NCBI GenBank assembly: GCA_024413595.1 | Contig: JAKSUC010000012.1 | Span: forward strand, 1 to 64,000 | Length of the DNA: 64,000 nt | From: Bacteroidales bacterium | GTDB taxonomy: Bacteria > Bacteroidota > Bacteroidia > Bacteroidales > UBA3824 | Reading direction: 5' to 3' | Shown: in pieces, positions 1-64,000 of the stretch | Position numbering within the stretch: position 1 is the stretch's first letter | Layout: each line of letters opens with the position of its first letter | Notes under the pieces: generated by a model | Told to the model about the DNA's origin: nothing | Database searches by the model: none | The model's input: the letters and a program-made list of their open reading frames with translations, nothing else | Translations under genes and position numbers: made by a program

Positions 1-887
1 TTCTCTATTAATTTATTTTCTTGTTCAACTAATTGATTTTGTTGCTCAACTAATTTATTTTGTTGTTCAACAATTTGACTTTTTTGTTCTCCTACAATTT
101 CTTTTAAATCTTTATTTTCAGTTTCTAAGTCAATAAAATTTTTCCAAGCGTATTGTTCTAAACTTAGATTTCCTTGAAGTTGTTTGTCTCCTGATGCTTT
201 TTGAAGAGCTTTTATTAAGATTTTATAATCTTCAGAGTCGTCAAAATATTCGTCAATTTCAATTTCTTGTTTAGGATCTTGCGGATTGCATTCACAGAAT
301 ATTGTTAACAATTTGTCTAAATGTGTTTTAACGTTATTTTTAGTTAGTGGAGCTATCACAAATGTGATTTTGTGTGTTAATCCTTTGATATAATCATTGT
401 TTTCTGGTACGTTAATAACATTTCCTTGTTGGTCAAAAAATATGTTTTCTCCTTTCATAACAGAATATTTAAGACCATCGCCAAGTTCATGACCCAAAAT
501 ATAAATTGAATGTATTGGATATGGATGTTCAATTTCTTTAGTTCTGCCTTTATACGTTTGAACAATTTCTTTGTCACATTTTGTTTTATCCATATAAAGT
601 GCGCCAAGATATTCTCTAAAACGCATTATTTCACCACTTTCTAAAGCTTTTTGAACTTCGATATGAATTAATTGTTTTTTATTGTAATTATCAAGAATTG
701 TTGCTGTAAAATCTAATTTAAATATATGTTTTCCGTTTGGTAATGTTGTTGAATATTCATTATTATTCATTGAAATATCTTCAATTTTTGTATTCAAAAT
801 ATTACCAATCAAGACTTTTGCAACACGTGGGTCTTGCATTATGTATTTAAATACAGTGTCGTATATAGGATTAACAACTCTTGCCAT
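1..887 (-). CDS. Rpn-family recombination-promoting nuclease, 3' end beyond the window
   Basis: The frame is open from an ATG at 887 to the left edge, so about 295 codons are present and the C terminus is missing. It is a near copy of the next gene (895-1854). Rpn proteins (PDDEXK_2 family, often annotated as putative transposase) are DNA endonucleases linked to recombination. The nuclease core lies in the first 80 residues, with the Asp and the Glu-x-Gln motif as in the neighbour. The visible C-terminal part is a coiled coil made of seven-residue repeats of the type QNKLVEQ, encoded by 21-bp DNA repeats that differ in number from the neighbouring copy. The start lies 7 bp after the stop of the upstream copy and no promoter fits between, so the two are probably co-transcribed. 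Confidence 0.85.
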   Translation of the reverse strand, partial: MARVVNPIYDTVFKYIMQDPRVAKVLIGNILNTKIEDISMNNNEYSTTLPNGKHIFKLDFTATILDNYNKKQLIHIEVQKALESGEIMRFREYLGALYMDKTKCDKEIVQTYKGRTKEIEHPYPIHSIYILGHELGDGLKYSVMKGENIFFDQQGNVINVPENNDYIKGLTHKITFVIAPLTKNNVKTHLDKLLTIFCECNPQDPKQEIEIDEYFDDSEDYKILIKALQKASGDKQLQGNLSLEQYAWKNFIDLETENKDLKEIVGEQKSQIVEQQNKLVEQQNQLVEQENKLIE

Positions 888-894
888 TGTTTTG

Positions 895-1854
895 CTATTT
901 TAAATATTCTTCTACTTTTTGAATATCAATTGATAAGAATTTCGCTATATCTTCGATACTTTCTCCTAATTGATTTAGTTTTTTGACAGTTTTCCGTATT
1001 TGATTTTCTTTCTCTATTAATTTATTTTCTTGTTCAACTAGTTTACTATGTTGTTCGTTAACAATTTCTTTTAAATCTTTATTTTCATTTTCAAGATTAA
1101 TGAAATTTTTCCAAGCATGTTGTTCTAAGTTAAGATTACCTTGTAATTGTTTGTCTCCAGATGCTTTTTGAAGAGCTTGTATCAAAATTTTATAATCTTC
1201 GGAGTCGTCAAAATATTCGTCGATTTCTATTTCGTGTTGAGGATTATTTGGATTACACTCACAAAAAATAGTTAATAATCGGTCTAAATGTGTTTTAACG
1301 TTATTTTTAGTTAGTGGAGCTATCACAAATGTGATTTTGTGTGTTAATCCTTTGATATAATCATTGTTTTCTGGTACGTTAATAACATTTCCTTGTTGGT
1401 CAAAAAATATGTTTTCTCCTTTCATAACAGAATATTTAAGACCATCGCCAAGTTCATGACCCAAAATATAAATTGAATGTATTGGATATGGATGTTCAAT
1501 TTCTTTAGTTCTGCCTTTATACGTTTGAACAATTTCTTTGTCACATTTTGTTTTATCCATATAAAGTGCGCCAAGATATTCTCTAAAACGCATTATTTCA
1601 CCACTTTCTAGAGCTTTTTGAACTTCGATATGAATTAATTGTTTTTTATTGTTATTATCAAGAATTGTTGCTGTAAAATCTAATTTAAATACATGTTTTC
1701 CATCAGGTAATATTGCAGAATATTCATTATTGTTCATTGAAATATCTTCAATTTTAGTATTCAAAATATTACCAATCAAGACTTTTGCAACACGTGGGTC
1801 TTGCATTATGTATTTAAATACAGTGTCGTATATAGGATTAACAACTCTTGCCAT
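895..1854 (-). CDS. Rpn-family recombination-promoting nuclease/putative transposase
   Basis: A 319-residue PDDEXK_2 (Rpn) family protein. It begins MARVVNPIYDTVFKYIM, typical of the family, and the catalytic region shows Asp59 (KLDFTA) and Glu77-x-Gln79 (HIEVQK). Glu-x-Gln instead of Glu-x-Lys is common in this family. Residues about 250-300 form a charged coiled coil (KLVEQENKLIEKENQ), and the end resembles a small helical tail (EDIAKFLSIDIQKVEEYLK). Rpn proteins cut DNA and promote RecA-independent recombination; what this copy does is not known. It is a tandem duplicate of the gene at 1-887, nearly identical over the N-terminal 200 codons and more divergent toward the tail. A good promoter lies just upstream (1893-1924). 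Confidence 0.88.
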   Translation of the reverse strand: MARVVNPIYDTVFKYIMQDPRVAKVLIGNILNTKIEDISMNNNEYSAILPDGKHVFKLDFTATILDNNNKKQLIHIEVQKALESGEIMRFREYLGALYMDKTKCDKEIVQTYKGRTKEIEHPYPIHSIYILGHELGDGLKYSVMKGENIFFDQQGNVINVPENNDYIKGLTHKITFVIAPLTKNNVKTHLDRLLTIFCECNPNNPQHEIEIDEYFDDSEDYKILIQALQKASGDKQLQGNLNLEQHAWKNFINLENENKDLKEIVNEQHSKLVEQENKLIEKENQIRKTVKKLNQLGESIEDIAKFLSIDIQKVEEYLK

Positions 1855-1892
1855 CGTTTTTGCTAAGATTTAATTCTTTTTATTTCGTTTTG

Positions 1893-1924
1893 CAAATTTA
1901 GCAATTATTTTGATGATATACAAT
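1893..1924 (-). promoter_or_regulatory. Bacteroidetes-type promoter of the Rpn pair
   Basis: On the minus strand TAAATTTG (1893-1900) fits the -7 consensus TAnnTTTG, and a TTG lies 20 bp further upstream (about 1921-1923). The box is about 40 bp before the ATG at 1854. Confidence 0.6.
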
Positions 1925-1949
1925 TAAAAAGTTGTTGTTATTCTTGAAT

Positions 1950-2303
1950 TTACTTTAATAAAAAGAATGTTCCTGAAACTATTAAACCAAGTCCAATCCA
2001 ACGAGTTGTTGGTATATTTTCTTTAAAGATTAAAACTGAAGCTATCATTCCAAATACATAACTGAAACTTATTAATGGATAAGCAATAGAAAATTCAAAA
2101 TGACGCAAAATATAAAACCACAATAATGTTGCAAGTCCCATACATATTCCAGAAAATAATAAATTCCAATTTGTTAAATAATCTTTTATACAGGTCCATG
2201 TGAATACAAACTTAGGTGCATTTTTCATCGCAATTTTTAAAAATACTTGTCCAAATGCGAGAAATGCCGATTGTATCAACGATAATGATAATAATTTTAA
2301 CAT
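1950..2303 (-). CDS. EamA/SMR-like small membrane protein
   Basis: A 117-residue protein with four hydrophobic segments (about residues 5-25, 47-67, 71-91, 96-116), the size of one half of an EamA drug/metabolite transporter or of ArnE/ArnF-like small multidrug resistance proteins. The end (RWIGLGLIVSGTFFLLK) is typical of EamA C termini. It probably sits in the inner membrane and moves a small or lipid-linked molecule, perhaps as a dimer. Its start overlaps the previous gene by 7 bp, so it is the last gene of the ketosynthase operon and may act on its lipid product. The substrate cannot be read from the sequence. Confidence 0.75.
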   Translation of the reverse strand: MLKLLSLSLIQSAFLAFGQVFLKIAMKNAPKFVFTWTCIKDYLTNWNLLFSGICMGLATLLWFYILRHFEFSIAYPLISFSYVFGMIASVLIFKENIPTTRWIGLGLIVSGTFFLLK

Positions 2304-3331
2304 TTTTGTAGTATTATAAATGCGTGATCTTTATTTCTAAAGTGTCGATATATCAATATGTTTTCTATTTTTTCTGAAGTTTTGTTATCTATTTTTAAAG
2401 GTGTTATGACTTGTGATTTTTTTAAACATAATGCAGAACCATAAACACCATAAACACTTCCTGAATAACTTTCTCCAAATAATTGTGCAAATCCTAATTT
2501 CGCACATCTTATATTCAAATATTCAAGGTTTTTAGTATATGCTTCATCGTTTTCTGGATTTCCATTTATACCAGTCATCACTAAATCTATATTGTTGATT
2601 GTTAAATTTGAGTCGTATAATGCTTGATTTAGTAATTTTTCTATTTCTTCTGGTTTTTGTGTGTAACCAATTCTTACTGATGAAATTTTACATAAACTAT
2701 TGTTGGTTAATTTGTTTGAAATTATACAACCTGCCGAACTTTCGCCTGCAAATCCTATACTTTTTCCACCAAGATAGCCTGCACGTTCTAATATAGAGAA
2801 ATATGTGTTGCTCATTTCGTCAAATCCACAAACAAAACCTGAATTTATTTTTCCAGATTTTATTTGTAAATATGCGTCTAACAATGCACTTTCAAACGAA
2901 ATACCTTTGTGACAATATGTAGAATTGTAACCTTTGCAATTTAGCGCAATTCCAATAACAGAACTTATTGTATTATGCGTACTTTGCATAAAATATGTAG
3001 GTTTTAAAAATTCTTCACCTTCATATACTATTTGTTGTAGAAATGCTTCTGTGTTTTCAACACAACCAAGTCCTGACCCTGTAAAAACTCCGTCAACTTG
3101 AGTTAATTCACTATTTTTTAATGCTGTTTGAGATACCAACATTGCACGACGTAAAACTTTTCCATTTCTACGAATTATATTTGCTGGATAATATTCTTTG
3201 TAGTCAGGATCTTTGATTTTTACAAGTTTTTCGTTTTGGTAAATAATTGGATTTGTTGTCCAATTTTCACTAAGTGGTTCTTGAACAGATATTTGACTGA
3301 ACGAATTTATATATATTGAATTATTGTCCAT
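2297..3331 (-). CDS. Chain-length-factor-like beta-ketoacyl synthase homologue
   Basis: A 344-residue thiolase-fold protein, short for a ketosynthase (about 400). It aligns with the ketosynthase at 3333-4523: the nucleophile region TACSSG corresponds to TYCHKG (Cys140), but the two catalytic histidines are absent (GINGNPEND where active enzymes have CHGTGTPNND; YSGSVYGVYG instead of YTGHTTSASG). By analogy with type II polyketide and aryl polyene systems this looks like a non-catalytic partner (chain length factor) of an active ketosynthase, most likely the gene directly upstream, whose stop lies 1 bp before its start. Inference: it shapes chain length of a polyene or branched lipid. It could instead keep partial thiolase-like chemistry. 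Confidence 0.75.
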   Translation of the reverse strand: MDNNSIYINSFSQISVQEPLSENWTTNPIIYQNEKLVKIKDPDYKEYYPANIIRRNGKVLRRAMLVSQTALKNSELTQVDGVFTGSGLGCVENTEAFLQQIVYEGEEFLKPTYFMQSTHNTISSVIGIALNCKGYNSTYCHKGISFESALLDAYLQIKSGKINSGFVCGFDEMSNTYFSILERAGYLGGKSIGFAGESSAGCIISNKLTNNSLCKISSVRIGYTQKPEEIEKLLNQALYDSNLTINNIDLVMTGINGNPENDEAYTKNLEYLNIRCAKLGFAQLFGESYSGSVYGVYGSALCLKKSQVITPLKIDNKTSEKIENILIYRHFRNKDHAFIILQKC

Positions 3332-3332
3332 A

Positions 3333-4523
3333 TCAGTTCAAATTGCTAAAAATTAATGATGAGTCGTTTCCTCCAAATCCAAAACTATTTGTCATAACGT
3401 GTTTTATTTCAGCGTTTTTAAATTCTGTTATAGGTTTTAGACCTGTTGTTTCTATAGGTGTTTTAAAGTTTAAATTTGGTGGAATAAATCCTTTTTGAAT
3501 GCACAAAATAGATATAACAGCTTCAACACCTCCAGATGCGCTTGTTGTGTGTCCTGTGTATGCTTTTGTAGATGAAAATGGAGGGATATTTTCTCCAAAT
3601 AATCGTTTTATTGCAATACTTTCTGTTAAATCATTGTTTGGAGTTCCTGTTCCGTGACAATTTATATAACTGATTTCTTGAGGTTTTAGTTGTGATATTT
3701 TAAGTGCTTCTTTCATTGCTAGGTATGGACCTTCTCCATTTTCTGATGTTGCAGTTTGATGATAAGCATCGCACGAATTTCCATAACCAGACAATTTACA
3801 AATCGGTTTAATACCTCGTTTTTTTGCTATTTTATCAGACTCTAAAACCACATAACCTGCTCCTTCGCCTAAATTCAGACCTGCTCTGCTTTCGTCAAAT
3901 GGTCTACATATTTCATTGTCAAGAATTTTTAATGAATTAAAACCATTGAAATGATAAACAGATAAACTTTCGCACCCTCCTGCAACTACAATATCAAATC
4001 TATCATTTTTTATAAGTTCAGCACCTAAAATAATGGCGTTTGCACCAGATGAACATGCGGTTGAAATACTTGTTACATAACTAAATATTCCAATATGATC
4101 GGCTATAAATTCAGAACTATCTCCAATATCATGAGGATATAAAAAACTATTTTTTGTGTCGTTATGAGTAAAATCATCATAAAATTGTTCCATTCTATCC
4201 ATTCCACCAACGGTAGTGCCTGAAATAAAGGCTATTCTAAGATCGTTTGTGTTTTCAAGTTTGGCTGATTTTAATGCTTCGCGTGTAGCAATCAATCCAA
4301 GTAATGGTGTACGAACTTTGGTTTCATTGTCTGAAATTTGCGCAAGTTGCGCAAGTTGGTCGTAGTTTAATTTTACTTCGCCAGCAGGCAGTTCGTTGTG
4401 AATGGTTTTTAAAATTTCTAATTTAGAAATACCTGTTTTACAATTTTTTAGCGACAATAAAGTTTCTTCACAATTATTCCCAATTGCGCTGATTGTTCCT
4501 ATGCCAGTGATGGTTATATTCAT
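3333..4523 (-). CDS. Beta-ketoacyl-ACP synthase (FabF-like)
   Basis: A complete elongating ketosynthase of about 396 residues. With the first in-frame ATG (4550) as residue 1, the Cys-His-His triad is Cys166 (TACSSG), His299 (NCHGTGTP) and His334 (YTGHTTSASG), and the C-terminal NSFGFGGNDSS loop is present. It condenses malonyl-ACP with an acyl chain. I place the start at the internal ATG at 4523 because the protein then begins MNITITGIGTISAIG, as the family does, and the extra nine residues are not conserved in style. It is followed 1 bp later by the chain-length-factor-like gene, a usual KS/CLF arrangement, and preceded by an ACP gene. Confidence 0.9.
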   Translation of the reverse strand: MNITITGIGTISAIGNNCEETLLSLKNCKTGISKLEILKTIHNELPAGEVKLNYDQLAQLAQISDNETKVRTPLLGLIATREALKSAKLENTNDLRIAFISGTTVGGMDRMEQFYDDFTHNDTKNSFLYPHDIGDSSEFIADHIGIFSYVTSISTACSSGANAIILGAELIKNDRFDIVVAGGCESLSVYHFNGFNSLKILDNEICRPFDESRAGLNLGEGAGYVVLESDKIAKKRGIKPICKLSGYGNSCDAYHQTATSENGEGPYLAMKEALKISQLKPQEISYINCHGTGTPNNDLTESIAIKRLFGENIPPFSSTKAYTGHTTSASGGVEAVISILCIQKGFIPPNLNFKTPIETTGLKPITEFKNAEIKHVMTNSFGFGGNDSSLIFSNLN

Positions 4524-4570
4524 AACTTGAATTTTTAGTAATGAGAACAAAAATTTGTGCTCTCTACTTA

Positions 4571-4828
4571 CTATTTTGTTCTATTTTTTTCGATATAATC
4601 TGCCATTATTTTAATAGAACCGAAAACTGCTTTTCCTTCTGACGCATCTTTAAGTTTTATACCATAATTTTTTTCCATCAAAACAATTAATTCTAAAGCG
4701 TCGATAGAGTCAAGTCCCAATCCTTCACCAAATAAAGGTTCGTCTTCTTTGATATCTGATGGGTTAATATCTTCAAGATTTAATGTTTCTATGATTTCTT
4801 TTTTTAGTTCTTCGATTAAATTTTCCAT
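4571..4828 (-). CDS. Acyl carrier protein
   Basis: An 85-residue acidic ACP. The phosphopantetheine attachment serine is Ser41 in GLDSIDALELIV. It would carry the growing acyl or polyene chain for the ketosynthases on either side. It differs from the second ACP of the operon (7529-7777), and two different ACPs are usual in aryl polyene and flexirubin clusters. The gene lies 17 bp after the 209-aa ketosynthase-like gene and 47 bp before the next start. Confidence 0.92.
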   Translation of the reverse strand: MENLIEELKKEIIETLNLEDINPSDIKEDEPLFGEGLGLDSIDALELIVLMEKNYGIKLKDASEGKAVFGSIKIMADYIEKNRTK

Positions 4829-4845
4829 CGTTTTGTTATATTTTA

Positions 4846-5475
4846 TTAAAAGAATTTTTTATAAATGTATTCTAAATTTTGTGCGTTGAAATTTTGCATT
4901 TTTACTGTTCCTTTTTTGGTTATTAAAAACATTAATGCAACAATTTGCGAATTTATACAATCTGACCAACCTAACAAAATGTTATCGCTAGTTTGTAATG
5001 CGTCTAAGATAATTCCTTCCATCTGTTTTGAGTCGAATTTTTCGTTTACATAAAATGATGACTCTCCATAAAATTTGTTTCTAATACAAATTTCACCTGT
5101 TACTATGTTTGGTAATGTGTAAACAAATAATGAAGGTGATGGAAAAAAATTATTTTGATCAAATATTGTATTTTCAAAATTTTTGTCGGTTGTTAATGAT
5201 GCTAATCTATTGAAACAGATTACACTTGTATTTTTTTTCTCTTCATCGCTTAGTGCAGGATAATTTTTTAATATCATTTCTGAATTTAAAAATCCTATTT
5301 TAGATAAATTATCCATTTTAAAAAACTTTGGATAATTTAAATCTAATTTTCTATATGTTAACGTAAGAATATTATTTTCAGCAAGTTCCTCTTCTGAAAT
5401 AATTATTGTTTCGTCTTTAGTTCCTATTTTGTGAACTTTTTCGTTTATGTAAGAATATTGTGCAATTTTAGCCAT
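4846..5475 (-). CDS. Half-length ketosynthase-like protein of the polyene operon
   Basis: A 209-residue protein without any full ketosynthase triad. The segment PSPSLFVYTLPNIVTGEICI resembles the stretch of the neighbouring chain-length-factor-like protein that reads MQSTHNTISSVIGIAL, so it looks like a truncated thiolase fold. Small proteins of this kind occur in Bacteroidetes aryl polyene/flexirubin operons and are often annotated as 3-oxoacyl-ACP synthase. The function is unknown; an accessory or docking subunit is a reasonable guess. It starts 1 bp after the upstream ketosynthase stop, so expression is coupled. The assignment rests on local similarity and context. Confidence 0.65.
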   Translation of the reverse strand: MAKIAQYSYINEKVHKIGTKDETIIISEEELAENNILTLTYRKLDLNYPKFFKMDNLSKIGFLNSEMILKNYPALSDEEKKNTSVICFNRLASLTTDKNFENTIFDQNNFFPSPSLFVYTLPNIVTGEICIRNKFYGESSFYVNEKFDSKQMEGIILDALQTSDNILLGWSDCINSQIVALMFLITKKGTVKMQNFNAQNLEYIYKKFF

Positions 5476-5476
5476 T

Positions 5477-6610
5477 TTATTCTCCTATTTTAAAAAGTGC
5501 AGAAGCGTTACAACCTCCAAACCCTGATATTAATTTTATAAAGTGCTTTTTATCTGTATAACTATTTGCATTTGAAATATTTATATTACCTGAAACACCT
5601 TTATTTTCGTATCCGTAAGTTTTTAAAATTGTGTTATCTTTTAATGCTTTTGACGAAATTATGCTTTCTACAATTCCAGCAGCCCCTAATGTATGTCCGA
5701 AATAGCTTTTTAAAGAGTTTACTAATACATTGTTAAGACTTGCACGGTCTATTGCAATTGACTCCATTTCATCGTTATAATTTGTTGAAGTTCCATGTGC
5801 ATTAATAAAAGCTATATCATTGATATCTACATTTTTAATAATGTCGCATAAAGCGTTGTAACTTCCTTCACCTGTTCTTGATGGTCCTGAAATATGGTTT
5901 GCATCGTTTCTTATAGAACCACAAACAAATTTTGTATTTTGGTTTTTTGTTTCAGCGCGTTTTAATATAACTGTTGCTGCTGCTTCTCCCAAATTTAATC
6001 CAATTCGTTCTTTATCAAATGGTTTGCATGGGGTAGGAGATAGGGCTTTTAAACATGTAAATCCTGATATTATGAATTTTGACAACATGTCTACTCCTGT
6101 AACAACTGCATAATCTATTCTTTTGTTTTCTAATGCTCTTGATGCTGATATTATTGCGCAAATTCCAGAAATACATGCGTTTGAAATAACTGTTGGAGTG
6201 TTATTATTTCCAAAAAAGTTTGATATTAATTTTGCGGTGTGCCAAATTTCAAGTTGTTGATTATCGTCTATTCCTTTGTCTAAAAGTTGAACGTTACCTT
6301 TTGTTGATGATAGATAAAATGCTGTTTTATTGCTTCTTAAATCTATTTCACAATTTTCAGACGCCTTTTTTATTGATAGTAAAGCTGCTTTTTCAACTTT
6401 AGTATATTTTTGAGGATTTAATAAACAATATTCTGAAAATGCTTCATCTAATTTGTTATTATCTATAAATGAGGCTGATACTTCTATTCCTGTTTCAAAA
6501 ATATCACGATATTTTTTTATACCTGTTTCACCTTTTTTTACAGCCTGATAAGTTTCTTCAGATGTAAATCCTAATGGTGATATTATATTATCTGATATAA
6601 TTTCTATCAT
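5477..6610 (-). CDS. Beta-ketoacyl-ACP synthase
   Basis: A 377-residue ketosynthase with all active-site parts: Cys146 (NACISG), His272 (NAHGTSTNYND), Lys301 and His306 (SYFGHTLGAAG), plus a C-terminal SGFGGCNAS loop. It is slightly shorter than FabF and has a divergent N terminus (MIEIISDNIISPLGF), as in ketosynthases of aryl polyene clusters. It is the second active condensing enzyme of the operon. It lies 17 bp after the acyltransferase gene and 1 bp before the half-length ketosynthase-like gene. Confidence 0.88.
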   Translation of the reverse strand: MIEIISDNIISPLGFTSEETYQAVKKGETGIKKYRDIFETGIEVSASFIDNNKLDEAFSEYCLLNPQKYTKVEKAALLSIKKASENCEIDLRSNKTAFYLSSTKGNVQLLDKGIDDNQQLEIWHTAKLISNFFGNNNTPTVISNACISGICAIISASRALENKRIDYAVVTGVDMLSKFIISGFTCLKALSPTPCKPFDKERIGLNLGEAAATVILKRAETKNQNTKFVCGSIRNDANHISGPSRTGEGSYNALCDIIKNVDINDIAFINAHGTSTNYNDEMESIAIDRASLNNVLVNSLKSYFGHTLGAAGIVESIISSKALKDNTILKTYGYENKGVSGNINISNANSYTDKKHFIKLISGFGGCNASALFKIGE

Positions 6611-6627
6611 TTTATTTTGTTTGTATT

Positions 6628-7527
6628 TTAATTGAAAAACTCATAAAAATTAAACCATTGAGTTTCGTTTTTCAATATTTGATTTTCAAGTAGTTTTACA
6701 AAATTTTTGGCAAGAATTTCTGCTCTTTTTTTTGTAGAAATTTTATCGCCATTGTTTTCACATTCTACTTTTCTTACTATAATTTTATAATTTCGTGTTG
6801 ACAATTTAAAAACAAAAACAGCTAAAACTGGAACGTTTCTAATAGCAGCCACAGCAAATGGACCAACTGGAAATTCGGCTTCTGCTTTCCCAAATTTACA
6901 TTTTATTGATTTAGAACTACCAAATATTCTGTCGGCGGGCAATGTTATTATGTTGCCGTTTTCTAATGCTTCGTTTAGTGTAAATAGATGAGACATATCA
7001 TCTTTTACAGCTACCATTTCTACATTATTTTGTGACAATTGTGCAAATCTTTGACGTTTCATCACTTCTGACTCGCCACCAAAAACTAGAGCATAAATTT
7101 TTTTGATTTCTTGTTTCAATAAATATCCACAAATTTCAAAATTTCCAGTATGACTTCCAGCTAATACAAATCCCTGCGGACTTTTTACTAATTCGTCAAA
7201 AAGTTCGACTCCATCACATTCTACATGAAATTTACTTTTTTGCCCCGAAAATATCGAAAAACGATCTAACATCACTTTTCCAAAGTTGTTATAGGTTTTC
7301 CAAGCTTTAAAAAAAGATTTTATTTTCCCATAATCATAAACTTTTGTAAAATAATGAATTATTGCTCTTCGTGCTTTTGCTCCAAATATCAAATAAAATG
7401 GTATTGATAGATACATAAAAAAATATCCTACTCTAACGTCGCAATGTTTAAACAAAAATATTAATGATTTTTGTCCAAAATTACCTCCGCCTGTTGTACC
7501 CTTCCATTTGTCGGATTTTACGTCCAT
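6628..7527 (-). CDS. LpxL/HtrB-like lysophospholipid acyltransferase
   Basis: A protein of about 299 residues of the lipid A acyltransferase family. The HX4E motif is GSHTGNFE, and the N-terminal WKGTTGGGNFGQK stretch is typical of the homologues found in polyene clusters. One membrane segment follows near residue 40 (VGYFFMYLSIPFYLIFGA). It should move an acyl or polyene chain from ACP to a glycolipid or phospholipid at the inner membrane. The chosen ATG at 7527 is 1 bp after the ACP stop; an upstream in-frame ATG (7575) lies inside the ACP gene and is less likely. Confidence 0.85.
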   Translation of the reverse strand: MDVKSDKWKGTTGGGNFGQKSLIFLFKHCDVRVGYFFMYLSIPFYLIFGAKARRAIIHYFTKVYDYGKIKSFFKAWKTYNNFGKVMLDRFSIFSGQKSKFHVECDGVELFDELVKSPQGFVLAGSHTGNFEICGYLLKQEIKKIYALVFGGESEVMKRQRFAQLSQNNVEMVAVKDDMSHLFTLNEALENGNIITLPADRIFGSSKSIKCKFGKAEAEFPVGPFAVAAIRNVPVLAVFVFKLSTRNYKIIVRKVECENNGDKISTKKRAEILAKNFVKLLENQILKNETQWFNFYEFFN

Positions 7528-7528
7528 G

Positions 7529-7777
7529 TTATTGATTTTCGGTTTTTTCTTGTAATAGTTTACACAATTCACCAAAGGTTGAAACTGATTTTACTTCTTC
7601 TGATTGTAGTTTAAATCCAAATATATTTTCTACAACAACCACAATGTCTACAAAATCAAGACTATCAATACCTAAGTCGTCTTTTAATAAGGCTGTCTCA
7701 ACTATTTTTTCTTCTTCTATTTCAAATTCTTCTACAAGAAATTGTTTTGTTTTGCCAATTACTTCGGTTAAGTTCAT
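7529..7777 (-). CDS. Acyl carrier protein
   Basis: An 82-residue ACP with the attachment serine Ser39 in GIDSLDFVDIVV. It is the second ACP of the operon. The DSLDFVD form is common in ACPs dedicated to secondary lipids and O-chains rather than in the housekeeping AcpP (DSLDTVE). It lies 3 bp after the first ketosynthase gene and 1 bp before the acyltransferase gene, which suggests that it hands its product to that enzyme. Confidence 0.92.
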   Translation of the reverse strand: MNLTEVIGKTKQFLVEEFEIEEEKIVETALLKDDLGIDSLDFVDIVVVVENIFGFKLQSEEVKSVSTFGELCKLLQEKTENQ

Positions 7778-7780
7778 TTG

Positions 7781-9007
7781 TTATCCTAAATAATTTGATA
7801 TTATTATTACTGCATTTGTTCCTCCAAATCCAAACGAATTTGATAAAATTTTATCAATTTTTGTGTTTATAGTTGAAGTTGCAATATTTAGTTTTTGTGT
7901 ATATTCATCACCAATTTCATAATTAATGTTTGGTGCTATAAACGAATTATTTATCATTAAAGTTGAATAAATTGCTTCTGAAACTCCTGCCATCCAACAT
8001 TCATGTCCTGTCATGGATTTTGTACTGCTAATTGGTGGCATATTTTCGCCAAATATATTTATTAGAGATTTTGCTTCTGCCAAATCTCCTTCTGGAGTTG
8101 ATGTCGCGTGTGCATTTATATAATTGATTTCTTGTGGTTTTATTCCTCCATTTTTTAGTGCCATTTCTATTGCAATTTGAGAACCATCGCTTCCTGGTGC
8201 TGATATTTTTCCGCCGTTTGACGAAAATCCATAGCCCAATATTTCTCCATATATTTTTGCACCGCGCTTTTGGGCGTGTTCTAATTCTTCTAATATTATA
8301 GTTGCTGATCCTCCGCTTGGAATTAGTCCGTCTCGATTTTTGTCAAATGGACGAGATGCTTTGGTCGGGTCGCCTTTATATTTTGAAAATACTCCTAAGG
8401 CGTCAAAACTTGTTGATGAATTGATATTTACTTCTTGAGCACCTCCGCAAATTATAATATCTTGCATTCCCGTTTTTATAAATGTTGATGCTACTCCAAT
8501 TGAATGATTTCCTGATGCGCAGGCTGAACTTATTGTAAAATTTATTCCTTTTATATGAAATATTGTACTTAAGTTCATTGTTATGGTGCTATTCATACTT
8601 TGGAAAACTGAGCCACTGCCTAACATTGCAGTGTCGTGTTTTTCGTTCATTATTTTACTTGTTTTGATAATAGCATCAGCAGAAGAGTCGTTGCCAAATA
8701 TTATTCCTATGTTGTTTTTTAATAAATAGTTATCGTCTATTTCTGCATCTTTTAATGCGTCGCGAGTTGATAGGTATGCAAATTCAGCTTCTTGTGAAAG
8801 TCCAATTCTTTGTCTGCGGTCTAATTCTCCTTTTAAATTTGGTTGGGGTAATATTCCACTTAATGCGCAGTGATATCCGTATTGGTATCTTTCCTGTATT
8901 ATTCCTATTCCTGAAACTCCTTGATACAGCGATTTTTTTACTGTGTCAAGTGTTTGTCCAATACAGGAAAAAATTCCCATTCCAGTTATTACTACTCTTC
9001 GGTTCAT
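7781..9007 (-). CDS. Beta-ketoacyl-ACP synthase (FabB-like)
   Basis: A 408-residue ketosynthase that begins MNRRVVITGMGIFSCIG. The triad is Cys163 (SSACASGNHS), His300 (NAHATSTPEGD) and His335 with Lys330 (STKSMTGHE). The SACASG and STKSMTGH forms place it nearer to KAS I (FabB) than to FabF. It is the first gene of the ketosynthase operon. Its start lies 11 bp after the stop of the RicT gene, with no room for a promoter or terminator, so the operon seems to be read from upstream housekeeping genes or from a promoter inside the RicT gene. Confidence 0.9.
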   Translation of the reverse strand: MNRRVVITGMGIFSCIGQTLDTVKKSLYQGVSGIGIIQERYQYGYHCALSGILPQPNLKGELDRRQRIGLSQEAEFAYLSTRDALKDAEIDDNYLLKNNIGIIFGNDSSADAIIKTSKIMNEKHDTAMLGSGSVFQSMNSTITMNLSTIFHIKGINFTISSACASGNHSIGVASTFIKTGMQDIIICGGAQEVNINSSTSFDALGVFSKYKGDPTKASRPFDKNRDGLIPSGGSATIILEELEHAQKRGAKIYGEILGYGFSSNGGKISAPGSDGSQIAIEMALKNGGIKPQEINYINAHATSTPEGDLAEAKSLINIFGENMPPISSTKSMTGHECWMAGVSEAIYSTLMINNSFIAPNINYEIGDEYTQKLNIATSTINTKIDKILSNSFGFGGTNAVIIISNYLG

Positions 9008-9018
9008 TATTTATTTTA

Positions 9019-10689
9019 TTAATTATTAGTTTGATTGTTTTCGTTATTGTTTGAATTTTCTCCGTTCCTATTTCTTTGTGTATTAAATCTTCTGAAATTA
9101 TGACGGTTAAAATTATTTCTATTTTGATTATTATTTTGATTGTTGTTTATATTGTTTTGATTAGTTGGATTATTGTTGTTGTTTTTGAATTTTATATTAA
9201 ACCTTTTTGTAAGTTTATTTTGTATATTATTTTCGCTAATATTTTGATTTAATGGTTCTTCGGATGGTAAATTCGGTTCACCTCCTTGATTTTGATTTAT
9301 AATAGGTTGTGTTTTTTCAACTATTGTTTTTTCTTCTTGAGGTTCTTCTTCTATTTTATTTTTTTCAATTACTTTTTCCTCAATTACTTTTTCTTCAATT
9401 ACTTTTTCTTCACTAAAATCATTTTCGGCAATTAACTCTTTTTGAGTTTCTTCTATTTTATTATCATTTGAATTATCTGCTTGAAATTCTGTGTCTTGTA
9501 TTTGATTTTGATTCTTATTTTTATTTTTATTTTTTTTCTTTTTCTTTTTTCTTAAAGAGTCAAAACGACTTATATCTTCTGTGTCTGAAGCGTCAACAAA
9601 TTCGTCTGATGCTTTTTTTACAATAGGTTGATTTTGTTCGTTGTTTCTATCATTAAGTAAAAGCGTGTCAGGTTTTTCGCCACGTTTATTCATTTGAATG
9701 ATTTCTTTTACTCTTTCTATAGGAACCACAGTAATATTAGCCGATGAATTTTGATCGTAGCTAAACCACATAACACGTTTGAAAATATCTGTTTTTTGGT
9801 GATATGCAATACCTTCCATTGTTTCAAGAGGTTGACGAATAGATGGAAAGTCTTTTTGTGCGTCAATATATGCGTCTATTTCATAGTTTAAACAGCATTT
9901 TAGTTTTCCACATTGTCCTGCAAGTTTTTGAGGATTAAGTGATAATTCTTGTTGACGTGCATTATTAGTAGAAACAGAAACAAAGTTTGTTATCCATGTG
10001 GTACAGCACAATTCACGCCCACAAGGTCCAATTCCGCCAATACGTCCTGCTTCTTGACGTGCGCCAATCTGTTTCATTTCGATACGGATTTTAAATTCAT
10101 CCGCCATTATTTTTATTAATTCACGAAAGTCAACACGTTCATCTGCTATATAATAGAAAATTGCTTTGGTACCATCTCCTTGAAATTCTACGTCTCCAAT
10201 TTTCATGTCTAGTTGAAGACTTTCTGCAATTTGACGTGATTTTAGCATTACTTCGTCTTCGCGTGCAATTACTTGTTTCCATTTTTCAATGTCGCCTTCT
10301 TTGGCTTTTCGATATATTTTTTTGAGTTCTATATCAGGTCTTAGTCTTGCTTTTTTCATTTGAAATTTTACAAGAGGTCCTTTAACAGATACTACACCTA
10401 TGTCATGACCTGGAGATGCTTCTACTGCAACAAAATCACCTACTTCTAAGTCTAAATTGTTTATGTTTCGATAAAATCCTTTTCGTGTATTTTTAAATCT
10501 TACTTCACAAATATCGCAATCAGAATTTTGTGTTTGGGGAATATCGTCTAACCAATCGTGAATATTTAATTTATTACAACTATCTGTTTCGTTGCATATT
10601 GCATAGCTGTCATTGTTGCAATCCAAACAACTATATGTTATGCTTCCGCAACCTCTTTGTATGTTTTTATAATTGTCTTGATCTTCCAT
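9019..10689 (-). CDS. ricT: PSP1-domain protein, RicT (YaaT) homologue
   Basis: A 556-residue protein. Residues about 60-330 hold the PSP1 domain, with the two conserved cysteine motifs GPCGRELCCTTW and GQCGKLKCCLNYE; an N-terminal Cys-rich piece (about 14-60) contains more cysteines. In Bacillus, RicT works with RicA and RicF as a complex that helps RNase Y; the role in Bacteroidetes is not settled. The last 200 residues are low complexity: a Lys/Asn run, a five-residue repeat EKVIE encoded by 15-bp DNA repeats near 9365-9415, and a Gln/Asn/Arg-rich end. Such tails are common in this order and are probably disordered. It lies downstream of holB, as in many Bacteroidetes. Confidence 0.9.
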   Translation of the reverse strand: MEDQDNYKNIQRGCGSITYSCLDCNNDSYAICNETDSCNKLNIHDWLDDIPQTQNSDCDICEVRFKNTRKGFYRNINNLDLEVGDFVAVEASPGHDIGVVSVKGPLVKFQMKKARLRPDIELKKIYRKAKEGDIEKWKQVIAREDEVMLKSRQIAESLQLDMKIGDVEFQGDGTKAIFYYIADERVDFRELIKIMADEFKIRIEMKQIGARQEAGRIGGIGPCGRELCCTTWITNFVSVSTNNARQQELSLNPQKLAGQCGKLKCCLNYEIDAYIDAQKDFPSIRQPLETMEGIAYHQKTDIFKRVMWFSYDQNSSANITVVPIERVKEIIQMNKRGEKPDTLLLNDRNNEQNQPIVKKASDEFVDASDTEDISRFDSLRKKKKKKNKNKNKNQNQIQDTEFQADNSNDNKIEETQKELIAENDFSEEKVIEEKVIEEKVIEKNKIEEEPQEEKTIVEKTQPIINQNQGGEPNLPSEEPLNQNISENNIQNKLTKRFNIKFKNNNNNPTNQNNINNNQNNNQNRNNFNRHNFRRFNTQRNRNGENSNNNENNQTNN

Positions 10690-10810
10690 TTTTTTATGTT
10701 ATTATAGAATTATGATTTTTTTGTTTTAATTTTTATTTTATTTCATAATTCTTATTTTGCTTAGTTTTAAATATTTAATCTCTATTCTTAAATTTAAAAT
10801 TAAAATATTT

Positions 10811-11956
10811 TTAGTTTTTCTTCATTCTTAGTAATGGAGAAATTTTTAAAGCCAAGTCGGTAAATACCAATTTTGCATAGGCATTACGTTCAATATTTCT
10901 GTTTGCTTCTCCAAAATGTTCAGATAATGCACCTACATTTCCTGAATGAATAAAAGGTGAAAATTTTTTCGCAAATTCTAATTCACCAGGAGTTAGATTA
11001 ACAAGTTTTTCAGAAACTGAACTTAACATAAAACATTCTCTCAACATTCGTTCGCAATAGTCAAAAAACTTTTTTTGTTTTTCTCGACCTAACTTTGCAA
11101 GATTGTCGCTTAGTTTTATTAAATTGTCGTATTTAGCAGAAAATGCTTCGCGCATCAACGTTGTAAATAATTCAAAATAAGGAGTTTCTACCGTACCGCT
11201 TGAAAATTGTTTTAGTGCTGAACATGCTTCTAGATAATTTCCTTCGCTTAACATTGCACTATTTTCAATTATCTGATTATCTGTATTTGGAAACTCTTTT
11301 TTTAGAGCCTCTATAATATTTTCTTTTGTTGGACGTGAAATTTTTATTAACTGAACTCTACTACGAATTGTAGTTAATATCATTTCTTCGTTTTCTGCAA
11401 CAAGTATAAACAACGTTTTTGCTGGCGGTTCCTCTATCATTTTCAAGAGTTTGTTTGACGCCGTTTCGTTCATTTTTTCTGCCATCCAAATTATCATAAC
11501 TTTATATTCTGCTTCAAATGTTTTGAGTGTTAGTTTTCTGATAATTTCTTGACTCTCTTGTGCAAATATTGCTCCTTGACTATTGTCGCTTCCTATATAA
11601 TCGTACCAATCGTCTAGTCTATGATAATTTCTTTGTAATACAAATTTTCTCCAATCTGTTAAAAAATCATCACTTACTGGTTTGTTTGAACCTTTACCAT
11701 TTACTACTGGATATACAAAATGTAAATCCGGATGAATAAGTTTTTGATATTTAACACATTGTGGACAAACTCCACAGCTATCTGTATCTGACCTATTTTC
11801 GCAGTTGATATATTGTGCGTATGCTATTGCAAGAGCTAACTTTCCACTTCCTTCTTGTCCTAAAAAAAGTTGTGCATGACTTATTCTATTGTCTTTGATT
11901 GTGTTAATCAAACGACTTTTAACTTCGTCATGTCCTGGTATATCTTTAAATTGCAT
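10811..11956 (-). CDS. holB: DNA polymerase III delta' subunit
   Basis: A 381-residue clamp-loader protein. The AAA module contains a P-loop GQEGSGKLA near residue 33 and the zinc-binding group CGVCPQC near residue 61, both usual for delta'. A sensor/SRC-like segment (TIRSRVQ) lies near residue 204. Delta' is part of the replication clamp loader with DnaX and HolA. The gene has a -7 box just upstream (11985-11992) and is followed after 121 bp by ricT; in flavobacteria the same pair stands beside gldH, which I do not find here. Confidence 0.9.
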   Translation of the reverse strand: MQFKDIPGHDEVKSRLINTIKDNRISHAQLFLGQEGSGKLALAIAYAQYINCENRSDTDSCGVCPQCVKYQKLIHPDLHFVYPVVNGKGSNKPVSDDFLTDWRKFVLQRNYHRLDDWYDYIGSDNSQGAIFAQESQEIIRKLTLKTFEAEYKVMIIWMAEKMNETASNKLLKMIEEPPAKTLFILVAENEEMILTTIRSRVQLIKISRPTKENIIEALKKEFPNTDNQIIENSAMLSEGNYLEACSALKQFSSGTVETPYFELFTTLMREAFSAKYDNLIKLSDNLAKLGREKQKKFFDYCERMLRECFMLSSVSEKLVNLTPGELEFAKKFSPFIHSGNVGALSEHFGEANRNIERNAYAKLVFTDLALKISPLLRMKKN

Positions 11957-11984
11957 ACTTTTCCTAATCTAATTTTACAATTTG

Positions 11985-11992
11985 CAAATATA
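11985..11992 (-). promoter_or_regulatory. -7 box of the holB promoter
   Basis: TATATTTG on the minus strand, 28 bp upstream of the holB ATG. The -33 element is weak. Confidence 0.5.
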
Positions 11993-12141
11993 TAAATAAA
12001 TCGTTTATTTTAAAAATTCATTTGTCAAATTGGGGTATTTAAATTTTTTGACATGGTTTTATTTCTGATATTTTATTCTGTTTATATTTAAACCATTTAT
12101 AAATTTTTTAATCAAATTATTAAAAAACACATTCTCTCAAT

Positions 12142-14745
12142 ATGAAAAAAATAAGTTTACTAATTGCTTCTATAGCAATTTCTTCGTGTGCGGTTGCTCA
12201 ATCGTACAAATTAAACGACCTTGATTATTTTGAAGATACCGGTGTTAATATTTTTGCTTATAGCAATGATTATAACGGTATGTTTTGTGATGAAAAAGAG
12301 GCTGGAGTTGAAATTATTATTCACGGTGTTAGAGTTGCTACTGGTGGTGGTGTTCGTTTAATGAATACTCCTGAACAATGGGATATTTATCCCAAACTAA
12401 CTGATAGAAAAGTGGATAAAAATAATCAAGTTATTGAAATGGTGCTTGATTATGCCGATTACAATTTTAAACCTATTATGAAGGTTACTCCTAAAGATAA
12501 AGGAGTGTTGATGTCTATTTATGTTGACAAACCTGTTCCTGAAAATCTTGTTGGTAAAGCAGGTATGAATATTGAATTTTTCCCTGCTACTTATTTTGGT
12601 AAAACTTGGTTGATGGACGGTAAACCTGGTATTCTTCCTCAACATCCAGATTGTCAAACTTCGATGCATCCCATTAATGAAAAAATTACTCAGATTTATG
12701 GTTTAACTACTTTTGACGATCGTGGGCGTAACGAATTTATTGTTCCTGATCCTATTAGCAAAGGGCATACTTTAGTTATGGCTCCGGAAGATAATGATTT
12801 AAGAGTTACTTTTAAATCTGAACAAGAAATTAATCTTTTTGATGGTAGAAACCTTTCTAGTAATGGAACTTTTGTTGTGCGTACTCTTTTAGAAGGTGGA
12901 AAAACTGGTAAGGTGGCTGAATGGTATATTGAACCTGCTTTTGATAAAAATTGGGTTCGTAAACCTAATATTGGTTTTTCTCAAGTTGGATATACTCCTA
13001 ATCAGAAAAAAGTTGCTGTTCTTGAACTTGATAAAAATGATCCTTTAGCTTCTAATGCTAAGATTTATAAGGTTAATGATGATGGAACAAAATCTGTTGT
13101 TGCTCAACCTGATGTTAAACAATGGGGAGTTTTTTATAATCGTTATAATTATGCTACTGTAGATTTTTCTTCTGTTAAAGAAGTTGGTATTTATTGTATT
13201 GAATATAAAGGCGAAACAACTAATATTTTCCCAATTTCAGAGTCAGTTTATGGTGATAAATGGTGTACTTCGCTTGATGTTTGGTTGCCGGGTCAAATGG
13301 ATCACATGGAAGTTAAAGAAGCATATCACACTATTCATGGACGTAGCAATATGGACGATGCAATGCAAGCTCCAACAAATTATGAACAACATGATGGCTA
13401 TCGTCAAGGTGCTGAAACTTTCACAAAATATAAACCTTACGAACATATTCCTAATTTAACAGTTGGAGGTTGGTATGATGCTGGTGATTTTGATATTCAA
13501 GGGGGTACAGTTAATGGTTTAACAAAAGAATTTGCTCATCTTTGGGAACTTTTTCAACTAAAACATGACCGTACTTATATTGATCAAAAAACACAATTTG
13601 TTGATTTACATCGTCCTGATGGTATTCCTGACGTTATTCAACAATGTGAACATGGTGCTTTAAATGTTTGTGCTCAAGTTGAAAATATTGGTTTTGTTTG
13701 TCAAGGTATTGTTCAAATGCACATGTGGCAATATGTTCATATTGGTGATGGTTGTACTCAAACTGATGGTAAAATTTATGATCCATCTTTAAAACCATAC
13801 GAAATTAAAGGTGATTATTCTGGAACTTTAGATGATAGAGTTGCTTTTACAAATAGTTTTTCACCAGCAGGAACAATGCAAGATATTGTTGCTTTGGCTG
13901 CTGCTGCGCGTGTTTTAAAAGATTTTAACCCTGAATTGTCAACACGTTGCTTAAAAAATGCTAAAATGCTTTGGGATAAATATTTTGATGATGCTGATCC
14001 CAAAAAAAATACAAATTCTCAACGTAGAATGTGGGATAGAGGAGATGCAAGAATTAATGCTGCTATTGAAATGTGGCGTACTACAGGTGAAAAAAAATAT
14101 AAAGACTTTTTCTTGCCTTTGGTTTTAGAGCAATTAAAACCACGTGAAATGCCTCCTGCTCCAAAATCAACTGGCGACGAATGGGCTATGGCTTTTATGG
14201 GAATGGGTGGTGGTATTAATCTTACTACTGCTTTACAAATTTATCCTTATATGGACAAAGATTTTCAAGCAAAGGTAAAAACTGTTGTTCCTCAATATGT
14301 AGAACAAGTTAAAAAACAAGCAGCACAAAATCCATACGGTGTTCCAATTATGGGACGCGGTTGGGGTGGTACTGAAATGACTATGAATTGGGCTTATAAT
14401 AATTATCTTGTTTGGAGATATTTCCCTGATATGATTGACCCTGAATTAGTTTTAGCTGGTATTAATTTTATGTTTGGATGTCATCCTTATTCAAATGTAT
14501 CATTTGTTTTGGGTGAAGGTGTAAATCATAAAAAAGTTGCTTATGGTGCTTCTAGAGCATATTATACAACTGTTGCTGGTGGAATTTCTCCAGGATTGAT
14601 GATGTTTAAACCTGATTTCTTTGAACATAAAGATGATTATCCTTTCCTTTGGGGTGAAAACGAATGTTGCACTCGTAATGTTCCTACTTTTATTATGTTC
14701 TCTCTTGGTTGTGAAGAAATTACTAAGGCTTTAAATAAAAAATAG
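12142..14745 (+). CDS. Secreted glycoside hydrolase family 9 (endoglucanase-type)
   Basis: An 867-residue exported protein. The first 20 residues are a signal peptide; Cys16 sits in a possible lipobox (ISSC), but AVA-Gln20 is also a normal signal peptidase I site. Residues about 25-270 form an N-terminal region I do not recognise. A CelD_N-like Ig domain begins near 277 (FSQVGYTPNQKKVAVLEL). The GH9 catalytic domain follows: GGWYDAGDF (Asp446/Asp449, the base region), the late FGCHPYSNVSFVLGEG segment and WGENECC (Glu839/Glu841), where the acid Glu is expected. GH9 enzymes cut beta-1,4-glucans. It stands alone, with its own strong terminator, not in a Sus-type polysaccharide locus. Confidence 0.88.
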   Translation: MKKISLLIASIAISSCAVAQSYKLNDLDYFEDTGVNIFAYSNDYNGMFCDEKEAGVEIIIHGVRVATGGGVRLMNTPEQWDIYPKLTDRKVDKNNQVIEMVLDYADYNFKPIMKVTPKDKGVLMSIYVDKPVPENLVGKAGMNIEFFPATYFGKTWLMDGKPGILPQHPDCQTSMHPINEKITQIYGLTTFDDRGRNEFIVPDPISKGHTLVMAPEDNDLRVTFKSEQEINLFDGRNLSSNGTFVVRTLLEGGKTGKVAEWYIEPAFDKNWVRKPNIGFSQVGYTPNQKKVAVLELDKNDPLASNAKIYKVNDDGTKSVVAQPDVKQWGVFYNRYNYATVDFSSVKEVGIYCIEYKGETTNIFPISESVYGDKWCTSLDVWLPGQMDHMEVKEAYHTIHGRSNMDDAMQAPTNYEQHDGYRQGAETFTKYKPYEHIPNLTVGGWYDAGDFDIQGGTVNGLTKEFAHLWELFQLKHDRTYIDQKTQFVDLHRPDGIPDVIQQCEHGALNVCAQVENIGFVCQGIVQMHMWQYVHIGDGCTQTDGKIYDPSLKPYEIKGDYSGTLDDRVAFTNSFSPAGTMQDIVALAAAARVLKDFNPELSTRCLKNAKMLWDKYFDDADPKKNTNSQRRMWDRGDARINAAIEMWRTTGEKKYKDFFLPLVLEQLKPREMPPAPKSTGDEWAMAFMGMGGGINLTTALQIYPYMDKDFQAKVKTVVPQYVEQVKKQAAQNPYGVPIMGRGWGGTEMTMNWAYNNYLVWRYFPDMIDPELVLAGINFMFGCHPYSNVSFVLGEGVNHKKVAYGASRAYYTTVAGGISPGLMMFKPDFFEHKDDYPFLWGENECCTRNVPTFIMFSLGCEEITKALNKK

Positions 14746-14774
14746 AAGGTTTTTTATATTATTGAATTTATAAT

Positions 14775-14809
14775 AAATCGCATGTATTATTGATTAATAC
14801 TTGCGATTT
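14775..14809 (+). terminator. Rho-independent terminator of the GH9 gene
   Basis: A 15-bp stem with one mismatch (AAATCGCATGTATTA against its partner ending TGCGATTT) and a 5-base loop, followed by a T run. It lies 30 bp after the stop. Confidence 0.8.
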
Positions 14810-15051
14810 TTTTATTCAAGATATTTTTTCTATTTGTGCTTTTATGTTGGAATGGCAACCTTCATCTCTAAGCGACTCTCTCATAATTAGTTTTTTTTAA
14901 CGTTCTACATTATCAAGAGCAAAAGGTAAAATTAATAATATTCAGTTAGTTTATTTAAATAGTTTTATTAGATATTTAATCAATTTTTTAATATTATTTT
15001 TCTTAATACTATTTGTTTATATTCTTATAAATTAAAACCTTGAGTTTTATG
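14810..15051. other. Intergenic AT-rich spacer
   Basis: No gene, promoter box or repeat is evident in this stretch before the repeat array that precedes the next ATPase gene. Confidence 0.5.
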
Positions 15052-15194
15052 TTTTGTCCATGAAATTAAATTTTTGACATTTCGTGGACAAAATATTACT
15101 AAAAATCTGTCTATGAAATAAAATTTTTGTGCTTTCGTAGACAAAATATTGCTTATTTTTTGTCTATGAAAAAAAATTGTATATTTGTGGATAA
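15052..15194. repeat. Array A: three 53-bp palindromic units upstream of an ATPase gene
   Basis: Each unit is an imperfect inverted repeat with arms TTTTGTCCATGAAA and TTTCGTGGACAAAA. Unit 1 arms are at 15052-15065 and 15080-15093; unit 2 at about 15105-15117 and 15133-15146; unit 3 at 15158-15171 and about 15184-15194. The GTC of the left arm recurs at 15056, 15109 and 15162, an exact 53-bp period. The third unit carries the -33 and -7 elements of the ATPase promoter, so a protein bound here would control the gene. Confidence 0.85.
15159..15187 (+). promoter_or_regulatory. Promoter inside array A
   Basis: TTTG (15159-15162) and TATATTTG (15180-15187), 17 bp apart. The -7 box ends 18 bp before the ATG at 15206. 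The same 18-bp distance is seen at the ATPase gene at 39326. Confidence 0.6.
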
Positions 15195-15205
15195 ATATAA
15201 CAGCT

Positions 15206-16654
15206 ATGATAGATAATATTATTTGTAGAAAAGATGAAATTAAAGAACTTTTAGAACTTTATAAATCAAAGAGTTCTCAATTTGTTGTTGTTTATGGAAG
15301 ACGAAGAGTAGGTAAAACTTTTTTAATTAGAGAACTCTTTGAGGAAAAATTTACTTTCTATCATACAGCATTATCACCTATTGAATATAATTCATCAGAA
15401 CTTAATGATTTACAAATAAATGCCTTCGTTTCTACACTTAGAAATAAAGGTGCTATTATAGAACATAAACCTGAAAATTGGTTTGTTGTTTTTGAAATTT
15501 TCAAAAAATGGCTTAATACTTTTTCAAAAAGAAAGCGTATTTTGTTGTTTTTTGATGAATTACCTTGGCTTGACACTCCAAAATCAGGATTTATTACAGC
15601 ATTTGAAAATTTTTGGAATTCTTATCTTGATGGTAAAAATGTAATGTTAATAGTTTCAGGATCAGCAGTTTCTTGGATAAATGATAATCTGATAAATAGC
15701 TATGGAGGACTTTATGATAGAGTTACAAGAGAAATAAAATTATCTCAATTTACATTATATGAAACCGAACAATACATAAAATCAAAGAATATTTCTATGT
15801 CAAGAACCGATATATTAGAATGTTATATGGTTTTAGGAGGTATTCCTTTTTATTTATCGTGCTTAAAAAAAGGTTATAGTTTGTCTCAAAATATTGATAA
15901 TCTGTTTTTTAATTCAAATTCAAAATTAGGTCAAGAGTTTGTAAGATTATTTGGTTCGCAATTTAAAAATTCTGAAGAGGTTGAAAAAATACTACGTTTT
16001 TTATCAGGAAAACGCATTGGTTATACACGTAAAGAAATATCAGAAAAAACAAAAATTTCACTAAACGGAAGACTTACAAAATTGCTTAAATCATTAGAAG
16101 TGAGTGAATTTATTTCTTCGTATGTTTATTTTTCGCATTCTAAAAGAGATGTTTATTATTTTGTATCTGATTTGTTTATAGCATTTTGGTTTTACTTTAA
16201 AGAAAAAAAGATTGTTTCAAAAGATAATTTTTGGAAAACCTATCATAAATCAGCAGTTTTAACAATTTGGCGAGGTTTAGCATTTGAACAAGTATGTTTT
16301 ATTCATAAAGAACAGATTAAAAAAAAATTAGGAATATCAGGTGTTTCAACAGAATTTTCACCATGGTTGTCTAAAAAAGATGAAAATATAAAATTAGAAG
16401 ATAAAACTAAAGTAGATATGGTTATTCAACGTGGTGATAATATCGTTAATCTTTGTGAAATTAAATATTATAATAAAGAATTTGCAATTGATAAACAATA
16501 TGATCAAGAATTGCGTGATAAAATGACAATTTTTGTAGAACAAACAAAAGTTAAAAATCCACAACTTACAATTATAACAACATACGGCTTAAAGTTTAAT
16601 GAATATTCAAATCAAGTTCAAAGTGTTGTTGTTTTGGATGATTTGTTTGAGTAG
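15206..16654 (+). CDS. AAA ATPase of the ATPase_2/DUF234 family
   Basis: About 482 residues. Numbered from the ATG at 15206: Walker A GRRRVGKT at 31-38, Walker B ILLFFDE at 112-118 followed by the family motif LPWLDTPKSGF, and an arginine/sensor region GGLYDR. The C-terminal part (about 360-480) has a PD-(D/E)XK-like pattern: KVDMVIQR, then CEIKYY. This family is widespread in archaea and anaerobic bacteria and its function is unknown; nuclease or mobile-element roles have been suggested. An earlier ATG (15185) lies within the -7 box and array A, so I reject it. Close relatives in the window are at 44394-45827 and the broken copy at 54735-55246. Confidence 0.85.
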   Translation: MIDNIICRKDEIKELLELYKSKSSQFVVVYGRRRVGKTFLIRELFEEKFTFYHTALSPIEYNSSELNDLQINAFVSTLRNKGAIIEHKPENWFVVFEIFKKWLNTFSKRKRILLFFDELPWLDTPKSGFITAFENFWNSYLDGKNVMLIVSGSAVSWINDNLINSYGGLYDRVTREIKLSQFTLYETEQYIKSKNISMSRTDILECYMVLGGIPFYLSCLKKGYSLSQNIDNLFFNSNSKLGQEFVRLFGSQFKNSEEVEKILRFLSGKRIGYTRKEISEKTKISLNGRLTKLLKSLEVSEFISSYVYFSHSKRDVYYFVSDLFIAFWFYFKEKKIVSKDNFWKTYHKSAVLTIWRGLAFEQVCFIHKEQIKKKLGISGVSTEFSPWLSKKDENIKLEDKTKVDMVIQRGDNIVNLCEIKYYNKEFAIDKQYDQELRDKMTIFVEQTKVKNPQLTIITTYGLKFNEYSNQVQSVVVLDDLFE

Positions 16655-16786
16655 AAAATTATTTTACAAACATATTTTTTTCGTTATTTATTTCCTTAAT
16701 TAATAAGAGCAAATATATCATTTTATTTCAAAACAAAATTATGTAATTATCTATTATTTATAGTTTTTTATGTTAATAAATTAATG

Positions 16787-16794
16787 TATTTTTG
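16787..16794 (+). promoter_or_regulatory. -7 box of the two-component operon
   Basis: TATTTTTG fits TAnnTTTG and ends 27 bp before the ATG at 16822. It shows that the earlier in-frame ATG at 16792 is not the start. Confidence 0.5.
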
Positions 16795-16821
16795 TTTGAA
16801 AATAATCCTAAAGAATTGTAT

Positions 16822-17421
16822 ATGAATAATTATAAGATACTTGTTATAGATGATAATAAAGCAGTTTTGCGAAGTTTAAAATTAATTTTAAATGGAGTTT
16901 TCCGTTCTGTAGTTACAGTTCCAGATCCACATTTAATTCCAGCTTTGTTGCAAGAAGGAGATGTTGATGTAGTTCTTTTGGATATGAATTTTGATAGTAG
17001 GAAACTTGATGGCGAAGAAGGTTTGTTTTGGTTAAATCGTATAAATGAAATTAAAAATTCTCCAGCAGTTGTTTTAATTACAGCTTTTGGAGATATAGAT
17101 TTAGCAGTTCGCAGTGTTCAACAAGGAGCTGAAGATTTTATAACAAAACCTTGGTCTAATGATGTTTTAATTCAAAAACTTGAAAATGCAATTGTTAAGC
17201 ATCGCGCAAAACAACAAACAGCTTCGTTGGTTGCTGAGGCAGAAGTTTTACAAAATAAAATTGTATCAAATAGAAAACTTTCTCTTGAAGAATTGGAACG
17301 TCAACATATTATGGATGTTTTAGAACAAGAAAAAGGAAATCTTGTTAGTACTTCGGAACGTTTAGGTATTTCACGACAAACTCTTTACAACAAATTGAAA
17401 AAATTTGGAACTATAATATGA
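16822..17421 (+). CDS. Response regulator, receiver plus Fis-type HTH, no AAA+ domain
   Basis: A 199-residue regulator. Residues about 1-120 form a receiver domain: acidic pair in VIDDN near residue 10, phospho-acceptor Asp54 (VVLLDMNF), conserved Thr (LITAFG) and Lys (FITKPW). A linker leads to a C-terminal Fis-type HTH (LEELERQHIMDVLEQEKGNL, ISRQTLYNKLKKFG). This is an NtrC-family regulator without the sigma54-activating ATPase domain, like ActR/RegA-type proteins, so it should work with the normal sigma factor. Its partner kinase overlaps it by 4 bp. The palindromes TGTC-N9-GACA in front of the convergent exporter operon are its likely targets. Confidence 0.88.
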   Translation: MNNYKILVIDDNKAVLRSLKLILNGVFRSVVTVPDPHLIPALLQEGDVDVVLLDMNFDSRKLDGEEGLFWLNRINEIKNSPAVVLITAFGDIDLAVRSVQQGAEDFITKPWSNDVLIQKLENAIVKHRAKQQTASLVAEAEVLQNKIVSNRKLSLEELERQHIMDVLEQEKGNLVSTSERLGISRQTLYNKLKKFGTII

Positions 17422-18380
17422 AACAAAAACATTATCATCTTTATGTTTGTATTCTTTCTGTTTTATTGTTGATTTCAGGAGGTTTAACGGTTTATGTTTG
17501 GTATTCGTCGTTAAGTTTCCTTTTTGTTGTTTTGTGTTTAATTATTAATTTGTTATTGATTATTTTGATTTGGAAAGTTGTTTCTTTTATACCAGAACAA
17601 GTTAAATATTTTTTAGGGAGTTTGTTACATAATGATACGATGAATAGATTTCCTGAAACTCGTGATCCTGAACTTCATTTGATGTATCAACACATGAATA
17701 AAATAATGCAGACTTATGGTCAATGTCAAATTGAACTTGAAACTAAACGTTTGTATTATGATCGAATTCTTAGAATTATGACTCATGAACTTCGTAATTC
17801 TATAACTCCCATTATTTCTGTTAGTGAGGATATGTTGAAACGTAAATATTCTGATGAGGATAGTAAAGAAGCTATTGAAGTTATCAATGAACAATGTTCA
17901 AGTATAAAGCAATTTCTTGATAGTTATTATGAACTTACTCATTTACCAAAACCTATTATAAAAGAAATTGATGCAAAATCAATGTTGTTGTCATTAGAGA
18001 AATTATATCCAAATCAAAATATTGATATTCAATGCGCTCAAGATATGAAAATTAATTGCGACGAAGCTCAAATAAAACAAATTTTGATAAATTTGATTAA
18101 AAACTCGATTGAAGCTTTTGATATTAATTGTAAAAATAATCTTAAAATTTCAATAGTATCTTCTTTGTCGAATGGAAATCCTCGAATTACTGTAAGTGAC
18201 AATGGACCTGGAATTCCAATTGATAAACAAGAAGAAATTTTTTTACCTTTTTATACTTCAAAATCTAATGGAAGTGGAATTGGACTTGCTTTTAGTCGTC
18301 AAATTATGATACTTCACAAAGGTTCTTTAACTTGTTCTTCTAATGATAATGGTGGTGCAATGTTTATTATGCAATTTTAA
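17418..18380 (+). CDS. Sensor histidine kinase
   Basis: A 320-residue membrane kinase. Two close membrane helices (about 9-29 and 33-54) with almost no periplasmic loop, so it probably senses the membrane or a membrane partner. The H box is MTHELRNS with His123; the N box is LIKNSIEAF; then DNGPGIP (G1), FLPFYTSK (F) and GSGIGLAF (G2). It overlaps the response regulator gene by 4 bp (ATGA). The pair lies tail to tail with the ABC exporter operon, an arrangement often found for kinases that respond to their transporter's substrate or to envelope stress. Confidence 0.9.
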   Translation: MKQKHYHLYVCILSVLLLISGGLTVYVWYSSLSFLFVVLCLIINLLLIILIWKVVSFIPEQVKYFLGSLLHNDTMNRFPETRDPELHLMYQHMNKIMQTYGQCQIELETKRLYYDRILRIMTHELRNSITPIISVSEDMLKRKYSDEDSKEAIEVINEQCSSIKQFLDSYYELTHLPKPIIKEIDAKSMLLSLEKLYPNQNIDIQCAQDMKINCDEAQIKQILINLIKNSIEAFDINCKNNLKISIVSSLSNGNPRITVSDNGPGIPIDKQEEIFLPFYTSKSNGSGIGLAFSRQIMILHKGSLTCSSNDNGGAMFIMQF

Positions 18381-18477
18381 TCGAACGTTTTTTTTGCATA
18401 ATTAAAGAAGTTCTTGGGGTCTTCTTAATTATGCAAATAATAACGTTTATATATTTGATTGTTAGTTTTTTCTAAAT
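18376..18477. repeat. 102-bp direct repeat, copy 1, containing a two-way terminator
   Basis: Identical by eye over 102 bp to 19367-19468. It contains a long hairpin (TTTGCATAATTAAAGAAG paired with CTTCTTAATTATGCAAA) with T and A runs on both sides, so it can end transcription from both strands. Copy 1 ends the kinase gene and overlaps its last five bases; copy 2 ends permease 1. The 889 bp between the copies hold a 198-aa gene and a permease fragment. Confidence 0.9.
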
Positions 18478-18604
18478 GATATGTCAGAATATGGTATACA
18501 AATTTGTAAGTTGAATTAAGGAAAATATAATAAGTAGAAATCCCTTTTAATGAACAAGATGGGCAAAGATATATAGTGAGAAAATAATGTATATTTTATC
18601 AAAA

Positions 18605-18634
18605 AACGCATTCACACCAAAGAATGAATGCGTT
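18605..18634 (-). terminator. Terminator of the 198-aa gene
   Basis: A perfect 10-bp stem AACGCATTCA/TGAATGCGTT with a 10-base loop, followed on the minus strand by a T run. It starts about 21 bp after the stop codon. Confidence 0.8.
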
Positions 18635-18655
18635 ATGTATTTGAAAAACAATATG

Positions 18656-19252
18656 CTATTTGAGAATGGTGATGCCTATTAGATAATAGTGTGGCGACAT
18701 TTCTACCAAATCGTCAAAATCACCACAAAACTTGTAGTAATGTTTGCCTGTATGTTTATCAGTTATCTGATATCCAGATCCATAAAGCACAAGCGGAATG
18801 AATTTTCCGACTTCAAACTTTATATCTTTATTTTGGCTGACAACACTATAAAAATAGTACGGTTCAGGGCCGTAATCATCATCCTTGATTACAAACTTGT
18901 TTTTTAATATAAAAGGAATAGTAGCATCCCATTGTCCCACACAACGACGAAGACTGTCTCCTTCTTGTGGATAGAAATTAATACGAAGCCTTTCAGTCTC
19001 AATATCAAAAACAATCTGGAATGAATTTTCGGGAGCTACTTCCTTGTGATTTTCAAATTCTTTAACTTGAAAGGTTGCTGTCTTTTTTAGATATTTGGCT
19101 GGAATGGTGAACGGATAGCTCTCATAGCCACCTGCGTGAAGCATTGCAATATAGTCGTCTGCTGTCGCCTGCTGTGGCGTAACCATTTGTGCACTCGCAA
19201 TGAACGGCATCACGAAACCCAAAATTAAAATAAAAATTTTTTTCATTTTCAT
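18656..19252 (-). CDS. Secreted protein of unknown function (198 aa)
   Basis: An N-terminal signal peptide (MKMKKIFILILGFVMPFIASA, cleavage before Gln22) is followed by about 175 residues I cannot place. The mature part is rich in aromatic and charged residues, with two cysteines (CVGQW and FCGDF) and no membrane segment, so it is probably periplasmic. The start could also be Met3. Base composition is visibly richer in G and C than its neighbours, which together with the flanking 102-bp direct repeats and the adjacent permease fragment points to insertion or replacement. It has its own terminator. No function is proposed. Confidence 0.7.
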   Translation of the reverse strand: MKMKKIFILILGFVMPFIASAQMVTPQQATADDYIAMLHAGGYESYPFTIPAKYLKKTATFQVKEFENHKEVAPENSFQIVFDIETERLRINFYPQEGDSLRRCVGQWDATIPFILKNKFVIKDDDYGPEPYYFYSVVSQNKDIKFEVGKFIPLVLYGSGYQITDKHTGKHYYKFCGDFDDLVEMSPHYYLIGITILK

Positions 19253-19282
19253 AACTTTATATAATTTGTAAATTTAAATTCA

Positions 19283-19370
19283 TGTTGCCATTAAACAAGA
19301 TAAATATTGGTAAAATTAATTATTCCAATTACAAGAATTATTATCAATATAATTCCAAGTATCTAATTTA
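19283..19370 (-). pseudogene. Fragment of a third MacB-type permease
   Basis: About 85 bp closely match the part of permease 1 around 21035-21122 (codons for GIVMIIIFVIGIINFVNLYL and the following TGGCAAC). Differences break the frame. The fragment joins terminator copy 2 at the shared bases TTTAAT, so a deletion at a short homology is likely. It shows that at least one more permease copy once stood here. Confidence 0.7.
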
Positions 19371-19468
19371 ATCGAACGTTTTTTTTGCATAATTAAAGAA
19401 GTTCTTGGGGTCTTCTTAATTATGCAAATAATAACGTTTATATATTTGATTGTTAGTTTTTTCTAAAT
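19367..19468. repeat. 102-bp direct repeat, copy 2, terminator of permease 1
   Basis: Second copy of 18376-18477. It ends 2 bp before the stop codon of permease 1 (19471) and provides its terminator on the minus strand. Confidence 0.9.
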
Positions 19469-19470
19469 TT

Positions 19471-21945
19471 TTATTCAATTTTAATAATTTCTGCCACATT
19501 AACATTTGTAGCTTTTTTTAGTTGATATAATAGTGTTAATGTTGTAATAATTAACACAATAACAAATGCTACAATAAAAATCACAGGAGTTAGTGGTGCA
19601 CTTTCGATAAATGATTGTGTATAATGATGTATTAGTATGTATGTTATAGGAATACTCAAAACAAAAGTTGATATTAAAATATAGAAATATTTTTTGCCAA
19701 GCAATAACAACAAATCTTTTCGATGAGCTCCATTAGCTTTTCTAATTGCAATTTCACGAAATCTTTGGTTAATGTCAAACAATGAAATTCCTAATAATCC
19801 AAGACAACAAATCAATATTGCTATAAAAGAAAATATACTATAAATATTTGCTATTAATTTATCGTCTTTATATAAATCTTTAATATCGTCTTTAAACCAA
19901 TGATATTCAAGAGTTTCTTCTGGACAAACTTCTTTACAAACTTTTTCAAGATATTCAACAGCTTCTTTTTCTTGATTTGGTTGTGTTTTGATGATGAGCA
20001 TATCATCTTGATAACTATATTGTTCTTCATCGTCATTAATCAAGTATATTAATGGTTTTATTCCTAATGTGCGATGAATAGAATAATAATCTCCAACAAG
20101 TCCAATAATTGGATATGGCTCTTTGCCATATTCAATTACGGTTTTTGTGTCAATATCAAAACTAACGCCTAATGCTTGTTCACTCCTAATATTTCCATCT
20201 TCAATATTGTTATATTCTAATATTTGTAGAGCTTTTTCATTTACTACCCATTCGTAAAATGTCCAATTTCTACCTTCTAATAGTGTGTCTGACATAAATT
20301 TACCTTTAATTAAAGGAATTCCAAATATATCGAACCATTTTGAATTACCTTCCCGTAAAATTAATTTTTTCATCTCATTTTTATCATTGAAAAAATTATA
20401 TTCTGTTGTAGTTGGAGTTATTGGTGTATAAAAAGAAATTATAACATCTTTAATATATGACGATTCTTTAAGTTTATTGGTAATAACTATAGCTTTTTGT
20501 TTTATATCATCTTTATTTGTTGTATTAAACATACTTCCATCATCATTTTTTGTATATCCATCTTTAATATGTAATGGTTTTGCTAAAAGAATATGTTCTG
20601 TTTCAAAACCTGTTGGACTATTTAATAGAAAATCCAAATGGTTTTGCATCCATAATGATATAGTCAATAATGAAAATGTTATTAAATATTGAAATGCTAA
20701 AATAATAGTTCTTGATTTGATACTTTGTATTGTTCCTGTACGCTGTTGTAAACTTGTGATTGGAGAATGACGTAATTGCTGAAAAAATGGATAAATTATT
20801 GTTAATAAAGGTAATATCAATAGCATTCCTATTGTTAAAACACCATCGAATAATGTATAATTTATTTTATATCCTAAAATTTGAATTAGCCATGGTATTG
20901 ATATTTCAACAAACAACCAAGCAATAAAAACTGATGCTAATACAAGAATTTCAAGTTCTGTCCATAATTCAAAGAATAATTGTGGTGCTTTTTGTCCAAA
21001 AACTCGACGTACACCTTCTTCTGATTGCCTACGTTGCCAATATACAAGATAAAGATTGACAAAATTTATTATTCCAATAACGAAAATTATTATCATTACA
21101 ATTCCAAGTATCCAATTTAATGTTTTATTACCATGATTGATTATTTTACTTGTTTTGTCGTGTATACAATCATTATAATAATAATCTTTCCATGTTATCA
21201 TTTTACATATAATATTACTATCAAGTTCAATAGTACGCCTTTCTTCACGTGTTTTTAATTTATATTTTAAAATTCTTTCGTTAAAAGATTTTATGTCTGC
21301 ATTTGATTTTATTCTAAATAAATCGCGTGTTGAATAACGCCACATTGGAGAGGCTTTATATGAAATCATAATATCAGGTTTTAGAGTTGATTCTCCTTTA
21401 TGGTCTTCATAAATACCTGAAATAATAAAATGATAATCTCCAACTTCAATATGTTGCCCAATAATTTCATTATCTTTAGTTCCTAATGTTGATATTATAT
21501 GACGTGAAATCCAACATCCATCAGGACGTTCCATTGCATTTTTATCTCCTTCTATTTTATAATCAAAAAAATGTAAAAATAAACTATCAATAACTAATGC
21601 GTTTATATAGCGACTTTGATTATTGAAATATATTTGACAATCTGACATAGGTACTATGTGACTAGATTCTATTATTTGATTGTTTAAATCATCTTCAAAT
21701 TTTTGTTCATATATGTCTGTTGCATTATTTTTGCTTATTATGTCGTTATTAATGTCACTTGTTCTATTTATTACCATTATACTATTAATATCAATAGCAT
21801 GACTATCAATATTATAAACTCTATAAAGATAACGTGAAAGAATAATACAACATGCAAGACTTAAAGCCAATCCGAGAATGTTTATTATCGAAAATGCTTT
21901 TTGTCGATACAGAAATCGAAATGCAAATTTTAAGGTGTATAGCAT
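19471..21945 (-). CDS. MacB-type ABC transporter permease 1 (FtsX domains)
   Basis: An 824-residue permease. The first helix (residues about 17-41, SIINILGLALSLACCIILSRY) is followed by a large periplasmic MacB-type domain, then helices near 275-300, 327-350 and 370-390, a second periplasmic domain (about 435-680) and three C-terminal helices. This is two FtsX/MacB core units in one chain, as in Bacteroidetes MacB-like exporters that pair with separate ATPases. The first 75 and last 170 residues are almost identical to permease 2 (22776-25247), while the middle has diverged. It would work with the ATPase at 21971-22651 and the adaptor and TolC proteins of the same operon. The exported substrate is unknown. 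Confidence 0.88.
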   Translation of the reverse strand: MLYTLKFAFRFLYRQKAFSIINILGLALSLACCIILSRYLYRVYNIDSHAIDINSIMVINRTSDINNDIISKNNATDIYEQKFEDDLNNQIIESSHIVPMSDCQIYFNNQSRYINALVIDSLFLHFFDYKIEGDKNAMERPDGCWISRHIISTLGTKDNEIIGQHIEVGDYHFIISGIYEDHKGESTLKPDIMISYKASPMWRYSTRDLFRIKSNADIKSFNERILKYKLKTREERRTIELDSNIICKMITWKDYYYNDCIHDKTSKIINHGNKTLNWILGIVMIIIFVIGIINFVNLYLVYWQRRQSEEGVRRVFGQKAPQLFFELWTELEILVLASVFIAWLFVEISIPWLIQILGYKINYTLFDGVLTIGMLLILPLLTIIYPFFQQLRHSPITSLQQRTGTIQSIKSRTIILAFQYLITFSLLTISLWMQNHLDFLLNSPTGFETEHILLAKPLHIKDGYTKNDDGSMFNTTNKDDIKQKAIVITNKLKESSYIKDVIISFYTPITPTTTEYNFFNDKNEMKKLILREGNSKWFDIFGIPLIKGKFMSDTLLEGRNWTFYEWVVNEKALQILEYNNIEDGNIRSEQALGVSFDIDTKTVIEYGKEPYPIIGLVGDYYSIHRTLGIKPLIYLINDDEEQYSYQDDMLIIKTQPNQEKEAVEYLEKVCKEVCPEETLEYHWFKDDIKDLYKDDKLIANIYSIFSFIAILICCLGLLGISLFDINQRFREIAIRKANGAHRKDLLLLLGKKYFYILISTFVLSIPITYILIHHYTQSFIESAPLTPVIFIVAFVIVLIITTLTLLYQLKKATNVNVAEIIKIE

Positions 21946-21970
21946 TTGAATTGTTTTTTGTGAATTAAAT

Positions 21971-22651
21971 TTACATTTCTATTTTTTCTACTACTTGACC
22001 GTCAAACAAATTGATAATTCTATCGGCATACATTGCATCTTTTTGAGAGTGAGTAACCATAACAATTGTTGTTCCTTCGTGATGAAGTTGTGATAATAGT
22101 TCCATAACTTCTAGACCGTTTTTAGAGTCAAGATTTCCTGTTGGTTCGTCGGCAAGAATTAGTGATGGTTTACTAACAACAGCTCGAGCAATTGCAACAC
22201 GTTGTTGTTGTCCACCTGAAAGTTGTGCAGGAAAATGTTTTGCTCTGTGACTTATATTCATACGTTCTAATGCTTGTGAAATTCTTTGTTGACGTTCTTT
22301 TGCTGGAAGATTCATATAAATCAATGGCATTTCTATATTTTCTGTAACATTAAGATCTTCAATTAGATTAAAGGCTTGAAAAACAAAACCTAATGTTCCT
22401 TTACGAATGTCGGTGCGTTCACTTTCACTTTTTTGGCTAACTTCAACTCCGTCAAGCATATATTTGCCACTCGTTGGATTGTCGAGAAGTCCTAAAATGT
22501 TTAGTAATGTAGATTTTCCGCATCCAGATGGTCCCATTATTGCTACAAATTCACCTTCATTTATTGTTAAAGAAATATTGTTTAATGCTACTGTTTCAAT
22601 TAGTTCTGTTCTAAATACTTTATTAATGTTATGTAATTCAATTTTTGCCAT
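21971..22651 (-). CDS. ABC transporter ATP-binding protein (MacB/LolD type)
   Basis: A 226-residue ATPase with Walker [10 protein letters not shown] (40-48), Q loop FVFQAFNL, signature LSGGQQQR (144-151), Walker [10 protein letters not shown] (164-172) and the switch His in VTHSQ. It belongs to the MacB/LolD/FtsE group that drives mechanotransmission rather than classical transport. It sits between the two permease genes and could serve both. A regulator palindrome (22751-22767) lies 100 bp upstream. Confidence 0.93.
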
Positions 22652-22685
22652 AATCTTTGTGTTTTATTAGTTTTTTTATAATACA

Positions 22686-22767
22686 AATATGCCCTTTTTA
22701 ATGTTTATATATTTATCAAATTTGAAAAATCGTATTTTTGAGTATAAAAGTGTCCAAAAAATTGACA
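22686..22767 (-). promoter_or_regulatory. Promoter region of the ABC ATPase with TGTC-N9-GACA palindrome
   Basis: The palindrome TGTCCAAAAAATTGACA lies at 22751-22767. About 60 bp closer to the gene stands CATATTTG (22686-22693), one base off the -7 consensus. The whole stretch is repeated, with few changes, upstream of permease 2 (25254-25352), so the promoter was duplicated together with the gene. Placement is right for an activator. Confidence 0.6.
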
Positions 22768-22775
22768 TTTTTATT

Positions 22776-25247
22776 TTATTCGCATTTAATAATTTCTGCC
22801 ACATTAACATTTGTAGCTTTTTTTAGTTGATATAATAGTGTTAATGTTGTAATAATTAACACAATAACAAATGCTACAATAAAAATCACAGGAGTTAGTG
22901 GTGCACTTTCGATAAATGATTGTGTATAATGATGTATTAGTATGTATGTTATAGGAATACTCAAAACAAAAGTTGATATTAAAATATAGAAATATTTTTT
23001 GCCAAGCAATAACAACAAATCTTTTCGATGAGCTCCATTAGCTTTTCTAATTGCAATTTCACGAAATCTTTGGTTAATGTCAAACAATGAAATTCCTAAT
23101 AATCCAAGACAACAAATCAATATTGCTATAAAAGAAAATATACTATAAATATTTGCTATTAATTTATCGTCTTTATATAAATCTTTAATATCGTCTTTAA
23201 ACCAATGATATTCAAGAGTTTCTTCTGGACAAACTTCTTTACAAACTTTTTCAAGATATTCAACAGCTTCTTTTTCTTGATTTGGTTGTGTTTTGATGAT
23301 GAGCATACTTGAATTATCGGTATATTTTACGTCTAGGATTTCGTAAACCATTGGAGTTTTTCCAAAAGTGCGATGTTTAAAATAACAATCGCTAACAAGT
23401 CCACCAATTGCCATTGGCTCTTTCCCATATTCAACAATTTTATTATTAATTCCGTCCCAATTTATCATTAATGGACTTTCACTTCTAAGAAGTCCGTCTT
23501 TTATATCATTGTAACCTAAAAGATTTAATACTTTTTCGTTAACCACCCATTGATCTACAACATATTTATTGATAAGAGGTTTTCCTGAGGTTAATTTTCC
23601 TTTTGTTATTGGTATTTCAAAAATATCAAACCATTCATTATTAATTATTTTAGTAAATAATTGAATTTTTTCATTTTTATCGTTGAAATAGTTTTTTTGC
23701 CAAAAATTACTAATAGGTGTAGACTCTGAAATAATTACTGATTTTATTGAAGATGACTCTTTTAATCGATTAATTATAACTTCAGATTTTTGTATAACGT
23801 CGTCTGCACTACTTTGTGAAGGCGCTTCGTCTTCATCGTCAATTGATTTTCCTGATACTAAAACCGGTTTTACTTGTAATGGCTTTGCTAATAGTATATT
23901 TTCTATTTTAAATCCTGGTTGACTATTTAAGAGAAAATTCAAATGATTTTGCATCCATAATGTTATTGTTAGTAATGCAAATGTTATTATAAATTGAAAA
24001 CCTAAAATTATTGTTCGTGATTTACTATTTTGAATAGAACCAGAACTATGTTGTAGACTTACAATAGGTGAACGTTTAATTTGTTGAATAAAAGGATAGA
24101 TAATAGCTAATAATGGTAATATTATTATTAATAATAATGTTAATATTAAATCAAAATATGTAATTGTCACATAATATCCTAATATTGAGTTTAGACATGG
24201 TGTTGAAATTTCTACAAATATCCAAGCTAAAAATACTGATGCAAAAACAAGAATTTCAAGTTCTGTCCATAATTCAATGAATAATTGAGGAGCTTTTTGT
24301 CCAAAAACACGACGAACTCCTTCTTCTGATTGTCTACGTTGCCAATATACAAGATATAGATTAATAAAGTTTATCATTCCTATAATAAGAATAATCATTT
24401 GAACAATGACAAGTATCCAATTTAATGTTTTGTTTCCGTGATTAATAATTTTTGTTCTTAATTCTTCTTTTTCAAAATAGTAAAAGTCTTTCCATGAAAT
24501 TAATTGACAAGAAATAAATTTATCATTCCAATGATAATATGTATCTTCTATTCTTTTAGTTTGATATGTTAATAATCTATTATTGAAAGATTTTATGTTA
24601 AAATTTTTTTTAGTTCGCAGTAATTCAAAATCCATTTTTTCCCAATAATCTTTCCCAAAAAATGAAACTATTATATCAGGATTTATTATCGTTTCGCAAT
24701 TTGGAGTTTCAAAAATACCCGAAATAATAAAACTTGTATTTTCAACAACAATTGTTTTTCCAATAATTTCGTCTGAGGTATATCCTAATGTTTGAATAAT
24801 CTGTTGAGATACCCAACATCCATCTTGACGATACATTGCGTTTTTGTCTCCTATTATTTTATAATCAAAAAAATCTAGGATTGTACTATCTGCAATTAAA
24901 GCGTTTAAATATCTACTTTGTTGGTTTATTTGTATTTGACAATCTTCGTAAGGTATAATTTTACAAGTTTCTAATATTTGATTATCTAAATCTTTTTCTA
25001 ATTCTTTATTGTATATATCCAATAATACATTTTTATTGATAATACTATTATTAATGTCACTTGTTCTATTTATTACCATTATACTATTAATATCAATAGC
25101 ATGACTATCAATATTATAAACTCTATAAAGATAACGTGAAAGAATAATACAACATGCAAGACTTAAAGCCAATCCGAGAATGTTTATTATCGAAAATGCT
25201 TTTTGTCGATACAGAAATCGAAATGCAAATTTTAATGTGTTTGTCAT
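22776..25247 (-). CDS. MacB-type ABC transporter permease 2 (FtsX domains)
   Basis: An 823-residue permease with the same layout as permease 1: one N-terminal helix, a periplasmic domain, three middle helices, a second periplasmic domain and three C-terminal helices. Residues 4-70 and about the last 170 match permease 1 almost without change, also at DNA level, but the periplasmic parts differ strongly. This mosaic suggests recombination or gene conversion at the ends with selection for change in the parts that contact the substrate or the adaptor. It lies between the adaptor and ATPase genes and has its own regulator palindrome upstream (25336-25352). Confidence 0.88.
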   Translation of the reverse strand: MTNTLKFAFRFLYRQKAFSIINILGLALSLACCIILSRYLYRVYNIDSHAIDINSIMVINRTSDINNSIINKNVLLDIYNKELEKDLDNQILETCKIIPYEDCQIQINQQSRYLNALIADSTILDFFDYKIIGDKNAMYRQDGCWVSQQIIQTLGYTSDEIIGKTIVVENTSFIISGIFETPNCETIINPDIIVSFFGKDYWEKMDFELLRTKKNFNIKSFNNRLLTYQTKRIEDTYYHWNDKFISCQLISWKDFYYFEKEELRTKIINHGNKTLNWILVIVQMIILIIGMINFINLYLVYWQRRQSEEGVRRVFGQKAPQLFIELWTELEILVFASVFLAWIFVEISTPCLNSILGYYVTITYFDLILTLLLIIILPLLAIIYPFIQQIKRSPIVSLQHSSGSIQNSKSRTIILGFQFIITFALLTITLWMQNHLNFLLNSQPGFKIENILLAKPLQVKPVLVSGKSIDDEDEAPSQSSADDVIQKSEVIINRLKESSSIKSVIISESTPISNFWQKNYFNDKNEKIQLFTKIINNEWFDIFEIPITKGKLTSGKPLINKYVVDQWVVNEKVLNLLGYNDIKDGLLRSESPLMINWDGINNKIVEYGKEPMAIGGLVSDCYFKHRTFGKTPMVYEILDVKYTDNSSMLIIKTQPNQEKEAVEYLEKVCKEVCPEETLEYHWFKDDIKDLYKDDKLIANIYSIFSFIAILICCLGLLGISLFDINQRFREIAIRKANGAHRKDLLLLLGKKYFYILISTFVLSIPITYILIHHYTQSFIESAPLTPVIFIVAFVIVLIITTLTLLYQLKKATNVNVAEIIKCE

Positions 25248-25335
25248 AATATTAGTTTTTTATAATACAAATATGCCCTTTTTTATGTTTATATATTTAT
25301 CAATTTTAAAAAAATCGTATTTTTGAGTATAAAAG

Positions 25336-25352
25336 TGTCAAAAAATTGGACA
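25336..25352 (-). promoter_or_regulatory. TGTC-N9-GACA palindrome upstream of permease 2
   Basis: TGTCAAAAAATTGGACA, the second of three closely similar 17-bp palindromes in this operon. It lies 89 bp upstream of the ATG and about 60 bp upstream of a CATATTTG box, the same spacing as at 22751-22767. Confidence 0.6.
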
Positions 25353-25358
25353 GTAACA

Positions 25359-26609
25359 TTATTTCAATATCACCACTTCTGCATCTTCTAATTGTTCGTA
25401 ACCTGAAATTATTACTTGATCTCCGCTTTTTAGTCCTGATATAATTTCAAATTGTGATGGATTTTGTCGACCTATCGAAATTGGTGTGCGAACTGCAGTT
25501 GAACCTGTTGCGTCAAGTTTATAAATCCATTGTCCTCCTGTATATTGATAAAAATCTCCTTGTGAAATTACAAGTGCTTCTTCTGCTTTGTCAAGTTCTA
25601 TTTTTACGCGATATGATTTTCCTACACGGATATTTGATGGTTTATTGTTTTCAAATACTAAATCTACATCAAATGTACGGTTACGAATTTCTGGTACTAC
25701 TTTGGTTATGTGTAATGAATATTGCTGATTTTGATAATTAATATTTGCTGATAATCCTGATGTTATTCTGTCGATATAATATTCGTTGAGCGATGAATGA
25801 ACTTTATAATCTGTTAGAACTTTTATTTCTGCAATTTGTTCTCCAGAATTTACGTGTTGACCTAATGTTGTTGAAATATAGCTTAATTGTCCATCGCAAG
25901 GTGCTGTAATAACCAAAGAATTAAGACGTTCTAAAGTACGATTATATTTTTTTTGTTCTCGTTCCATATCTCGAGTCATAATTTTGGTGTTTAATACTGC
26001 CGAAACAGAGTCGTTTTGTAGTGATAGTAAATCTAGTTTGGTGCGTTGTTGTTGATAATGATATTCATCTTCTGCTATTTCAAGTTGTGCTTTACTTTTG
26101 ATACCCATTTTATTTTCTTCTCGGTCTAGAATTATATTTTTTTCTAGTCGTTTCATTTCGTATTCAGTTTGAATAGCTTGTTTTTGGAGCGAAATTCTCA
26201 ACTTTTTTTGATCAATTAGCTGTTTTTCGTAATTAGTTCGTTGACGTTCAAGTTCATCGCCTTGATCTTCGATGGTTTGTTCTAGTTCAGAATTTGTCAG
26301 TATTAAAATAGTATCGCCTTTTTGTAGAGTTTGTCCATCTTCTGCAACAATTTTTAATACATTCCCTGACTCTTTTGAATTTATTCTTATTGTATTAATT
26401 GGTTGAACAAGTCCTTCTATATCGATATATTCTAGAAATGCCTCAATTTTAGCTTCACTTGTTTTAATATATTCTGTTTCTACTCGATATTTTTTAGGTT
26501 CAAAAGATAATTTTATTGAATATACTATTAGAGCTATAATTATTACACCTCCTATAATATAAAATTTGTTTCGTAAATACCAAGGTTGTTGTTTAAGTAT
26601 TCTGTCCAT
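25359..26609 (-). CDS. HlyD/RND-type periplasmic adaptor protein
   Basis: A 416-residue membrane fusion protein. One N-terminal membrane helix (about 14-32), a split lipoyl/beta-barrel region (VQPINTIRINSKESGNVLKI before, NSLVITAPCDGQLSYI after) and a long alpha-hairpin coiled coil between (about 105-225). A C-terminal membrane-proximal domain ends in SGDQVIISGYEQLEDAEVV. Such adaptors join MacB-type permeases to TolC. It lies between the thioredoxin-domain genes and permease 2 in the same operon. Confidence 0.9.
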   Translation of the reverse strand: MDRILKQQPWYLRNKFYIIGGVIIIALIVYSIKLSFEPKKYRVETEYIKTSEAKIEAFLEYIDIEGLVQPINTIRINSKESGNVLKIVAEDGQTLQKGDTILILTNSELEQTIEDQGDELERQRTNYEKQLIDQKKLRISLQKQAIQTEYEMKRLEKNIILDREENKMGIKSKAQLEIAEDEYHYQQQRTKLDLLSLQNDSVSAVLNTKIMTRDMEREQKKYNRTLERLNSLVITAPCDGQLSYISTTLGQHVNSGEQIAEIKVLTDYKVHSSLNEYYIDRITSGLSANINYQNQQYSLHITKVVPEIRNRTFDVDLVFENNKPSNIRVGKSYRVKIELDKAEEALVISQGDFYQYTGGQWIYKLDATGSTAVRTPISIGRQNPSQFEIISGLKSGDQVIISGYEQLEDAEVVILK

Positions 26610-26638
26610 AGATTTTTTTATATATATAATATTGGTTT

Positions 26639-28327
26639 TTAATTTTCTTCTACCATTTTTTGTAGCATTTGGTGTTCTGTATAATGAACACCAACTTGTT
26701 TATCAACTAATTTACCTTTCTTGTTAATAAATAACAAAGTTGGCCATGCTTTGACGCTAAATTTTGAAGTTATTGTTTCCATTTGTTTTTCGGAAAGATA
26801 ATACGAGTCGCCGATAAATAAACTTGATGAGGTTTTTAAATAATCTTCGTATGACGTGTTTTGAGAACTTGTAATATATACAAATGCAACTCCTTTATTT
26901 ATTAACTCTTGTTCGTAGGTGTGCATATATTTTGCAAATATCATACATGCAGCGCACCCAGCATACCAAAAATCAACTAATACAACTTTATCTTTATAAT
27001 TATTCATAATTTCATTAAATAATTCATCTCCTTCTGCATCGCTAACTTCTTTTAATGTTGCACCTTGAGATGTTTTTAGATATATATTGTTTAATTTTGA
27101 TAAATAATTATAATAAAATTGATTTTTGTTTTGTTTTAACTTTTCTAAATCTGAATTGTCTATTGGTGCGTTAGTTAACAATGGAGACGCTATTTTTTGA
27201 GTTTTTAGCATATCTAGTATTATTTCGTCTCCTTTGTGAAAATCATATATATCTAATGTGTCTGATTTTATTTTATTTATTTCAGTTTCATATTTTTGAT
27301 TAAAATATAAAAGTGTTTCTTCTTTTACTTTTTTATTATTTAAGATTTTATATATAATATTATTTAGATTGGATAAATCTGTAGAAATAATATATTTTTT
27401 TAGTTCTGAGTATAATTCAAAATCTTTTATTTGATTAGATTTTGGTGCTATATAAAAATTTATTAACTTTTTAATATTACTTATAAAAGAATAATATTTT
27501 GAAGTTGAGCACATATACATTTGATTAATACCTAAATCGTCAATAAATGAAAATAATTGGTTGCTTAATTCTGTTTTAAATGAATAAACATCCATTTTAT
27601 TTCGTAATTTACTATTAAATAAATATCCATAAATATTTATCATATTGCATAAAATAATAGAATAATGATAGGCTAGTTGTGATTTTAATTCAATTTTACA
27701 AAATTCTTTAGCATTAGGTGAAAAATCTGAATTATCAATCAATTTGAAATAGTTTTCTAATGAGTCTTTTAATGATGTTTTATGTTTTAAAAAATATTCT
27801 CTATTTTCTTCAATTTTTACTATTTTATAAGAAGTATGTTTTATATAAAAGATATTGTTAACAAAATCAGAAATCATTGATGTTGATAGAGCATAATTAA
27901 TATCTGCGTTAGCTCCTGAAAATGATACAAATTCATAACTTTTAGCGTAATTATAATTGAATTGCTCTATAGCCTTTTTTATGTCAATTGTAAATTTTGA
28001 CGTATCGTTAATAGAAGTTAACATATAAAATTCAAAAATGCCAGCTCCTGAAATTTTTATCATTTGTTTGTTAATCACTAAAGGTAAATTTACTTTAAAA
28101 CTTAAATCATCATTGATTTTTGCATCAAAACTTCTTTGCAAACCTAAAATTGGATCATCAATCATAAAATTAATTAATGAGATATTTCTTTCTTTAATAA
28201 TATCACTTTGAGATTTGTCAATTTGTCCAACAATAGTAGTTTCACCATCAACAAATTGATTGTTTAAAACATTTTGCCCAAAACTTAGTAGAGGCAGAAA
28301 CAATAATAATATTAGTAAATGTTTCAT
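26639..28327 (-). CDS. Exported thioredoxin-domain protein 2 (TlpA-like)
   Basis: A 562-residue periplasmic protein. Signal peptide MKHLLILLLFLPLLSFGQ, then a beta-rich N-terminal region (DGETTIVGQID), a long helical middle (about 130-420) and a C-terminal thioredoxin fold with the redox pair Cys458-Ala-Ala-Cys461 and the cis-proline of AWPTLLF. It probably reduces or shuffles disulfides in the periplasm. It is a paralog of the next gene (28365-30017): both ends are very similar, while the middle differs. Being inside an exporter operon, it may act on the exported molecule or on the transporter. Confidence 0.82.
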   Translation of the reverse strand: MKHLLILLLFLPLLSFGQNVLNNQFVDGETTIVGQIDKSQSDIIKERNISLINFMIDDPILGLQRSFDAKINDDLSFKVNLPLVINKQMIKISGAGIFEFYMLTSINDTSKFTIDIKKAIEQFNYNYAKSYEFVSFSGANADINYALSTSMISDFVNNIFYIKHTSYKIVKIEENREYFLKHKTSLKDSLENYFKLIDNSDFSPNAKEFCKIELKSQLAYHYSIILCNMINIYGYLFNSKLRNKMDVYSFKTELSNQLFSFIDDLGINQMYMCSTSKYYSFISNIKKLINFYIAPKSNQIKDFELYSELKKYIISTDLSNLNNIIYKILNNKKVKEETLLYFNQKYETEINKIKSDTLDIYDFHKGDEIILDMLKTQKIASPLLTNAPIDNSDLEKLKQNKNQFYYNYLSKLNNIYLKTSQGATLKEVSDAEGDELFNEIMNNYKDKVVLVDFWYAGCAACMIFAKYMHTYEQELINKGVAFVYITSSQNTSYEDYLKTSSSLFIGDSYYLSEKQMETITSKFSVKAWPTLLFINKKGKLVDKQVGVHYTEHQMLQKMVEEN

Positions 28328-28364
28328 AGTTGTTATATTTTTTTGTATATAAAATATTGAGTTT

Positions 28365-30017
28365 TTAATTTTCTTCTACCATTTTTTGTAGTTTTAAATG
28401 TTCTTGAAAGTTTGTACCCACTTGTTTTTCTATAAAATTGCCATTTTTGTCAAAAATTAAGAATGTTGGCCAATATTTGGTTTTAAATTTTGTTCTTAAC
28501 GATTTTAATTGACTATTTGAAAGATAATAAGAATCTCCTAAAAATAAACTTGATGATTTCTGTTCGTAATTATTGTATGATGTTTTTGTAGAAGTAAGAT
28601 ATACAAATGCAATTCCATCATCAATTAAATCAGGTAAGTAGGGTTTTATTTTATGAGAAAATTGTATACATGCGCCACATGACTCATGCCACATATCTAT
28701 AAAAACTATTTTTCCTTTATAGTTACTCAAAATTTCATTTAGCAAATCATCACCTTCAACATCGCTAACGTTTTTTAATGTTGCGCCATGTGCAGTTTTT
28801 AAATATTCTTCGCTTAAATTAGATATATAATTATAATAAAAAGGATTTTTGTTTTGTTTCAATAGTTCTAAATCTGAATTTTCTATTGGTTCATTAGTTA
28901 ACAATGGAGATGATATTTTTCGTGTTTTTAATAAATCTGGTATTATTGCATCTCCTTTATTTAAATCAAATTTTAATGTGTCTGCTTTTATTTTGTTTAT
29001 TTCTGTTTCGTATTTTTGGTTGAAATAAGATAATAACTCGCTTTTTACCTTTTTATTAATTAATATATTATGTGTAATTTGATTTAATTGTTTTAAATCT
29101 TTATGTTCAACATATTTTTTAAGTTCTGAATATAATTCATATTTTATTTGTTGATTGTTTTTAGGTTTTGAATAAGTATTATTTAGAATCTTTAGATTAT
29201 TTATAAATGAAAAATAACTATTGGTTGATAATATATCCATTTGATTAGCACCTAATTCATCAATAAAAGAAAATATTTCGTTACTAAACTCTGTTTTATA
29301 TAAATAAGGTTCATTTTTAGGATGAAAATAATTGAAATTTAAACTATATATTGAATATCTTTCATTTATAGTTATTAATAAATCAGTATAATACAAAGCT
29401 AATTGAGATTTTATTTCTAATTTATAAAATTGTTTTGCATTAGTTGTATAAGGTAATTCGTTAATCAATTTATCAAAAAATTGTAACGTGTCTTTTAATG
29501 ATTTTAAACGATTTAAATAAAAAGGACGTGTAATTTCTCTTGTATCTTGAGATGAATATTCTCTAATTTTTTTATGCAAATCATCACATTCCAAAGGACA
29601 TATTGCAGAATTAATATCTGCATTTGCCCCTAAAAATGTTACATAACCCCAAGAATTTTCATAGTTTATTGCTTTTAATTCAATTGCCTTTTTAACATTG
29701 ATTGTAATATAAGAAGTATCATTAATAGATGCTAACATGTTAAAATTAAAACATTTTGAATGTCTAACACGAATCATTTGATTACTAACAACCAATGGTA
29801 ACTTAATAGAAAATGTAGAATCTTCATTAACATTTGCAACAAATCTTCTTTGTAATCCAGAAATAGGATCTTTAATTGAAAATGTAACAGAAGGTATAAA
29901 ACTACTATCAATTTTTCCAACAATAGTAGTTTCACCATCAATAAATTGATTATTTAAAACATTTTGCCCAAAACTTAGTAGTGGCAAAAACATTATTAAT
30001 ATTAGTAAATGTTTCAT
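28365..30017 (-). CDS. Exported thioredoxin-domain protein 1 (TlpA-like)
   Basis: A 550-residue paralog of the gene at 26639-28327. Signal peptide MKHLLILIMFLPLLSFGQ, N-terminal DGETTIVGKID region, helical middle, and a C-terminal thioredoxin fold with Cys447-Gly-Ala-Cys450 and the cis-proline in YWPTFLI. Both proteins end LQKMVEEN. The predicted location is the periplasm. The CxxC spacer differs (GA here, AA in the paralog), which would change the redox potential. It is the second gene of the exporter operon, 29 bp after the TolC-like gene. Confidence 0.82.
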   Translation of the reverse strand: MKHLLILIMFLPLLSFGQNVLNNQFIDGETTIVGKIDSSFIPSVTFSIKDPISGLQRRFVANVNEDSTFSIKLPLVVSNQMIRVRHSKCFNFNMLASINDTSYITINVKKAIELKAINYENSWGYVTFLGANADINSAICPLECDDLHKKIREYSSQDTREITRPFYLNRLKSLKDTLQFFDKLINELPYTTNAKQFYKLEIKSQLALYYTDLLITINERYSIYSLNFNYFHPKNEPYLYKTEFSNEIFSFIDELGANQMDILSTNSYFSFINNLKILNNTYSKPKNNQQIKYELYSELKKYVEHKDLKQLNQITHNILINKKVKSELLSYFNQKYETEINKIKADTLKFDLNKGDAIIPDLLKTRKISSPLLTNEPIENSDLELLKQNKNPFYYNYISNLSEEYLKTAHGATLKNVSDVEGDDLLNEILSNYKGKIVFIDMWHESCGACIQFSHKIKPYLPDLIDDGIAFVYLTSTKTSYNNYEQKSSSLFLGDSYYLSNSQLKSLRTKFKTKYWPTFLIFDKNGNFIEKQVGTNFQEHLKLQKMVEEN

Positions 30018-30046
30018 ATTTGTTATATTTTTTTATTAATCAAAAA

Positions 30047-31537
30047 TCAAATTTGTATATCCCAATTAATAGGACAATTATTTGCAAAATCATAACCTGT
30101 TATTGATCTTAAACCGTAATATAACGACCAATATGTAGATAAACTTGAAATATAATTTCGTCGAGCTGAGTCTTTTTCAGAAATAGCACTATTTAAATCT
30201 AAAATTGTATTTTTACCAAGTAAATATAATTGACGAGCAACTTCATATCGTTTTTCGGCTGTTTGGTCTACTTGTTTAGCTACTTCTACTCTTTTTGATT
30301 GTAAATTAAATTGTTGTACCATTTTTATAACATTTTGTTCAAAACTTTTTATCCCTTGCTCTGCATTTATATCTGATAAATCAACATTAGATTGAGCCAC
30401 TTTTTTACTTCCTTTACCTTTACCCCAATCTAGTATTGGTATTGATAATGTTAATGAGGCATATTGCATATCGGTGGGAGAGTGGTATGTTTCTGATAAT
30501 TCTGCTGCTGTTTGTGATAATCCAAATTGAATATATAAATTTGCTTTTAAACCAGAATTGGCTTTGCAATAAGCTAAATTTTGTCGACTTTCTAACTGAT
30601 TTCTATAATATTTATCTAATTCAGGACTATTTTTTAAAGCATAATTTAAGGCTTGTTCTATTGAAATCTCTAATGGTTTATTATCAAAAAAAGATGTTAT
30701 TAAACTATCTGGCAATTTAGAAATATCTACTCGTAATGATGTGTTTGTAGGTAAATCAAGAAAATTTCTAAGATTTTCAGCTACTGTTTGTAATGTTATA
30801 TTTGCATCTAACAAATTTGTTTCTTCGCGCAATTTATTGAGTTTTAGTTGAAGCATTTCGTTTTCTGATATTGTTCCAATATTGTAACGTCCTTCGGCAA
30901 AAGTACAAAGTGTATCTGCTGATGCTAGATTACTTTTGGCTATTTCTACATCGGTTTGTGCTGCTGCTAGTTCAAAATAGTATATACTTGCTTGAGAAGC
31001 TACTAATTCCATTGTTTCATTATATTGTTTTTTAGCTTCTTGCCATCTTAAAGGTTCTATTTTTGAATTCCATTTTATTTCGTTGTATCCGATAAGATTT
31101 TGCTGATATCCTATTGATATTGGTTGTGAACGATATGCTGTGGTTCCTTCGCCTTCTATTTGATCATCTCTAAGAAGAGAACTTTTTATAAATAAATTTC
31201 CTCCTGTAAATGGAATATTTTGTGAAATTTCTAATGAAATATCATTGCTCAATTCGCTAACATGTACAAAATTATATGTTCCATCGGGTTGAACCACGCG
31301 TTCAATACCTCGATTAAATTCTGGTGAAGTATTTAATGTTAATGATGGTTTATAACTTGCTTTATAGTAACGATAATTCCAATAAGCACTTCTTAATGTG
31401 TGTTTTGCTGAAATTGCATGTGGCGATTTTTCTTGAGCCAAGCCTATTGTTTTACTTAGTGTTAGTTTTTCAGTGTTTTGTGCAAAAACTGTTATTGAAA
31501 AAATGCTAATTAATATTATCAATTCAATACATTTCAT
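30047..31537 (-). CDS. TolC-family outer membrane efflux protein
   Basis: A 496-residue outer membrane channel. Signal peptide (about 1-19), then the duplicated helical-barrel layout of TolC: LTLSKTIGLAQEKSPHAISA early and ISIEQALNYALKNSPELDKY near residue 290, each followed by long coiled helices. It is the first gene of the operon TolC, thioredoxin 1, thioredoxin 2, adaptor, permease 2, ATPase, permease 1, which together make a complete trans-envelope exporter. The upstream region holds the third regulator palindrome, a hairpin and an unusual 41-bp repeat array. Confidence 0.9.
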   Translation of the reverse strand: MKCIELIILISIFSITVFAQNTEKLTLSKTIGLAQEKSPHAISAKHTLRSAYWNYRYYKASYKPSLTLNTSPEFNRGIERVVQPDGTYNFVHVSELSNDISLEISQNIPFTGGNLFIKSSLLRDDQIEGEGTTAYRSQPISIGYQQNLIGYNEIKWNSKIEPLRWQEAKKQYNETMELVASQASIYYFELAAAQTDVEIAKSNLASADTLCTFAEGRYNIGTISENEMLQLKLNKLREETNLLDANITLQTVAENLRNFLDLPTNTSLRVDISKLPDSLITSFFDNKPLEISIEQALNYALKNSPELDKYYRNQLESRQNLAYCKANSGLKANLYIQFGLSQTAAELSETYHSPTDMQYASLTLSIPILDWGKGKGSKKVAQSNVDLSDINAEQGIKSFEQNVIKMVQQFNLQSKRVEVAKQVDQTAEKRYEVARQLYLLGKNTILDLNSAISEKDSARRNYISSLSTYWSLYYGLRSITGYDFANNCPINWDIQI

Positions 31538-31584
31538 TTTATTTGTTTTTTTCTAAGGCAAATATCACCATATAAAAAATAAAA

Positions 31585-31621
31585 AAGCCTCGAAAAAGTA
31601 TAAATCAACTTTTTGAGGCTT
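31585..31621 (-). terminator. Hairpin with T run upstream of the TolC gene
   Basis: A 14-bp stem with one bulged base (AAGCCTCGAAAAAGT with ACTTTTTGAGGCTT). On the minus strand it is followed by T-rich sequence, so it reads as a terminator about 48 bp before the TolC ATG. It may stop transcription coming from the repeat array, or act as an attenuator if the transcript starts further upstream. Confidence 0.6.
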
Positions 31622-31625
31622 AAAA

Positions 31626-31642
31626 TGTCCAAATATTTGACA
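31626..31642 (-). promoter_or_regulatory. TGTC-N9-GACA palindrome upstream of the exporter operon
   Basis: TGTCCAAATATTTGACA, the third copy of the operator-like motif. It lies 89 bp upstream of the TolC start, the same distance as the copy at 25336-25352 has to its gene. Confidence 0.6.
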
Positions 31643-31719
31643 GTAGTTTTATTTACTCTTATTTCAACTAATTTTTATTTTCTTAAGGTTCAAAAATTTT
31701 TGATGATATAATAAGAAAA

Positions 31720-32153
31720 GTATTCGGCAAGTTTGCAGAATACTTTTTTTCATTTTGGAAGCTCTCGGAAAGTTTGCAGAATAATTTTTTCATTTTGGAA
31801 GTACTCGGCAAGTTTGCAGAATAAAAAATATTCATTTTAGAAGTCTTCGTGAAGTTTGCAGAATAATTTCCCGAATAAGGGAAGTCTTCGTGAAGTTTGC
31901 AGAATAATTTCCCGAATAAGGGAAGTCTTCGTGAAGTTTGCATAATAATTTCCCGAATAAGGGAAGTATTCGGGAAGTTTGCATAATGATTTCCCGAATA
32001 AGGGAAGTCTTCGTGAAGTTTGCAGAATAATTTTCCCGAATAAGGGAAGTCTTCGTGAAGTTTGCAGAATAATTTCCCCTAAAAGGAATGTATTCGGGAA
32101 GCTTGCAGAATAATTTCCCCTAAAAGGAATGTATTCGGGAAGCTTGCAGAATA
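31720..32153. repeat. Orphan tandem array of eleven 41-bp units
   Basis: Units share AAGTTTGCAGAATAATTT followed by a short palindrome (TTTCCCGAATAAGGGAA) and end GTCTTCGTG or GTATTCGGG. The GTTTGCA core recurs at 31731, 31772, 31812, 31854, 31895, 31936, 31977, 32018, 32060, 32101 and 32142, so the period is 40-42 bp. Units at both ends have drifted. Some neighbouring units form longer inverted repeats (TATTCGGGAA with TTTCCCGAATA). Frames through the array are open but show only a repeated peptide and no start context, so I treat it as non-coding. No ATPase gene follows it, unlike the other arrays of the window. Confidence 0.85.
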
Positions 32154-32306
32154 AAAATATTTTTTGGGGGATCATTTTTCTGCAAGTTTACAAAATTTTG
32201 CTCACTATAATTTTTATTTAAATGGTTCTATACATATCTATAAATACGATTAAAAATTTCTAATATAAAGAATATAATTAAAATTTAAGAAAAAGATGTT
32301 TATAAA

Positions 32307-32357
32307 AATAACCTTGTAAATTAATAGGTTAATTATCTAGAAATTTACAAGGTTATT
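32307..32357 (-). terminator. Terminator of the YARHG gene
   Basis: A perfect 16-bp stem (AATAACCTTGTAAATT and its complement) with a 19-base loop, followed on the minus strand by a short T-rich stretch; it begins about 40 bp after the stop. Confidence 0.75.
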
Positions 32358-32397
32358 TAAAACTAGAAAATATCAAAAATCTTAAAAATTCATTTTT

Positions 32398-33315
32398 TTA
32401 TTTCAACCCTTCGTCCATAGGTCTATTTTCTTGTTTCTCAAAATTTTTGATGATATTAACATTTATCTCTTCAATTTGAGAAAGTTTAATTTTGTTGTTG
32501 TCAGTTCCTGGATGATACCAAGGTTGAGCTGAAAAATATGATTTTAGATCAGCAGAATTAAAAATCCATCCGTGACGAGCATAAATTTCGTTTCTCATTA
32601 TGCGAAGTGTTTTATTATCGAAACGCCATAATGCTTGATTTCTAACAATTTCGTCTGATAGAAATGTCCAACGTCCTTGTGGTGATACATTTTTTAATTT
32701 ATGAAATAGTTTTCCTTTTTCTGTTGTATATTCTCCTTGCTGTGTATAATAAAGATTTATACCAGTTGTTGAAGTTTCCCAATAAAAAGTACAGTAATCG
32801 CTCTGCATTATAAAATACATTTGTTCAGCGAGTGTATAACTATATTCTTTCCCTCCAATAGTGATTGTTCCATTGTCAATTTTATATTTTTTACCATTTT
32901 CGTCCACATAATCACCATTCAATAATAGATTGTATGGTTTGTTCATAACATCTAATTCAAAAGTTTGTTCTTCGCTATTTGTATTTTCAAAAAATTCTAG
33001 AATATTATTTTTGTCATCTTTAACAAATAAATATTTTTTGTTGTTGATAGTTTGTAGTTCAACAAATTTAGCATCTTCAGAAAAACTCCAAGTATCTTTG
33101 GTTCTTGTAATAGAGTATTTGTTGTTAGAAATTTTATTGAATTTTACAATTTCTTCGCTTTCAGCGTAGTGGTCAATTTCAAAAGTAACCGTATTTCCAG
33201 AAACAGTTGCAATTGCGTTTTCGTAAGGTGTAACCCAATTAGATTTGTTGGCAATTTGTGCATTTGCTATTAGTCCTAATGCTAATAATGCACTTGTAAT
33301 CAATGTTTTTTTCAT
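32398..33315 (-). CDS. Exported YARHG-domain protein
   Basis: A 305-residue secreted protein. Signal peptide MKKTLITSALLALGLIANAQ, a beta-rich region of unknown fold (about 25-210), then a C-terminal YARHG domain (about 230-300) with the diagnostic LRIMRNEIYARHGWIF and SYFSAQPWYHPG. YARHG is an extracellular domain of unknown role in many bacteria. It stands alone between its terminator and the divergent acetyltransferase gene. Confidence 0.82.
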   Translation of the reverse strand: MKKTLITSALLALGLIANAQIANKSNWVTPYENAIATVSGNTVTFEIDHYAESEEIVKFNKISNNKYSITRTKDTWSFSEDAKFVELQTINNKKYLFVKDDKNNILEFFENTNSEEQTFELDVMNKPYNLLLNGDYVDENGKKYKIDNGTITIGGKEYSYTLAEQMYFIMQSDYCTFYWETSTTGINLYYTQQGEYTTEKGKLFHKLKNVSPQGRWTFLSDEIVRNQALWRFDNKTLRIMRNEIYARHGWIFNSADLKSYFSAQPWYHPGTDNNKIKLSQIEEINVNIIKNFEKQENRPMDEGLK

Positions 33316-33620
33316 AATTAATGTGGTGTTTTTTTTATTTATTATATTTCTTGTTTTGTTTTCAAAAAAAATGCCGATATAAATAATTATTTAGGTAGTT
33401 GACAAAATATTTTGTTTCAAAATATAAGATAAACACCCTAATTTTTGTCACAAAATATAAGATATTTTTTCATAATATAGTTTAAGAAACTTTTTTTCAT
33501 GAATTTAGCTTTATATTATTATTTTTACAGCCATGAATACTCCAAATCACTATATATTTGGAATTGTTACAAAAAAGATGAATGTAATTATAATTTAAAG
33601 TTATTCAAATTTTTAAATCA
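33316..33620. other. Divergent intergenic region
   Basis: Holds the promoters of the YARHG gene and the acetyltransferase gene. CAAAATATAAGATA occurs twice, about 35 bp apart (near 33417 and 33452), and ACAAAATATTTTGT (near 33403) is a perfect palindrome. These may be regulator sites, but no clear -7 box stands out. Confidence 0.35.
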
Positions 33621-34088
33621 ATGAAATTAGAAACCAAAAGATTATTTCTTTATCCAATTAGTGATGAAGATATTAAGCAAATGATAGAAAACGAACCTAA
33701 AACAGAAATTAAACAAGCATATTCAGAAATGCTTCAAGGTTGTATTGAAAACCCAGAAAATAGAATTTGGTATTCAATATGGATTATGGAATTAAAAGAA
33801 AAAACTGGAATAATTGTAGGTGATTTTTGTTTTAAAGGTCCAAGTAAAAATGGAATAGTTGAAATTGGTTACGGACTTAGAGACGGATTTTGTGGAAATG
33901 GTTTTATGACAGAAGCCGTAAAAGCAATTTCAGAATGGGCTTTTACACAAGAAAATGTTAATATTATTGAAGCTGAAACTTCTGACGATAACGAAAAATC
34001 AAAAAATGTACTTTTAAAAACAGGATTTAAATTTTCAGGAAAATTTGGTGAAGAAGGTCCTAGATTTCAGTTAATTAAAAATTTATAA
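33621..34088 (+). CDS. GNAT acetyltransferase (RimJ/RimL type)
   Basis: A 155-residue N-acetyltransferase. It begins METKRLFL-like (MKLETKRLFLYPIS), the form of the RimJ/RimL group, and the acetyl-CoA loop is GYGLRDGFCGNGFMTEAV, with the late pair NVLLKTGFKFSG. It would move an acetyl group to an amine on a protein or small molecule; the substrate is unknown. It is one of five GNAT genes in this window and stands alone. Confidence 0.85.
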   Translation: MKLETKRLFLYPISDEDIKQMIENEPKTEIKQAYSEMLQGCIENPENRIWYSIWIMELKEKTGIIVGDFCFKGPSKNGIVEIGYGLRDGFCGNGFMTEAVKAISEWAFTQENVNIIEAETSDDNEKSKNVLLKTGFKFSGKFGEEGPRFQLIKNL

Positions 34089-34232
34089 AATTCAATTCTA
34101 ATTATTTGTCAAAAATGTAAAACTTAAACAATGTAGTTAAGCCATATTGATTATTTTTATTATGAAACAATTGATATAATGAACACGTTCTTTAAGACAG
34201 AATTTTTTTATATAAGATTTAGAGATAAAAAA

Positions 34233-34853
34233 ATGAATATTCGATTAGAACAACCGCAAGATTATAGGGAAGTTGAAAACTTGACCCGTGAAGCATTTTG
34301 GAACGTATATTGTCCTGGTTGCAGGGAGCATTATGTGCTCAACAAATACAGAAACAATCCTGATTTCATTTCTGAATTGGATTTCGTTATGGAGGAAGAT
34401 GGTAAAATCATTGGTCACGTAATGTATTCAAAAGCATCTTTAGTACTTGACAATGGAACAGAATTTCCAGTTTGGACTTTAGGTCCAATAAGTATTCACC
34501 CAGATTACAAGCGTCAAGGTTATGGTTTAAAATTATTGCAATATTCCATAGAAAAAGCAAAGTCTATTGGAGTTGGATGCCTATGTTTTGAAGGTAATAT
34601 CGAATTTTACAAACACGCAGGATTTGTGTTGGCAAGTTCGTTAAAAATTCATTATCATGGTGAACCAAAAGAAAGCGAAGTTCCATATTTTCTTGCACAA
34701 GAACTTATTCCTGGTTATTTAAACGGAGTTGAAGGAACATATCACACACCTAAAGGCTATTTTGTATGTGACGAAAATCCAAAAGATTTTGAAGCATTCG
34801 AAGCAACTTTTCCATACAAGGAGAAAAAAGTATTACCAGGACAATTGTTTTAA
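34233..34853 (+). CDS. GNAT acetyltransferase
   Basis: About 206 residues, with the acetyl-CoA loop HPDYKRQGYGLKLLQYSI and the late IEFYKHAGFVLAS segment. The N-terminal VENLTREAFWNVYCPGCREH is typical of a common family of predicted N-acetyltransferases in anaerobes. I start at the ATG at 34233 (MNIRLEQPQDYREVE); the earlier in-frame ATG at 34179 adds 18 residues without family likeness. Substrate unknown. A terminator follows at 34895-34919. Confidence 0.85.
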   Translation: MNIRLEQPQDYREVENLTREAFWNVYCPGCREHYVLNKYRNNPDFISELDFVMEEDGKIIGHVMYSKASLVLDNGTEFPVWTLGPISIHPDYKRQGYGLKLLQYSIEKAKSIGVGCLCFEGNIEFYKHAGFVLASSLKIHYHGEPKESEVPYFLAQELIPGYLNGVEGTYHTPKGYFVCDENPKDFEAFEATFPYKEKKVLPGQLF

Positions 34854-34894
34854 ATGATGAGGGTAAATTAAAATCAAATAACGAATTTTTATTA

Positions 34895-34919
34895 ACGGCT
34901 CGATTTTTAGTCGAGCCGT
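34895..34919 (+). terminator. Terminator after the acetyltransferase gene
   Basis: A perfect 9-bp GC-rich stem ACGGCTCGA/TCGAGCCGT with a 7-base loop, 41 bp after the stop; the following T tract is weak. Confidence 0.65.
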
Positions 34920-34982
34920 ATTTAATTATATATCAGTAATTCATGAAAAGTTGCTGACGAATACATAAAAAAGTTATAATTT

Positions 34983-35081
34983 GTTAATGGAACACAAAAA
35001 CCTTCACCCGAACAAGAAAAAATTATTTTACAAGAGGTTAAAAATATAGGAAAACGAATTGAAGAATTAGAGATTATTTAA
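34983..35081 (+). pseudogene. Remnant of a small coding sequence
   Basis: An open stretch reads KPSPEQEKIILQEVKNIGKR in frame and ends at a stop at 35079, but the frame is closed by a stop just upstream and has no start. It looks like the C terminus of a lost small gene. I do not recognise the family. Confidence 0.35.
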
Positions 35082-35103
35082 TCAACATTCAACAAAATAA
35101 CTC

Positions 35104-35170
35104 CCATTATTCCGTATTTTTGCTTTAGATAAATGGATTAAGATTTAAAATATTAAGGAAATGAAAGATT
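35104..35170. repeat. Direct repeat, copy 1: duplicated promoter and start of the cupin gene
   Basis: About 67 bp that match 35973-36040 except for a few bases: the -7 box TATTTTTG (35116-35123), the leader and the first codons ATGAAAGATT of the cupin gene. After that point the sequences diverge. This copy now lies upstream of the antitoxin gene. Confidence 0.85.
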
Positions 35171-35234
35171 GTATTTTTTTGAAGATTAATTCTATTTTAC
35201 TATATTTGCATTTATAATATTAACATACTAGAAA

Positions 35235-35495
35235 ATGACATTACAATTTGCATTAGATATACCAGCTAACGTTACAATGTTGAATGTTGACGAGTTGAAG
35301 CAAAAACTTTTAGACTATGCTAATAGTTTGATTAAGTCTATGCCTAATACTATTAATGACAAACGAAATTCTAATAATTTAAAACCAATAAATGAACTTG
35401 ATCCTTTATTACAAGAATTATGTGGTATTTGTAATATTGATGAAAATGATTTAAATGGAGATTTACAACGAAAAAAAGAATTAGAAAAAATATGA
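35235..35495 (+). CDS. Antitoxin-like protein of a PIN toxin pair
   Basis: An 86-residue protein whose stop overlaps the start of a PIN-domain toxin gene (ATGA), the classic toxin-antitoxin layout. The N-terminal half (VDELKQKLLDYANSLI) is a likely helix; no DNA-binding fold is obvious. Many antitoxins of PIN toxins in Bacteroidetes are of this size. It is probably transcribed from the duplicated cupin promoter at 35104-35170. As the toxin gene is broken, the antitoxin may now be free of its partner. The role is inferred from context only. Confidence 0.6.
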   Translation: MTLQFALDIPANVTMLNVDELKQKLLDYANSLIKSMPNTINDKRNSNNLKPINELDPLLQELCGICNIDENDLNGDLQRKKELEKI

Positions 35496-35909
35496 AACTA
35501 TTTCTTGATACCAATATTATAATTGGATTTTCTTGGTAATAGAGATCATTGCGAAGCATCTGCGAATATTTTGCAATTGGGTATTGAAAAATCTGTTCAA
35601 TTATATATTACGAACTTAACTATTGCAAACACTATTTATAATCTCCGTTAAGATTTAGGAAAGGAAAAAGTAAAAGAATACATGCTTAAGTTATGCTCTT
35701 TTATTGAAATATCACCATTAACTAAAAAGGAAACAGATTTGGCTTTTAAAACAAAAAATCCTGATTTTGAAGATGCTTTACAATATTTTTCAGCAATGAG
35801 TGTAGATTGTGATTATATTATTACACGTGATCCAAAACATTTTAAATATTCTACCAAACCAGTAATGTCTGGTGAAGAATTTTTAAATTTATACAACGAA
35901 AATTTATAA
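35492..35909 (+). pseudogene. Broken PIN-domain toxin (VapC-like ribonuclease)
   Basis: The start MKLFLDTNIII has the first catalytic Asp of a PIN nuclease, but one extra G near 35525 shifts the frame and gives a stop after 15 codons. In the shifted frame the protein goes on (GNRDHCEASANILQLG), is cut again by an in-frame TAA at 35649-35651, then runs to the end with the expected motifs DFEDALQYF and CDYIITRDPKHF. Two lesions make it inactive. PIN toxins cut RNA, and loss of the toxin is a usual fate. Confidence 0.85.
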
Positions 35910-35972
35910 ATTAATAGTACATAGCAGTTTTAAATCTTAATATTTGAATAATACTCATTTAAACTACTCACA

Positions 35973-36040
35973 CCCATTATTTCGTATTTTTGCATTTAGA
36001 TAAATGGATTAAGATTTAAAATATTAAAGAATGAAAGATT
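35973..36040. repeat. Direct repeat, copy 2: promoter and start of the cupin gene
   Basis: The counterpart of 35104-35170. It holds TATTTTTG (35985-35992) as the -7 box and the first ten bases of the intact cupin gene. The toxin-antitoxin module lies exactly between the two copies. Confidence 0.85.
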
Positions 36041-36339
36041 TTATTACACCTCCAAACCATATTAATTTTCTTGCAAAAAATTTGTTTGGTGAAATGGGAC
36101 AAATTATTAATGGTTCAATAGCATACGTAGATTTAAACGGAGGTGGACCAACAACAAAACATTCTCACCAACATAATCATTTGTTTATCGTAACCGAAGG
36201 CGAAGCTTGTGTAGAATTTGAAGACGAAACCGTTATTATTCATAAAGATGAGGCTTATTTGGTTAAAGGAACTCGGCTTCATTCTGTATGGAACAATAGC
36301 AACGGAAAAACTGTAATGATTGGAATTTCTGTGAAATAA
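36031..36339 (+). CDS. Small cupin-domain protein
   Basis: A 102-residue single cupin. Motif 1 is rich in histidine (KHSHQHNHLFIVTEGE), giving three possible metal ligands plus Glu; motif 2 is GTRLHSVWNNS. Such small cupins bind a divalent metal and act as isomerases, dioxygenases or sensors; the substrate cannot be told. Its promoter region was duplicated when the PIN module entered upstream. Confidence 0.8.
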   Translation: MKDFITPPNHINFLAKNLFGEMGQIINGSIAYVDLNGGGPTTKHSHQHNHLFIVTEGEACVEFEDETVIIHKDEAYLVKGTRLHSVWNNSNGKTVMIGISVK

Positions 36340-36377
36340 ATATAAATACAAAATTGTTTATTTTTTATAAGTAAATT

Positions 36378-36944
36378 ATGACAGAATTTGAAAAAATGCG
36401 AAATCAAGAATTTTATGATTTCACTAATTCTGAAGGCTTAACAAGTTATAATAGAGCAAAAAAAATTTGTGCAAAATTGCAAACAATGACCACAGAAGAT
36501 GAAAATTATAGAGATATTATAGAACAATTAATACCCAATATACCAAAATCATCAACCGTTGCACCTCCATTTTATTGTGATCATGGTCATGGAATTCATT
36601 TAGGCGAAAATGTATTTATTAATTATTATGCTACAATGCTTGATGGAGGTATAATAACTATTGGAAATAATACAATAATTGGTCCAAATTGTCAATTTTT
36701 AACACCTAATCACCCTATCAATTATATACAACGTAGAAAACCAATAGAAAAATGTTTACCAATAACAATTGGTGAAGATTGTTGGATAGGTGCTGGTGTT
36801 ACAATATGTCCAGGTGTAACTATTGGTAATCGTTGTATTATTGGTGCGGGTAGTGTAGTTGTAAAAAATATTCCTGACAATTGTATGGCTGTTGGCAATC
36901 CTGCTAAAGTTATAAAAAATAACCTTGACGTTATTGACAATTAA
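36378..36944 (+). CDS. Sugar O-acetyltransferase (maltose/galactoside type)
   Basis: A 188-residue left-handed beta-helix acetyltransferase of the LacA/Maa group. The N-terminal cap (EFYDFTNSEGLTSYNRAKKI) precedes hexapeptide repeats (ITIGNNTIIGPNCQ, GVTIGNRCIIGAGSVV). The catalytic His is in LTPNHPI, and the end AVGNPAKVIKN is standard. It transfers acetyl from acetyl-CoA to a sugar hydroxyl, probably as a trimer in the cytoplasm. It follows the cupin gene by 38 bp and may be co-transcribed. Confidence 0.9.
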   Translation: MTEFEKMRNQEFYDFTNSEGLTSYNRAKKICAKLQTMTTEDENYRDIIEQLIPNIPKSSTVAPPFYCDHGHGIHLGENVFINYYATMLDGGIITIGNNTIIGPNCQFLTPNHPINYIQRRKPIEKCLPITIGEDCWIGAGVTICPGVTIGNRCIIGAGSVVVKNIPDNCMAVGNPAKVIKNNLDVIDN

Positions 36945-36962
36945 TTCTAAAATACTATAATT

Positions 36963-37349
36963 ATGAAATTTTTTTCAAATGATTTCGCAGAAATTGAATA
37001 CATTGAAAAAGATAATGTTGTATTTCATGTTTGGAAAAAAGAAGCTCATTTTGATGATTATCGAACACCTGTAAAAACCTCTCTTGAACTACTTCAAAAG
37101 CATAAAAATAGCATTTTTATAGTTGATGCACGAAATGGTTTTGAAGATACAAAAGAAGATATAGATTGGGGATTTAATTATTTTCTTCCTGAATTAAAAA
37201 AAACAGGTTGTAAATTTTGGGGATTTATCCTTCCAAAAGTATCTGAAATTGAAGGTGAAATTGATTTATGGACTAAAGAAATTGAAAAGAATTTTAAAGT
37301 TATTAGAGCTATTTCTTATAATGAAATATTAGAAAAAATAGGTGAATAA
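36963..37349 (+). CDS. Hypothetical protein, possible STAS-like fold
   Basis: A 128-residue cytoplasmic protein without signal or membrane segment. The alternation of strands and helices (NVVFHVWKK, NSIFIVDARNGF, CKFWGFILP) resembles the SpoIIAA/STAS-like proteins of Bacteroidetes, but I cannot confirm it. It lies 18 bp after the sugar acetyltransferase gene and 5 bp before a GNAT gene, so the three are likely one operon. Confidence 0.5.
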   Translation: MKFFSNDFAEIEYIEKDNVVFHVWKKEAHFDDYRTPVKTSLELLQKHKNSIFIVDARNGFEDTKEDIDWGFNYFLPELKKTGCKFWGFILPKVSEIEGEIDLWTKEIEKNFKVIRAISYNEILEKIGE

Positions 37350-37354
37350 AATTT

Positions 37355-37786
37355 ATGGAAACACGTAAATTGACTGAAAACGAAAGAGATATTGCTTTAC
37401 AACTTGCATGGAAAGTATTTTTAGAATTTGAAGCTCCAGACTATCCTCCAGAAGGAACAGCCGAATTTAACAAAGCCTTACACGATGAAAATTATCTTGC
37501 AGGTTTAGTTTATTATGGAGCATTTATCAACGAAAAACTTGTTGGCATGATAGCAATACGAAAAGAGCAAGGTCATTTATGTTTCTTTTTTATTGAAGGA
37601 GAATATCATCGTCAAGGAATTGGTACAAAACTTTTCAACATCATGAAAGAAGATTTTATTGGAAAAACAATTACAGTGAATTCTTCTCCCTACGGCTTGC
37701 CTTTTTACAAAGCAATAGGATTTGTTCCAACTTCTAACGAGCAAATAACTAACGGAATTAGATATACTCCTATGAAATGGAATTAG
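37355..37786 (+). CDS. GNAT acetyltransferase
   Basis: A 143-residue GNAT protein with the acetyl-CoA loop EGEYHRQGIGTKLFNIM and the late stretch LPFYKAIGFVPTS. The N-terminal half (LAWKVFLEFEAPDYPPEGT) is typical of a common small GNAT family in Firmicutes and Bacteroidetes, of unknown substrate. It starts 5 bp after the previous stop. Confidence 0.87.
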   Translation: METRKLTENERDIALQLAWKVFLEFEAPDYPPEGTAEFNKALHDENYLAGLVYYGAFINEKLVGMIAIRKEQGHLCFFFIEGEYHRQGIGTKLFNIMKEDFIGKTITVNSSPYGLPFYKAIGFVPTSNEQITNGIRYTPMKWN

Positions 37787-37933
37787 AGTAAAATTGTTAA
37801 AAATAAAGAAATTAACTATTTTTTCTATCTCCTCTCGATTTTTTAAACGATTTTAAAGAAGAATTTTTTTAATAAATAATTTGCATTTTTTTTGATTAAT
37901 ATTACGTTGATTTTCAGTCTTAATTAATATAAA
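37787..37933. other. AT-rich spacer
   Basis: I see nothing definite in it. Confidence 0.4.
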
Positions 37934-38148
37934 ATGACAAATTACATATCTGACATAGATCATTATAAACAAGTACTTAGTAAAATTTTAAACATAAAGC
38001 GTTTTTTATGGATTGGAACAGCTGACATTAAAGACCTTTATATGGATTTGTCTGAAGGTCAACTTGGATTGAAAACAAAACAGACATTGCCATTACTTGG
38101 ATAATTGCTAAACTCATTGAGCGTGGAGTTGAAGTCAATATTAAATAA
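37934..38148 (+). pseudogene. Remnant of a phospholipase D-like protein gene
   Basis: The reading starts MTNYISDIDHYKQVLSKIL and continues KRFLWIGTADIKDLYMD, the N-terminal signature of a family of PLD-like proteins. The frame is then lost; in another frame ITWIIAKLIERGVEVNIK follows, as expected for the same family, and ends at a stop at 38148. The HKD catalytic part is missing entirely. A frameshift plus a large deletion explain it. Confidence 0.65.
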
Positions 38149-38170
38149 ATATTAACAATCATTTTTTCTC

Positions 38171-38203
38171 TTGACTCGTACCTAAGGTTATAGAATAACT
38201 TTG
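38171..38203 (+). promoter_or_regulatory. Promoter and possible operator of the MerR gene
   Basis: TTG (38171-38173) and TAACTTTG (38196-38203) are 22 bp apart. Between them stands ACCTAAGGTTATAG, which resembles the ACCTnnAGGT half-sites of MerR-type operators. MerR proteins act on promoters with such a long spacer, so self-regulation is likely. Confidence 0.6.
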
Positions 38204-38235
38204 CACTCGCTAGCAAAACAAAAAGTCGTACGATT

Positions 38236-39066
38236 ATGAGTTATAAAACAAAGTTAAAAATCGGAGAGTTTTCGCAATTGATGCAAGTTACAATTAAAAC
38301 TTTGCGTTTTTATGAGCAAAAAGGACTCTTGTTACCTGATGAGGTAGACCAGTGGACAGGTTACCGCTATTATAGTTTAAAACAGATGCAGAAGTTAGAA
38401 AATATTCGTGAACTTCAAAAACTCGGTTTTTCGCTTGACGAAATCAAAGATTTGTTTGATGATGATACACATATTCCATCTGAAAGTCAACTTTCTGAAA
38501 AAATCGATGAAACCGAAAAAATGTTAAATAAACTTATTATACGTCGTGACAAATTGCTCTTATGGAAAAACTCTCGCAAAGAAATTAATCAAATGGAAAA
38601 ATTTTCAATTCAATCTTTGCCTGAAATTATAGTGGCAAGTCATCGTGAAATTATACCTAACTACGAAGCTTTAGGTAATTTATGTTGCAACATTATTGGA
38701 CCTGAAATGCAACATCTTGGTTGCAAATGTCCTGTGCCTGGATATTGTTTCACAATAGAACACAACAAAGAATATCAACCTACAAACATTGATATTGAAT
38801 ATTGCGAACAAGTAGAAGAAATGGGTCAAGACTCATCAATTATTCAGTTCAAGAAAATTTCTGCCGTTAAAACAGCAATTTGTATGAAACATTATGGTCC
38901 ATACGATCAATTTTATAAATCATACACTGAACTTTTCAAATATATTGAAGAACAAGGATATGAAATAGTTGGCAGTCCTCGTTACTCTTACGTTGATGGA
39001 ATTTGGAACCAAGAAAATCCTGATAAATGGTTAACAATAATTCAAGTTCCAGTAGAAAAAAAATAA
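38236..39066 (+). CDS. MerR-family regulator with GyrI-like effector domain
   Basis: A 276-residue regulator. The N-terminal winged helix reads LKIGEFSQLMQVTIKTLRFY and YRYYSLKQMQKLENI, followed by a coiled coil (about 85-120) and a C-terminal GyrI-like ligand domain (about 125-275) of the BmrR/TipA type. Such proteins activate efflux or detoxification genes when bound to cationic or aromatic ligands. Cysteines in the ligand domain (LGCKCPVPGYC) could bind metal. The target is unknown; its own promoter has the long spacer expected for MerR control. Confidence 0.88.
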   Translation: MSYKTKLKIGEFSQLMQVTIKTLRFYEQKGLLLPDEVDQWTGYRYYSLKQMQKLENIRELQKLGFSLDEIKDLFDDDTHIPSESQLSEKIDETEKMLNKLIIRRDKLLLWKNSRKEINQMEKFSIQSLPEIIVASHREIIPNYEALGNLCCNIIGPEMQHLGCKCPVPGYCFTIEHNKEYQPTNIDIEYCEQVEEMGQDSSIIQFKKISAVKTAICMKHYGPYDQFYKSYTELFKYIEEQGYEIVGSPRYSYVDGIWNQENPDKWLTIIQVPVEKK

Positions 39067-39081
39067 TGAACTAAGCATACC

Positions 39082-39195
39082 AAAATCACGAATTTACAAA
39101 ATTGAATTTTGATAAATTCGTGATTTTTTATAATCCTAAAACAATATTAGCATCAATATTTAAATTTTTAGTAATTAATCGAACCATTTTGAGTG
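39082..39195. repeat. 114-bp direct repeat, copy 1, with MerR terminator and HTH-gene fragment
   Basis: It matches 40691-40804 over 114 bp with only a few differences. The left part is a hairpin (CACGAATTTA/TAAATTCGTG, 39087-39122) followed by a T run, the terminator of the MerR gene. The right part, read on the minus strand, codes for the end of a small HTH regulator (RLITKNLNIDANIVLG). The ATPase gene and its array lie between the two copies. Confidence 0.85.
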
Positions 39196-39201
39196 AAAAT
39201 A

Positions 39202-39299
39202 TATGTTTTTATGCATAGCATTGCATAAAAACATACCTATTTTATGTATCTTAATACATAAAAATACCGTTGTTTTATGCATTGTATTGCATATATTAT
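39202..39299. repeat. Array B: three 33-bp palindromic units upstream of an ATPase gene
   Basis: Unit 1 is a perfect palindrome with arms TATGTTTTTATGCA (39202-39215) and its complement (39222-39235). Units 2 and 3 are similar (TTTTATGTA..TACATAAAA and TTTTATGCA..TGCATA). The A of TTTATG recurs at 39211, 39244 and 39277, an exact 33-bp period. The -7 box follows directly (39300-39307). The array could be read as a hydrophobic N-terminal extension of the ATPase, but its promoter position rules that out. Confidence 0.85.
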
Positions 39300-39307
39300 T
39301 ATATTTG
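39300..39307 (+). promoter_or_regulatory. -7 box of the ATPase gene at 39326
   Basis: TATATTTG, 18 bp before the ATG, the same spacing as at the ATPase gene at 15206. It lies at the gene-side end of array B. Confidence 0.6.
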
Positions 39308-39325
39308 CATCAAAACTCATTTGTT

Positions 39326-40585
39326 ATGGACTTAGACTTAATCAAACATATTATAGTAACTAACAGAAATTCAGTATGTAATATAAAATTAGTTAAAAGA
39401 AATTTTGATTTTGACAATTCTTTAAATTATGTACTTGTTGGAGTTAGACAAGCAGGAAAATCGTTTCTTCTTTACCAAATAATTCAAGAAATAGTAAGTC
39501 AAGGTGTTGATATTAAAAGTATTGTGCTAATTAATTTTGATGATGAACGACTTGCAGAGATTACTGCCCAAGATTTAAATTCAATAATTGAAGCTCATTA
39601 TCAAATGACTGACGTTAAACCTATTTTCTTTCTTGATGAAATTCAAAATGTTAAATATTGGGAAAAATTTGCACGTAGATTAGCAAATGAGAAATATCAT
39701 GTTTTTGTAACAGGTAGCAATGCAAAAATGCTCAGCAACGAAGTTGCAACAACTTTAGGCGGAAGATATTTACAAAAATTTATCTATCCTTACTCATTTT
39801 CTGAATATCTTAATGCTATAAATTTCAAATTTATAGATAGTTGGCAATATGATAATATATTTTTAAGTAAACTTAAACGAGAGTTTCAATCATATTTTTA
39901 TTTTGGTGGGTTTCCTGAATTAGTAAATACAAACTTAAAAAGAGAATGGTTATCTGGATTGTTTCAAAAAATATTTTTGGGTGATATTATTTCTCGTTAT
40001 CACATTAAAAATGACGACATTTTAAAAATTTTACTCAAAAAATTGGCAGAGAGTACAATGCAACCTACCTCTTATTCGAGACTTGCTAATTTAATAACCT
40101 CAACAGGACGAAAAATACAAACTAATACAATTATTGATTATTTGAAGTTTTCAGAAGACTCATGGTTAATATTTTCAATTCAAAATTTTTGTGCTAAACT
40201 ATCTGAAAGAGAAAGCTCAAAAAAATACTATTTCCGCGACAATGGAATTATTAATTTATTTTTGTTTAATTCTGATACTATTTTGCTTGAAAATTTGGTT
40301 GCTATTCATTTAAAACGACTTTATAACGATGATTTGTATTTTTTTAGACAAAATATCGAGATTGACTTCTATCTTCCAGAAAATGGTAAACTTATTCAAG
40401 TTTCATATAAAATTCAAGATGATAAAACTTTTAATCGAGAAATAATGGCTCTTATTAAAGGTGCTAAATTTTTAAATGTTAATGATCTTACCATTATTAC
40501 TTACGATGATGAACAGCAAATTATTCAACATGATAATTATACCATTAAAATATTACCATATTGGAAATTTTGTTTAATTAATTAA
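39326..40585 (+). CDS. AAA ATPase of the AAA_14/DUF4143 family
   Basis: About 419 residues from the ATG at 39326 (MDLDLIKHIIVTNRN). Walker A is GVRQAGKS (39-46), Walker B PIFFLDEIQN, and the arginine segment FVTGSNAKMLSNEVATTLGG is as in AAA_14. The DUF4143 part follows with the winged-helix-like region (PTSYSRLANLITSTGRKIQT) and a degenerate nuclease pattern at the end (EIDFYLP, LIQVSYKI; the usual Glu before x-Lys is missing). This family is abundant in anaerobes and of unknown function. The in-frame ATG at 39203 is inside array B and upstream of the -7 box, so I do not use it. Confidence 0.85.
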   Translation: MDLDLIKHIIVTNRNSVCNIKLVKRNFDFDNSLNYVLVGVRQAGKSFLLYQIIQEIVSQGVDIKSIVLINFDDERLAEITAQDLNSIIEAHYQMTDVKPIFFLDEIQNVKYWEKFARRLANEKYHVFVTGSNAKMLSNEVATTLGGRYLQKFIYPYSFSEYLNAINFKFIDSWQYDNIFLSKLKREFQSYFYFGGFPELVNTNLKREWLSGLFQKIFLGDIISRYHIKNDDILKILLKKLAESTMQPTSYSRLANLITSTGRKIQTNTIIDYLKFSEDSWLIFSIQNFCAKLSERESSKKYYFRDNGIINLFLFNSDTILLENLVAIHLKRLYNDDLYFFRQNIEIDFYLPENGKLIQVSYKIQDDKTFNREIMALIKGAKFLNVNDLTIITYDDEQQIIQHDNYTIKILPYWKFCLIN

Positions 40586-40690
40586 TATTGTTATAATAAT
40601 TAACTCTAATATTGATAATATTTTAATCTTTATATTGTTTTGTAAATAAAACTTATGATTTAGTTTATTGTTAATTTTGCATTCCACAAT

Positions 40691-40804
40691 AAAATTACGA
40701 ATTTACAAAATTGAATTTTGATAAATTCGTGATTTTTTATAATCCTAAAACAATATTAGCATCAATATTTAAATTTTTAGCAATTAATCGAGCAACTTTG
40801 AGTG
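40691..40804. repeat. 114-bp direct repeat, copy 2
   Basis: Counterpart of 39082-39195. It now gives the ATPase gene a terminator hairpin and carries the same fragment of an HTH gene on the minus strand, here with more of that gene preserved beyond the repeat. Confidence 0.85.
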
Positions 40805-40913
40805 TAGGTTAATATTTCTATTCTTGCAAAGCCACTTTTGTTTCAACAAGATTTTCTGCATATTCTTTTAGTTTTTGTTCTGAAATATTTATAAATATAA
40901 TTAGTTTTTTCAT
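40737..40913 (-). pseudogene. Remnant of a small XRE-type HTH regulator gene
   Basis: An ATG at 40913 starts MKKLIIFINISEQKLKEYAE and runs 31 codons to a stop at 40818. In another frame the end TLKVARLIAKNLNIDANIVL follows and stops at 40737; it resembles the C terminus of HigA/XRE regulators (compare TLKIARLLCKELDILPSEIL in the gene at 62975). The HTH core is deleted. Its 3' end is duplicated at 39129-39195. Confidence 0.55.
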
Positions 40914-40987
40914 AATTATATTCTGATATCGGAATTTAAAAAAAATCATTGAATTAAATTTTATTTATTTTATATGTTAATTATTTG

Positions 40988-41064
40988 TTTTTCGAATATT
41001 TATTAATATTTTTGAAACAAACTTTTGAACATTTTGTGACAAAGATTTGAACATTTTGCGACAA
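40988..41064. repeat. Direct repeat flanking the ATPase gene, upstream copy
   Basis: A 77-bp stretch beginning TTTTTCGAATATTTATTAAT aligns without gaps, at roughly 75-80% identity, with 42321-42397 on the other side of the ATPase gene. It includes the first units of array C. Confidence 0.7.
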
Positions 41065-41121
41065 AGATTTGAACATTTTAACGATTACTTTTGAACATTT
41101 TACATTAATGATTTTAACATT
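41022..41121. repeat. Array C: five 22-bp units upstream of an ATPase gene
   Basis: Core TTTTGAACATTTT. The G of GAACATT (T in the last unit) stands at 41027, 41049, 41071, 41093 and 41115, an exact 22-bp period that runs up to the ATG at 41122. A -7 box TACTTTTG (41086-41093) is formed by the junction of units 3 and 4, so array and promoter coincide. The units are not clear palindromes, unlike arrays A, B, D and H. Confidence 0.85.
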
Positions 41122-42315
41122 ATGGAATTATATAAACGACAACAATACAATATTTTAATTGATAGGTTAAAAGAACCACGACACTTTATACAAGTAATTG
41201 TAGGTCCACGACAAATAGGAAAATCTACATTAATTAAACAAGTTGTAGATAATATTTCTATTCCTCATTATTTGTATAATGCTGATACAGTTGATTTTAA
41301 TAATAATCAATGGATTTCTGAAACTTGGGAATCTGCAAGAGTTCGTATGAAATATGAAAAAGTTAATGAAGTAATTCTTGTTTTTGACGAAATTCAAAAA
41401 TTGAAAAATTGGAGTGAATTTGTAAAACGAGAATGGGACTTTGATACTCTTAATGAAATCAATATTAAAGTTGTTTTACTTGGTTCTTCTAGATTACTTT
41501 TAAAACATGGTTTAACAGAATCTCTAGCTGGAAGATTTGAACTTATTCGTATGGGGCATTGGTCTTATACTGAAATGAATGAGGCTTTTGGATATTCACT
41601 TGACGAATGGATCTATTGGGGAGGATATCCCGCTTCTACTATTTTTAAAGATGATATCAGACGTTGGAGAAAATATGTTAAAGACTCTTTAATTGCTCCT
41701 GCAATTGAAAAAGATGTTATTTTAACTTCAAATATCTATAAACCTGCTCTTATGAAACAACTTTTTGAAATTGGGTGTAGTTATTCTTCTGAAATTGTCT
41801 CGCTTACTAAAATTCTTGGACAAATGACTGATGCAGGTAACGTTACTACTCTGTATTCTTACCTTGAAATTTTAAATCAATGCAATCTTTTATGTGGAAT
41901 CAATAAATTTGCTAATGATGTTTCGCGTAAATATCAATCTATTCCAAAATGGATTACATATAATAATGCGTTACTTACTGCATATAAAGGAATTGATTTT
42001 AAAACTGATCGTTTTGATACTAAAAATTGGGGACGTTGGGTTGAATCTGCTGTTGGCGCATATATTATTTCTCAAGCTGAAGATGAAGATATTAAAGTTT
42101 ATTATTGGAGAGAAAGAGATGAAGTAGTAGATTTTATTTTGCAATATCATGCTGATATTGTGGCTATTGAAGTTAAAAGTGGTCGTCGTGGAATGAATAA
42201 GGGACTTCCTAATTTTTCTAAAAAATTTAATCCAAAACGTGCCATTATTGTTGGTACAAATGGAATTCCTTTAGAAACTTTTTTTAAGGTTAATATCTCT
42301 ACTCTATTTGAATAA
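41122..42315 (+). CDS. AAA ATPase of the AAA_14/DUF4143 family
   Basis: A 397-residue protein. Walker A GPRQIGKS (28-35), Walker B VILVFDEIQKL, sensor segment KVVLLGSSRLLLKHGLTESL. The C-terminal part has a full PD-(D/E)XK-like pattern: VVDFILQYHADIVAIEVKSG, with Asp, Glu and Lys in place. It is one of the more compact members of the family. The ATG follows the last 22-bp unit at once, so leader and array overlap. A related repeat stretch lies 5 bp after the stop. Confidence 0.87.
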   Translation: MELYKRQQYNILIDRLKEPRHFIQVIVGPRQIGKSTLIKQVVDNISIPHYLYNADTVDFNNNQWISETWESARVRMKYEKVNEVILVFDEIQKLKNWSEFVKREWDFDTLNEINIKVVLLGSSRLLLKHGLTESLAGRFELIRMGHWSYTEMNEAFGYSLDEWIYWGGYPASTIFKDDIRRWRKYVKDSLIAPAIEKDVILTSNIYKPALMKQLFEIGCSYSSEIVSLTKILGQMTDAGNVTTLYSYLEILNQCNLLCGINKFANDVSRKYQSIPKWITYNNALLTAYKGIDFKTDRFDTKNWGRWVESAVGAYIISQAEDEDIKVYYWRERDEVVDFILQYHADIVAIEVKSGRRGMNKGLPNFSKKFNPKRAIIVGTNGIPLETFFKVNISTLFE

Positions 42316-42320
42316 AATTT

Positions 42321-42397
42321 TTTTTCGAATATATTATTAATATTTTTAACCGAACTTTTTAACATTTTAAGATTACATCTTAACATTTTGCAATCTG
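42321..42397. repeat. Direct repeat flanking the ATPase gene, downstream copy
   Basis: Counterpart of 40988-41064; it keeps two to three array C-like units (CTTTTTAACATTTT, CTTAACATTTT) at 22-bp spacing. Confidence 0.7.
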
Positions 42398-42533
42398 AAA
42401 AAAAATGAATGTTAGACAATTATACATTTGTGAAAAAAAAAGAATGTTTATATAAAACTAAAACTCTAAGCTTGTTGTATCGTCATGAAATATAAGAAAC
42501 TTGTTGTTTAATAATATGTAAATTTTTTTATAA

Positions 42534-43064
42534 TTAAAATTGTTGAAAATTTATAGTTATATTTTCAAATCCCATAGATTTTAGAATTTTAATCATTTCT
42601 TGTTCTGAATTAATTTTTGCTTCTTCAAAACCATTATTATTTTTACATTCTTCAAGTATTTTTTCATTAGCTTCTTTATCCAATTGTGCGCGTTCTTCGT
42701 TAGTAAATGAACCTACTTCTTGATATCTTTGATTAGTTATAAATCCATTTTTCGAATTTAATATAATAATTTTTGTATTGATTACAACTGTTTTACCATT
42801 ATCAGACACAATGCTATTAAAGGTGTTTTTATCGAAATCAATTCCTAAATCAACGTGTCCTTCATAAAAACCAACAAGTTTATCATTAAAGAAAGTTCCT
42901 TCTTTTTCGTGTTTTACTTTAATATTCCCATTTTCATATTTGTAAAATCTTATTTGTTTTAATTGCGCTATTTGTTCTATACTAAGAGTACATTCAGTAC
43001 TATTACATGAAACATAAAGTATAGATATGATTATTGCATAAATGTATTTTATTATATTTTTCAT
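42534..43064 (-). CDS. DUF4230-like lipoprotein
   Basis: A 176-residue predicted lipoprotein: hydrophobic leader with lipobox ending YVSC (Cys20). The body resembles DUF4230 proteins (strand-rich part around VDLGIDFDKNTFNSIV and KTVVINTKIIILNSKNG, then a helical end with EERAQLDKEANEKILEECK). Function unknown; likely anchored in the outer or inner membrane. It is paired with a second such gene 4 bp upstream. Confidence 0.65.
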   Translation of the reverse strand: MKNIIKYIYAIIISILYVSCNSTECTLSIEQIAQLKQIRFYKYENGNIKVKHEKEGTFFNDKLVGFYEGHVDLGIDFDKNTFNSIVSDNGKTVVINTKIIILNSKNGFITNQRYQEVGSFTNEERAQLDKEANEKILEECKNNNGFEEAKINSEQEMIKILKSMGFENITINFQQF

Positions 43065-43068
43065 ATTT

Positions 43069-43617
43069 TTAATAATTTATAGTGGAAGTATAACCAAAAC
43101 TACTTATTAATTCAGTTAAAGATTTTTGGGCATAATCTTTAGCTTGAAGTTGATATTTTGAAAGATTGTTCAAAACATCGTTAGAACAATTGTCTTTTGC
43201 TTCTTTTGCAAGTTCTTCGTATTCTTCAGCACTGAAATCTTGTCGAAGAATACCAATCTTACTTTCTGCATTTTCCCAATCAATTTTAACTGCGTCTATT
43301 TCAAATCTTGCATCAGGCAATGTGAATTGAATAGTTTTATTTTGTTCGTCAATGTTTACATCTTTTAATTCAGAGCAATAAACAGCCCCCTTAATAGTTA
43401 TTTTGACTGGTAATAAAATTTCACGAGCCATCAATCGATCCCCAAATTTTAAATTTGAATTATTTTTTTTTAATGTTGAGTTGTAATCTATTTCTGTTGT
43501 ATAAAATACAACTTCTTTATTGATAGCAGTCTTTATATCTCTATATTTAGAACCTCCACAACTTGCAAATAAAACAATTGCAAGAAAAACTAAATGAATT
43601 TTATTAAAATTTTTCAT
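43069..43617 (-). CDS. DUF4230 lipoprotein
   Basis: A 182-residue predicted lipoprotein with the lipobox LFASC (Cys20) followed by GGS. The middle has the DUF4230 pattern: EILLPVKITIKGAVYCSEL, then TIQFTLPDARFEIDAVKIDW, then a helix rich in Glu and Ala. DUF4230 proteins are common in Bacteroidetes and have no known role. It is the first gene of a two-gene operon with 42534-43064. Confidence 0.72.
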   Translation of the reverse strand: MKNFNKIHLVFLAIVLFASCGGSKYRDIKTAINKEVVFYTTEIDYNSTLKKNNSNLKFGDRLMAREILLPVKITIKGAVYCSELKDVNIDEQNKTIQFTLPDARFEIDAVKIDWENAESKIGILRQDFSAEEYEELAKEAKDNCSNDVLNNLSKYQLQAKDYAQKSLTELISSFGYTSTINY

Positions 43618-43747
43618 ATTGTATTAAGATATTAGTTTTATTAGATAATGTAATTAAATCTACTTTAGTATAATACTATTTTTAGAATATTCTCCCCAGC
43701 CACTAGGTTAAATTTATAGTTTCTTTTACATCTTCACCTAACTACAT

Positions 43748-43783
43748 AAAAAAAGCGTGGGACTCTGTTGACTCGTCCACGCT
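43748..43783 (-). terminator. Terminator of the RNA candidate
   Basis: Stem AGCGTGG/CCACGCT with a 16-base loop that holds GACT/AGTC pairs, followed by a run of T on the minus strand. Confidence 0.8.
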
Positions 43784-44037
43784 ATTAGGTCTTCGCATTA
43801 CCTTCCAAGTAGAACGAGCAACACGAATACCTCACGCAATGTGGCATTATAATAAAACCACACCATATCCAAAGCCAAATTTGGCTATTGAATATGGTTG
43901 GCGTATAATACACCATGTGAGGCATTCACCGTTGCTTTGTTTTGACTTGGAGTTTTTGAATTTGCGAAGTTCAATAGCGTCAAAACTAAAGCGTCAAGTA
44001 AACGCCTTTTTTATGTATGCTGTCTGTTTTTGTTTTA
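43748..44037 (-). ncRNA. Structured non-coding RNA candidate, about 290 nt
   Basis: The region is richer in G and C than its surroundings and has a promoter box at one end and a terminator at the other, both on the minus strand. Internal complementary pieces include CCTCAC/GTGAGG (43831 and 43916 areas), CCATAT/ATATGG enclosing the perfect palindrome AGCCAAATTTGGCT, and the repeated GACGCT motif near the 5' end. The plus-strand frame through it (98 codons) starts without signals and ends in a hydrophobic low-complexity tail, so coding is unlikely. It is not tmRNA, RNase P RNA or 6S RNA as far as conserved sequences show. Class unknown. Confidence 0.6.
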
Positions 44038-44043
44038 GACAAC

Positions 44044-44051
44044 CAAATATA
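44044..44051 (-). promoter_or_regulatory. -7 box of the RNA candidate
   Basis: TATATTTG on the minus strand; the expected start of the RNA is near 44037. The -33 element is not clear. Confidence 0.5.
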
Positions 44052-44333
44052 CGATTTTTTTTTCTTGTAAGCATAATATTTCCTCTGTTTTTTTTTATTT
44101 CTCTTTCACAAATTTACCAACTTATTTTCACCTAATTCGCAAAAAAATGTATCCAATTTGGAGACAAAACAGAGAATTTATCTATAATTTCAAAATCGAT
44201 TTTTATCTTTTTGTAAATAAAAATAATATGCAAATTTTATATAATATCTAGAACAAATAGTGTTTTTAAATTAATATTTTTGAATTTGTTTAATTAATTA
44301 TGTATTAATGTTTTAGTCTATTTTTTATAATTC
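44052..44333. other. AT-rich spacer
   Basis: Beyond the promoter of the RNA candidate, I see no gene or repeat before the palindrome at 44334. Confidence 0.4.
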
Positions 44334-44380
44334 AATAACGGGCGAAATCTCATTTATTTTAGTAGATTTCGCCCGCTATT
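44334..44380. repeat. Downstream palindrome matching array D
   Basis: Arms AATAACGGGCGAAATCT (44334-44350) and AGATTTCGCCCGCTATT (44364-44380) are the same as the units upstream of the ATPase gene at 44394-45827. It begins 14 bp after the stop codon, so the gene is bracketed by the same palindrome on both sides. It may also end transcription. Confidence 0.85.
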
Positions 44381-44393
44381 GATATAATTTTTA

Positions 44394-45827
44394 TTAATTA
44401 TTAAATAAATCGTTCATGGTTACTACATTTTGTATAATAGATGTATGTTCATTAAATTTTAAGCCGTAAGTTGTAATCAGTACTGGATGAATTGTAAGTT
44501 TAATTTTATTAGAATTTCTAAAAATTTGAATTCTTCTGTTTAAATCTTCTGCTTCTTTTTTGTTTAAAATGTATTCTGTTTCACAAAATTTCATTTCACA
44601 AACATTAATAATTCTATCTGCACGTCGAATTAAAAGGTCAATCTGTGCTTTTCCCAATTCATTATTATTACTCCAAGCAAAAACTTCTGTCATAACACCT
44701 GCAATTTGTAATTTATGTTCAATTTGCAAATGATGAAGCAAGCAAACTTGCTCAAATGCAATACCAATCCATGCTTCATATTTTCCTGTTCCGATTTGAT
44801 AACGCCAAATTTCTTTTTCATTATGTCCATACTTCTTTATAAACCTATTATAAAATAATGTAAAAGGGTCAATTAACTGATATATAGACATTTTTGATAA
44901 TTTGTCATAACCTCTATAACGTCTAATTATATAACAATTTTCAAGATCGTCTAGTATATTTTTTAAATGTCCATTGTCTAAGAGTTTTGAATTTGAAATA
45001 ATTTCTTCTTTAGTAAGACCTTTGTTTTTTGTTGCTAATGCTTCAATAACCTTTAAATATGGTTCTGGATTATCATACAATGATGCAAAAAGTTCATTAT
45101 ATTCGTTTTCGAGACTACCATTTCGTACAAAAAATATTTCATCAATATTTTGAGAAATACTTTTTCCTCGTTGTATTTGTTTGAGATAGAAAGGAATACC
45201 TCCCATAATCATATATGCTTCCAATATATCTCTATCTGTAAAAACGATATTTCTGCTTTGTAAATATTCTTTACTTTCTGATAGTGTGAAAGGTTTTATG
45301 TATACTTTATAGTCTGCTCGATTATGAAGTCCTCCATGACTTTTTAAAATTTTTTTAGTTATCCATGATGTTGCAGAACCACAAACAATTAGAATTATAT
45401 TACTTTGTGTTGTTCCCCAATCATTCCAAAAATGTTCTATGGCAGTAATAAGGTTGCTTTTGGGTGTATCCATCCATGGAAGTTCATCTATAAATACAAC
45501 TTTTTTACCTTTTATTTTTTTGTTTTCTAATAGATTTCGAAGATAATCAAAAGCTTCCATCCAAGTTTTAGGCGTTTGATAAATAGGTTCGTTTGCATAA
45601 CGATTTAATGCTGTACAAAAGTTTTGTAATTGTTCTTGTTTTGATTTTTTGGATAATCCTGTACATTTAAATGCAAAATTATTGTCGAAATATGAATTTA
45701 TAAGAAAAGTTTTTCCTACGCGTCTTCTTCCATAGACAACAACAAATGACGACTCTTTTTCATTTGTTATTGCATTTAATTGTTCTATTTCTTTTTTCCT
45801 ACCTATCATTCTGTCAATATGTGCCAT
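44394..45827 (-). CDS. AAA ATPase of the ATPase_2/DUF234 family
   Basis: A 477-residue protein. Walker A GRRRVGKT (33-40), Walker B KVVFIDELPWMDTPKS, sensor segment LIVCGSATSWITKKI and the HGGLHNR motif. The C-terminal third has AQIDLLIRRADRIINVCEMK, a PD-(D/E)XK-like pattern in which Asp, Glu and Lys are kept. The gene is a clear paralog of 15206-16654 and the ancestor type of the broken copy at 54735-55246. A good promoter lies between it and array D. Function unknown; see the array finding. Confidence 0.87.
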   Translation of the reverse strand: MAHIDRMIGRKKEIEQLNAITNEKESSFVVVYGRRRVGKTFLINSYFDNNFAFKCTGLSKKSKQEQLQNFCTALNRYANEPIYQTPKTWMEAFDYLRNLLENKKIKGKKVVFIDELPWMDTPKSNLITAIEHFWNDWGTTQSNIILIVCGSATSWITKKILKSHGGLHNRADYKVYIKPFTLSESKEYLQSRNIVFTDRDILEAYMIMGGIPFYLKQIQRGKSISQNIDEIFFVRNGSLENEYNELFASLYDNPEPYLKVIEALATKNKGLTKEEIISNSKLLDNGHLKNILDDLENCYIIRRYRGYDKLSKMSIYQLIDPFTLFYNRFIKKYGHNEKEIWRYQIGTGKYEAWIGIAFEQVCLLHHLQIEHKLQIAGVMTEVFAWSNNNELGKAQIDLLIRRADRIINVCEMKFCETEYILNKKEAEDLNRRIQIFRNSNKIKLTIHPVLITTYGLKFNEHTSIIQNVVTMNDLFNN

Positions 45828-45847
45828 AGCTAAATATTTTTACGATA

Positions 45848-45878
45848 CAAATATAGATATAAGATTTGATAAATACAA
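45848..45878 (-). promoter_or_regulatory. Promoter of the ATPase gene next to array D
   Basis: TATATTTG (45848-45855) with TTG 20 bp upstream (45876-45878). Array D begins 2 bp beyond the -33 element, the position of an upstream activator or repressor site. Confidence 0.7.
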
Positions 45879-45880
45879 CT

Positions 45881-45979
45881 AATAGCGGGCGAAATCTCAG
45901 TTTTTTTATTAGATTTCGCCCGCTATTGATTTTATAACGGGCGAAATCTAATTTTTTTTAGTAGATTTCGCCCGCTATT
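45881..45979. repeat. Array D: two 52-bp palindromic units upstream of an ATPase gene
   Basis: Unit 1 has perfect 17-bp arms AATAGCGGGCGAAATCT (45881-45897) and AGATTTCGCCCGCTATT (45911-45927). Unit 2 has arms at 45934-45949 and 45963-45979. GGGCG recurs 52 bp apart (45887 and 45939). The GC-rich arms stand out in this AT-rich DNA. A third copy lies beyond the 3' end of the gene (44334-44380). Confidence 0.9.
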
Positions 45980-46042
45980 AATTATTTTTTTTTATAATTT
46001 TAATTTATATAATTCGTTTATTAATTATAATTATTAATAAAA

Positions 46043-46579
46043 ATGAAAATTCTTATTTTATCAGGTAGTCCACGAAATGGTGGAAATACAGATTTACTTG
46101 TAGAAGCATTTTTTGATGGTGCTAAACAAAATAATGATGTTGAAATTGTTTCGGTTCATGATTATAAAATTTTACCATGTATAGGTTGTAATTCTTGTTT
46201 TAAAAATGCTAGCAATTCATGTTTTCAAAACGATAAAATGTCTTTAATTTATAATAAACTTTCTGAAACTGAATTACTTGTAATTGCTTCTCCTGTTTAT
46301 TTTTATGGTTTAAGTTCTCAACTAAAAGCTATAATAGATCGTTGTCATAATCCAATTCGTAATAATTTTAAAATTAAAAAGTTAGCATTATTTCTTGTTG
46401 GTGCAGCTTCTTTGCCTGAACTTTTCGATAGTATTATAAAACAATATGAATTATGTCTCAATTTTTTTCATTTAGAAGACGCAGGAAAAATTCTTGTTCG
46501 TGGCGTTAAAGACAAAGGTGATATTAAAAATACAAACGCTTTAGAAGAAGCTAAAAAATTGGGAGAAAGAATTAATTAA
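46043..46579 (+). CDS. NAD(P)H-dependent FMN reductase (flavodoxin fold)
   Basis: A 178-residue flavoprotein with the FMN phosphate loop SGSPRNGGNTD, the ASPVYFYGLSSQLKAIIDR segment and a central cysteine group (CIGCNSCFKNASNSC), as in iron-sulfur flavoprotein-like NADPH-dependent FMN reductases. It probably reduces quinones, iron or small aromatic compounds. It lies between ATPase loci and appears to be transcribed alone. The cysteines may ligate a cluster or only be redox-active. Confidence 0.85.
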   Translation: MKILILSGSPRNGGNTDLLVEAFFDGAKQNNDVEIVSVHDYKILPCIGCNSCFKNASNSCFQNDKMSLIYNKLSETELLVIASPVYFYGLSSQLKAIIDRCHNPIRNNFKIKKLALFLVGAASLPELFDSIIKQYELCLNFFHLEDAGKILVRGVKDKGDIKNTNALEEAKKLGERIN

Positions 46580-46628
46580 TGAAAATTTTAATCTTATTTT
46601 GTTAAAAATATAACAAAATTCAATTTTC

Positions 46629-46745
46629 GCCGTAACATTTTTGAAAATTTTATATTTTATTGCCGTCTCTTTTTTGAAATTTTTATTATCTTTGCCGTAA
46701 CATTTTTGGAAATTTCGCAATTTTCCGCCGTCTCTTTTTTTAAAT
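46629..46745. repeat. Array E: four units of about 33 bp, two alternating types
   Basis: Units begin GCCGTAACATTTTTGAAA or GCCGTCTCTTTTTTGAAA in the order 1-2-1-2. GCCG stands at 46629, 46662, 46694 and 46727 (spacing 33, 32, 33), so the larger period is 65 bp. A -7 box TATCTTTG (46687-46694) lies at the border of units 2 and 3, which puts the last two units in the transcribed leader. The ATPase start follows at 46753. Confidence 0.85.
46687..46694 (+). promoter_or_regulatory. -7 box inside array E
   Basis: TATCTTTG, 58 bp before the ATG of the ATPase gene. The -33 element is not clear. Confidence 0.45.
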
Positions 46746-46752
46746 CTACATT

Positions 46753-48078
46753 ATGAAATATTATAAACGATATATTGATAGCGAATTATTGAAGTGGAAA
46801 AATTCTGAAACTCATAAACCTTTGCTTTTAAGAGGTGCACGACAAGTAGGAAAATCTTCTGCCGTTAAAAATCTTGCAAAATCTTTTAAATATTATATCG
46901 AAATAAATTTTGAACGTCAAAATGAAATTTCTGATATTTTTTCTAAAGGTTATGATATTCAAAAGATATGCAACCTGTTGTCTATAATATTTAATACACC
47001 TATTAATGATGGCGAAACTTTGATTTTTTTCGATGAAATTCAAAAATGTATTCCTGCAATTTCTTCACTGCGCTTTTTTTATGAAGATAAACCAAATTTA
47101 CATGTAATTGGTGCTGGATCTTTATTAGAATTTGCTCTAAATGAAATACCTTCGTTTGGTGTTGGACGCATACATTCTTTATTTATGTATCCATTTTCGT
47201 TTGATGAATTTCTTATTGCTCAAGGTTTTGAAAACTTAGTAAACGAAAAACATGATGCTTCTCCACAAAATCCTCTTCCTAATATTTTACACAATAAGTT
47301 AGTTGAAGAATTTAAAAATTTTATACTTGTTGGAGGTATGCCTGAAGTTGTTTCTATTTGGATTAAATCTCAAAATTATTTTGATTGTCAGAATATTCAT
47401 TCAGAAATTATTCAAAGTTATCAAGATGATTTTGCTAAATACAAAAAAAGGATTTCTCCTCTAATTTTACAAAAAACATTTTTGTCAGTTGGTATGCAAA
47501 CTGGTTCGAAATTTACATATTCTCAAATAGATACAAATATTGATACGTCAAAGGCAAAAGAAGCTATTAATTTATTAACACTTGCAGGAATAATTATACC
47601 TGTTACTCACACATGTGCTAATGGAATTCCTCTTGGAGCACAAATTAACGAAAAGTTTCAAAAATATCTTTTTATTGACTCTGGATTAATGTTAACAATG
47701 CTTGGTACTGATTTAAGCAAATTTGTATTAGCAAACGAAGTAGAACTTGTAAATAAAGGTGGTGTTGCAGAACTTGTTGCAGGACTTGAACTACTAAAAA
47801 ATTTAAATTGTAATCGCCGTCAAAATTTATATTATTGGCAACGTCTTCAAAGAGGTGCTCAGTCTGAAATTGATTATGTAATTGCTAACAAAGATCAAGT
47901 TTTACCTATAGAAATTAAGGCTGGAACTAAAGGTTCTATGCAAAGTCTTTATATTTTTCTTGAAGAAAAAAAACTTGAATATGGAATTCGTTCATCTCTC
48001 GAAAATTTTGCAGAGTATAATAAAGTTAAAGTAATTCCTTTATATGAAATTGGGAGATTAGGAATAATTAATAATTAA
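46753..48078 (+). CDS. AAA ATPase of the AAA_14/DUF4143 family
   Basis: A 441-residue protein. Walker A GARQVGKS (28-35), Walker B TLIFFDEIQKC, sensor HVIGAGSLLEFAL, then the family motif GRIHSLFMYPFSFDEFL. The C-terminal DUF4143 part ends with SEIDYVIANKDQVLPIEIKA, a complete PD-(D/E)XK-like pattern. This is a typical member of the subgroup with a GVGR..M.P.SF.EFL motif. It starts just after array E and is followed 30 bp later by a DUF5131 gene, possibly in the same transcript. Confidence 0.88.
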   Translation: MKYYKRYIDSELLKWKNSETHKPLLLRGARQVGKSSAVKNLAKSFKYYIEINFERQNEISDIFSKGYDIQKICNLLSIIFNTPINDGETLIFFDEIQKCIPAISSLRFFYEDKPNLHVIGAGSLLEFALNEIPSFGVGRIHSLFMYPFSFDEFLIAQGFENLVNEKHDASPQNPLPNILHNKLVEEFKNFILVGGMPEVVSIWIKSQNYFDCQNIHSEIIQSYQDDFAKYKKRISPLILQKTFLSVGMQTGSKFTYSQIDTNIDTSKAKEAINLLTLAGIIIPVTHTCANGIPLGAQINEKFQKYLFIDSGLMLTMLGTDLSKFVLANEVELVNKGGVAELVAGLELLKNLNCNRRQNLYYWQRLQRGAQSEIDYVIANKDQVLPIEIKAGTKGSMQSLYIFLEEKKLEYGIRSSLENFAEYNKVKVIPLYEIGRLGIINN

Positions 48079-48108
48079 GAACAGAAAGAAATCAAAAATA
48101 ATATTCCT

Positions 48109-48918
48109 ATGTCAGAAAATTGGAACATATATGCAGATTGGAACCCATGGCATGGTTGTACAAAAATTAGTCCTGGGTGTAAATATTGCTATGTTTATCG
48201 TCAAGACGAAATGTATGGAAGTGATATTGCAAGTAGTTTGTGTAGAAAAACTGCCAATTTTAATCTTCCAATCAAGCGTAAACGTGATAAATCTTGGAAA
48301 ATTGAAAGTGGTAGAATTGTTTTTACATGTTTTACGTCAGATTTTCTACTAAAAGATGCTGATGATTGGCGTCCTGAATGTTGGCAAATGATGAAACAGA
48401 GAAAAGATCTTTATTTTTTCTTTTTTACAAAACGAATTGATAGATTTTTGGACTGTATTCCCGACGATTGGGGCGATGGTTATGAAAATGTTATTGTGGG
48501 GTGTACAATTGAAAATCAAGATAGAGCCGATTTTAGACTTCCTATTTTTAAATCTTTGTCAATCAAGCATAAAACTATTATAGTTGCGCCAATGATTGAT
48601 GAAATTGATTTGTCGGCATATCTTGATAATTCAATTGAAGAAGTTTCAGTAGGAGGGGAGTCGGGAATTAACGCTCGACCATGTAATTACGATTGGATTT
48701 TAAAAATTAGGGAACAATGTATTTCTCATGATATTCCATTTCGTTTTCATCAAACTGGTGCTTTTTTTATTAAAGATGGTCATACATATCGTATACATCG
48801 TAAATATCAACTTAGTCAAGCTCATAAAGCAAATATTGACTATAAAATAGGGGAATATTTAGTTCCCAAAAAAGTCAAATTTGAATGGACAAATGACGTT
48901 TATCATGATTTACAATAA
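48109..48918 (+). CDS. DUF5131 (phage Gp37/Gp68-like) protein
   Basis: A 269-residue protein of the DUF5131 family. The N-terminal motif WNPWHGCTKISPGCKYCY has cysteines in a radical-SAM-like pattern (C-x7-C-x2-C), and the segment VGGESGINARPCNYDWI is diagnostic of the family. Members occur in phages and genomic islands; biochemical function is not established, though a cluster-binding or SAM-related fold is likely. It is 30 bp downstream of an ATPase gene, so a link to that system is possible, but chance is not excluded. Confidence 0.85.
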   Translation: MSENWNIYADWNPWHGCTKISPGCKYCYVYRQDEMYGSDIASSLCRKTANFNLPIKRKRDKSWKIESGRIVFTCFTSDFLLKDADDWRPECWQMMKQRKDLYFFFFTKRIDRFLDCIPDDWGDGYENVIVGCTIENQDRADFRLPIFKSLSIKHKTIIVAPMIDEIDLSAYLDNSIEEVSVGGESGINARPCNYDWILKIREQCISHDIPFRFHQTGAFFIKDGHTYRIHRKYQLSQAHKANIDYKIGEYLVPKKVKFEWTNDVYHDLQ

Positions 48919-48956
48919 TGATATAATAGCCATATAATACCAACTAAAAAATAATA

Positions 48957-49652
48957 TTAATCTCCTAATGCCAATTTTATTAGTTTCTGAATGTGAATTT
49001 CTACACTATCCAAACATGGTAAAACGCAATTATCGTTGTTTAATAACAAAGGTAATTCTGTGCATCCAAGAACAACTGCTTCTATATTATGTTCGTTTTT
49101 TATTTTAGAAATTATTGAATTAAAATCATTTAGTGTACTTTCTTTAATTATTCCAAGTTCAAGTTCTTCAAAAATCTTTTTTCCTATAAATTCACGATCT
49201 TCTTTATTGGGAACAAATATTTCTATACCTGAATTAATAAAATCATTTTTCATAAAATCATTTTCCATTGTAAATATTGTCCCTAAAAGTCCTATTTTTT
49301 TATAACCTTTTGAAACCGCTTCTTCACATACAACTTTTGGAATACTTATTAGAGAAATATTAGTTTTTTTAACAAGTTCGTTATATACAATGTGCATTGT
49401 ACCAGCTGTTAACGATATAATTTCAGCTCCTCCTGTTTTAAGATTATTTACTTTTTCTGCAAGATAATCTGTTAACGCTTTATATTGTCCAGAACTTACA
49501 TAGTTTAATGCTTTATGAAAATTTACACTTTCAATAGCTAAATCGGGCATTTCTTTTCCGTTTGTGATTTTATCTATTTGTGTATTTAAATTTTTATAAT
49601 ACATAATTGTGGACTCTGGACCTGTTCCACCTATTAAACCTATTTTTTTCAT
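48957..49652 (-). CDS. Aspartate/glutamate racemase family protein
   Basis: A 231-residue racemase with the start MKKIGLIGGTGPESTIMYY and the second catalytic cysteine Cys197 in GCTELPLL. The first catalytic cysteine is replaced: the loop is LTAGTMHIVY, with Thr85. The E. coli racemase YgeA also pairs a Thr with Cys197 and acts on L-Asp/L-Glu, so this is likely the same type. It interconverts amino acid enantiomers without a cofactor. It lies 16 bp after the DUF434 gene. Confidence 0.85.
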   Translation of the reverse strand: MKKIGLIGGTGPESTIMYYKNLNTQIDKITNGKEMPDLAIESVNFHKALNYVSSGQYKALTDYLAEKVNNLKTGGAEIISLTAGTMHIVYNELVKKTNISLISIPKVVCEEAVSKGYKKIGLLGTIFTMENDFMKNDFINSGIEIFVPNKEDREFIGKKIFEELELGIIKESTLNDFNSIISKIKNEHNIEAVVLGCTELPLLLNNDNCVLPCLDSVEIHIQKLIKLALGD

Positions 49653-49668
49653 CTTTTGAAAATTTTTT

Positions 49669-50364
49669 TTATATCCATACTTTAAGTATCTCTGTATTAT
49701 GCTTTTCGATACAACGTTTTATGAAGTTTATCCAACTTATGCAATGTTCCAAAATAATTGAGTCTGAGGTGATAACGTTTTCTTTTTTCCAAAGTTCTCT
49801 ATCTACGTCTTTTATAATTTGAATATCTAAGTTAAAAGAATAATTTTCACCCATTTCTGCAATTAATGCCATAAGTCGTCCTGAATTAGAAACAGGTTCG
49901 TCTAATAGAATATGAGCCGATTTTATTTTCATTTCTTCAAGAGTGTTCAAAAGCATTTGTATAGCATCTTTTGTTTCTGGTATAATTCTATATGTGCCTC
50001 GTAATGAAGCTAAATCACGAATTGTTCCATCCATACACGCAAATAGGATAGAAGCGTTGTACATTACTTCTAACGTAATTATTGTGTTAAAACCATCTAT
50101 CCAAACTTCACTACCTTCAACAGTAGTTTTCTCTTTCGACTTTCGTAAATTTAGTTGTTCTGTTGTAGCAATACTTCGTACAATTGCAAGACGTTGACGT
50201 TCAGAAAGTGCAAAATGATTTCCTACAAAAGTGGACGCTTGTTTAAGACCATATCCTTCGTTAATTAGGTAAGTTATGTGCCTAGAGGCAATTTTCATTG
50301 TTTCTAAAGCTTTAGAAGAAAAATTTTTGTCATCTTCTGGTAAATATCCTCGTTTTGCGTTCAT
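49669..50364 (-). CDS. DUF434 domain protein
   Basis: A 231-residue protein of the DUF434 family, found in archaea and bacteria and without known function. The N-terminal part is helical (MNAKRGYLPEDDKNF, ALSERQRLAIVRS); the C-terminal domain has the run IWIDGFNT-like (EVWIDGFNTIITLEV), SAHILLDEPVSNSGRL and ITSDSIILEHC, which suggests a nucleotide- or metal-binding Rossmann-like fold. Unusually for this genome, a strong Shine-Dalgarno-like GGAGGAT stands just before the ATG. It is the first gene of a pair with the racemase. Confidence 0.8.
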   Translation of the reverse strand: MNAKRGYLPEDDKNFSSKALETMKIASRHITYLINEGYGLKQASTFVGNHFALSERQRLAIVRSIATTEQLNLRKSKEKTTVEGSEVWIDGFNTIITLEVMYNASILFACMDGTIRDLASLRGTYRIIPETKDAIQMLLNTLEEMKIKSAHILLDEPVSNSGRLMALIAEMGENYSFNLDIQIIKDVDRELWKKENVITSDSIILEHCISWINFIKRCIEKHNTEILKVWI

Positions 50365-50417
50365 TAAACATCCTCCGCTTTATATTTTATTTTTATCGTA
50401 ATATACAAATTTCTCCA

Positions 50418-50780
50418 TTATATTATTCTACTTTTATCAAATACATTTTCTAATTCTAAATTTACTCCATCGCAATATAAGAATAGATTTTTTGGAAAAT
50501 CTGGAGCACTAATTATTTTCTTTAAAATAACGATATTGCTGTATTTTAACATTATCCAATTTAGATTTTCAATCTTTGTTTTTCTTTTTATTTCTTCGTA
50601 TTCAGAATATTCAAATTCATTTTTTGCATCTTCATATATTGTAAATATTGCATACTCATTATTATATTTTATTTGTAATTCGTTTTCTGATTGATATTTA
50701 CAAATACAATCTTGAAAACACATTTTCTCAAATATATTTAATGAAAGTGTATTATCTCCAATTATTAATATCCATTGCAT
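50418..50780 (-). CDS. Hypothetical protein (120 aa)
   Basis: No family recognised. It begins MQWILIIGDNTLSLNIFEKM and holds several aromatic residues and two close cysteines (CFQDCIC). There is no signal peptide or membrane segment, so it is probably cytoplasmic. It lies 53 bp upstream of the DUF434 gene on the same strand, and could be in the same transcript. Confidence 0.5.
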   Translation of the reverse strand: MQWILIIGDNTLSLNIFEKMCFQDCICKYQSENELQIKYNNEYAIFTIYEDAKNEFEYSEYEEIKRKTKIENLNWIMLKYSNIVILKKIISAPDFPKNLFLYCDGVNLELENVFDKSRII

Positions 50781-51345
50781 AATTTTTATTTTTAATATGA
50801 AAAAAAGTTCTTAGCGCATATAATGGAACTATTTCAATATGTATTATTTGATTGTTTGCTTATATTTAATTTGGTTTTATTGTAAATAATTAAACTATTC
50901 TGATTTTTTATATAAGTTAAAAAAAAATATAATGATAGAATTATATCTAAATAGCATTTATAATACTTGTTTATTCTGGTTTTAAGTATGTTGTCGCTTT
51001 TTGTTGAGACCATCTTTTGAGTTTACTTAAAATGTCAAAAATGTATGTTTTCATAATATTTTATCTTTTATTACAAAGGTAATGTTTCATAATGAAAATT
51101 TCAAGATTTTAATTTTTTTTTTGCATAATGAAATGATATAATTTCCACTTGTTTAATTTTTATAAGTTTTATGTGTTGTATATTGTTGATATTTAAAAGA
51201 TTAATAGAATGATTTTATAAAATCCAATTCAAACATTGATGAAAATTTAATAAAATCCAATGCTATTAAAATTATATATTTTTTTATAGTTTTGCTATTT
51301 TAATATATTATTAAAAGTTAATAATTTTTCAAAAATCTTTCTCTC
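50781..51345. other. Intergenic region with a decayed gene
   Basis: 565 bp of AT-rich DNA. It holds a 27-codon remnant with its promoter (50971-51081) and, further right, ATAAAATCCAAT twice about 35 bp apart (near 51217 and 51252). Nothing else is evident. Confidence 0.45.
50971..51054 (-). pseudogene. Remnant of a small protein gene (27 codons)
   Basis: The frame MKTYIFDILSKLKRWSQQ.. runs 27 codons to a stop. The start resembles, from memory, the N terminus of a common Bacteroidales hypothetical family of about 150 residues, so this is probably a truncated copy. A -7 box TACCTTTG stands at 51074-51081 on the minus strand, 19 bp before the ATG. It could instead be a short expressed peptide. 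Confidence 0.4.
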
Positions 51346-52683
51346 TTACAAAAACATTGTTAAATAAATAGGAACACAAAATATGTCTTTATCTTTTTGA
51401 AAATCTTTTGTGTATAATAAATATTTATTAGAAATCCTATCAGAATATTTTTTGCAAAAAACATCTAATGACGTATGTGATTTATACCCTGAAGATTTTA
51501 CTTCTATTGGGCAAATCTTTGAACCTCTTGATAATAGAAAGTCTATTTCATATGTTTTGTGACTTGTTTCGTGAGGAAAAGTGTAGTAATATAGTCTGTT
51601 TCCTGACGATATTAACATTTGTGCAACAAGATTTTCGTAAACATAACCTAAATCTGCACTAAGTTTATCTGATAAAAGTTTTTGATAAATAGTGTTTTCT
51701 ATGTACTCTTTATCCCAAAAAGCTAATGTGACAAATAGTCCAGTGTCAGCAATAAATATTTTATAAAAACTTTCGTCAGAATGTAGAGCAAAACCTACTG
51801 ATGGATCATTGCAATAATATGCAAAATTTACAATCATGCTGTCTTTTAAATCGTTTATTGTATCTACAATATTTTTCCTATTTTCATTATTTATAACACT
51901 TGATATTTGATATCTTGATGCATTTTTATTAAGTTCTGATGGTATTGATTTAAAAATTAGGGATGCTCTTCCTGATTTGTCTATTTTTCTTAAATCGTCA
52001 AAATATAGTTCTAAAATATTTCTTTTTACTTTGTCAACCAGACTTAAATTGTTGGTTTCTAAATATTCATTAATAGCTTGTGGCATGCCTCCAATCAACA
52101 TATAAAGACGTAAATCACGCATTGTTTTTCGATGAGCTTCTTGTAATGATATTTTTTTTTCGTAAAATTCTTTTAAAAGATTTACTGTTACTTTGTCGCC
52201 TAATGCCCATCGAAATTCTTCGTAATCAAGTGGATACATGTTCAGCCTCGTTTCTTCACTTGGAATTACTATATTTTGAACATTCTTTTTGATACTAATT
52301 AATGATCCTGTTTCTATATAATCATAGCGACCATCTTTAACAAGATATTTTATTGCTTGTCGAGCTTTGGGACAATTTTGTATTTCGTCAAATATTATTA
52401 CTGATTTCCTTTTTTCTAATATTACATTATAAATTGCTTGAAGTCTTAAAAATATGTAATTTAAATCCATTGTGTCATCAAACAATTCTATAATTTGTTT
52501 CGAGACATTTGCAAAATCTATCAAAATGTAAGATGTGTATTCTTTTTTTGCAAATAATTCTACTATGGTTGATTTACCGATACGTCTTGCACCTTTAATT
52601 AATAAGGCTGTTTTTCCATTGCTTTCTTTTTTCCATTCAAGCATTTTGGAGTATATTTTTCTTTCAAAAACTTTGTTTGCCAT
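51346..52683 (-). CDS. AAA ATPase of the AAA_14/DUF4143 family
   Basis: A 445-residue protein. Walker A GARRIGKST (31-39), Walker B SVIIFDEIQNC, sensor DYIETGSLISIKKN, then the motif EETRLNMYPLDYEEFRWAL. The end YEIDFLLSRGSKICPIEVKS is a full PD-(D/E)XK-like pattern. It is a close paralog of 60877-62220, colinear over its whole length, yet the two upstream arrays share no sequence. The promoter is strong (52703-52734), with its -33 element inside array F. Confidence 0.88.
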   Translation of the reverse strand: MANKVFERKIYSKMLEWKKESNGKTALLIKGARRIGKSTIVELFAKKEYTSYILIDFANVSKQIIELFDDTMDLNYIFLRLQAIYNVILEKRKSVIIFDEIQNCPKARQAIKYLVKDGRYDYIETGSLISIKKNVQNIVIPSEETRLNMYPLDYEEFRWALGDKVTVNLLKEFYEKKISLQEAHRKTMRDLRLYMLIGGMPQAINEYLETNNLSLVDKVKRNILELYFDDLRKIDKSGRASLIFKSIPSELNKNASRYQISSVINNENRKNIVDTINDLKDSMIVNFAYYCNDPSVGFALHSDESFYKIFIADTGLFVTLAFWDKEYIENTIYQKLLSDKLSADLGYVYENLVAQMLISSGNRLYYYTFPHETSHKTYEIDFLLSRGSKICPIEVKSSGYKSHTSLDVFCKKYSDRISNKYLLYTKDFQKDKDIFCVPIYLTMFL

Positions 52684-52702
52684 AAAACTCTTATTTATAA
52701 CA

Positions 52703-52734
52703 CAAAAGTATGAAATTTTAATAAAATCCCCAAA
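52703..52734 (-). promoter_or_regulatory. Promoter of the ATPase gene, overlapping array F
   Basis: TACTTTTG (52703-52710) and TTTG (52731-52734), exactly 20 bp apart. The -33 TTTG belongs to the first repeat unit (CATTTGGGGATTTT on the minus strand). Confidence 0.75.
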
Positions 52735-52850
52735 TGTTTTTTGCCAAAAACACCCAAAATCCCCAAATGTTTTTCGTTAAAAACACCCAAAATCCCCAAA
52801 TGTTTTTTGCCAAAAACACCCAAAATCCCCAAATGTTTTTTCTATAATCA
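52720..52850. repeat. Array F: four 33-bp units upstream of an ATPase gene
   Basis: Unit AAAATCCCCAAATGTTTTT plus GCCAAAAACACCC. TCCCC recurs at 52727, 52760, 52793 and 52826, an exact 33-bp period; the last unit is incomplete. Within each unit TGTTTTT and AAAAACA form a small inverted repeat. Units are nearly identical to each other, which suggests recent homogenisation. Confidence 0.9.
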
Positions 52851-53007
52851 AAAATTACAAAAATCTTTCATCAAATTTTGAGTATTTATTTAATAAATGT
52901 AAATTAGTAACGTTTTTAAAATCAAAGATTATTAAAATCATATATTTAGTAGGAGAGAAGTTGTGCCAAAATCCTAAAAAATTATTAAACAATATAAACT
53001 AATAAAA

Positions 53008-54207
53008 ATGGAAAATCTTGAACTTTTAAAAAAACAAGCTGAAGAAGGTGATGCAAATGCTCAATATTCTTTAGGAACTATGTATTTTTCAGGTTGGGGA
53101 GGTGTTCAAAAAGATTATAAAGAACTTATAAAATGGTTAACAAAGGCTTCTGAACAAGGTCATGCTATGGCACAATGGAATTTAGGTGTTTGTTTCGAAA
53201 AAGGATATGGTGTAAAAATTAATTATGAAAAAGCTGAAGGTTGGTATCTTGAGGCTTTAAAAAATGGTTGTGATAGAGCTAAAAACAATTTAACAGATTT
53301 GTATAACAAAGGTCTTGTTGTTCCAAGAAATGCGCCTCGTAAACTTGATGACACTTTTGGTGAACTTGTTTATTTTGGTGAAAGCAAAATTCCAAGATGG
53401 AAAGTTAAAACAACGTCTATTTTCGGTAATAAAAAATGTAATTTTTTTATTGAGTTGCAGGGATTTGAAAATGAAAATATTACTGATGCTCAATATAAAG
53501 CATACGCTGAGTATTTAGAAAAAAAAGATGCTTTTTTTGACGAAATGAAAACGAATTTTAAAAAAGTATATAAAGTTGCAAATAATTCATTACCAATATT
53601 ACTTTATATTGATCGCGAAGGTAATTATGGTTGGATATATCAAATGCCTGGTAATAAAAATTTTATTTCTATAATTCTTTCTGATGGTGATATAAAGTTT
53701 GGAACAAGCCCTGTTTTATATTTATATAAAGACATTTTAGAAAGTAGAACAAAATCAGATTGGAAAATTGGTGACTTCGCTTATATTAATTTGTTTGGTG
53801 TACTAAAACGCATATTCATTAATCGTGCAGACAATGATGAATTTTCTGACGAAGGTGATGAGGATTTTAAAAATGGAAAATTAACCGATGAAGAATTAAA
53901 ACTTTTATTATGGTTGCTTAATGCTCTTGATAAAGAAGATTTTATTTCTGACGACGTTTTGAAATATTGCAATAATAGTTATAAAGCTTGTGGACATGCA
54001 AAAATTAAGAAAAATGAATTGCATGATGAAATTCAACCAAAATCAATTTACTTTTGTACAAGATTTACTTCAAGAAATAAATATTATCACATGCCTGAAA
54101 TATCAATTACAGGAGAATGTAAATGTGACGCCGATCATGGTATAGCAATTTGTTTTAGAGACGGAAAACTAATAGATATTGGTTCTGAAGATTTTGCTGG
54201 TTTCTAA
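53008..54207 (+). CDS. Sel1-repeat protein with an unknown C-terminal domain
   Basis: A 399-residue protein. Residues about 1-100 hold three Sel1/TPR-like repeats (DANAQYSLGTMYFSGWGGV, HAMAQWNLGVCFEKGYGV, CDRAKNNLTDLYNKG), which usually bind other proteins. The remaining 300 residues are of unknown fold and acidic toward the end (ADNDEFSDEGDEDFKNGKLT), with a final Cys/His group (CKCDADHGIAICF). No signal peptide. Such Sel1 plus unknown-domain proteins are common immunity or regulatory proteins, but that is not shown here. It ends at a two-way terminator. Confidence 0.75.
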   Translation: MENLELLKKQAEEGDANAQYSLGTMYFSGWGGVQKDYKELIKWLTKASEQGHAMAQWNLGVCFEKGYGVKINYEKAEGWYLEALKNGCDRAKNNLTDLYNKGLVVPRNAPRKLDDTFGELVYFGESKIPRWKVKTTSIFGNKKCNFFIELQGFENENITDAQYKAYAEYLEKKDAFFDEMKTNFKKVYKVANNSLPILLYIDREGNYGWIYQMPGNKNFISIILSDGDIKFGTSPVLYLYKDILESRTKSDWKIGDFAYINLFGVLKRIFINRADNDEFSDEGDEDFKNGKLTDEELKLLLWLLNALDKEDFISDDVLKYCNNSYKACGHAKIKKNELHDEIQPKSIYFCTRFTSRNKYYHMPEISITGECKCDADHGIAICFRDGKLIDIGSEDFAGF

Positions 54208-54212
54208 TAACT

Positions 54213-54250
54213 AAAAAACTCCTCTACAATAATATGTTGAGGAGTTTTTT
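54213..54250. terminator. Two-way terminator
   Basis: A perfect 12-bp stem AAAAAACTCCTC/GAGGAGTTTTTT with a 14-base loop, with A and T runs for both strands. It serves the Sel1 gene and the convergent small genes. Confidence 0.85.
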
Positions 54251-54251
54251 G

Positions 54252-54395
54252 TTATGCTGAAGTTGACCAAGTAAACATTATGTATTCATCTTTAGTTTCT
54301 AAAATAAATTCTTTACGGTTCCAATAATCTTCTGAAAATTGAATTTTATATGTTTTTAGAATTTTGTTAAAATTAATATCTACTTTTTCATTCAT
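54252..54395 (-). CDS. Small hypothetical protein (47 aa)
   Basis: An ATG at 54395 opens a 47-codon frame (MNEKVDINFNKILKTYKI ... MFTWSTSA) that ends 2 bp before the terminator hairpin. It lies 9 bp after the stop of the 73-aa gene on the same strand, so the two form a likely operon. The composition is protein-like, with aromatic and charged residues evenly spread. No family recognised; it may be the shortened end of a longer gene. Confidence 0.5.
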   Translation of the reverse strand: MNEKVDINFNKILKTYKIQFSEDYWNRKEFILETKDEYIMFTWSTSA

Positions 54396-54404
54396 TTCTG
54401 AAAT

Positions 54405-54626
54405 TTATTCCTCTATAAAATCAATAAAATCACCTTCTTGTAGTTTTGCATAAATATAATCTTTTTTTATTTCATCGTATGGATATTTATTGTCAATTGT
54501 ATTGATGGCTTCATTTAAAAATTGAAGAGGACTTTTAAATTTATTTTTTGCAGAAATAATAATTTCTATTACCAATTCACTGTTTGGACAATTAAATGTG
54601 TTGTTTCTAAAATGTAAATATATCAT
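54405..54626 (-). CDS. Small hypothetical protein (73 aa)
   Basis: Reads MIYLHFRNNTFNCPNSELVI and ends in an acidic tail (EGDFIDFIEE). No family recognised. A Shine-Dalgarno-like CGGAGG stands 7 bp before the ATG, rare in this window, which supports translation and hints at foreign origin. It is followed by the 47-aa gene and a terminator. Confidence 0.55.
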   Translation of the reverse strand: MIYLHFRNNTFNCPNSELVIEIIISAKNKFKSPLQFLNEAINTIDNKYPYDEIKKDYIYAKLQEGDFIDFIEE

Positions 54627-54734
54627 ATCAGCCTCCGTTGTTTGTTAATGAATTAATTTTTGGTGTAAATTTGAAATCTAATTGCGGATTTACACCATTT
54701 TTTTATAATCACCAAGTTTTTATGCTACAAAAAA

Positions 54735-55246
54735 TTATATCTCATCTTTAAACAAATCTTCAATTCTAACTTCTGAGTCAATAATTTTCGAATACATATT
54801 TTCTCTTACTCCAAATGCTGTTATAAAGGTAAGTTTTATTTTTTTTGTGGTTTTTGTAGCAATTTTAAATGTTGAAATTTTGTGACGCAGTTCTTCTGCA
54901 TATTTACCATCTATTACTAATTCATCATTGTAATATTTTGCTTCACAAATATTTATTGTTTTATCGTCTCTATCTATCAATAAATCTATTTGTGCCCCAT
55001 CATGAAGTATGGTTTTAGATAAATTGGACTTGTAAGTCTATTGTGTAAACCTCCGTGATTGTTTACTATATTATTAATTATCCAATATGTTGCTGAACTA
55101 CATACTATTAAAATTATATCTTTCTCTTTTCTTGCAGTTGCCCAGGAATTCCAAAAATGTTCTAATGCACTAATAAAGTTGGATTTTGGTGTGTCAAGCC
55201 ATGATAGTTCGTCAATAAAAACAATTTTTTTATGGTTTTGCGACAT
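54735..55246 (-). pseudogene. Broken AAA ATPase gene of the ATPase_2/DUF234 family
   Basis: The first frame (from an ATG at 55246) begins right at Walker B (KKIVFIDELSWLDTPKSNFI) and runs to HGGLHNRLTSPIYLKPYF; the whole P-loop part of about 100 codons is missing. There a shift joins it to the C-terminal part: GAQIDLLIDRDDKTINICEA and the rest to a stop at 54735. Compared with the intact paralog at 44394-45827 about 200 internal codons are lost. Promoter box and palindromic array H remain upstream. Confidence 0.88.
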
Positions 55247-55262
55247 TTTTTTGATTATGATG

Positions 55263-55270
55263 CAAATATA
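55263..55270 (-). promoter_or_regulatory. -7 box of the broken ATPase gene
   Basis: TATATTTG on the minus strand, 16 bp before the ATG-like start at 55246. The -33 element is not clear. Confidence 0.5.
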
Positions 55271-55282
55271 ATATAATTTTAC

Positions 55283-55397
55283 CTATAAAGTGAGGAAATC
55301 GCAATTATTTTTGTACATTTCCTCACTTTATAGACTATTTTTTTGCTTATAAGGTGAGGAAATCTCATTTTCTTTACCACATTTCCTCACTTTATAG
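55283..55397. repeat. Array H: two 64-bp palindromic units upstream of the broken ATPase gene
   Basis: Unit 1: perfect 17-bp arms CTATAAAGTGAGGAAAT (55283-55299) and ATTTCCTCACTTTATAG (55317-55333). Unit 2: TTATAAGGTGAGGAAAT (55347-55363) and ATTTCCTCACTTTATAG (55381-55397). GTGAGG recurs 64 bp apart. The layout is that of array D, with a different sequence. Confidence 0.9.
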
Positions 55398-55555
55398 GAT
55401 ATTTTTTTTAATTATTATTTGTTGGTAAATCTTGAATGTTAATTTTATTTATAAATTTTATTATAAAATTCAAATATCTTTAATCAGTTTTTGAAATCTC
55501 ACTTATAATTTTGCAACGTTGATGATTTATTAATAATTATAATTTTTTATACAGA

Positions 55556-55948
55556 ATGAATAGGTTACAAATTGGAGCTATTTTACATTTTATTATAGCT
55601 TTGGGACATGTTGTATGTTTGTTTTTTTTAGATAAAGCATTTGAAGCATACGGAATTAAAGATTTAATGTATAATCTTGTAGGTGGAAATGAATGGTTAT
55701 TATATTTAATAACTATTTTTATTATTTTATATTTTTTTATTGCAGGACTTTATGCACTTTCGGCAAATGGCAATATCAAGACTTTACCTTTTACAAAGAT
55801 TGTAATAATCTCAATCATAATTATTTATATGTTGAGAATGATTTTTGGCTTAGGTAAATGTTTTGTAGATTTTAAATGGCTTCAATTTATATCTTCATTA
55901 CTTCCTGGATTTATAGCTTGGTGTTATTTGCCTGGCATTAAAAAATAG
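55556..55948 (+). CDS. Small integral membrane protein (130 aa)
   Basis: Four predicted membrane helices (about 5-26, 46-68, 78-98, 108-126) with short loops. No family recognised with certainty; small four-helix proteins of this kind are often annotated as hypothetical membrane proteins in Bacteroidetes. It is transcribed alone, between array H and the DUF4160 cassette. Confidence 0.65.
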   Translation: MNRLQIGAILHFIIALGHVVCLFFLDKAFEAYGIKDLMYNLVGGNEWLLYLITIFIILYFFIAGLYALSANGNIKTLPFTKIVIISIIIIYMLRMIFGLGKCFVDFKWLQFISSLLPGFIAWCYLPGIKK

Positions 55949-56072
55949 AATGATATTATTGAAAATGTTTGAATAGTACAAATTTTCGATACAATCGTAA
56001 ATTTGTACTATTTTTATTTTAGAAATTGATTATTAGTAGGGTAGAAGGGCCGAATTTTCAAAATATAATTAT

Positions 56073-56112
56073 ATAAAAAAGGACGACTAAATAAGTCGTC
56101 CTTAAAAACTAT
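56073..56112. repeat. 40-bp direct repeat, copy 1, terminator hairpin
   Basis: Hairpin AAGGACGACT/AGTCGTCCTT preceded by A and followed by a short A/T tract. It matches 56746-56785 with one mismatch. The DUF4160/DUF2442 pair lies between the two copies. Confidence 0.85.
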
Positions 56113-56193
56113 TTTAAAAGAGAATTTATTCAACTTTGTGTTCTTTATTTGTATTTCATAATTATTATGTATATTTGTAAAAAATGAATTATT

Positions 56194-56436
56194 ATGCCAA
56201 CAATTTTTATAATATTTGGATATATTTTTAAATTTTATTCAGATGATCATGAGCCAATTCATGTTCATGTAGTAAAAGACAATCATGAGGCAAAATATAA
56301 TGTTGAACCTGAGGTTCAAATGGTTTTTAATCATGGATTTAAGAAAAATGAAATTTCTATGATAGAGTCTCTTATAGAAGAAAATAGAGAAGTGATTATT
56401 TATCGTTGGACTAATTATTTTGAACAAAGCAAATGA
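56194..56436 (+). CDS. DUF4160 protein (toxin-antitoxin-like pair)
   Basis: An 80-residue DUF4160 protein: MPTIFIIFGYIFKFYSDDHE, then PIHVHVVKDNHEAKY, the family signature. It overlaps the DUF2442 gene by 4 bp (ATGA). DUF4160/DUF2442 pairs are widely predicted as toxin-antitoxin modules, but which partner is toxic has not been shown as far as I know. The pair sits between two copies of a terminator repeat. Confidence 0.85.
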   Translation: MPTIFIIFGYIFKFYSDDHEPIHVHVVKDNHEAKYNVEPEVQMVFNHGFKKNEISMIESLIEENREVIIYRWTNYFEQSK

Positions 56437-56696
56437 AACATAAAATTTTAAAAGTTTGGGTTGATGACGTAAAAGTCTATGCTTTAACAATTGACGGACT
56501 TGAAGCATCTTATGAATTTGAACGTTGGCCTTTATTAAAATCAGCAACAAAAAAACAACGTGAAAATTTTTATTTATCATATTTAGGCATTCATTGGCCT
56601 GATATTAATGAAGATTTAAGTTTTGAAGGTATGTTTCACGATGCAGGATTATGTTCTATTACTAATACGGAAGACTCTGTATATTATTCTATTTAA
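56433..56696 (+). CDS. DUF2442 protein (toxin-antitoxin-like pair)
   Basis: An 87-residue DUF2442 protein; the segment FERWPLLKSATKKQRENFYL followed by GIHWPDINEDLSFEGMF is typical. The domain is small and often found beside DUF4160. It probably binds its partner and the shared promoter. It ends 50 bp before the second terminator repeat. Confidence 0.87.
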   Translation: MKHKILKVWVDDVKVYALTIDGLEASYEFERWPLLKSATKKQRENFYLSYLGIHWPDINEDLSFEGMFHDAGLCSITNTEDSVYYSI

Positions 56697-56745
56697 AAAT
56701 TCATTTTATAATTTGAGTTTATACCTTAATTTTGTGTAATTTATA

Positions 56746-56785
56746 ATAAAAAAGGACGACTAGATAAGTCGTCCTTAAAAACTAT
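56746..56785. repeat. 40-bp direct repeat, copy 2, terminator hairpin
   Basis: Counterpart of 56073-56112. It serves as terminator for the acyltransferase gene on the minus strand, 17 bp after its stop, and for the DUF2442 gene. Confidence 0.85.
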
Positions 56786-56801
56786 ATTTTCTTATTATTT
56801 T

Positions 56802-57821
56802 TTACAATACCTTTTTTACGCCTGGAATTAATCTAAACAACCAAGTAATAACAAAAGAGCCGATTGTTGCAAATACGCACGCATAAATCAATTTTAAAAC
56901 CACGTGAATAGCAAGACTATCCATTGCGTTTTCAATACTTAATAAAACGAATAAGTGGAAAATATAAGCTCCGTATGCTTGTGCAGAACTCCATGTCCAA
57001 AATTTTCCAGACCAGTTTCCAAATTCACGAAAACTCCAAAGTAAAGCTACACTAATAAACACACACATGAACGACTCGTATATTCCAAACCAATTCCATA
57101 CAAAACTATCCCAAGTACCTCCATTTCGTACTACATTGCCTATAATCAATAATATAGCAAATATTACAGCAATAATTCCTGTTCTATTTTTTATTGTTTC
57201 AAGCCATTTGTAGCGATATGCTAAAATTCCCAAAACAAACATTAACATATATTGAAAATAATGCGCAAGTTCCATACGAACAAATCCAAGAAACATTATC
57301 CAACTATCTTGTGGACTTACACTTCGTATTAATTGTTGTAAAATTCCCAAGATAACAGACAATGACAACAGCCATAAAATTGTAGGTGTCGAAGTTTTTC
57401 CTTCTGAATTTATTGGTTTACAAAATTGCCTAATTAATGCGTATAATAAACTGAATATTAATAAACTTTCAATATACCAAGCATGTGCAAACGATAAACA
57501 ATGATCTACTGGACTTACTATTATTGTAACCAACAATAAAGGAATTCCCAATCTTAAAAGTTTCTTTTGACAAAAGGATTTTCCTCCTTGGCGGTCGTAA
57601 CTTCCAGGAATAAAATATCCTGATATAAAGAAGAATAATCCCATAAAAAAAGAAGCGTTTACCGAAATAAAAAGCCAAATCCTGTCAATAACTTCTTCTG
57701 GATTACTTGGATGATAGCCCCAATCACCATACGGTGAAAATGGAATACATGCATGGTGAAAAACTACCAATATTGTTAGAAATACTTTTAAATTATCCAA
57801 AAAAAACAATCTTTTATTCAT
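56802..57821 (-). CDS. Acyltransferase family 3 membrane protein (OafA-like)
   Basis: A 339-residue inner membrane protein with about ten helices. It begins RLFFLDNLKVFLTILVVFHH; the FLDNLK...VVFHH motif holds the conserved His. Family members O-acylate sugars or other exported groups. No extra periplasmic SGNH domain is attached. It follows the zinc-ribbon gene by 18 bp and may share its transcript. The substrate is unknown. Confidence 0.85.
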   Translation of the reverse strand: MNKRLFFLDNLKVFLTILVVFHHACIPFSPYGDWGYHPSNPEEVIDRIWLFISVNASFFMGLFFFISGYFIPGSYDRQGGKSFCQKKLLRLGIPLLLVTIIVSPVDHCLSFAHAWYIESLLIFSLLYALIRQFCKPINSEGKTSTPTILWLLSLSVILGILQQLIRSVSPQDSWIMFLGFVRMELAHYFQYMLMFVLGILAYRYKWLETIKNRTGIIAVIFAILLIIGNVVRNGGTWDSFVWNWFGIYESFMCVFISVALLWSFREFGNWSGKFWTWSSAQAYGAYIFHLFVLLSIENAMDSLAIHVVLKLIYACVFATIGSFVITWLFRLIPGVKKVL

Positions 57822-57839
57822 AATTTTTTCAACAATCTT

Positions 57840-58553
57840 TTATTCAAAAATAAAACTACGTGGATTATAATCACTATAAAATCTTCCATCTATTGCTGTA
57901 AATTTTAACACACAATAATTTGGATCTGTAACGCCTTGAGGATAATATTCTGTGTCGCCATCTCTCCAAATCATTTCTTTACTTTGGACATCTGTTAAAA
58001 CTTCCATATTACCACGAAGCATCATTCCTTTAAAACCATCACAGTCACAAAAATAAATGCAAGCTTTTGGGTTTGCTTTATAATGTGCAACTCTAAGTGA
58101 AAATGTGTTTGTAGTAAAATAAAATACCTTTATGCCTTCACGTTTTCGTGGAGAAAGCATTGCTTTTGTACAAGGAAATCCATTTTCATCAATTGAAGAA
58201 ATATATGTAATAGGTAAGTTATCAGCTAATTGAGCAATTAATTTTTTTACTATATTTGTGTCATCGTTATTTTTAATAGTTAAATATTCACGCCAACGTT
58301 TAAGATGTGGGAAAAACATTTTTAGTTTTCCGATATATTCTTCTTTAGTGATTTTTGTAGATTGATTTTTATTATATTCATCTACAAATTGTGCACAATG
58401 TTCAATCATCTCTTCCATTGAGCAATCTTGAACAAATTTTCCATCTTTGAAACAAAATTGACAATAATCTTCGTTTTTACTACCATCAGCATTTGTGCCT
58501 AACACATTATTATTGAGTGGCATTCCGCAACTTTGACAAAATTTCATTTCCAT
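57840..58553 (-). CDS. Zinc-ribbon plus pyridoxamine-phosphate-oxidase-like flavoprotein
   Basis: A 237-residue fusion. Residues about 1-85 form a putative zinc ribbon (FCQSCGMPL, DYCQFCFKDG), the type found in AraC-effector and flavin proteins; residues about 95-237 are a split-barrel flavin-binding domain (ITYISSIDENGFPCTKAML, VFYFTTNTFSLRVAHYKANP). Such proteins are general stress or detoxification flavoproteins of unknown reaction. It is the first gene of a pair with the acyltransferase. Confidence 0.82.
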   Translation of the reverse strand: MEMKFCQSCGMPLNNNVLGTNADGSKNEDYCQFCFKDGKFVQDCSMEEMIEHCAQFVDEYNKNQSTKITKEEYIGKLKMFFPHLKRWREYLTIKNNDDTNIVKKLIAQLADNLPITYISSIDENGFPCTKAMLSPRKREGIKVFYFTTNTFSLRVAHYKANPKACIYFCDCDGFKGMMLRGNMEVLTDVQSKEMIWRDGDTEYYPQGVTDPNYCVLKFTAIDGRFYSDYNPRSFIFE

Positions 58554-58844
58554 TCTTTTTTTATTAAAATTTTATTTATTTTTTTTCCTAAATATTTGAT
58601 AATAATTTTTGTTCAAGAAATTACATTATTTATGCCATCGAAATAAATAGTTGAATTATAAGATAATACAAAAAAATACCTTCTAAAATGTGTAAAATTA
58701 TTTTACACTCTTGTAAAAATTAGTTACAGAAAGGATTTATATTAGTTTTTTAATTTAAGTATGTGTTTGTTTAGTATTTTGTATAATAGAAATTAAATTG
58801 ATAAATTACTTGTTATTAATTTTAAATATTTCATAAAACTTTAC
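58554..58844. other. AT-rich spacer
   Basis: No gene or clear structure seen; it must hold the promoter of the zinc-ribbon gene. Confidence 0.4.
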
Positions 58845-59249
58845 CTATGTCCATAAACTAGTAATAAACATTGGTGATGCGTCGTTGCTTTTAACAAATC
58901 CACATTGTTCATAAAAATGTAATTCATTATCATAGGCAATTACTGCCAAACGTAAAAAATCTTTATAATAATCTTTTATCATTGAAACCAAAGTTCTACC
59001 TATCGTTTTTCCATGATATTCAGGATTTACCAATAAATAATGAACGTAAGCATTCATCACACCATCGTCCATTGCGCAAATCATTCCAACAAGTTTTTCG
59101 TTATCCCATGCAGAAAAAACGGTTTTAAAATTTTGCATAGCTATCACCAATTTTTCTGGATAATGTCCTGACGACCATTCTACTGATAAAAATAAATCTT
59201 CAAGTTCTTTTTGAGTGAATTTATGAGTGTTTTTATAAATAATATTCAT
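58845..59249 (-). CDS. GNAT acetyltransferase
   Basis: A 134-residue GNAT protein. The acetyl-CoA loop is NPEYHGKTIGRTLVSMI and the late part LHFYEQCGFVKSND. It resembles small GNAT proteins whose N terminus reads FLSVEWSSGHYPEKL. It starts 14 bp after the DUF1016 gene and is probably transcribed with it. Substrate unknown. Confidence 0.87.
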   Translation of the reverse strand: MNIIYKNTHKFTQKELEDLFLSVEWSSGHYPEKLVIAMQNFKTVFSAWDNEKLVGMICAMDDGVMNAYVHYLLVNPEYHGKTIGRTLVSMIKDYYKDFLRLAVIAYDNELHFYEQCGFVKSNDASPMFITSLWT

Positions 59250-59263
59250 GTTGATAATAAGTA

Positions 59264-60292
59264 TTATTTGTTATATTTTTCGTTTAAATATCTGCGGTTT
59301 TTATCAAGTTCTATTTGTAATTCTTCTTCAGTTGGAAGCACTGTTTTATATTTAGTTGCAAAAATCTGTTCAGAGTCATTTAATACAGAATATTTTACAA
59401 TACTTTCGTCTTTATGTGCGCAGAATATTATACCAATAGTTGGATTGTCATCATTTGCTTTTTTCAATTTATCAAACATTCTTACATACATATCCATTTG
59501 TCCAATATCTTGATGTTTTAAAGTTCCTTTTTTTAAATCTATCAAAACAAAACATTTAAGAATATAATTGTAAAACACTAAATCTATATAAAAATCTTGA
59601 GTTTCTGTTTTTATATGCATTTGTCTTTCTACAAATGAAAAACCTCTACCCATTTCAAGTAGAAATTTCTCTAAGTGATTGATAATTGCGTTTTCAATAT
59701 CTTTTTCTGTATTTTCAATTTCTGGTTTTATTCCCAAAAATTCTAAAATATAAGGATCTTTTATGTGACTTTCTTTTGTTTTTTTAGGTATTGGGTTTGT
59801 GTTTATTTGATTTTGTAAAACTCTGTGAAACATGTCGGTTTTTATATTTCGTTCAAGTTCTCTAACCGACCAATTTCCTTGTTTTGACTCATTTATATAA
59901 TAATTTCGTTCTGCTTCTGTATCTAAGCGCATTATTAATCGTAGATGAGACCATGTTAATTCTCTACACACTGTGTAGAGAATTTCGGAATTTTGAAAAT
60001 TTAGATAAAATTGTCTACAATTCCACAGATGAGCAACTGACATTCCACTTCCAATTTCATTATTCAATTCTTTTGAAAGATTTTCTATTATTTTTTCGCC
60101 ATAACTAGCTCTTTTTTCGCCCTTTTGTTCTTGTTCTACTATTCTGTAGCCTATCAGCCAATAAGCTTGTATCATGATAGTATTTACAGCTTTATAACTT
60201 TGCTTTTTGGCTGAACTTAATATATTTTTTATATCTTTAATATAATCTTCGGTAAAAGTTACTTTTTTAACGTCTAATAATAAATCTTCCAT
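59264..60292 (-). CDS. DUF1016 (YhcG-like) PD-(D/E)XK nuclease
   Basis: A 342-residue protein with the DUF1016 N-terminal helical domain (about 18-155) and the C-terminal nuclease domain (about 175-325). Catalytic residues are seen in DFYIDLVFYN (Asp237) and LIDLKKG (Asp252, Lys254). Relatives include YhcG/RmuC-like nucleases found beside restriction systems. The loop around residues 102-111 (NSEILYTVCRELTWSH) is coded by a perfect 27-bp DNA palindrome. A clear promoter lies upstream. Confidence 0.9.
   Translation of the reverse strand: MEDLLLDVKKVTFTEDYIKDIKNILSSAKKQSYKAVNTIMIQAYWLIGYRIVEQEQKGEKRASYGEKIIENLSKELNNEIGSGMSVAHLWNCRQFYLNFQNSEILYTVCRELTWSHLRLIMRLDTEAERNYYINESKQGNWSVRELERNIKTDMFHRVLQNQINTNPIPKKTKESHIKDPYILEFLGIKPEIENTEKDIENAIINHLEKFLLEMGRGFSFVERQMHIKTETQDFYIDLVFYNYILKCFVLIDLKKGTLKHQDIGQMDMYVRMFDKLKKANDDNPTIGIIFCAHKDESIVKYSVLNDSEQIFATKYKTVLPTEEELQIELDKNRRYLNEKYNK
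59958..59984. repeat. 27-bp perfect palindrome inside the DUF1016 gene
   Basis: Arms AATTCTCTACACA and TGTGTAGAGAATT around one central base. Long perfect palindromes in coding DNA are rare; see the finding. Confidence 0.9.
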
Positions 60293-60323
60293 TATTTCAC
60301 TTATTTGGTTTTTATCGTTATTA

Positions 60324-60353
60324 CAAATATAGTAAATCTATTTATAATTCAAA
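60324..60353 (-). promoter_or_regulatory. Promoter of the DUF1016 gene
   Basis: TATATTTG (60324-60331) and TTTG (60350-60353), 18 bp apart, 31 bp before the ATG at 60292. Confidence 0.6.
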
Positions 60354-60359
60354 AATCTA

Positions 60360-60860
60360 CTAAAAATCAATCTCCATCTCATATCCATTCCAATTTTCGC
60401 CGTCAATTGAATAGCAATCTTCGCCCAAAATTTTAAATCCAACAGATTTGTAACATTCTAAAGCTGAAATATTTTCACAAAAAACACCGAGAGTTAATTT
60501 TTTTGCACCAAGATTTTTTTGAGCATAATCGATAGCAAGATTTAGCATCTTTTTACCATAACCTTTCCCTCTTTTATTATTATCAACAATAACAAAACCT
60601 AAACGAACAATTTCTTTATTTTCAGTAGGATACCTTAAAATTAAGTGACCAACAATATTATTTTCATCAACCAATGTTAATGGTAAAATCTTTTCAGAAT
60701 TATACATATTAATCATATCGTTAGGCAACGCAGGAAAATTTTTGTATCTATCAGCACTCCATAACCTAAAAGCGTGTTTATCTTTACACCAACTCAAAAT
60801 TATTTCCGCATCCGAATTTTCAAACTTTCTAAGATAAAGTGTATTTTTATTTATATTCAT
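60360..60860 (-). CDS. GNAT acetyltransferase
   Basis: A 166-residue GNAT protein of the type with YLRKFENSDAEIILSWCKDK at the N terminus. The acetyl-CoA loop is DNNKRGKGYGKKMLNLAI and the late part ISALECYKSVGFKILGED. Related proteins act on aminoglycosides or protein N termini, but this one cannot be assigned. It lies 16 bp after the ATPase gene at 60877-62220 and is likely co-transcribed. Confidence 0.88.
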   Translation of the reverse strand: MNINKNTLYLRKFENSDAEIILSWCKDKHAFRLWSADRYKNFPALPNDMINMYNSEKILPLTLVDENNIVGHLILRYPTENKEIVRLGFVIVDNNKRGKGYGKKMLNLAIDYAQKNLGAKKLTLGVFCENISALECYKSVGFKILGEDCYSIDGENWNGYEMEIDF

Positions 60861-60876
60861 GGTATGTATTTAATAA

Positions 60877-62220
60877 TTAGATTAATCCAGCCATATAAAT
60901 AGGTAGATATAATATTCCGTTTTCCCATTTTAAATCTTTGGTGTAAATCAAGTATTTATTTTGAATTCTTGATGAATACTTTTCACAAAATTTATTCAAA
61001 GAAATATGAGATTTATAACCTGACGATTTTGCTTCAATTGGAGAAATTTTAAAACCTTCTGAAATTAAAAAATCTATTTCGTAATATTTTTTTGCATCAT
61101 CTGTTGGCATTGTATGGTAATACAAATCTTTGCAAGATGCTTTCAACATTTGAGCAATCATATTTTCGAAAACATATCCCAAATTTGCATCAAGTTTATC
61201 TCCAAGCAATTTTTCATAAATTATATTTTCTGTAAAATCTTTGTTTTTAAAAGCTAACGTAACAAATAAACCAGTATCTCCTATATACATTTTGTAACGA
61301 AAAGAATCTTTGGTAAGTGCAAGGTTGGTATTGGGATCATCTGAATGATACGCAATATTTACAGCCATTGAATCTTCTAATTGCTTTATTATATCTATAA
61401 TACGGTCTTGACGTTCATTTTTAATGGCTTGAGAAACAAAATATCTTGACGCATTTTTGCTTAATTGTTCAGGTATTGAATTAAAAATTGCTTTTGCTTT
61501 ACCCAAATCATTAAGTTTTATAAAATCTTCTTCATAAAGTTGAATAATATCTCGTTTTACCAAATCAACTTGACTTAAATTGTTAGTTTCTATATATTTA
61601 GATACTGCTTGAGGCATTCCTCCAACAAGCATATATAGTCTAAAATCTCGCATTATTTTTCTATGAGCTCCGTCGCCTAACGACATTTTTTTATTCAGAG
61701 CCATTTTTAATAACGGAATTGTTGTAGTGTCTCCAAGTGCCCATCTAAATTCTTCAAAATCCATTGGAAACATATCTATACGAGTTTCTTCTGATGGAAT
61801 CAAAATATTTTTGGTGCTTTTATGAACTGATATTAACGAGCCTGTTTCTATATAATCAAAGCGATGATCTTTAACTAAATGCTTTATGGCTTGGCGTGCT
61901 AATGGTTGTTTTTGTACTTCGTCAAATATGATAACTGATTTTCGTTCAAATAATTGAACTTGATATATAAATTGAAGTCTTGTAAAAAAATAATCTAAAT
62001 CAGAAATATCTTTAAACAATTCATGAACCTCTTCTTTTGCAACAGAAAAGTCTATCAAAAGATATGATTTATATTCTTTTTGAGCAAACATTTCTGCAAT
62101 TGTTGACTTGCCAATTCGGCGTGCTCCTTGAATCAAAACTGCAGTTTCTCCATTACGTTCCTTTTTCCAACGTAATAATTTGTCGTAAATTTTTCGTTTA
62201 AAGCGAGTTATCTTTTTCAT
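60877..62220 (-). CDS. AAA ATPase of the AAA_14/DUF4143 family
   Basis: About 447 residues from the ATG at 62220 (MKKITRFKRKIYDKLLRWKK). Walker A GARRIGKST (32-40), Walker B SVIIFDEVQKQ, sensor DYIETGSLISVHKS, then EETRIDMFPMDFEEFRWAL. The end YEIDFLISEGFKISPIEAKS has Asp, Glu and Lys of a PD-(D/E)XK-like site. A TTG further upstream (62241) overlaps the -7 box, so I reject it as start. The gene is a close paralog of 51346-52683 but has an unrelated array upstream. Confidence 0.87.
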   Translation of the reverse strand: MKKITRFKRKIYDKLLRWKKERNGETAVLIQGARRIGKSTIAEMFAQKEYKSYLLIDFSVAKEEVHELFKDISDLDYFFTRLQFIYQVQLFERKSVIIFDEVQKQPLARQAIKHLVKDHRFDYIETGSLISVHKSTKNILIPSEETRIDMFPMDFEEFRWALGDTTTIPLLKMALNKKMSLGDGAHRKIMRDFRLYMLVGGMPQAVSKYIETNNLSQVDLVKRDIIQLYEEDFIKLNDLGKAKAIFNSIPEQLSKNASRYFVSQAIKNERQDRIIDIIKQLEDSMAVNIAYHSDDPNTNLALTKDSFRYKMYIGDTGLFVTLAFKNKDFTENIIYEKLLGDKLDANLGYVFENMIAQMLKASCKDLYYHTMPTDDAKKYYEIDFLISEGFKISPIEAKSSGYKSHISLNKFCEKYSSRIQNKYLIYTKDLKWENGILYLPIYMAGLI

Positions 62221-62238
62221 ATCTGTCGAATTTTTATC

Positions 62239-62270
62239 CAAAGATAATCATTTTGTCAATTTCCGCCAAA
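62239..62270 (-). promoter_or_regulatory. Promoter of the ATPase gene, overlapping array G
   Basis: TATCTTTG (62239-62246) and TTTG (62267-62270), exactly 20 bp apart. The -33 TTTG is part of the first array unit, the same geometry as at 52703-52734. Confidence 0.75.
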
Positions 62271-62340
62271 TTTAAAACCCTGATTTTGTCAATTTCCGCC
62301 AAATTTAAAACCTATGTTTTGTCAATTTCCGCCAAATGTG
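62251..62340. repeat. Array G: three 33-bp units upstream of an ATPase gene
   Basis: Unit TTTTGTCAATTTCCGCCAAA followed by TTTAAAACC. GTCAAT recurs at 62255, 62288 and 62321, an exact 33-bp period. Units are almost identical. No CRISPR-like spacers are present. Confidence 0.9.
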
Positions 62341-62442
62341 TAGTAAAAATTATTTATACAAACTATAATTAAATATAGTTTTTTGTAATGATACATATAA
62401 CCAAATATATTTATTAAAGAGCTCTTAATTATTAATTCTTAA

Positions 62443-62949
62443 TTATTTTAGTTTCCTCATTAACCACAGTGCAAATATCAGATTTACAGCAACAACAATA
62501 GCTCCAATAATAGAATAAACCACCAATTTCCAACCTTCAAAATCAAATTGAATAGCAGTTTTGTATAATATGTAAATACTTATAGGTAAACAAATTATGC
62601 TTGTAGCAACACAAGGAACATATTTACGCATAAAAACGCATTGACCAATATGAACCAAAAGATGAATAGTAAAAGCGCAAAAAGTTCCCCACCAAAACAA
62701 CAACGCTGTTTCGTCATTGCTCAACATAACCCAAAAACATATTGCTAAACAACCAATTAATTCTTCTAAAATCGCAATTGCCATTCCCTTATTAGAATGA
62801 TATTGATAAAAATCGTAAAATTTGGGAACTTTATTTTTGATAAATTCCTTATTATTTTCAATCCATCGCCCCATTCCAATCAACTCTTCTGCATCGTGAA
62901 ACACAAAAAGCAACGGAAATAACCAAATTATATAATTGAAATGTGTCAT
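62443..62949 (-). CDS. HXXEE-domain membrane protein
   Basis: A 168-residue membrane protein with the N-terminal motif FVFHDAEELIGMGRWI (His-x-x-Glu-Glu) that names the HXXEE family. About five helices are predicted, and a second Glu pair stands in AILEELIGCLA. The conserved His and Glu suggest a metal-dependent enzyme in the membrane. Function unknown. It lies 25 bp after the HTH gene at 62975 and may be co-transcribed with it. Confidence 0.82.
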   Translation of the reverse strand: MTHFNYIIWLFPLLFVFHDAEELIGMGRWIENNKEFIKNKVPKFYDFYQYHSNKGMAIAILEELIGCLAICFWVMLSNDETALLFWWGTFCAFTIHLLVHIGQCVFMRKYVPCVATSIICLPISIYILYKTAIQFDFEGWKLVVYSIIGAIVVAVNLIFALWLMRKLK

Positions 62950-62974
62950 TTATAGTGTGAAAAAATGTAAATGT

Positions 62975-63337
62975 TTATGCTAATATTTCACTTGGTAAAA
63001 TGTCAAGTTCTTTACAAAGGAGACGTGCGATTTTCAAAGTCGGTTCTGCTTTTCCGTTAATATAATCAGAAATTCTACTTGAACTTATTCCGATTTTTTT
63101 TGCCAACGTTTTTTGAGACATTTCTTTTTCTTGAAGTTTTAATTGAATAAGTTCTGAAATTGAGGGAGTTCCAATAGGATAATGTTTATCTTCATATTCT
63201 TCTGCAAGATCCACAAGAATTGAAAATTCAATCATTAGTTTGTCATCTTCATTCATATCATCGGTAATTAATGGATTGAGTTCTTCTATTCGTTCCATTA
63301 CTACTTGATATTCACGTTCTGATTTAAGTTTGCACAT
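62975..63337 (-). CDS. HigA-like HTH antitoxin/regulator
   Basis: A 120-residue protein. The N-terminal half is acidic and helical (EREYQVVMERIEELNPLIT), the C-terminal half an XRE-type HTH (MSQKTLAKKIGISSSRISDY). This is the layout of HigA-type antitoxins of the family that pairs with HigB. No HigB-like toxin gene lies beside it; upstream there is only another HTH gene. It has a -7 box upstream (63377-63384). Confidence 0.8.
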   Translation of the reverse strand: MCKLKSEREYQVVMERIEELNPLITDDMNEDDKLMIEFSILVDLAEEYEDKHYPIGTPSISELIQLKLQEKEMSQKTLAKKIGISSSRISDYINGKAEPTLKIARLLCKELDILPSEILA

Positions 63338-63376
63338 GATAATTTGTGTTTAAATATTTACTTACATTTATTTCTA

Positions 63377-63384
63377 CAAAGATA
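63377..63384 (-). promoter_or_regulatory. -7 box of the HigA-like gene
   Basis: TATCTTTG on the minus strand, 39 bp before the ATG at 63337. The -33 element is weak. Confidence 0.45.
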
Positions 63385-63431
63385 AATCAAAAAATTTAAT
63401 TTTTGGGGAAATAACAATTCTGTAATGTTTA

Positions 63432-63722
63432 CTATTCTACACCAATAATTTTTTCTCCTAATACATTAGAAATTTTAGCAAGAGTTGATAGAGTAAAATT
63501 GTGTGTTCCACTCAACCATCGCGAAACTTCTGCCTCTGACCTGTGAATTTTCTTTGCAAAATCTCGTTGTGAAAGATTTTTATTTTTAAGAATTTGCGCT
63601 ATTTTATCAGCAATATCAAAAGATAAATTTACTTGAATATCAATTTCTTTCGGTATTGATGATAGGGCTGTTTCAAATATTTTTGATGTGGTGTGATATA
63701 AGGCAATGTTGTGAATTGTCAA
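63432..63722 (-). CDS. XRE-family HTH regulator
   Basis: A 96-residue regulator. The HTH lies at about residues 47-75 (LSQRDFAKKIHRSEAEVSRW), followed by LSGTHNFTLSTLAKISNVLG. This is a common Bacteroidales antitoxin-like type, normally preceded by a RelE/HigB toxin, which is absent here. The true start may be further inside, since the first 20 residues are not characteristic. Confidence 0.75.
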   Translation of the reverse strand: MTIHNIALYHTTSKIFETALSSIPKEIDIQVNLSFDIADKIAQILKNKNLSQRDFAKKIHRSEAEVSRWLSGTHNFTLSTLAKISNVLGEKIIGVE

Positions 63723-63889
63723 TTCGTTTATTGTATTATATACTGAATTTTATATGGAATTTGTAATTATTAATTACTTTACATTTAAAATTAAATGTTG
63801 ATGATTATATGTTATTTATATTAATAAAACAATAATAATTTAATATATTAAAAATAAACACTTATTAGTTCTTAGTATTTTTTTTATAA
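63723..63889. other. AT-rich spacer
   Basis: No gene seen. Confidence 0.4.
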
Positions 63890-63917
63890 AAAAGCCTATA
63901 ATTTTACATAGGCTTTT
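63890..63917 (-). terminator. Terminator at the right end
   Basis: Perfect 10-bp stem AAAAGCCTAT/ATAGGCTTTT with an 8-base loop, followed by T-rich sequence on the minus strand. It ends a transcript coming from beyond or near the window edge. Confidence 0.8.
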
Positions 63918-63919
63918 AG

Positions 63920-64000
63920 TGGAAAGATGAGACTTGAACTCATATCTTCCTATTAATTCTTCTTCTATCTTATTCGATAGAATTAACAAGATATTTTACT
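63920..64000 (-). other. tRNA-like or structured RNA, 5' end outside the window
   Basis: On the minus strand a T-arm-like hairpin (ATGAG, loop TTCAAGT, CTCAT) is followed by CTTTCCA and then the terminator, as at the 3' end of a tRNA gene. The sequence before it, however, folds into one long hairpin (ATATCTT/AAGATAT, TTAATTC/GAATTAA, CTATC/GATAG) and not into a normal anticodon arm. It may be a decayed tRNA, an odd long-arm tRNA or another small RNA. Confidence 0.35.

Follow-up and report, generated by a model that had tools for sequence, protein, structure and literature searches.

Introduction

Riboswitches and attenuator leaders such as T-box and ribosomal-protein leaders are 5' leaders in which antiterminator and terminator helices exclude each other and a hairpin with a U-run precedes the controlled gene. 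The leader family described here shares this plan but differs from them in several respects: it is about 300 nt long, has no known aptamer and stands before mutually unrelated cargo genes, its 3' half is mostly complementary to its 5' half, and an alternative pairing passes the U-run and reaches the start region. In ops/JUMPstart, put and EAR, as here, a common leader element precedes diverse accessory operons, whereas the present leader is much longer, comprises many helices, carries its own terminator-like hairpin and is mostly followed by short operons. Few structured leaders of very large size are known to have an interlocked two-state architecture, and little is known of cis-acting RNA control in Bacteroidetes.

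Intergenic RNAs of Bacteroidetes derived from comparative genomics include the Rfam families Bacteroidales-1 (RF01693) and Bacteroides-1 (RF01694), both listed in PMC2864571, and DUF805b (RF02914); unlike these, the element has no Rfam match in any copy tested. Candidate structured RNAs of the human microbiome (Fremin and Bhatt, PMC8040213) come from the same kind of source and include Bacteroidetes candidates of 80-132 bp, some of them palindromic with U-run hairpins; none of those described in the main text has this architecture. No description of the element was found in Rfam or in the main texts of searchable papers, comparative-genomics surveys of structured RNAs among them. The RNA of about 300 nt, lacking an Rfam match, is apparently uncatalogued. 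In kind it is a cis-regulatory leader, though an unusual variant in its size, its interlocked architecture, its portability in many copies and its unrelated cargo.

A structured RNA on the minus strand

All coordinates refer to the window, that is, the whole stretch of 64,000 nucleotides analysed, and all parts of the element lie on its minus strand. A sequence-only reading had proposed at 43748-44051 a possible new structured RNA of about 290 nt and higher GC content, by implication free-standing, behind a -7 box and ending at a strong terminator with a T run. The Bacteroidetes -7 box has the consensus TAnnTTTG, and the box is indeed present as TATATTTG (44051-44044). The RNA body occupies 44007-43745, with a GC content of 0.39 where the flanks have 0.23 and 0.21, and the long-range complementary pieces that had been quoted (CCTCAC/GTGAGG and CCATAT/ATATGG, together with the palindrome AGCCAAATTTGGCT) are all there. 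Its fold has an energy of -114 kcal/mol compared with -67.7 kcal/mol for shuffled sequences (z -9.06), and no shuffled sequence folded equally well. A terminator-like stem formed by GCGTGGAC (5' arm, T5) and GTCCCACGC (3' arm, T3) at 43755-43782 is followed by seven T residues at 43748-43754; its long loop is beyond the limits of a simple terminator scan, which reported none.

Rfam 15 covariance models gave no family at gathering score over the whole window, and in 19 relatives none matched the element at E<=1; the tRNA and tmRNA gene models of ARAGORN were not matched either. The sequence-only reading had likewise not seen the known conserved parts of tmRNA, RNase P and 6S RNA. The 98-aa frame on the plus strand is interrupted in the sister copy, and distances between conserved anchors do not hold modulo 3 (45/45/25 over 115 copies); the frame is therefore spurious, as had been suspected, and a protein-coding plus strand was rejected. 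Judged from its fold z, the lack of an Rfam match and strong compensatory change in its family, the window element is a genuine structured RNA.

Family and distribution

At the DNA level, 18 of 59 genomes searched, which comprised the window's own and relatives, gave matches, several in each. A covariance model built from the 5' half of the element only (R1) detected four copies in the window's own genome; in the same genus, 17 of 18 genomes carry between 1 and 20. Copies were present in 34 of 295 sampled Bacteroidales genomes, which agrees with the initial supposition that the element is widespread in this order; in a phylum-wide sample of 296 genomes, only the window's own matched. Since R1 models the 5' half only, the hairpin and T-rich tail found downstream in 171 distinct R1 hits provide independent support; another 11 hits fail the simple detector, which is crude and misplaces some ends.

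A pattern search of public genomes with the 3' half identified at least 120 stretches. Among the 80 matches listed, nearly all carry Bacteroidales names, including Segatella copri, Prevotella ihumii and Bacteroides caecigallinarum, isolates that make the leader testable; two are labelled as Lachnospiraceae or Firmicutes MAGs and were taken for mis-binned contigs. The leader is common in Bacteroides, Prevotella/Segatella, Phocaeicola, Parabacteroides and Muribaculaceae. With one copy as query in 'distant' mode, no plasmid or phage record was matched in PLSDB or INPHARED, and a pattern search of IMG/VR matched three contigs only; carriage by plasmids or phages was rejected on these counts.

The U-run is absent in a few copies, such as L118 and L188, and in the latter the element seems to enter a VWA-domain gene directly.

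Position and promoter

The family precedes genes in a consistent manner. Based on mechanical calls of ORFs and start codons, the next gene is co-oriented with the element in 92 of the 104 copies that have a callable gene, compared with a background of 105/194 (54%) at other gaps of the same loci; upstream genes are co-oriented in 68 of 103 cases. Start codons cluster +240 to +350 nt from a conserved GGCGTT, and the median distance from U-run to ATG is 75 nt. In 125 of 147 copies (85%, against 8% of shuffles) a TAnnTTTG box occurs no more than 140 nt upstream, mostly near -70 from GGCGTT. A second promoter between U-run and ATG was seen in 4 of 115 copies, which is at chance level (shuffling expectation 2.7%).

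These sequence statistics identify the family as a 5' leader, directly upstream of and co-oriented with the next gene, behind its own -7 promoter. From the missing second promoter and a pairing that extends beyond the U-run (see below), we infer that leader and gene are co-transcribed. The notion of a free-standing RNA ending at the terminator had to be abandoned because of the co-orientation, the fixed distance, the lack of a second promoter and the helix past the U-run. The element does lie where it had been placed, and the proposed interval is slightly short: the functional unit extends past the U-run towards the start, at 43617, of a DUF4230 gene encoding a lipoprotein-like product of 182 aa (43069-43617), which is followed by the second gene of the unit, also DUF4230 (42534-43064, 176 aa).

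Two tandem hairpins and their covariation

The core of the leader, found by eye and then counted, consists of two tandem hairpins. Hairpin 1 contains P1 (GGCGTTTAC/GTGAATGCC; 43998-44006 with 43921-43929), P2 (GCTTTGTTTTTGAC/GTCAAAAACAAAGC; 5' strand 43979-43992, 3' strand GTCAAAACAAAGC at 43934-43946) and P3 (43958-43972), whose loop is K5 (CTTCGCA). Hairpin 2 contains P4 (GCGTGGG/CCCACGC), P5 (GTTGCTCGTTC/GGACGAGTAAC; 5' strand 43812-43822, 3' strand GGACGAGTCAAC at 43767-43778) and P6 (AGGT[AATGCGAAG]ACCT, 43787-43803) with loop K3. Loop sequences of one hairpin complement those of the other in three places: K5 with the P6 loop TGCGAAG (43791-43797), Q5 (ACGCTATT, 43973-43980) with Q3 (AATAGCGT, 43779-43786), and R5 (TCCAAGT, 43945-43951) with R3 (ACTTGGA, 43804-43810). 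Variable apical hairpins, which include the AGCCAAATTTGGCT palindrome, occupy 43862-43914. Minimal variants of about 190 nt (L095, L096, L098), compared by eye, keep both hairpins as well as Q, K and R in a quite different sequence.

The compensatory changes in homologues on which the sequence-only reading had made its proposal depend were found in both hairpins. In P1 and P2, 88% of cells are paired and two-sided changes occur in 86 cells versus 25.5 after shuffling, in an alignment that was fitted to the P1/P2 model and is biased in its favour; when partners are shifted by 1-3 columns, paired cells fall to 31-53%. For P2, two-sided changes affect 12 of 14 pairs and 91% of cells are paired. 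In a plain MAFFT alignment, P5 and P6 are paired in 95% of cells (P5 alone, 94.5%), with 31 two-sided changes versus 7.3 in shuffled data. Conserved structure with compensatory changes, a property of cis-regulatory leader RNAs, is thus present, and the many G-U pairs in the helices fit an RNA.

The complementarity between the two hairpins shows most clearly in an alignment-free swap test, in which the pairing of arms within a copy is compared with pairing to arms of other copies. The duplex of 5' and 3' arms averaged -34.8 kcal/mol for own and -23.3 kcal/mol for swapped partners, and the own partner was the best of 147 in 92 cases. The probability that the own pairing exceeds the swapped one was highest for Q (0.991) and R (0.981), followed by the terminator-like stem (0.909), K (0.81), P7 (0.78), the apical helix (0.76; 0.764 to three places) and P1 (0.735). 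Values of just 0.52-0.65 were obtained for P2, S, P5 (coarse), T and P0, in a test that has low power for helices with conserved sequence. For these helices and P1 the evidence is the column counts where these were made, which leaves S, T and P0 weakly supported.

Two competing folds

The helices fall into two mutually exclusive sets with overlapping strands, each covarying and conserved independently of the other, one of which includes the terminator-like stem; this is the arrangement of attenuators and riboswitches. In State I the RNA forms the tandem hairpins P1-P2-P3 and P4-P5-P6, whose loops are complementary. In State II the 5' half is joined to the 3' half in a single long rod, beside the terminator-like stem; here the P1 3' strand becomes part of the S/T stem with 43818-43837, and the P5 5' strand pairs with the 5' half instead. 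Of 60 copies folded, 56 take the rod as their minimum-energy structure. In the window's copy, the rod together with the terminator-like stem has -98.6 kcal/mol versus -95.3 kcal/mol for the two-hairpin form (P1, P2, P5), energies in which loop-loop pairing is not counted. By themselves, its first 100 nt form hairpin 1 at -27.4 kcal/mol. Over the 60 copies, z is -7.4 for the halves folded apart and -8.2 for the whole, with a mean gap of 8.6 kcal/mol. The halves are about as improbable as the whole, and therefore both folds look selected.

The T5-T3 stem lies within the minimum-energy fold of only 13 of 60 copies, and T3 has three alternative partners: T5, the P4 strand, or the P7 site shortly before the start codon. 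The last is a GGGAATC-like site that changes in step with T3 (AAATCCC/GGGATTT, CAGACTCCCG/CGGGAGTCTG, GAATTCC/GGAATTC); it is found in 71 of 115 copies (62%, versus 10% in shuffled sequences) at a median of 25 nt from ATG. In the window's copy the tail site at the P7 position is GGCTGGGGAG (43692-43701), and the pairing with T3 seen in most copies is weak here, consisting only of TCCCA/TGGGG. P7 and P0 are confined to read-through RNA and cannot bring about antitermination. A GC-rich stem before the U-run is possible in both states, as either P4 or T5 can pair with T3, and this is the weakest step of the mechanism proposed below.

Portability and cargo genes

The window's copy leads two DUF4230 genes. 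A sister copy 23 kb away, with 87% identity over -18 to +319, precedes an unrelated gene, and many close pairs of copies have the leader alone in common. Six other genomes of the same genus hold DUF4230 relatives (the best, G012:C61, with 44% identity), but none of these shares a contig with an R1 hit, and conservation of the leader together with this gene was rejected. Unrelated genes behind close copies, together with DUF4230 relatives lacking a copy, lead us to conclude that the leader passed between genes. In 12 groups of close copies inspected by eye there were no shared sharp ends and no target duplications; the edges fade gradually into the promoter or variable 5' hairpin and the tail. 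One copy, L079, resembles L078 in body and gene and L104 in promoter and 5' hairpin, a mosaic that suggests recombination between leader copies at about -14.

Among 88 first downstream genes scanned against Pfam, nine encode BspA-type LRR_5 proteins, and one or a few each encode BACON, Big_2, CsgG, FGE-sulfatase, a TdeIII restriction enzyme, a helicase and kinase domains; second genes include several DNA methyltransferases. There are 61 Pfam families among these 88 genes versus 156 among 88 upstream neighbours, which look like ordinary genes. According to a crude signal-sequence test, an exported-type N terminus is found in 59/99 downstream versus 17/88 upstream products and a lipobox in 13 versus none. 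PADLOC reported a Zorya ZorA with ZorB behind it, an HKD/SNF2 helicase that precedes a type IIG methyltransferase, an AbiP2/DRT-type match, and MADS- and PD-T4-6-like kinases. In one genome with 20 copies, inspection by eye showed several lipoproteins among the led genes, along with three methyltransferase loci, a TonB-receptor-like gene and a CsgG-like operon. The cargo is thus a set of unrelated accessory genes: exported proteins, lipoproteins, BspA-type LRR proteins, restriction-modification and Zorya. Because the tallies from PADLOC and Pfam are of families and not of systems, and several of the matches to kinases and CorA are generic, enrichment of leaders before defence genes is suggestive, not proven.

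An all-against-all comparison of flanking ORFs revealed no recurrent partner; the top one occurs in at most 5 of 42 loci, and a tie to a single enzyme or mobile-element protein was rejected. At five loci (L022, L070, L298, L304, L307) an HTH-like protein of about 85-107 aa (IHIG--IK-EL-RQGRS-VWLA) lies between leader and further genes.

Mechanism and alternative readings

Our preferred reading, held with moderate confidence and built on comparative sequence data, is that this Bacteroidales-specific, multi-copy, portable 5' leader is probably a bistable cis-acting switch, an attenuator-type riboregulator. Hairpin 1 would form first during transcription. If the 3' half then invades it, the rod would arise, P5 would be lost, and T5-T3 with the U-run would terminate transcription or block expression; if hairpin 1 is held by a ligand, a protein or another event, P5 would form, the U-run would be read through and the accessory gene would be expressed. 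The fast-drifting Q and R may serve to keep pairing within one copy where a genome holds many. More tentatively, one RNA switch class could place many non-homologous accessory operons of gut Bacteroidales (antiviral defence, restriction-modification, surface lipoproteins) under one shared intracellular signal, with a copy-specific loop-loop code against cross-pairing. If the leader senses a signal, that signal would amount to a shared on-switch by which gut bacteria turn on surface proteins and antiviral defence, and the RNA would offer a handle on gene control in this phylum.

The leader position, the promoter and the P7 helix close to the start codon would equally suit a constitutive 5' UTR module that senses nothing and serves to stabilise the RNA, to have it processed by a double-strand RNase or to enhance translation, its alternative folds being folding intermediates; the cargo also appears too diverse for a metabolic signal. 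We find this rather unlikely, as two competing helix sets are both kept by compensatory change, and a hairpin with a U-run before the start codon in most copies would be costly for a pure enhancer. Location in leaders of unrelated accessory operons, beside ordinary upstream genes, is also what an element for processive antitermination or recruitment of a NusG paralogue to horizontally acquired operons would show, in the manner of ops/JUMPstart, put and EAR, and Bacteroides uses specialised NusG paralogues. However, many of the units are short (one to three genes, by eye), the known examples are shorter RNAs, and the alternative terminator-like pairing would be superfluous, so that such a role seems improbable.

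Two further explanations carry still less weight. Although a promoter of its own and a U-run hairpin would suit a free-standing small RNA that acts in trans and ends at the U-run, downstream co-orientation, tight spacing, the lack of a second promoter and conserved pairing past the U-run make this very improbable. That a mobile DNA hairpin (MITE or REPIN-like) spreads before genes seems very unlikely: such an origin would account for similar copies sharing little except the leader, for the 1-20 copies per genome and for the leader being an imperfect inverted repeat, but not for the many G-U pairs on one strand, the co-orientation with the next gene, the gradually fading homology with neither target duplications nor sharp common ends by eye, or the lack of a match in PLSDB and INPHARED, with three IMG/VR contigs only.

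Surroundings of the leader copies

The sequence-only reading had noted that the element lies beside an ATPase locus and DUF4230 genes. DUF4230 relatives in the genus are not near a copy, and the neighbouring gene family is incidental. ATPase genes do cluster around the element (39203-48078): AAA_14/DUF4143 genes at 39203-40585 and 41122-42315, an ATPase_2 gene at 44394-45827, and an AAA gene at 46753-48078 that resembles the neighbouring ATPase genes by look. A terminator-like inverted repeat, GCGGGCGAAATCT...AGATTTCGCCCGTTATTG, lies at 44329-44385, after the ATPase_2 gene and upstream of the leader. Some hundreds of bases downstream of two leader copies of the window's genome, off the element, there are sub-threshold matches to DUF805b (RF02914): L002 898-928 (minus strand, 30.8 bits) and L003 908-943 (minus strand, 28.4 bits). 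The former would fall just before the second gene.
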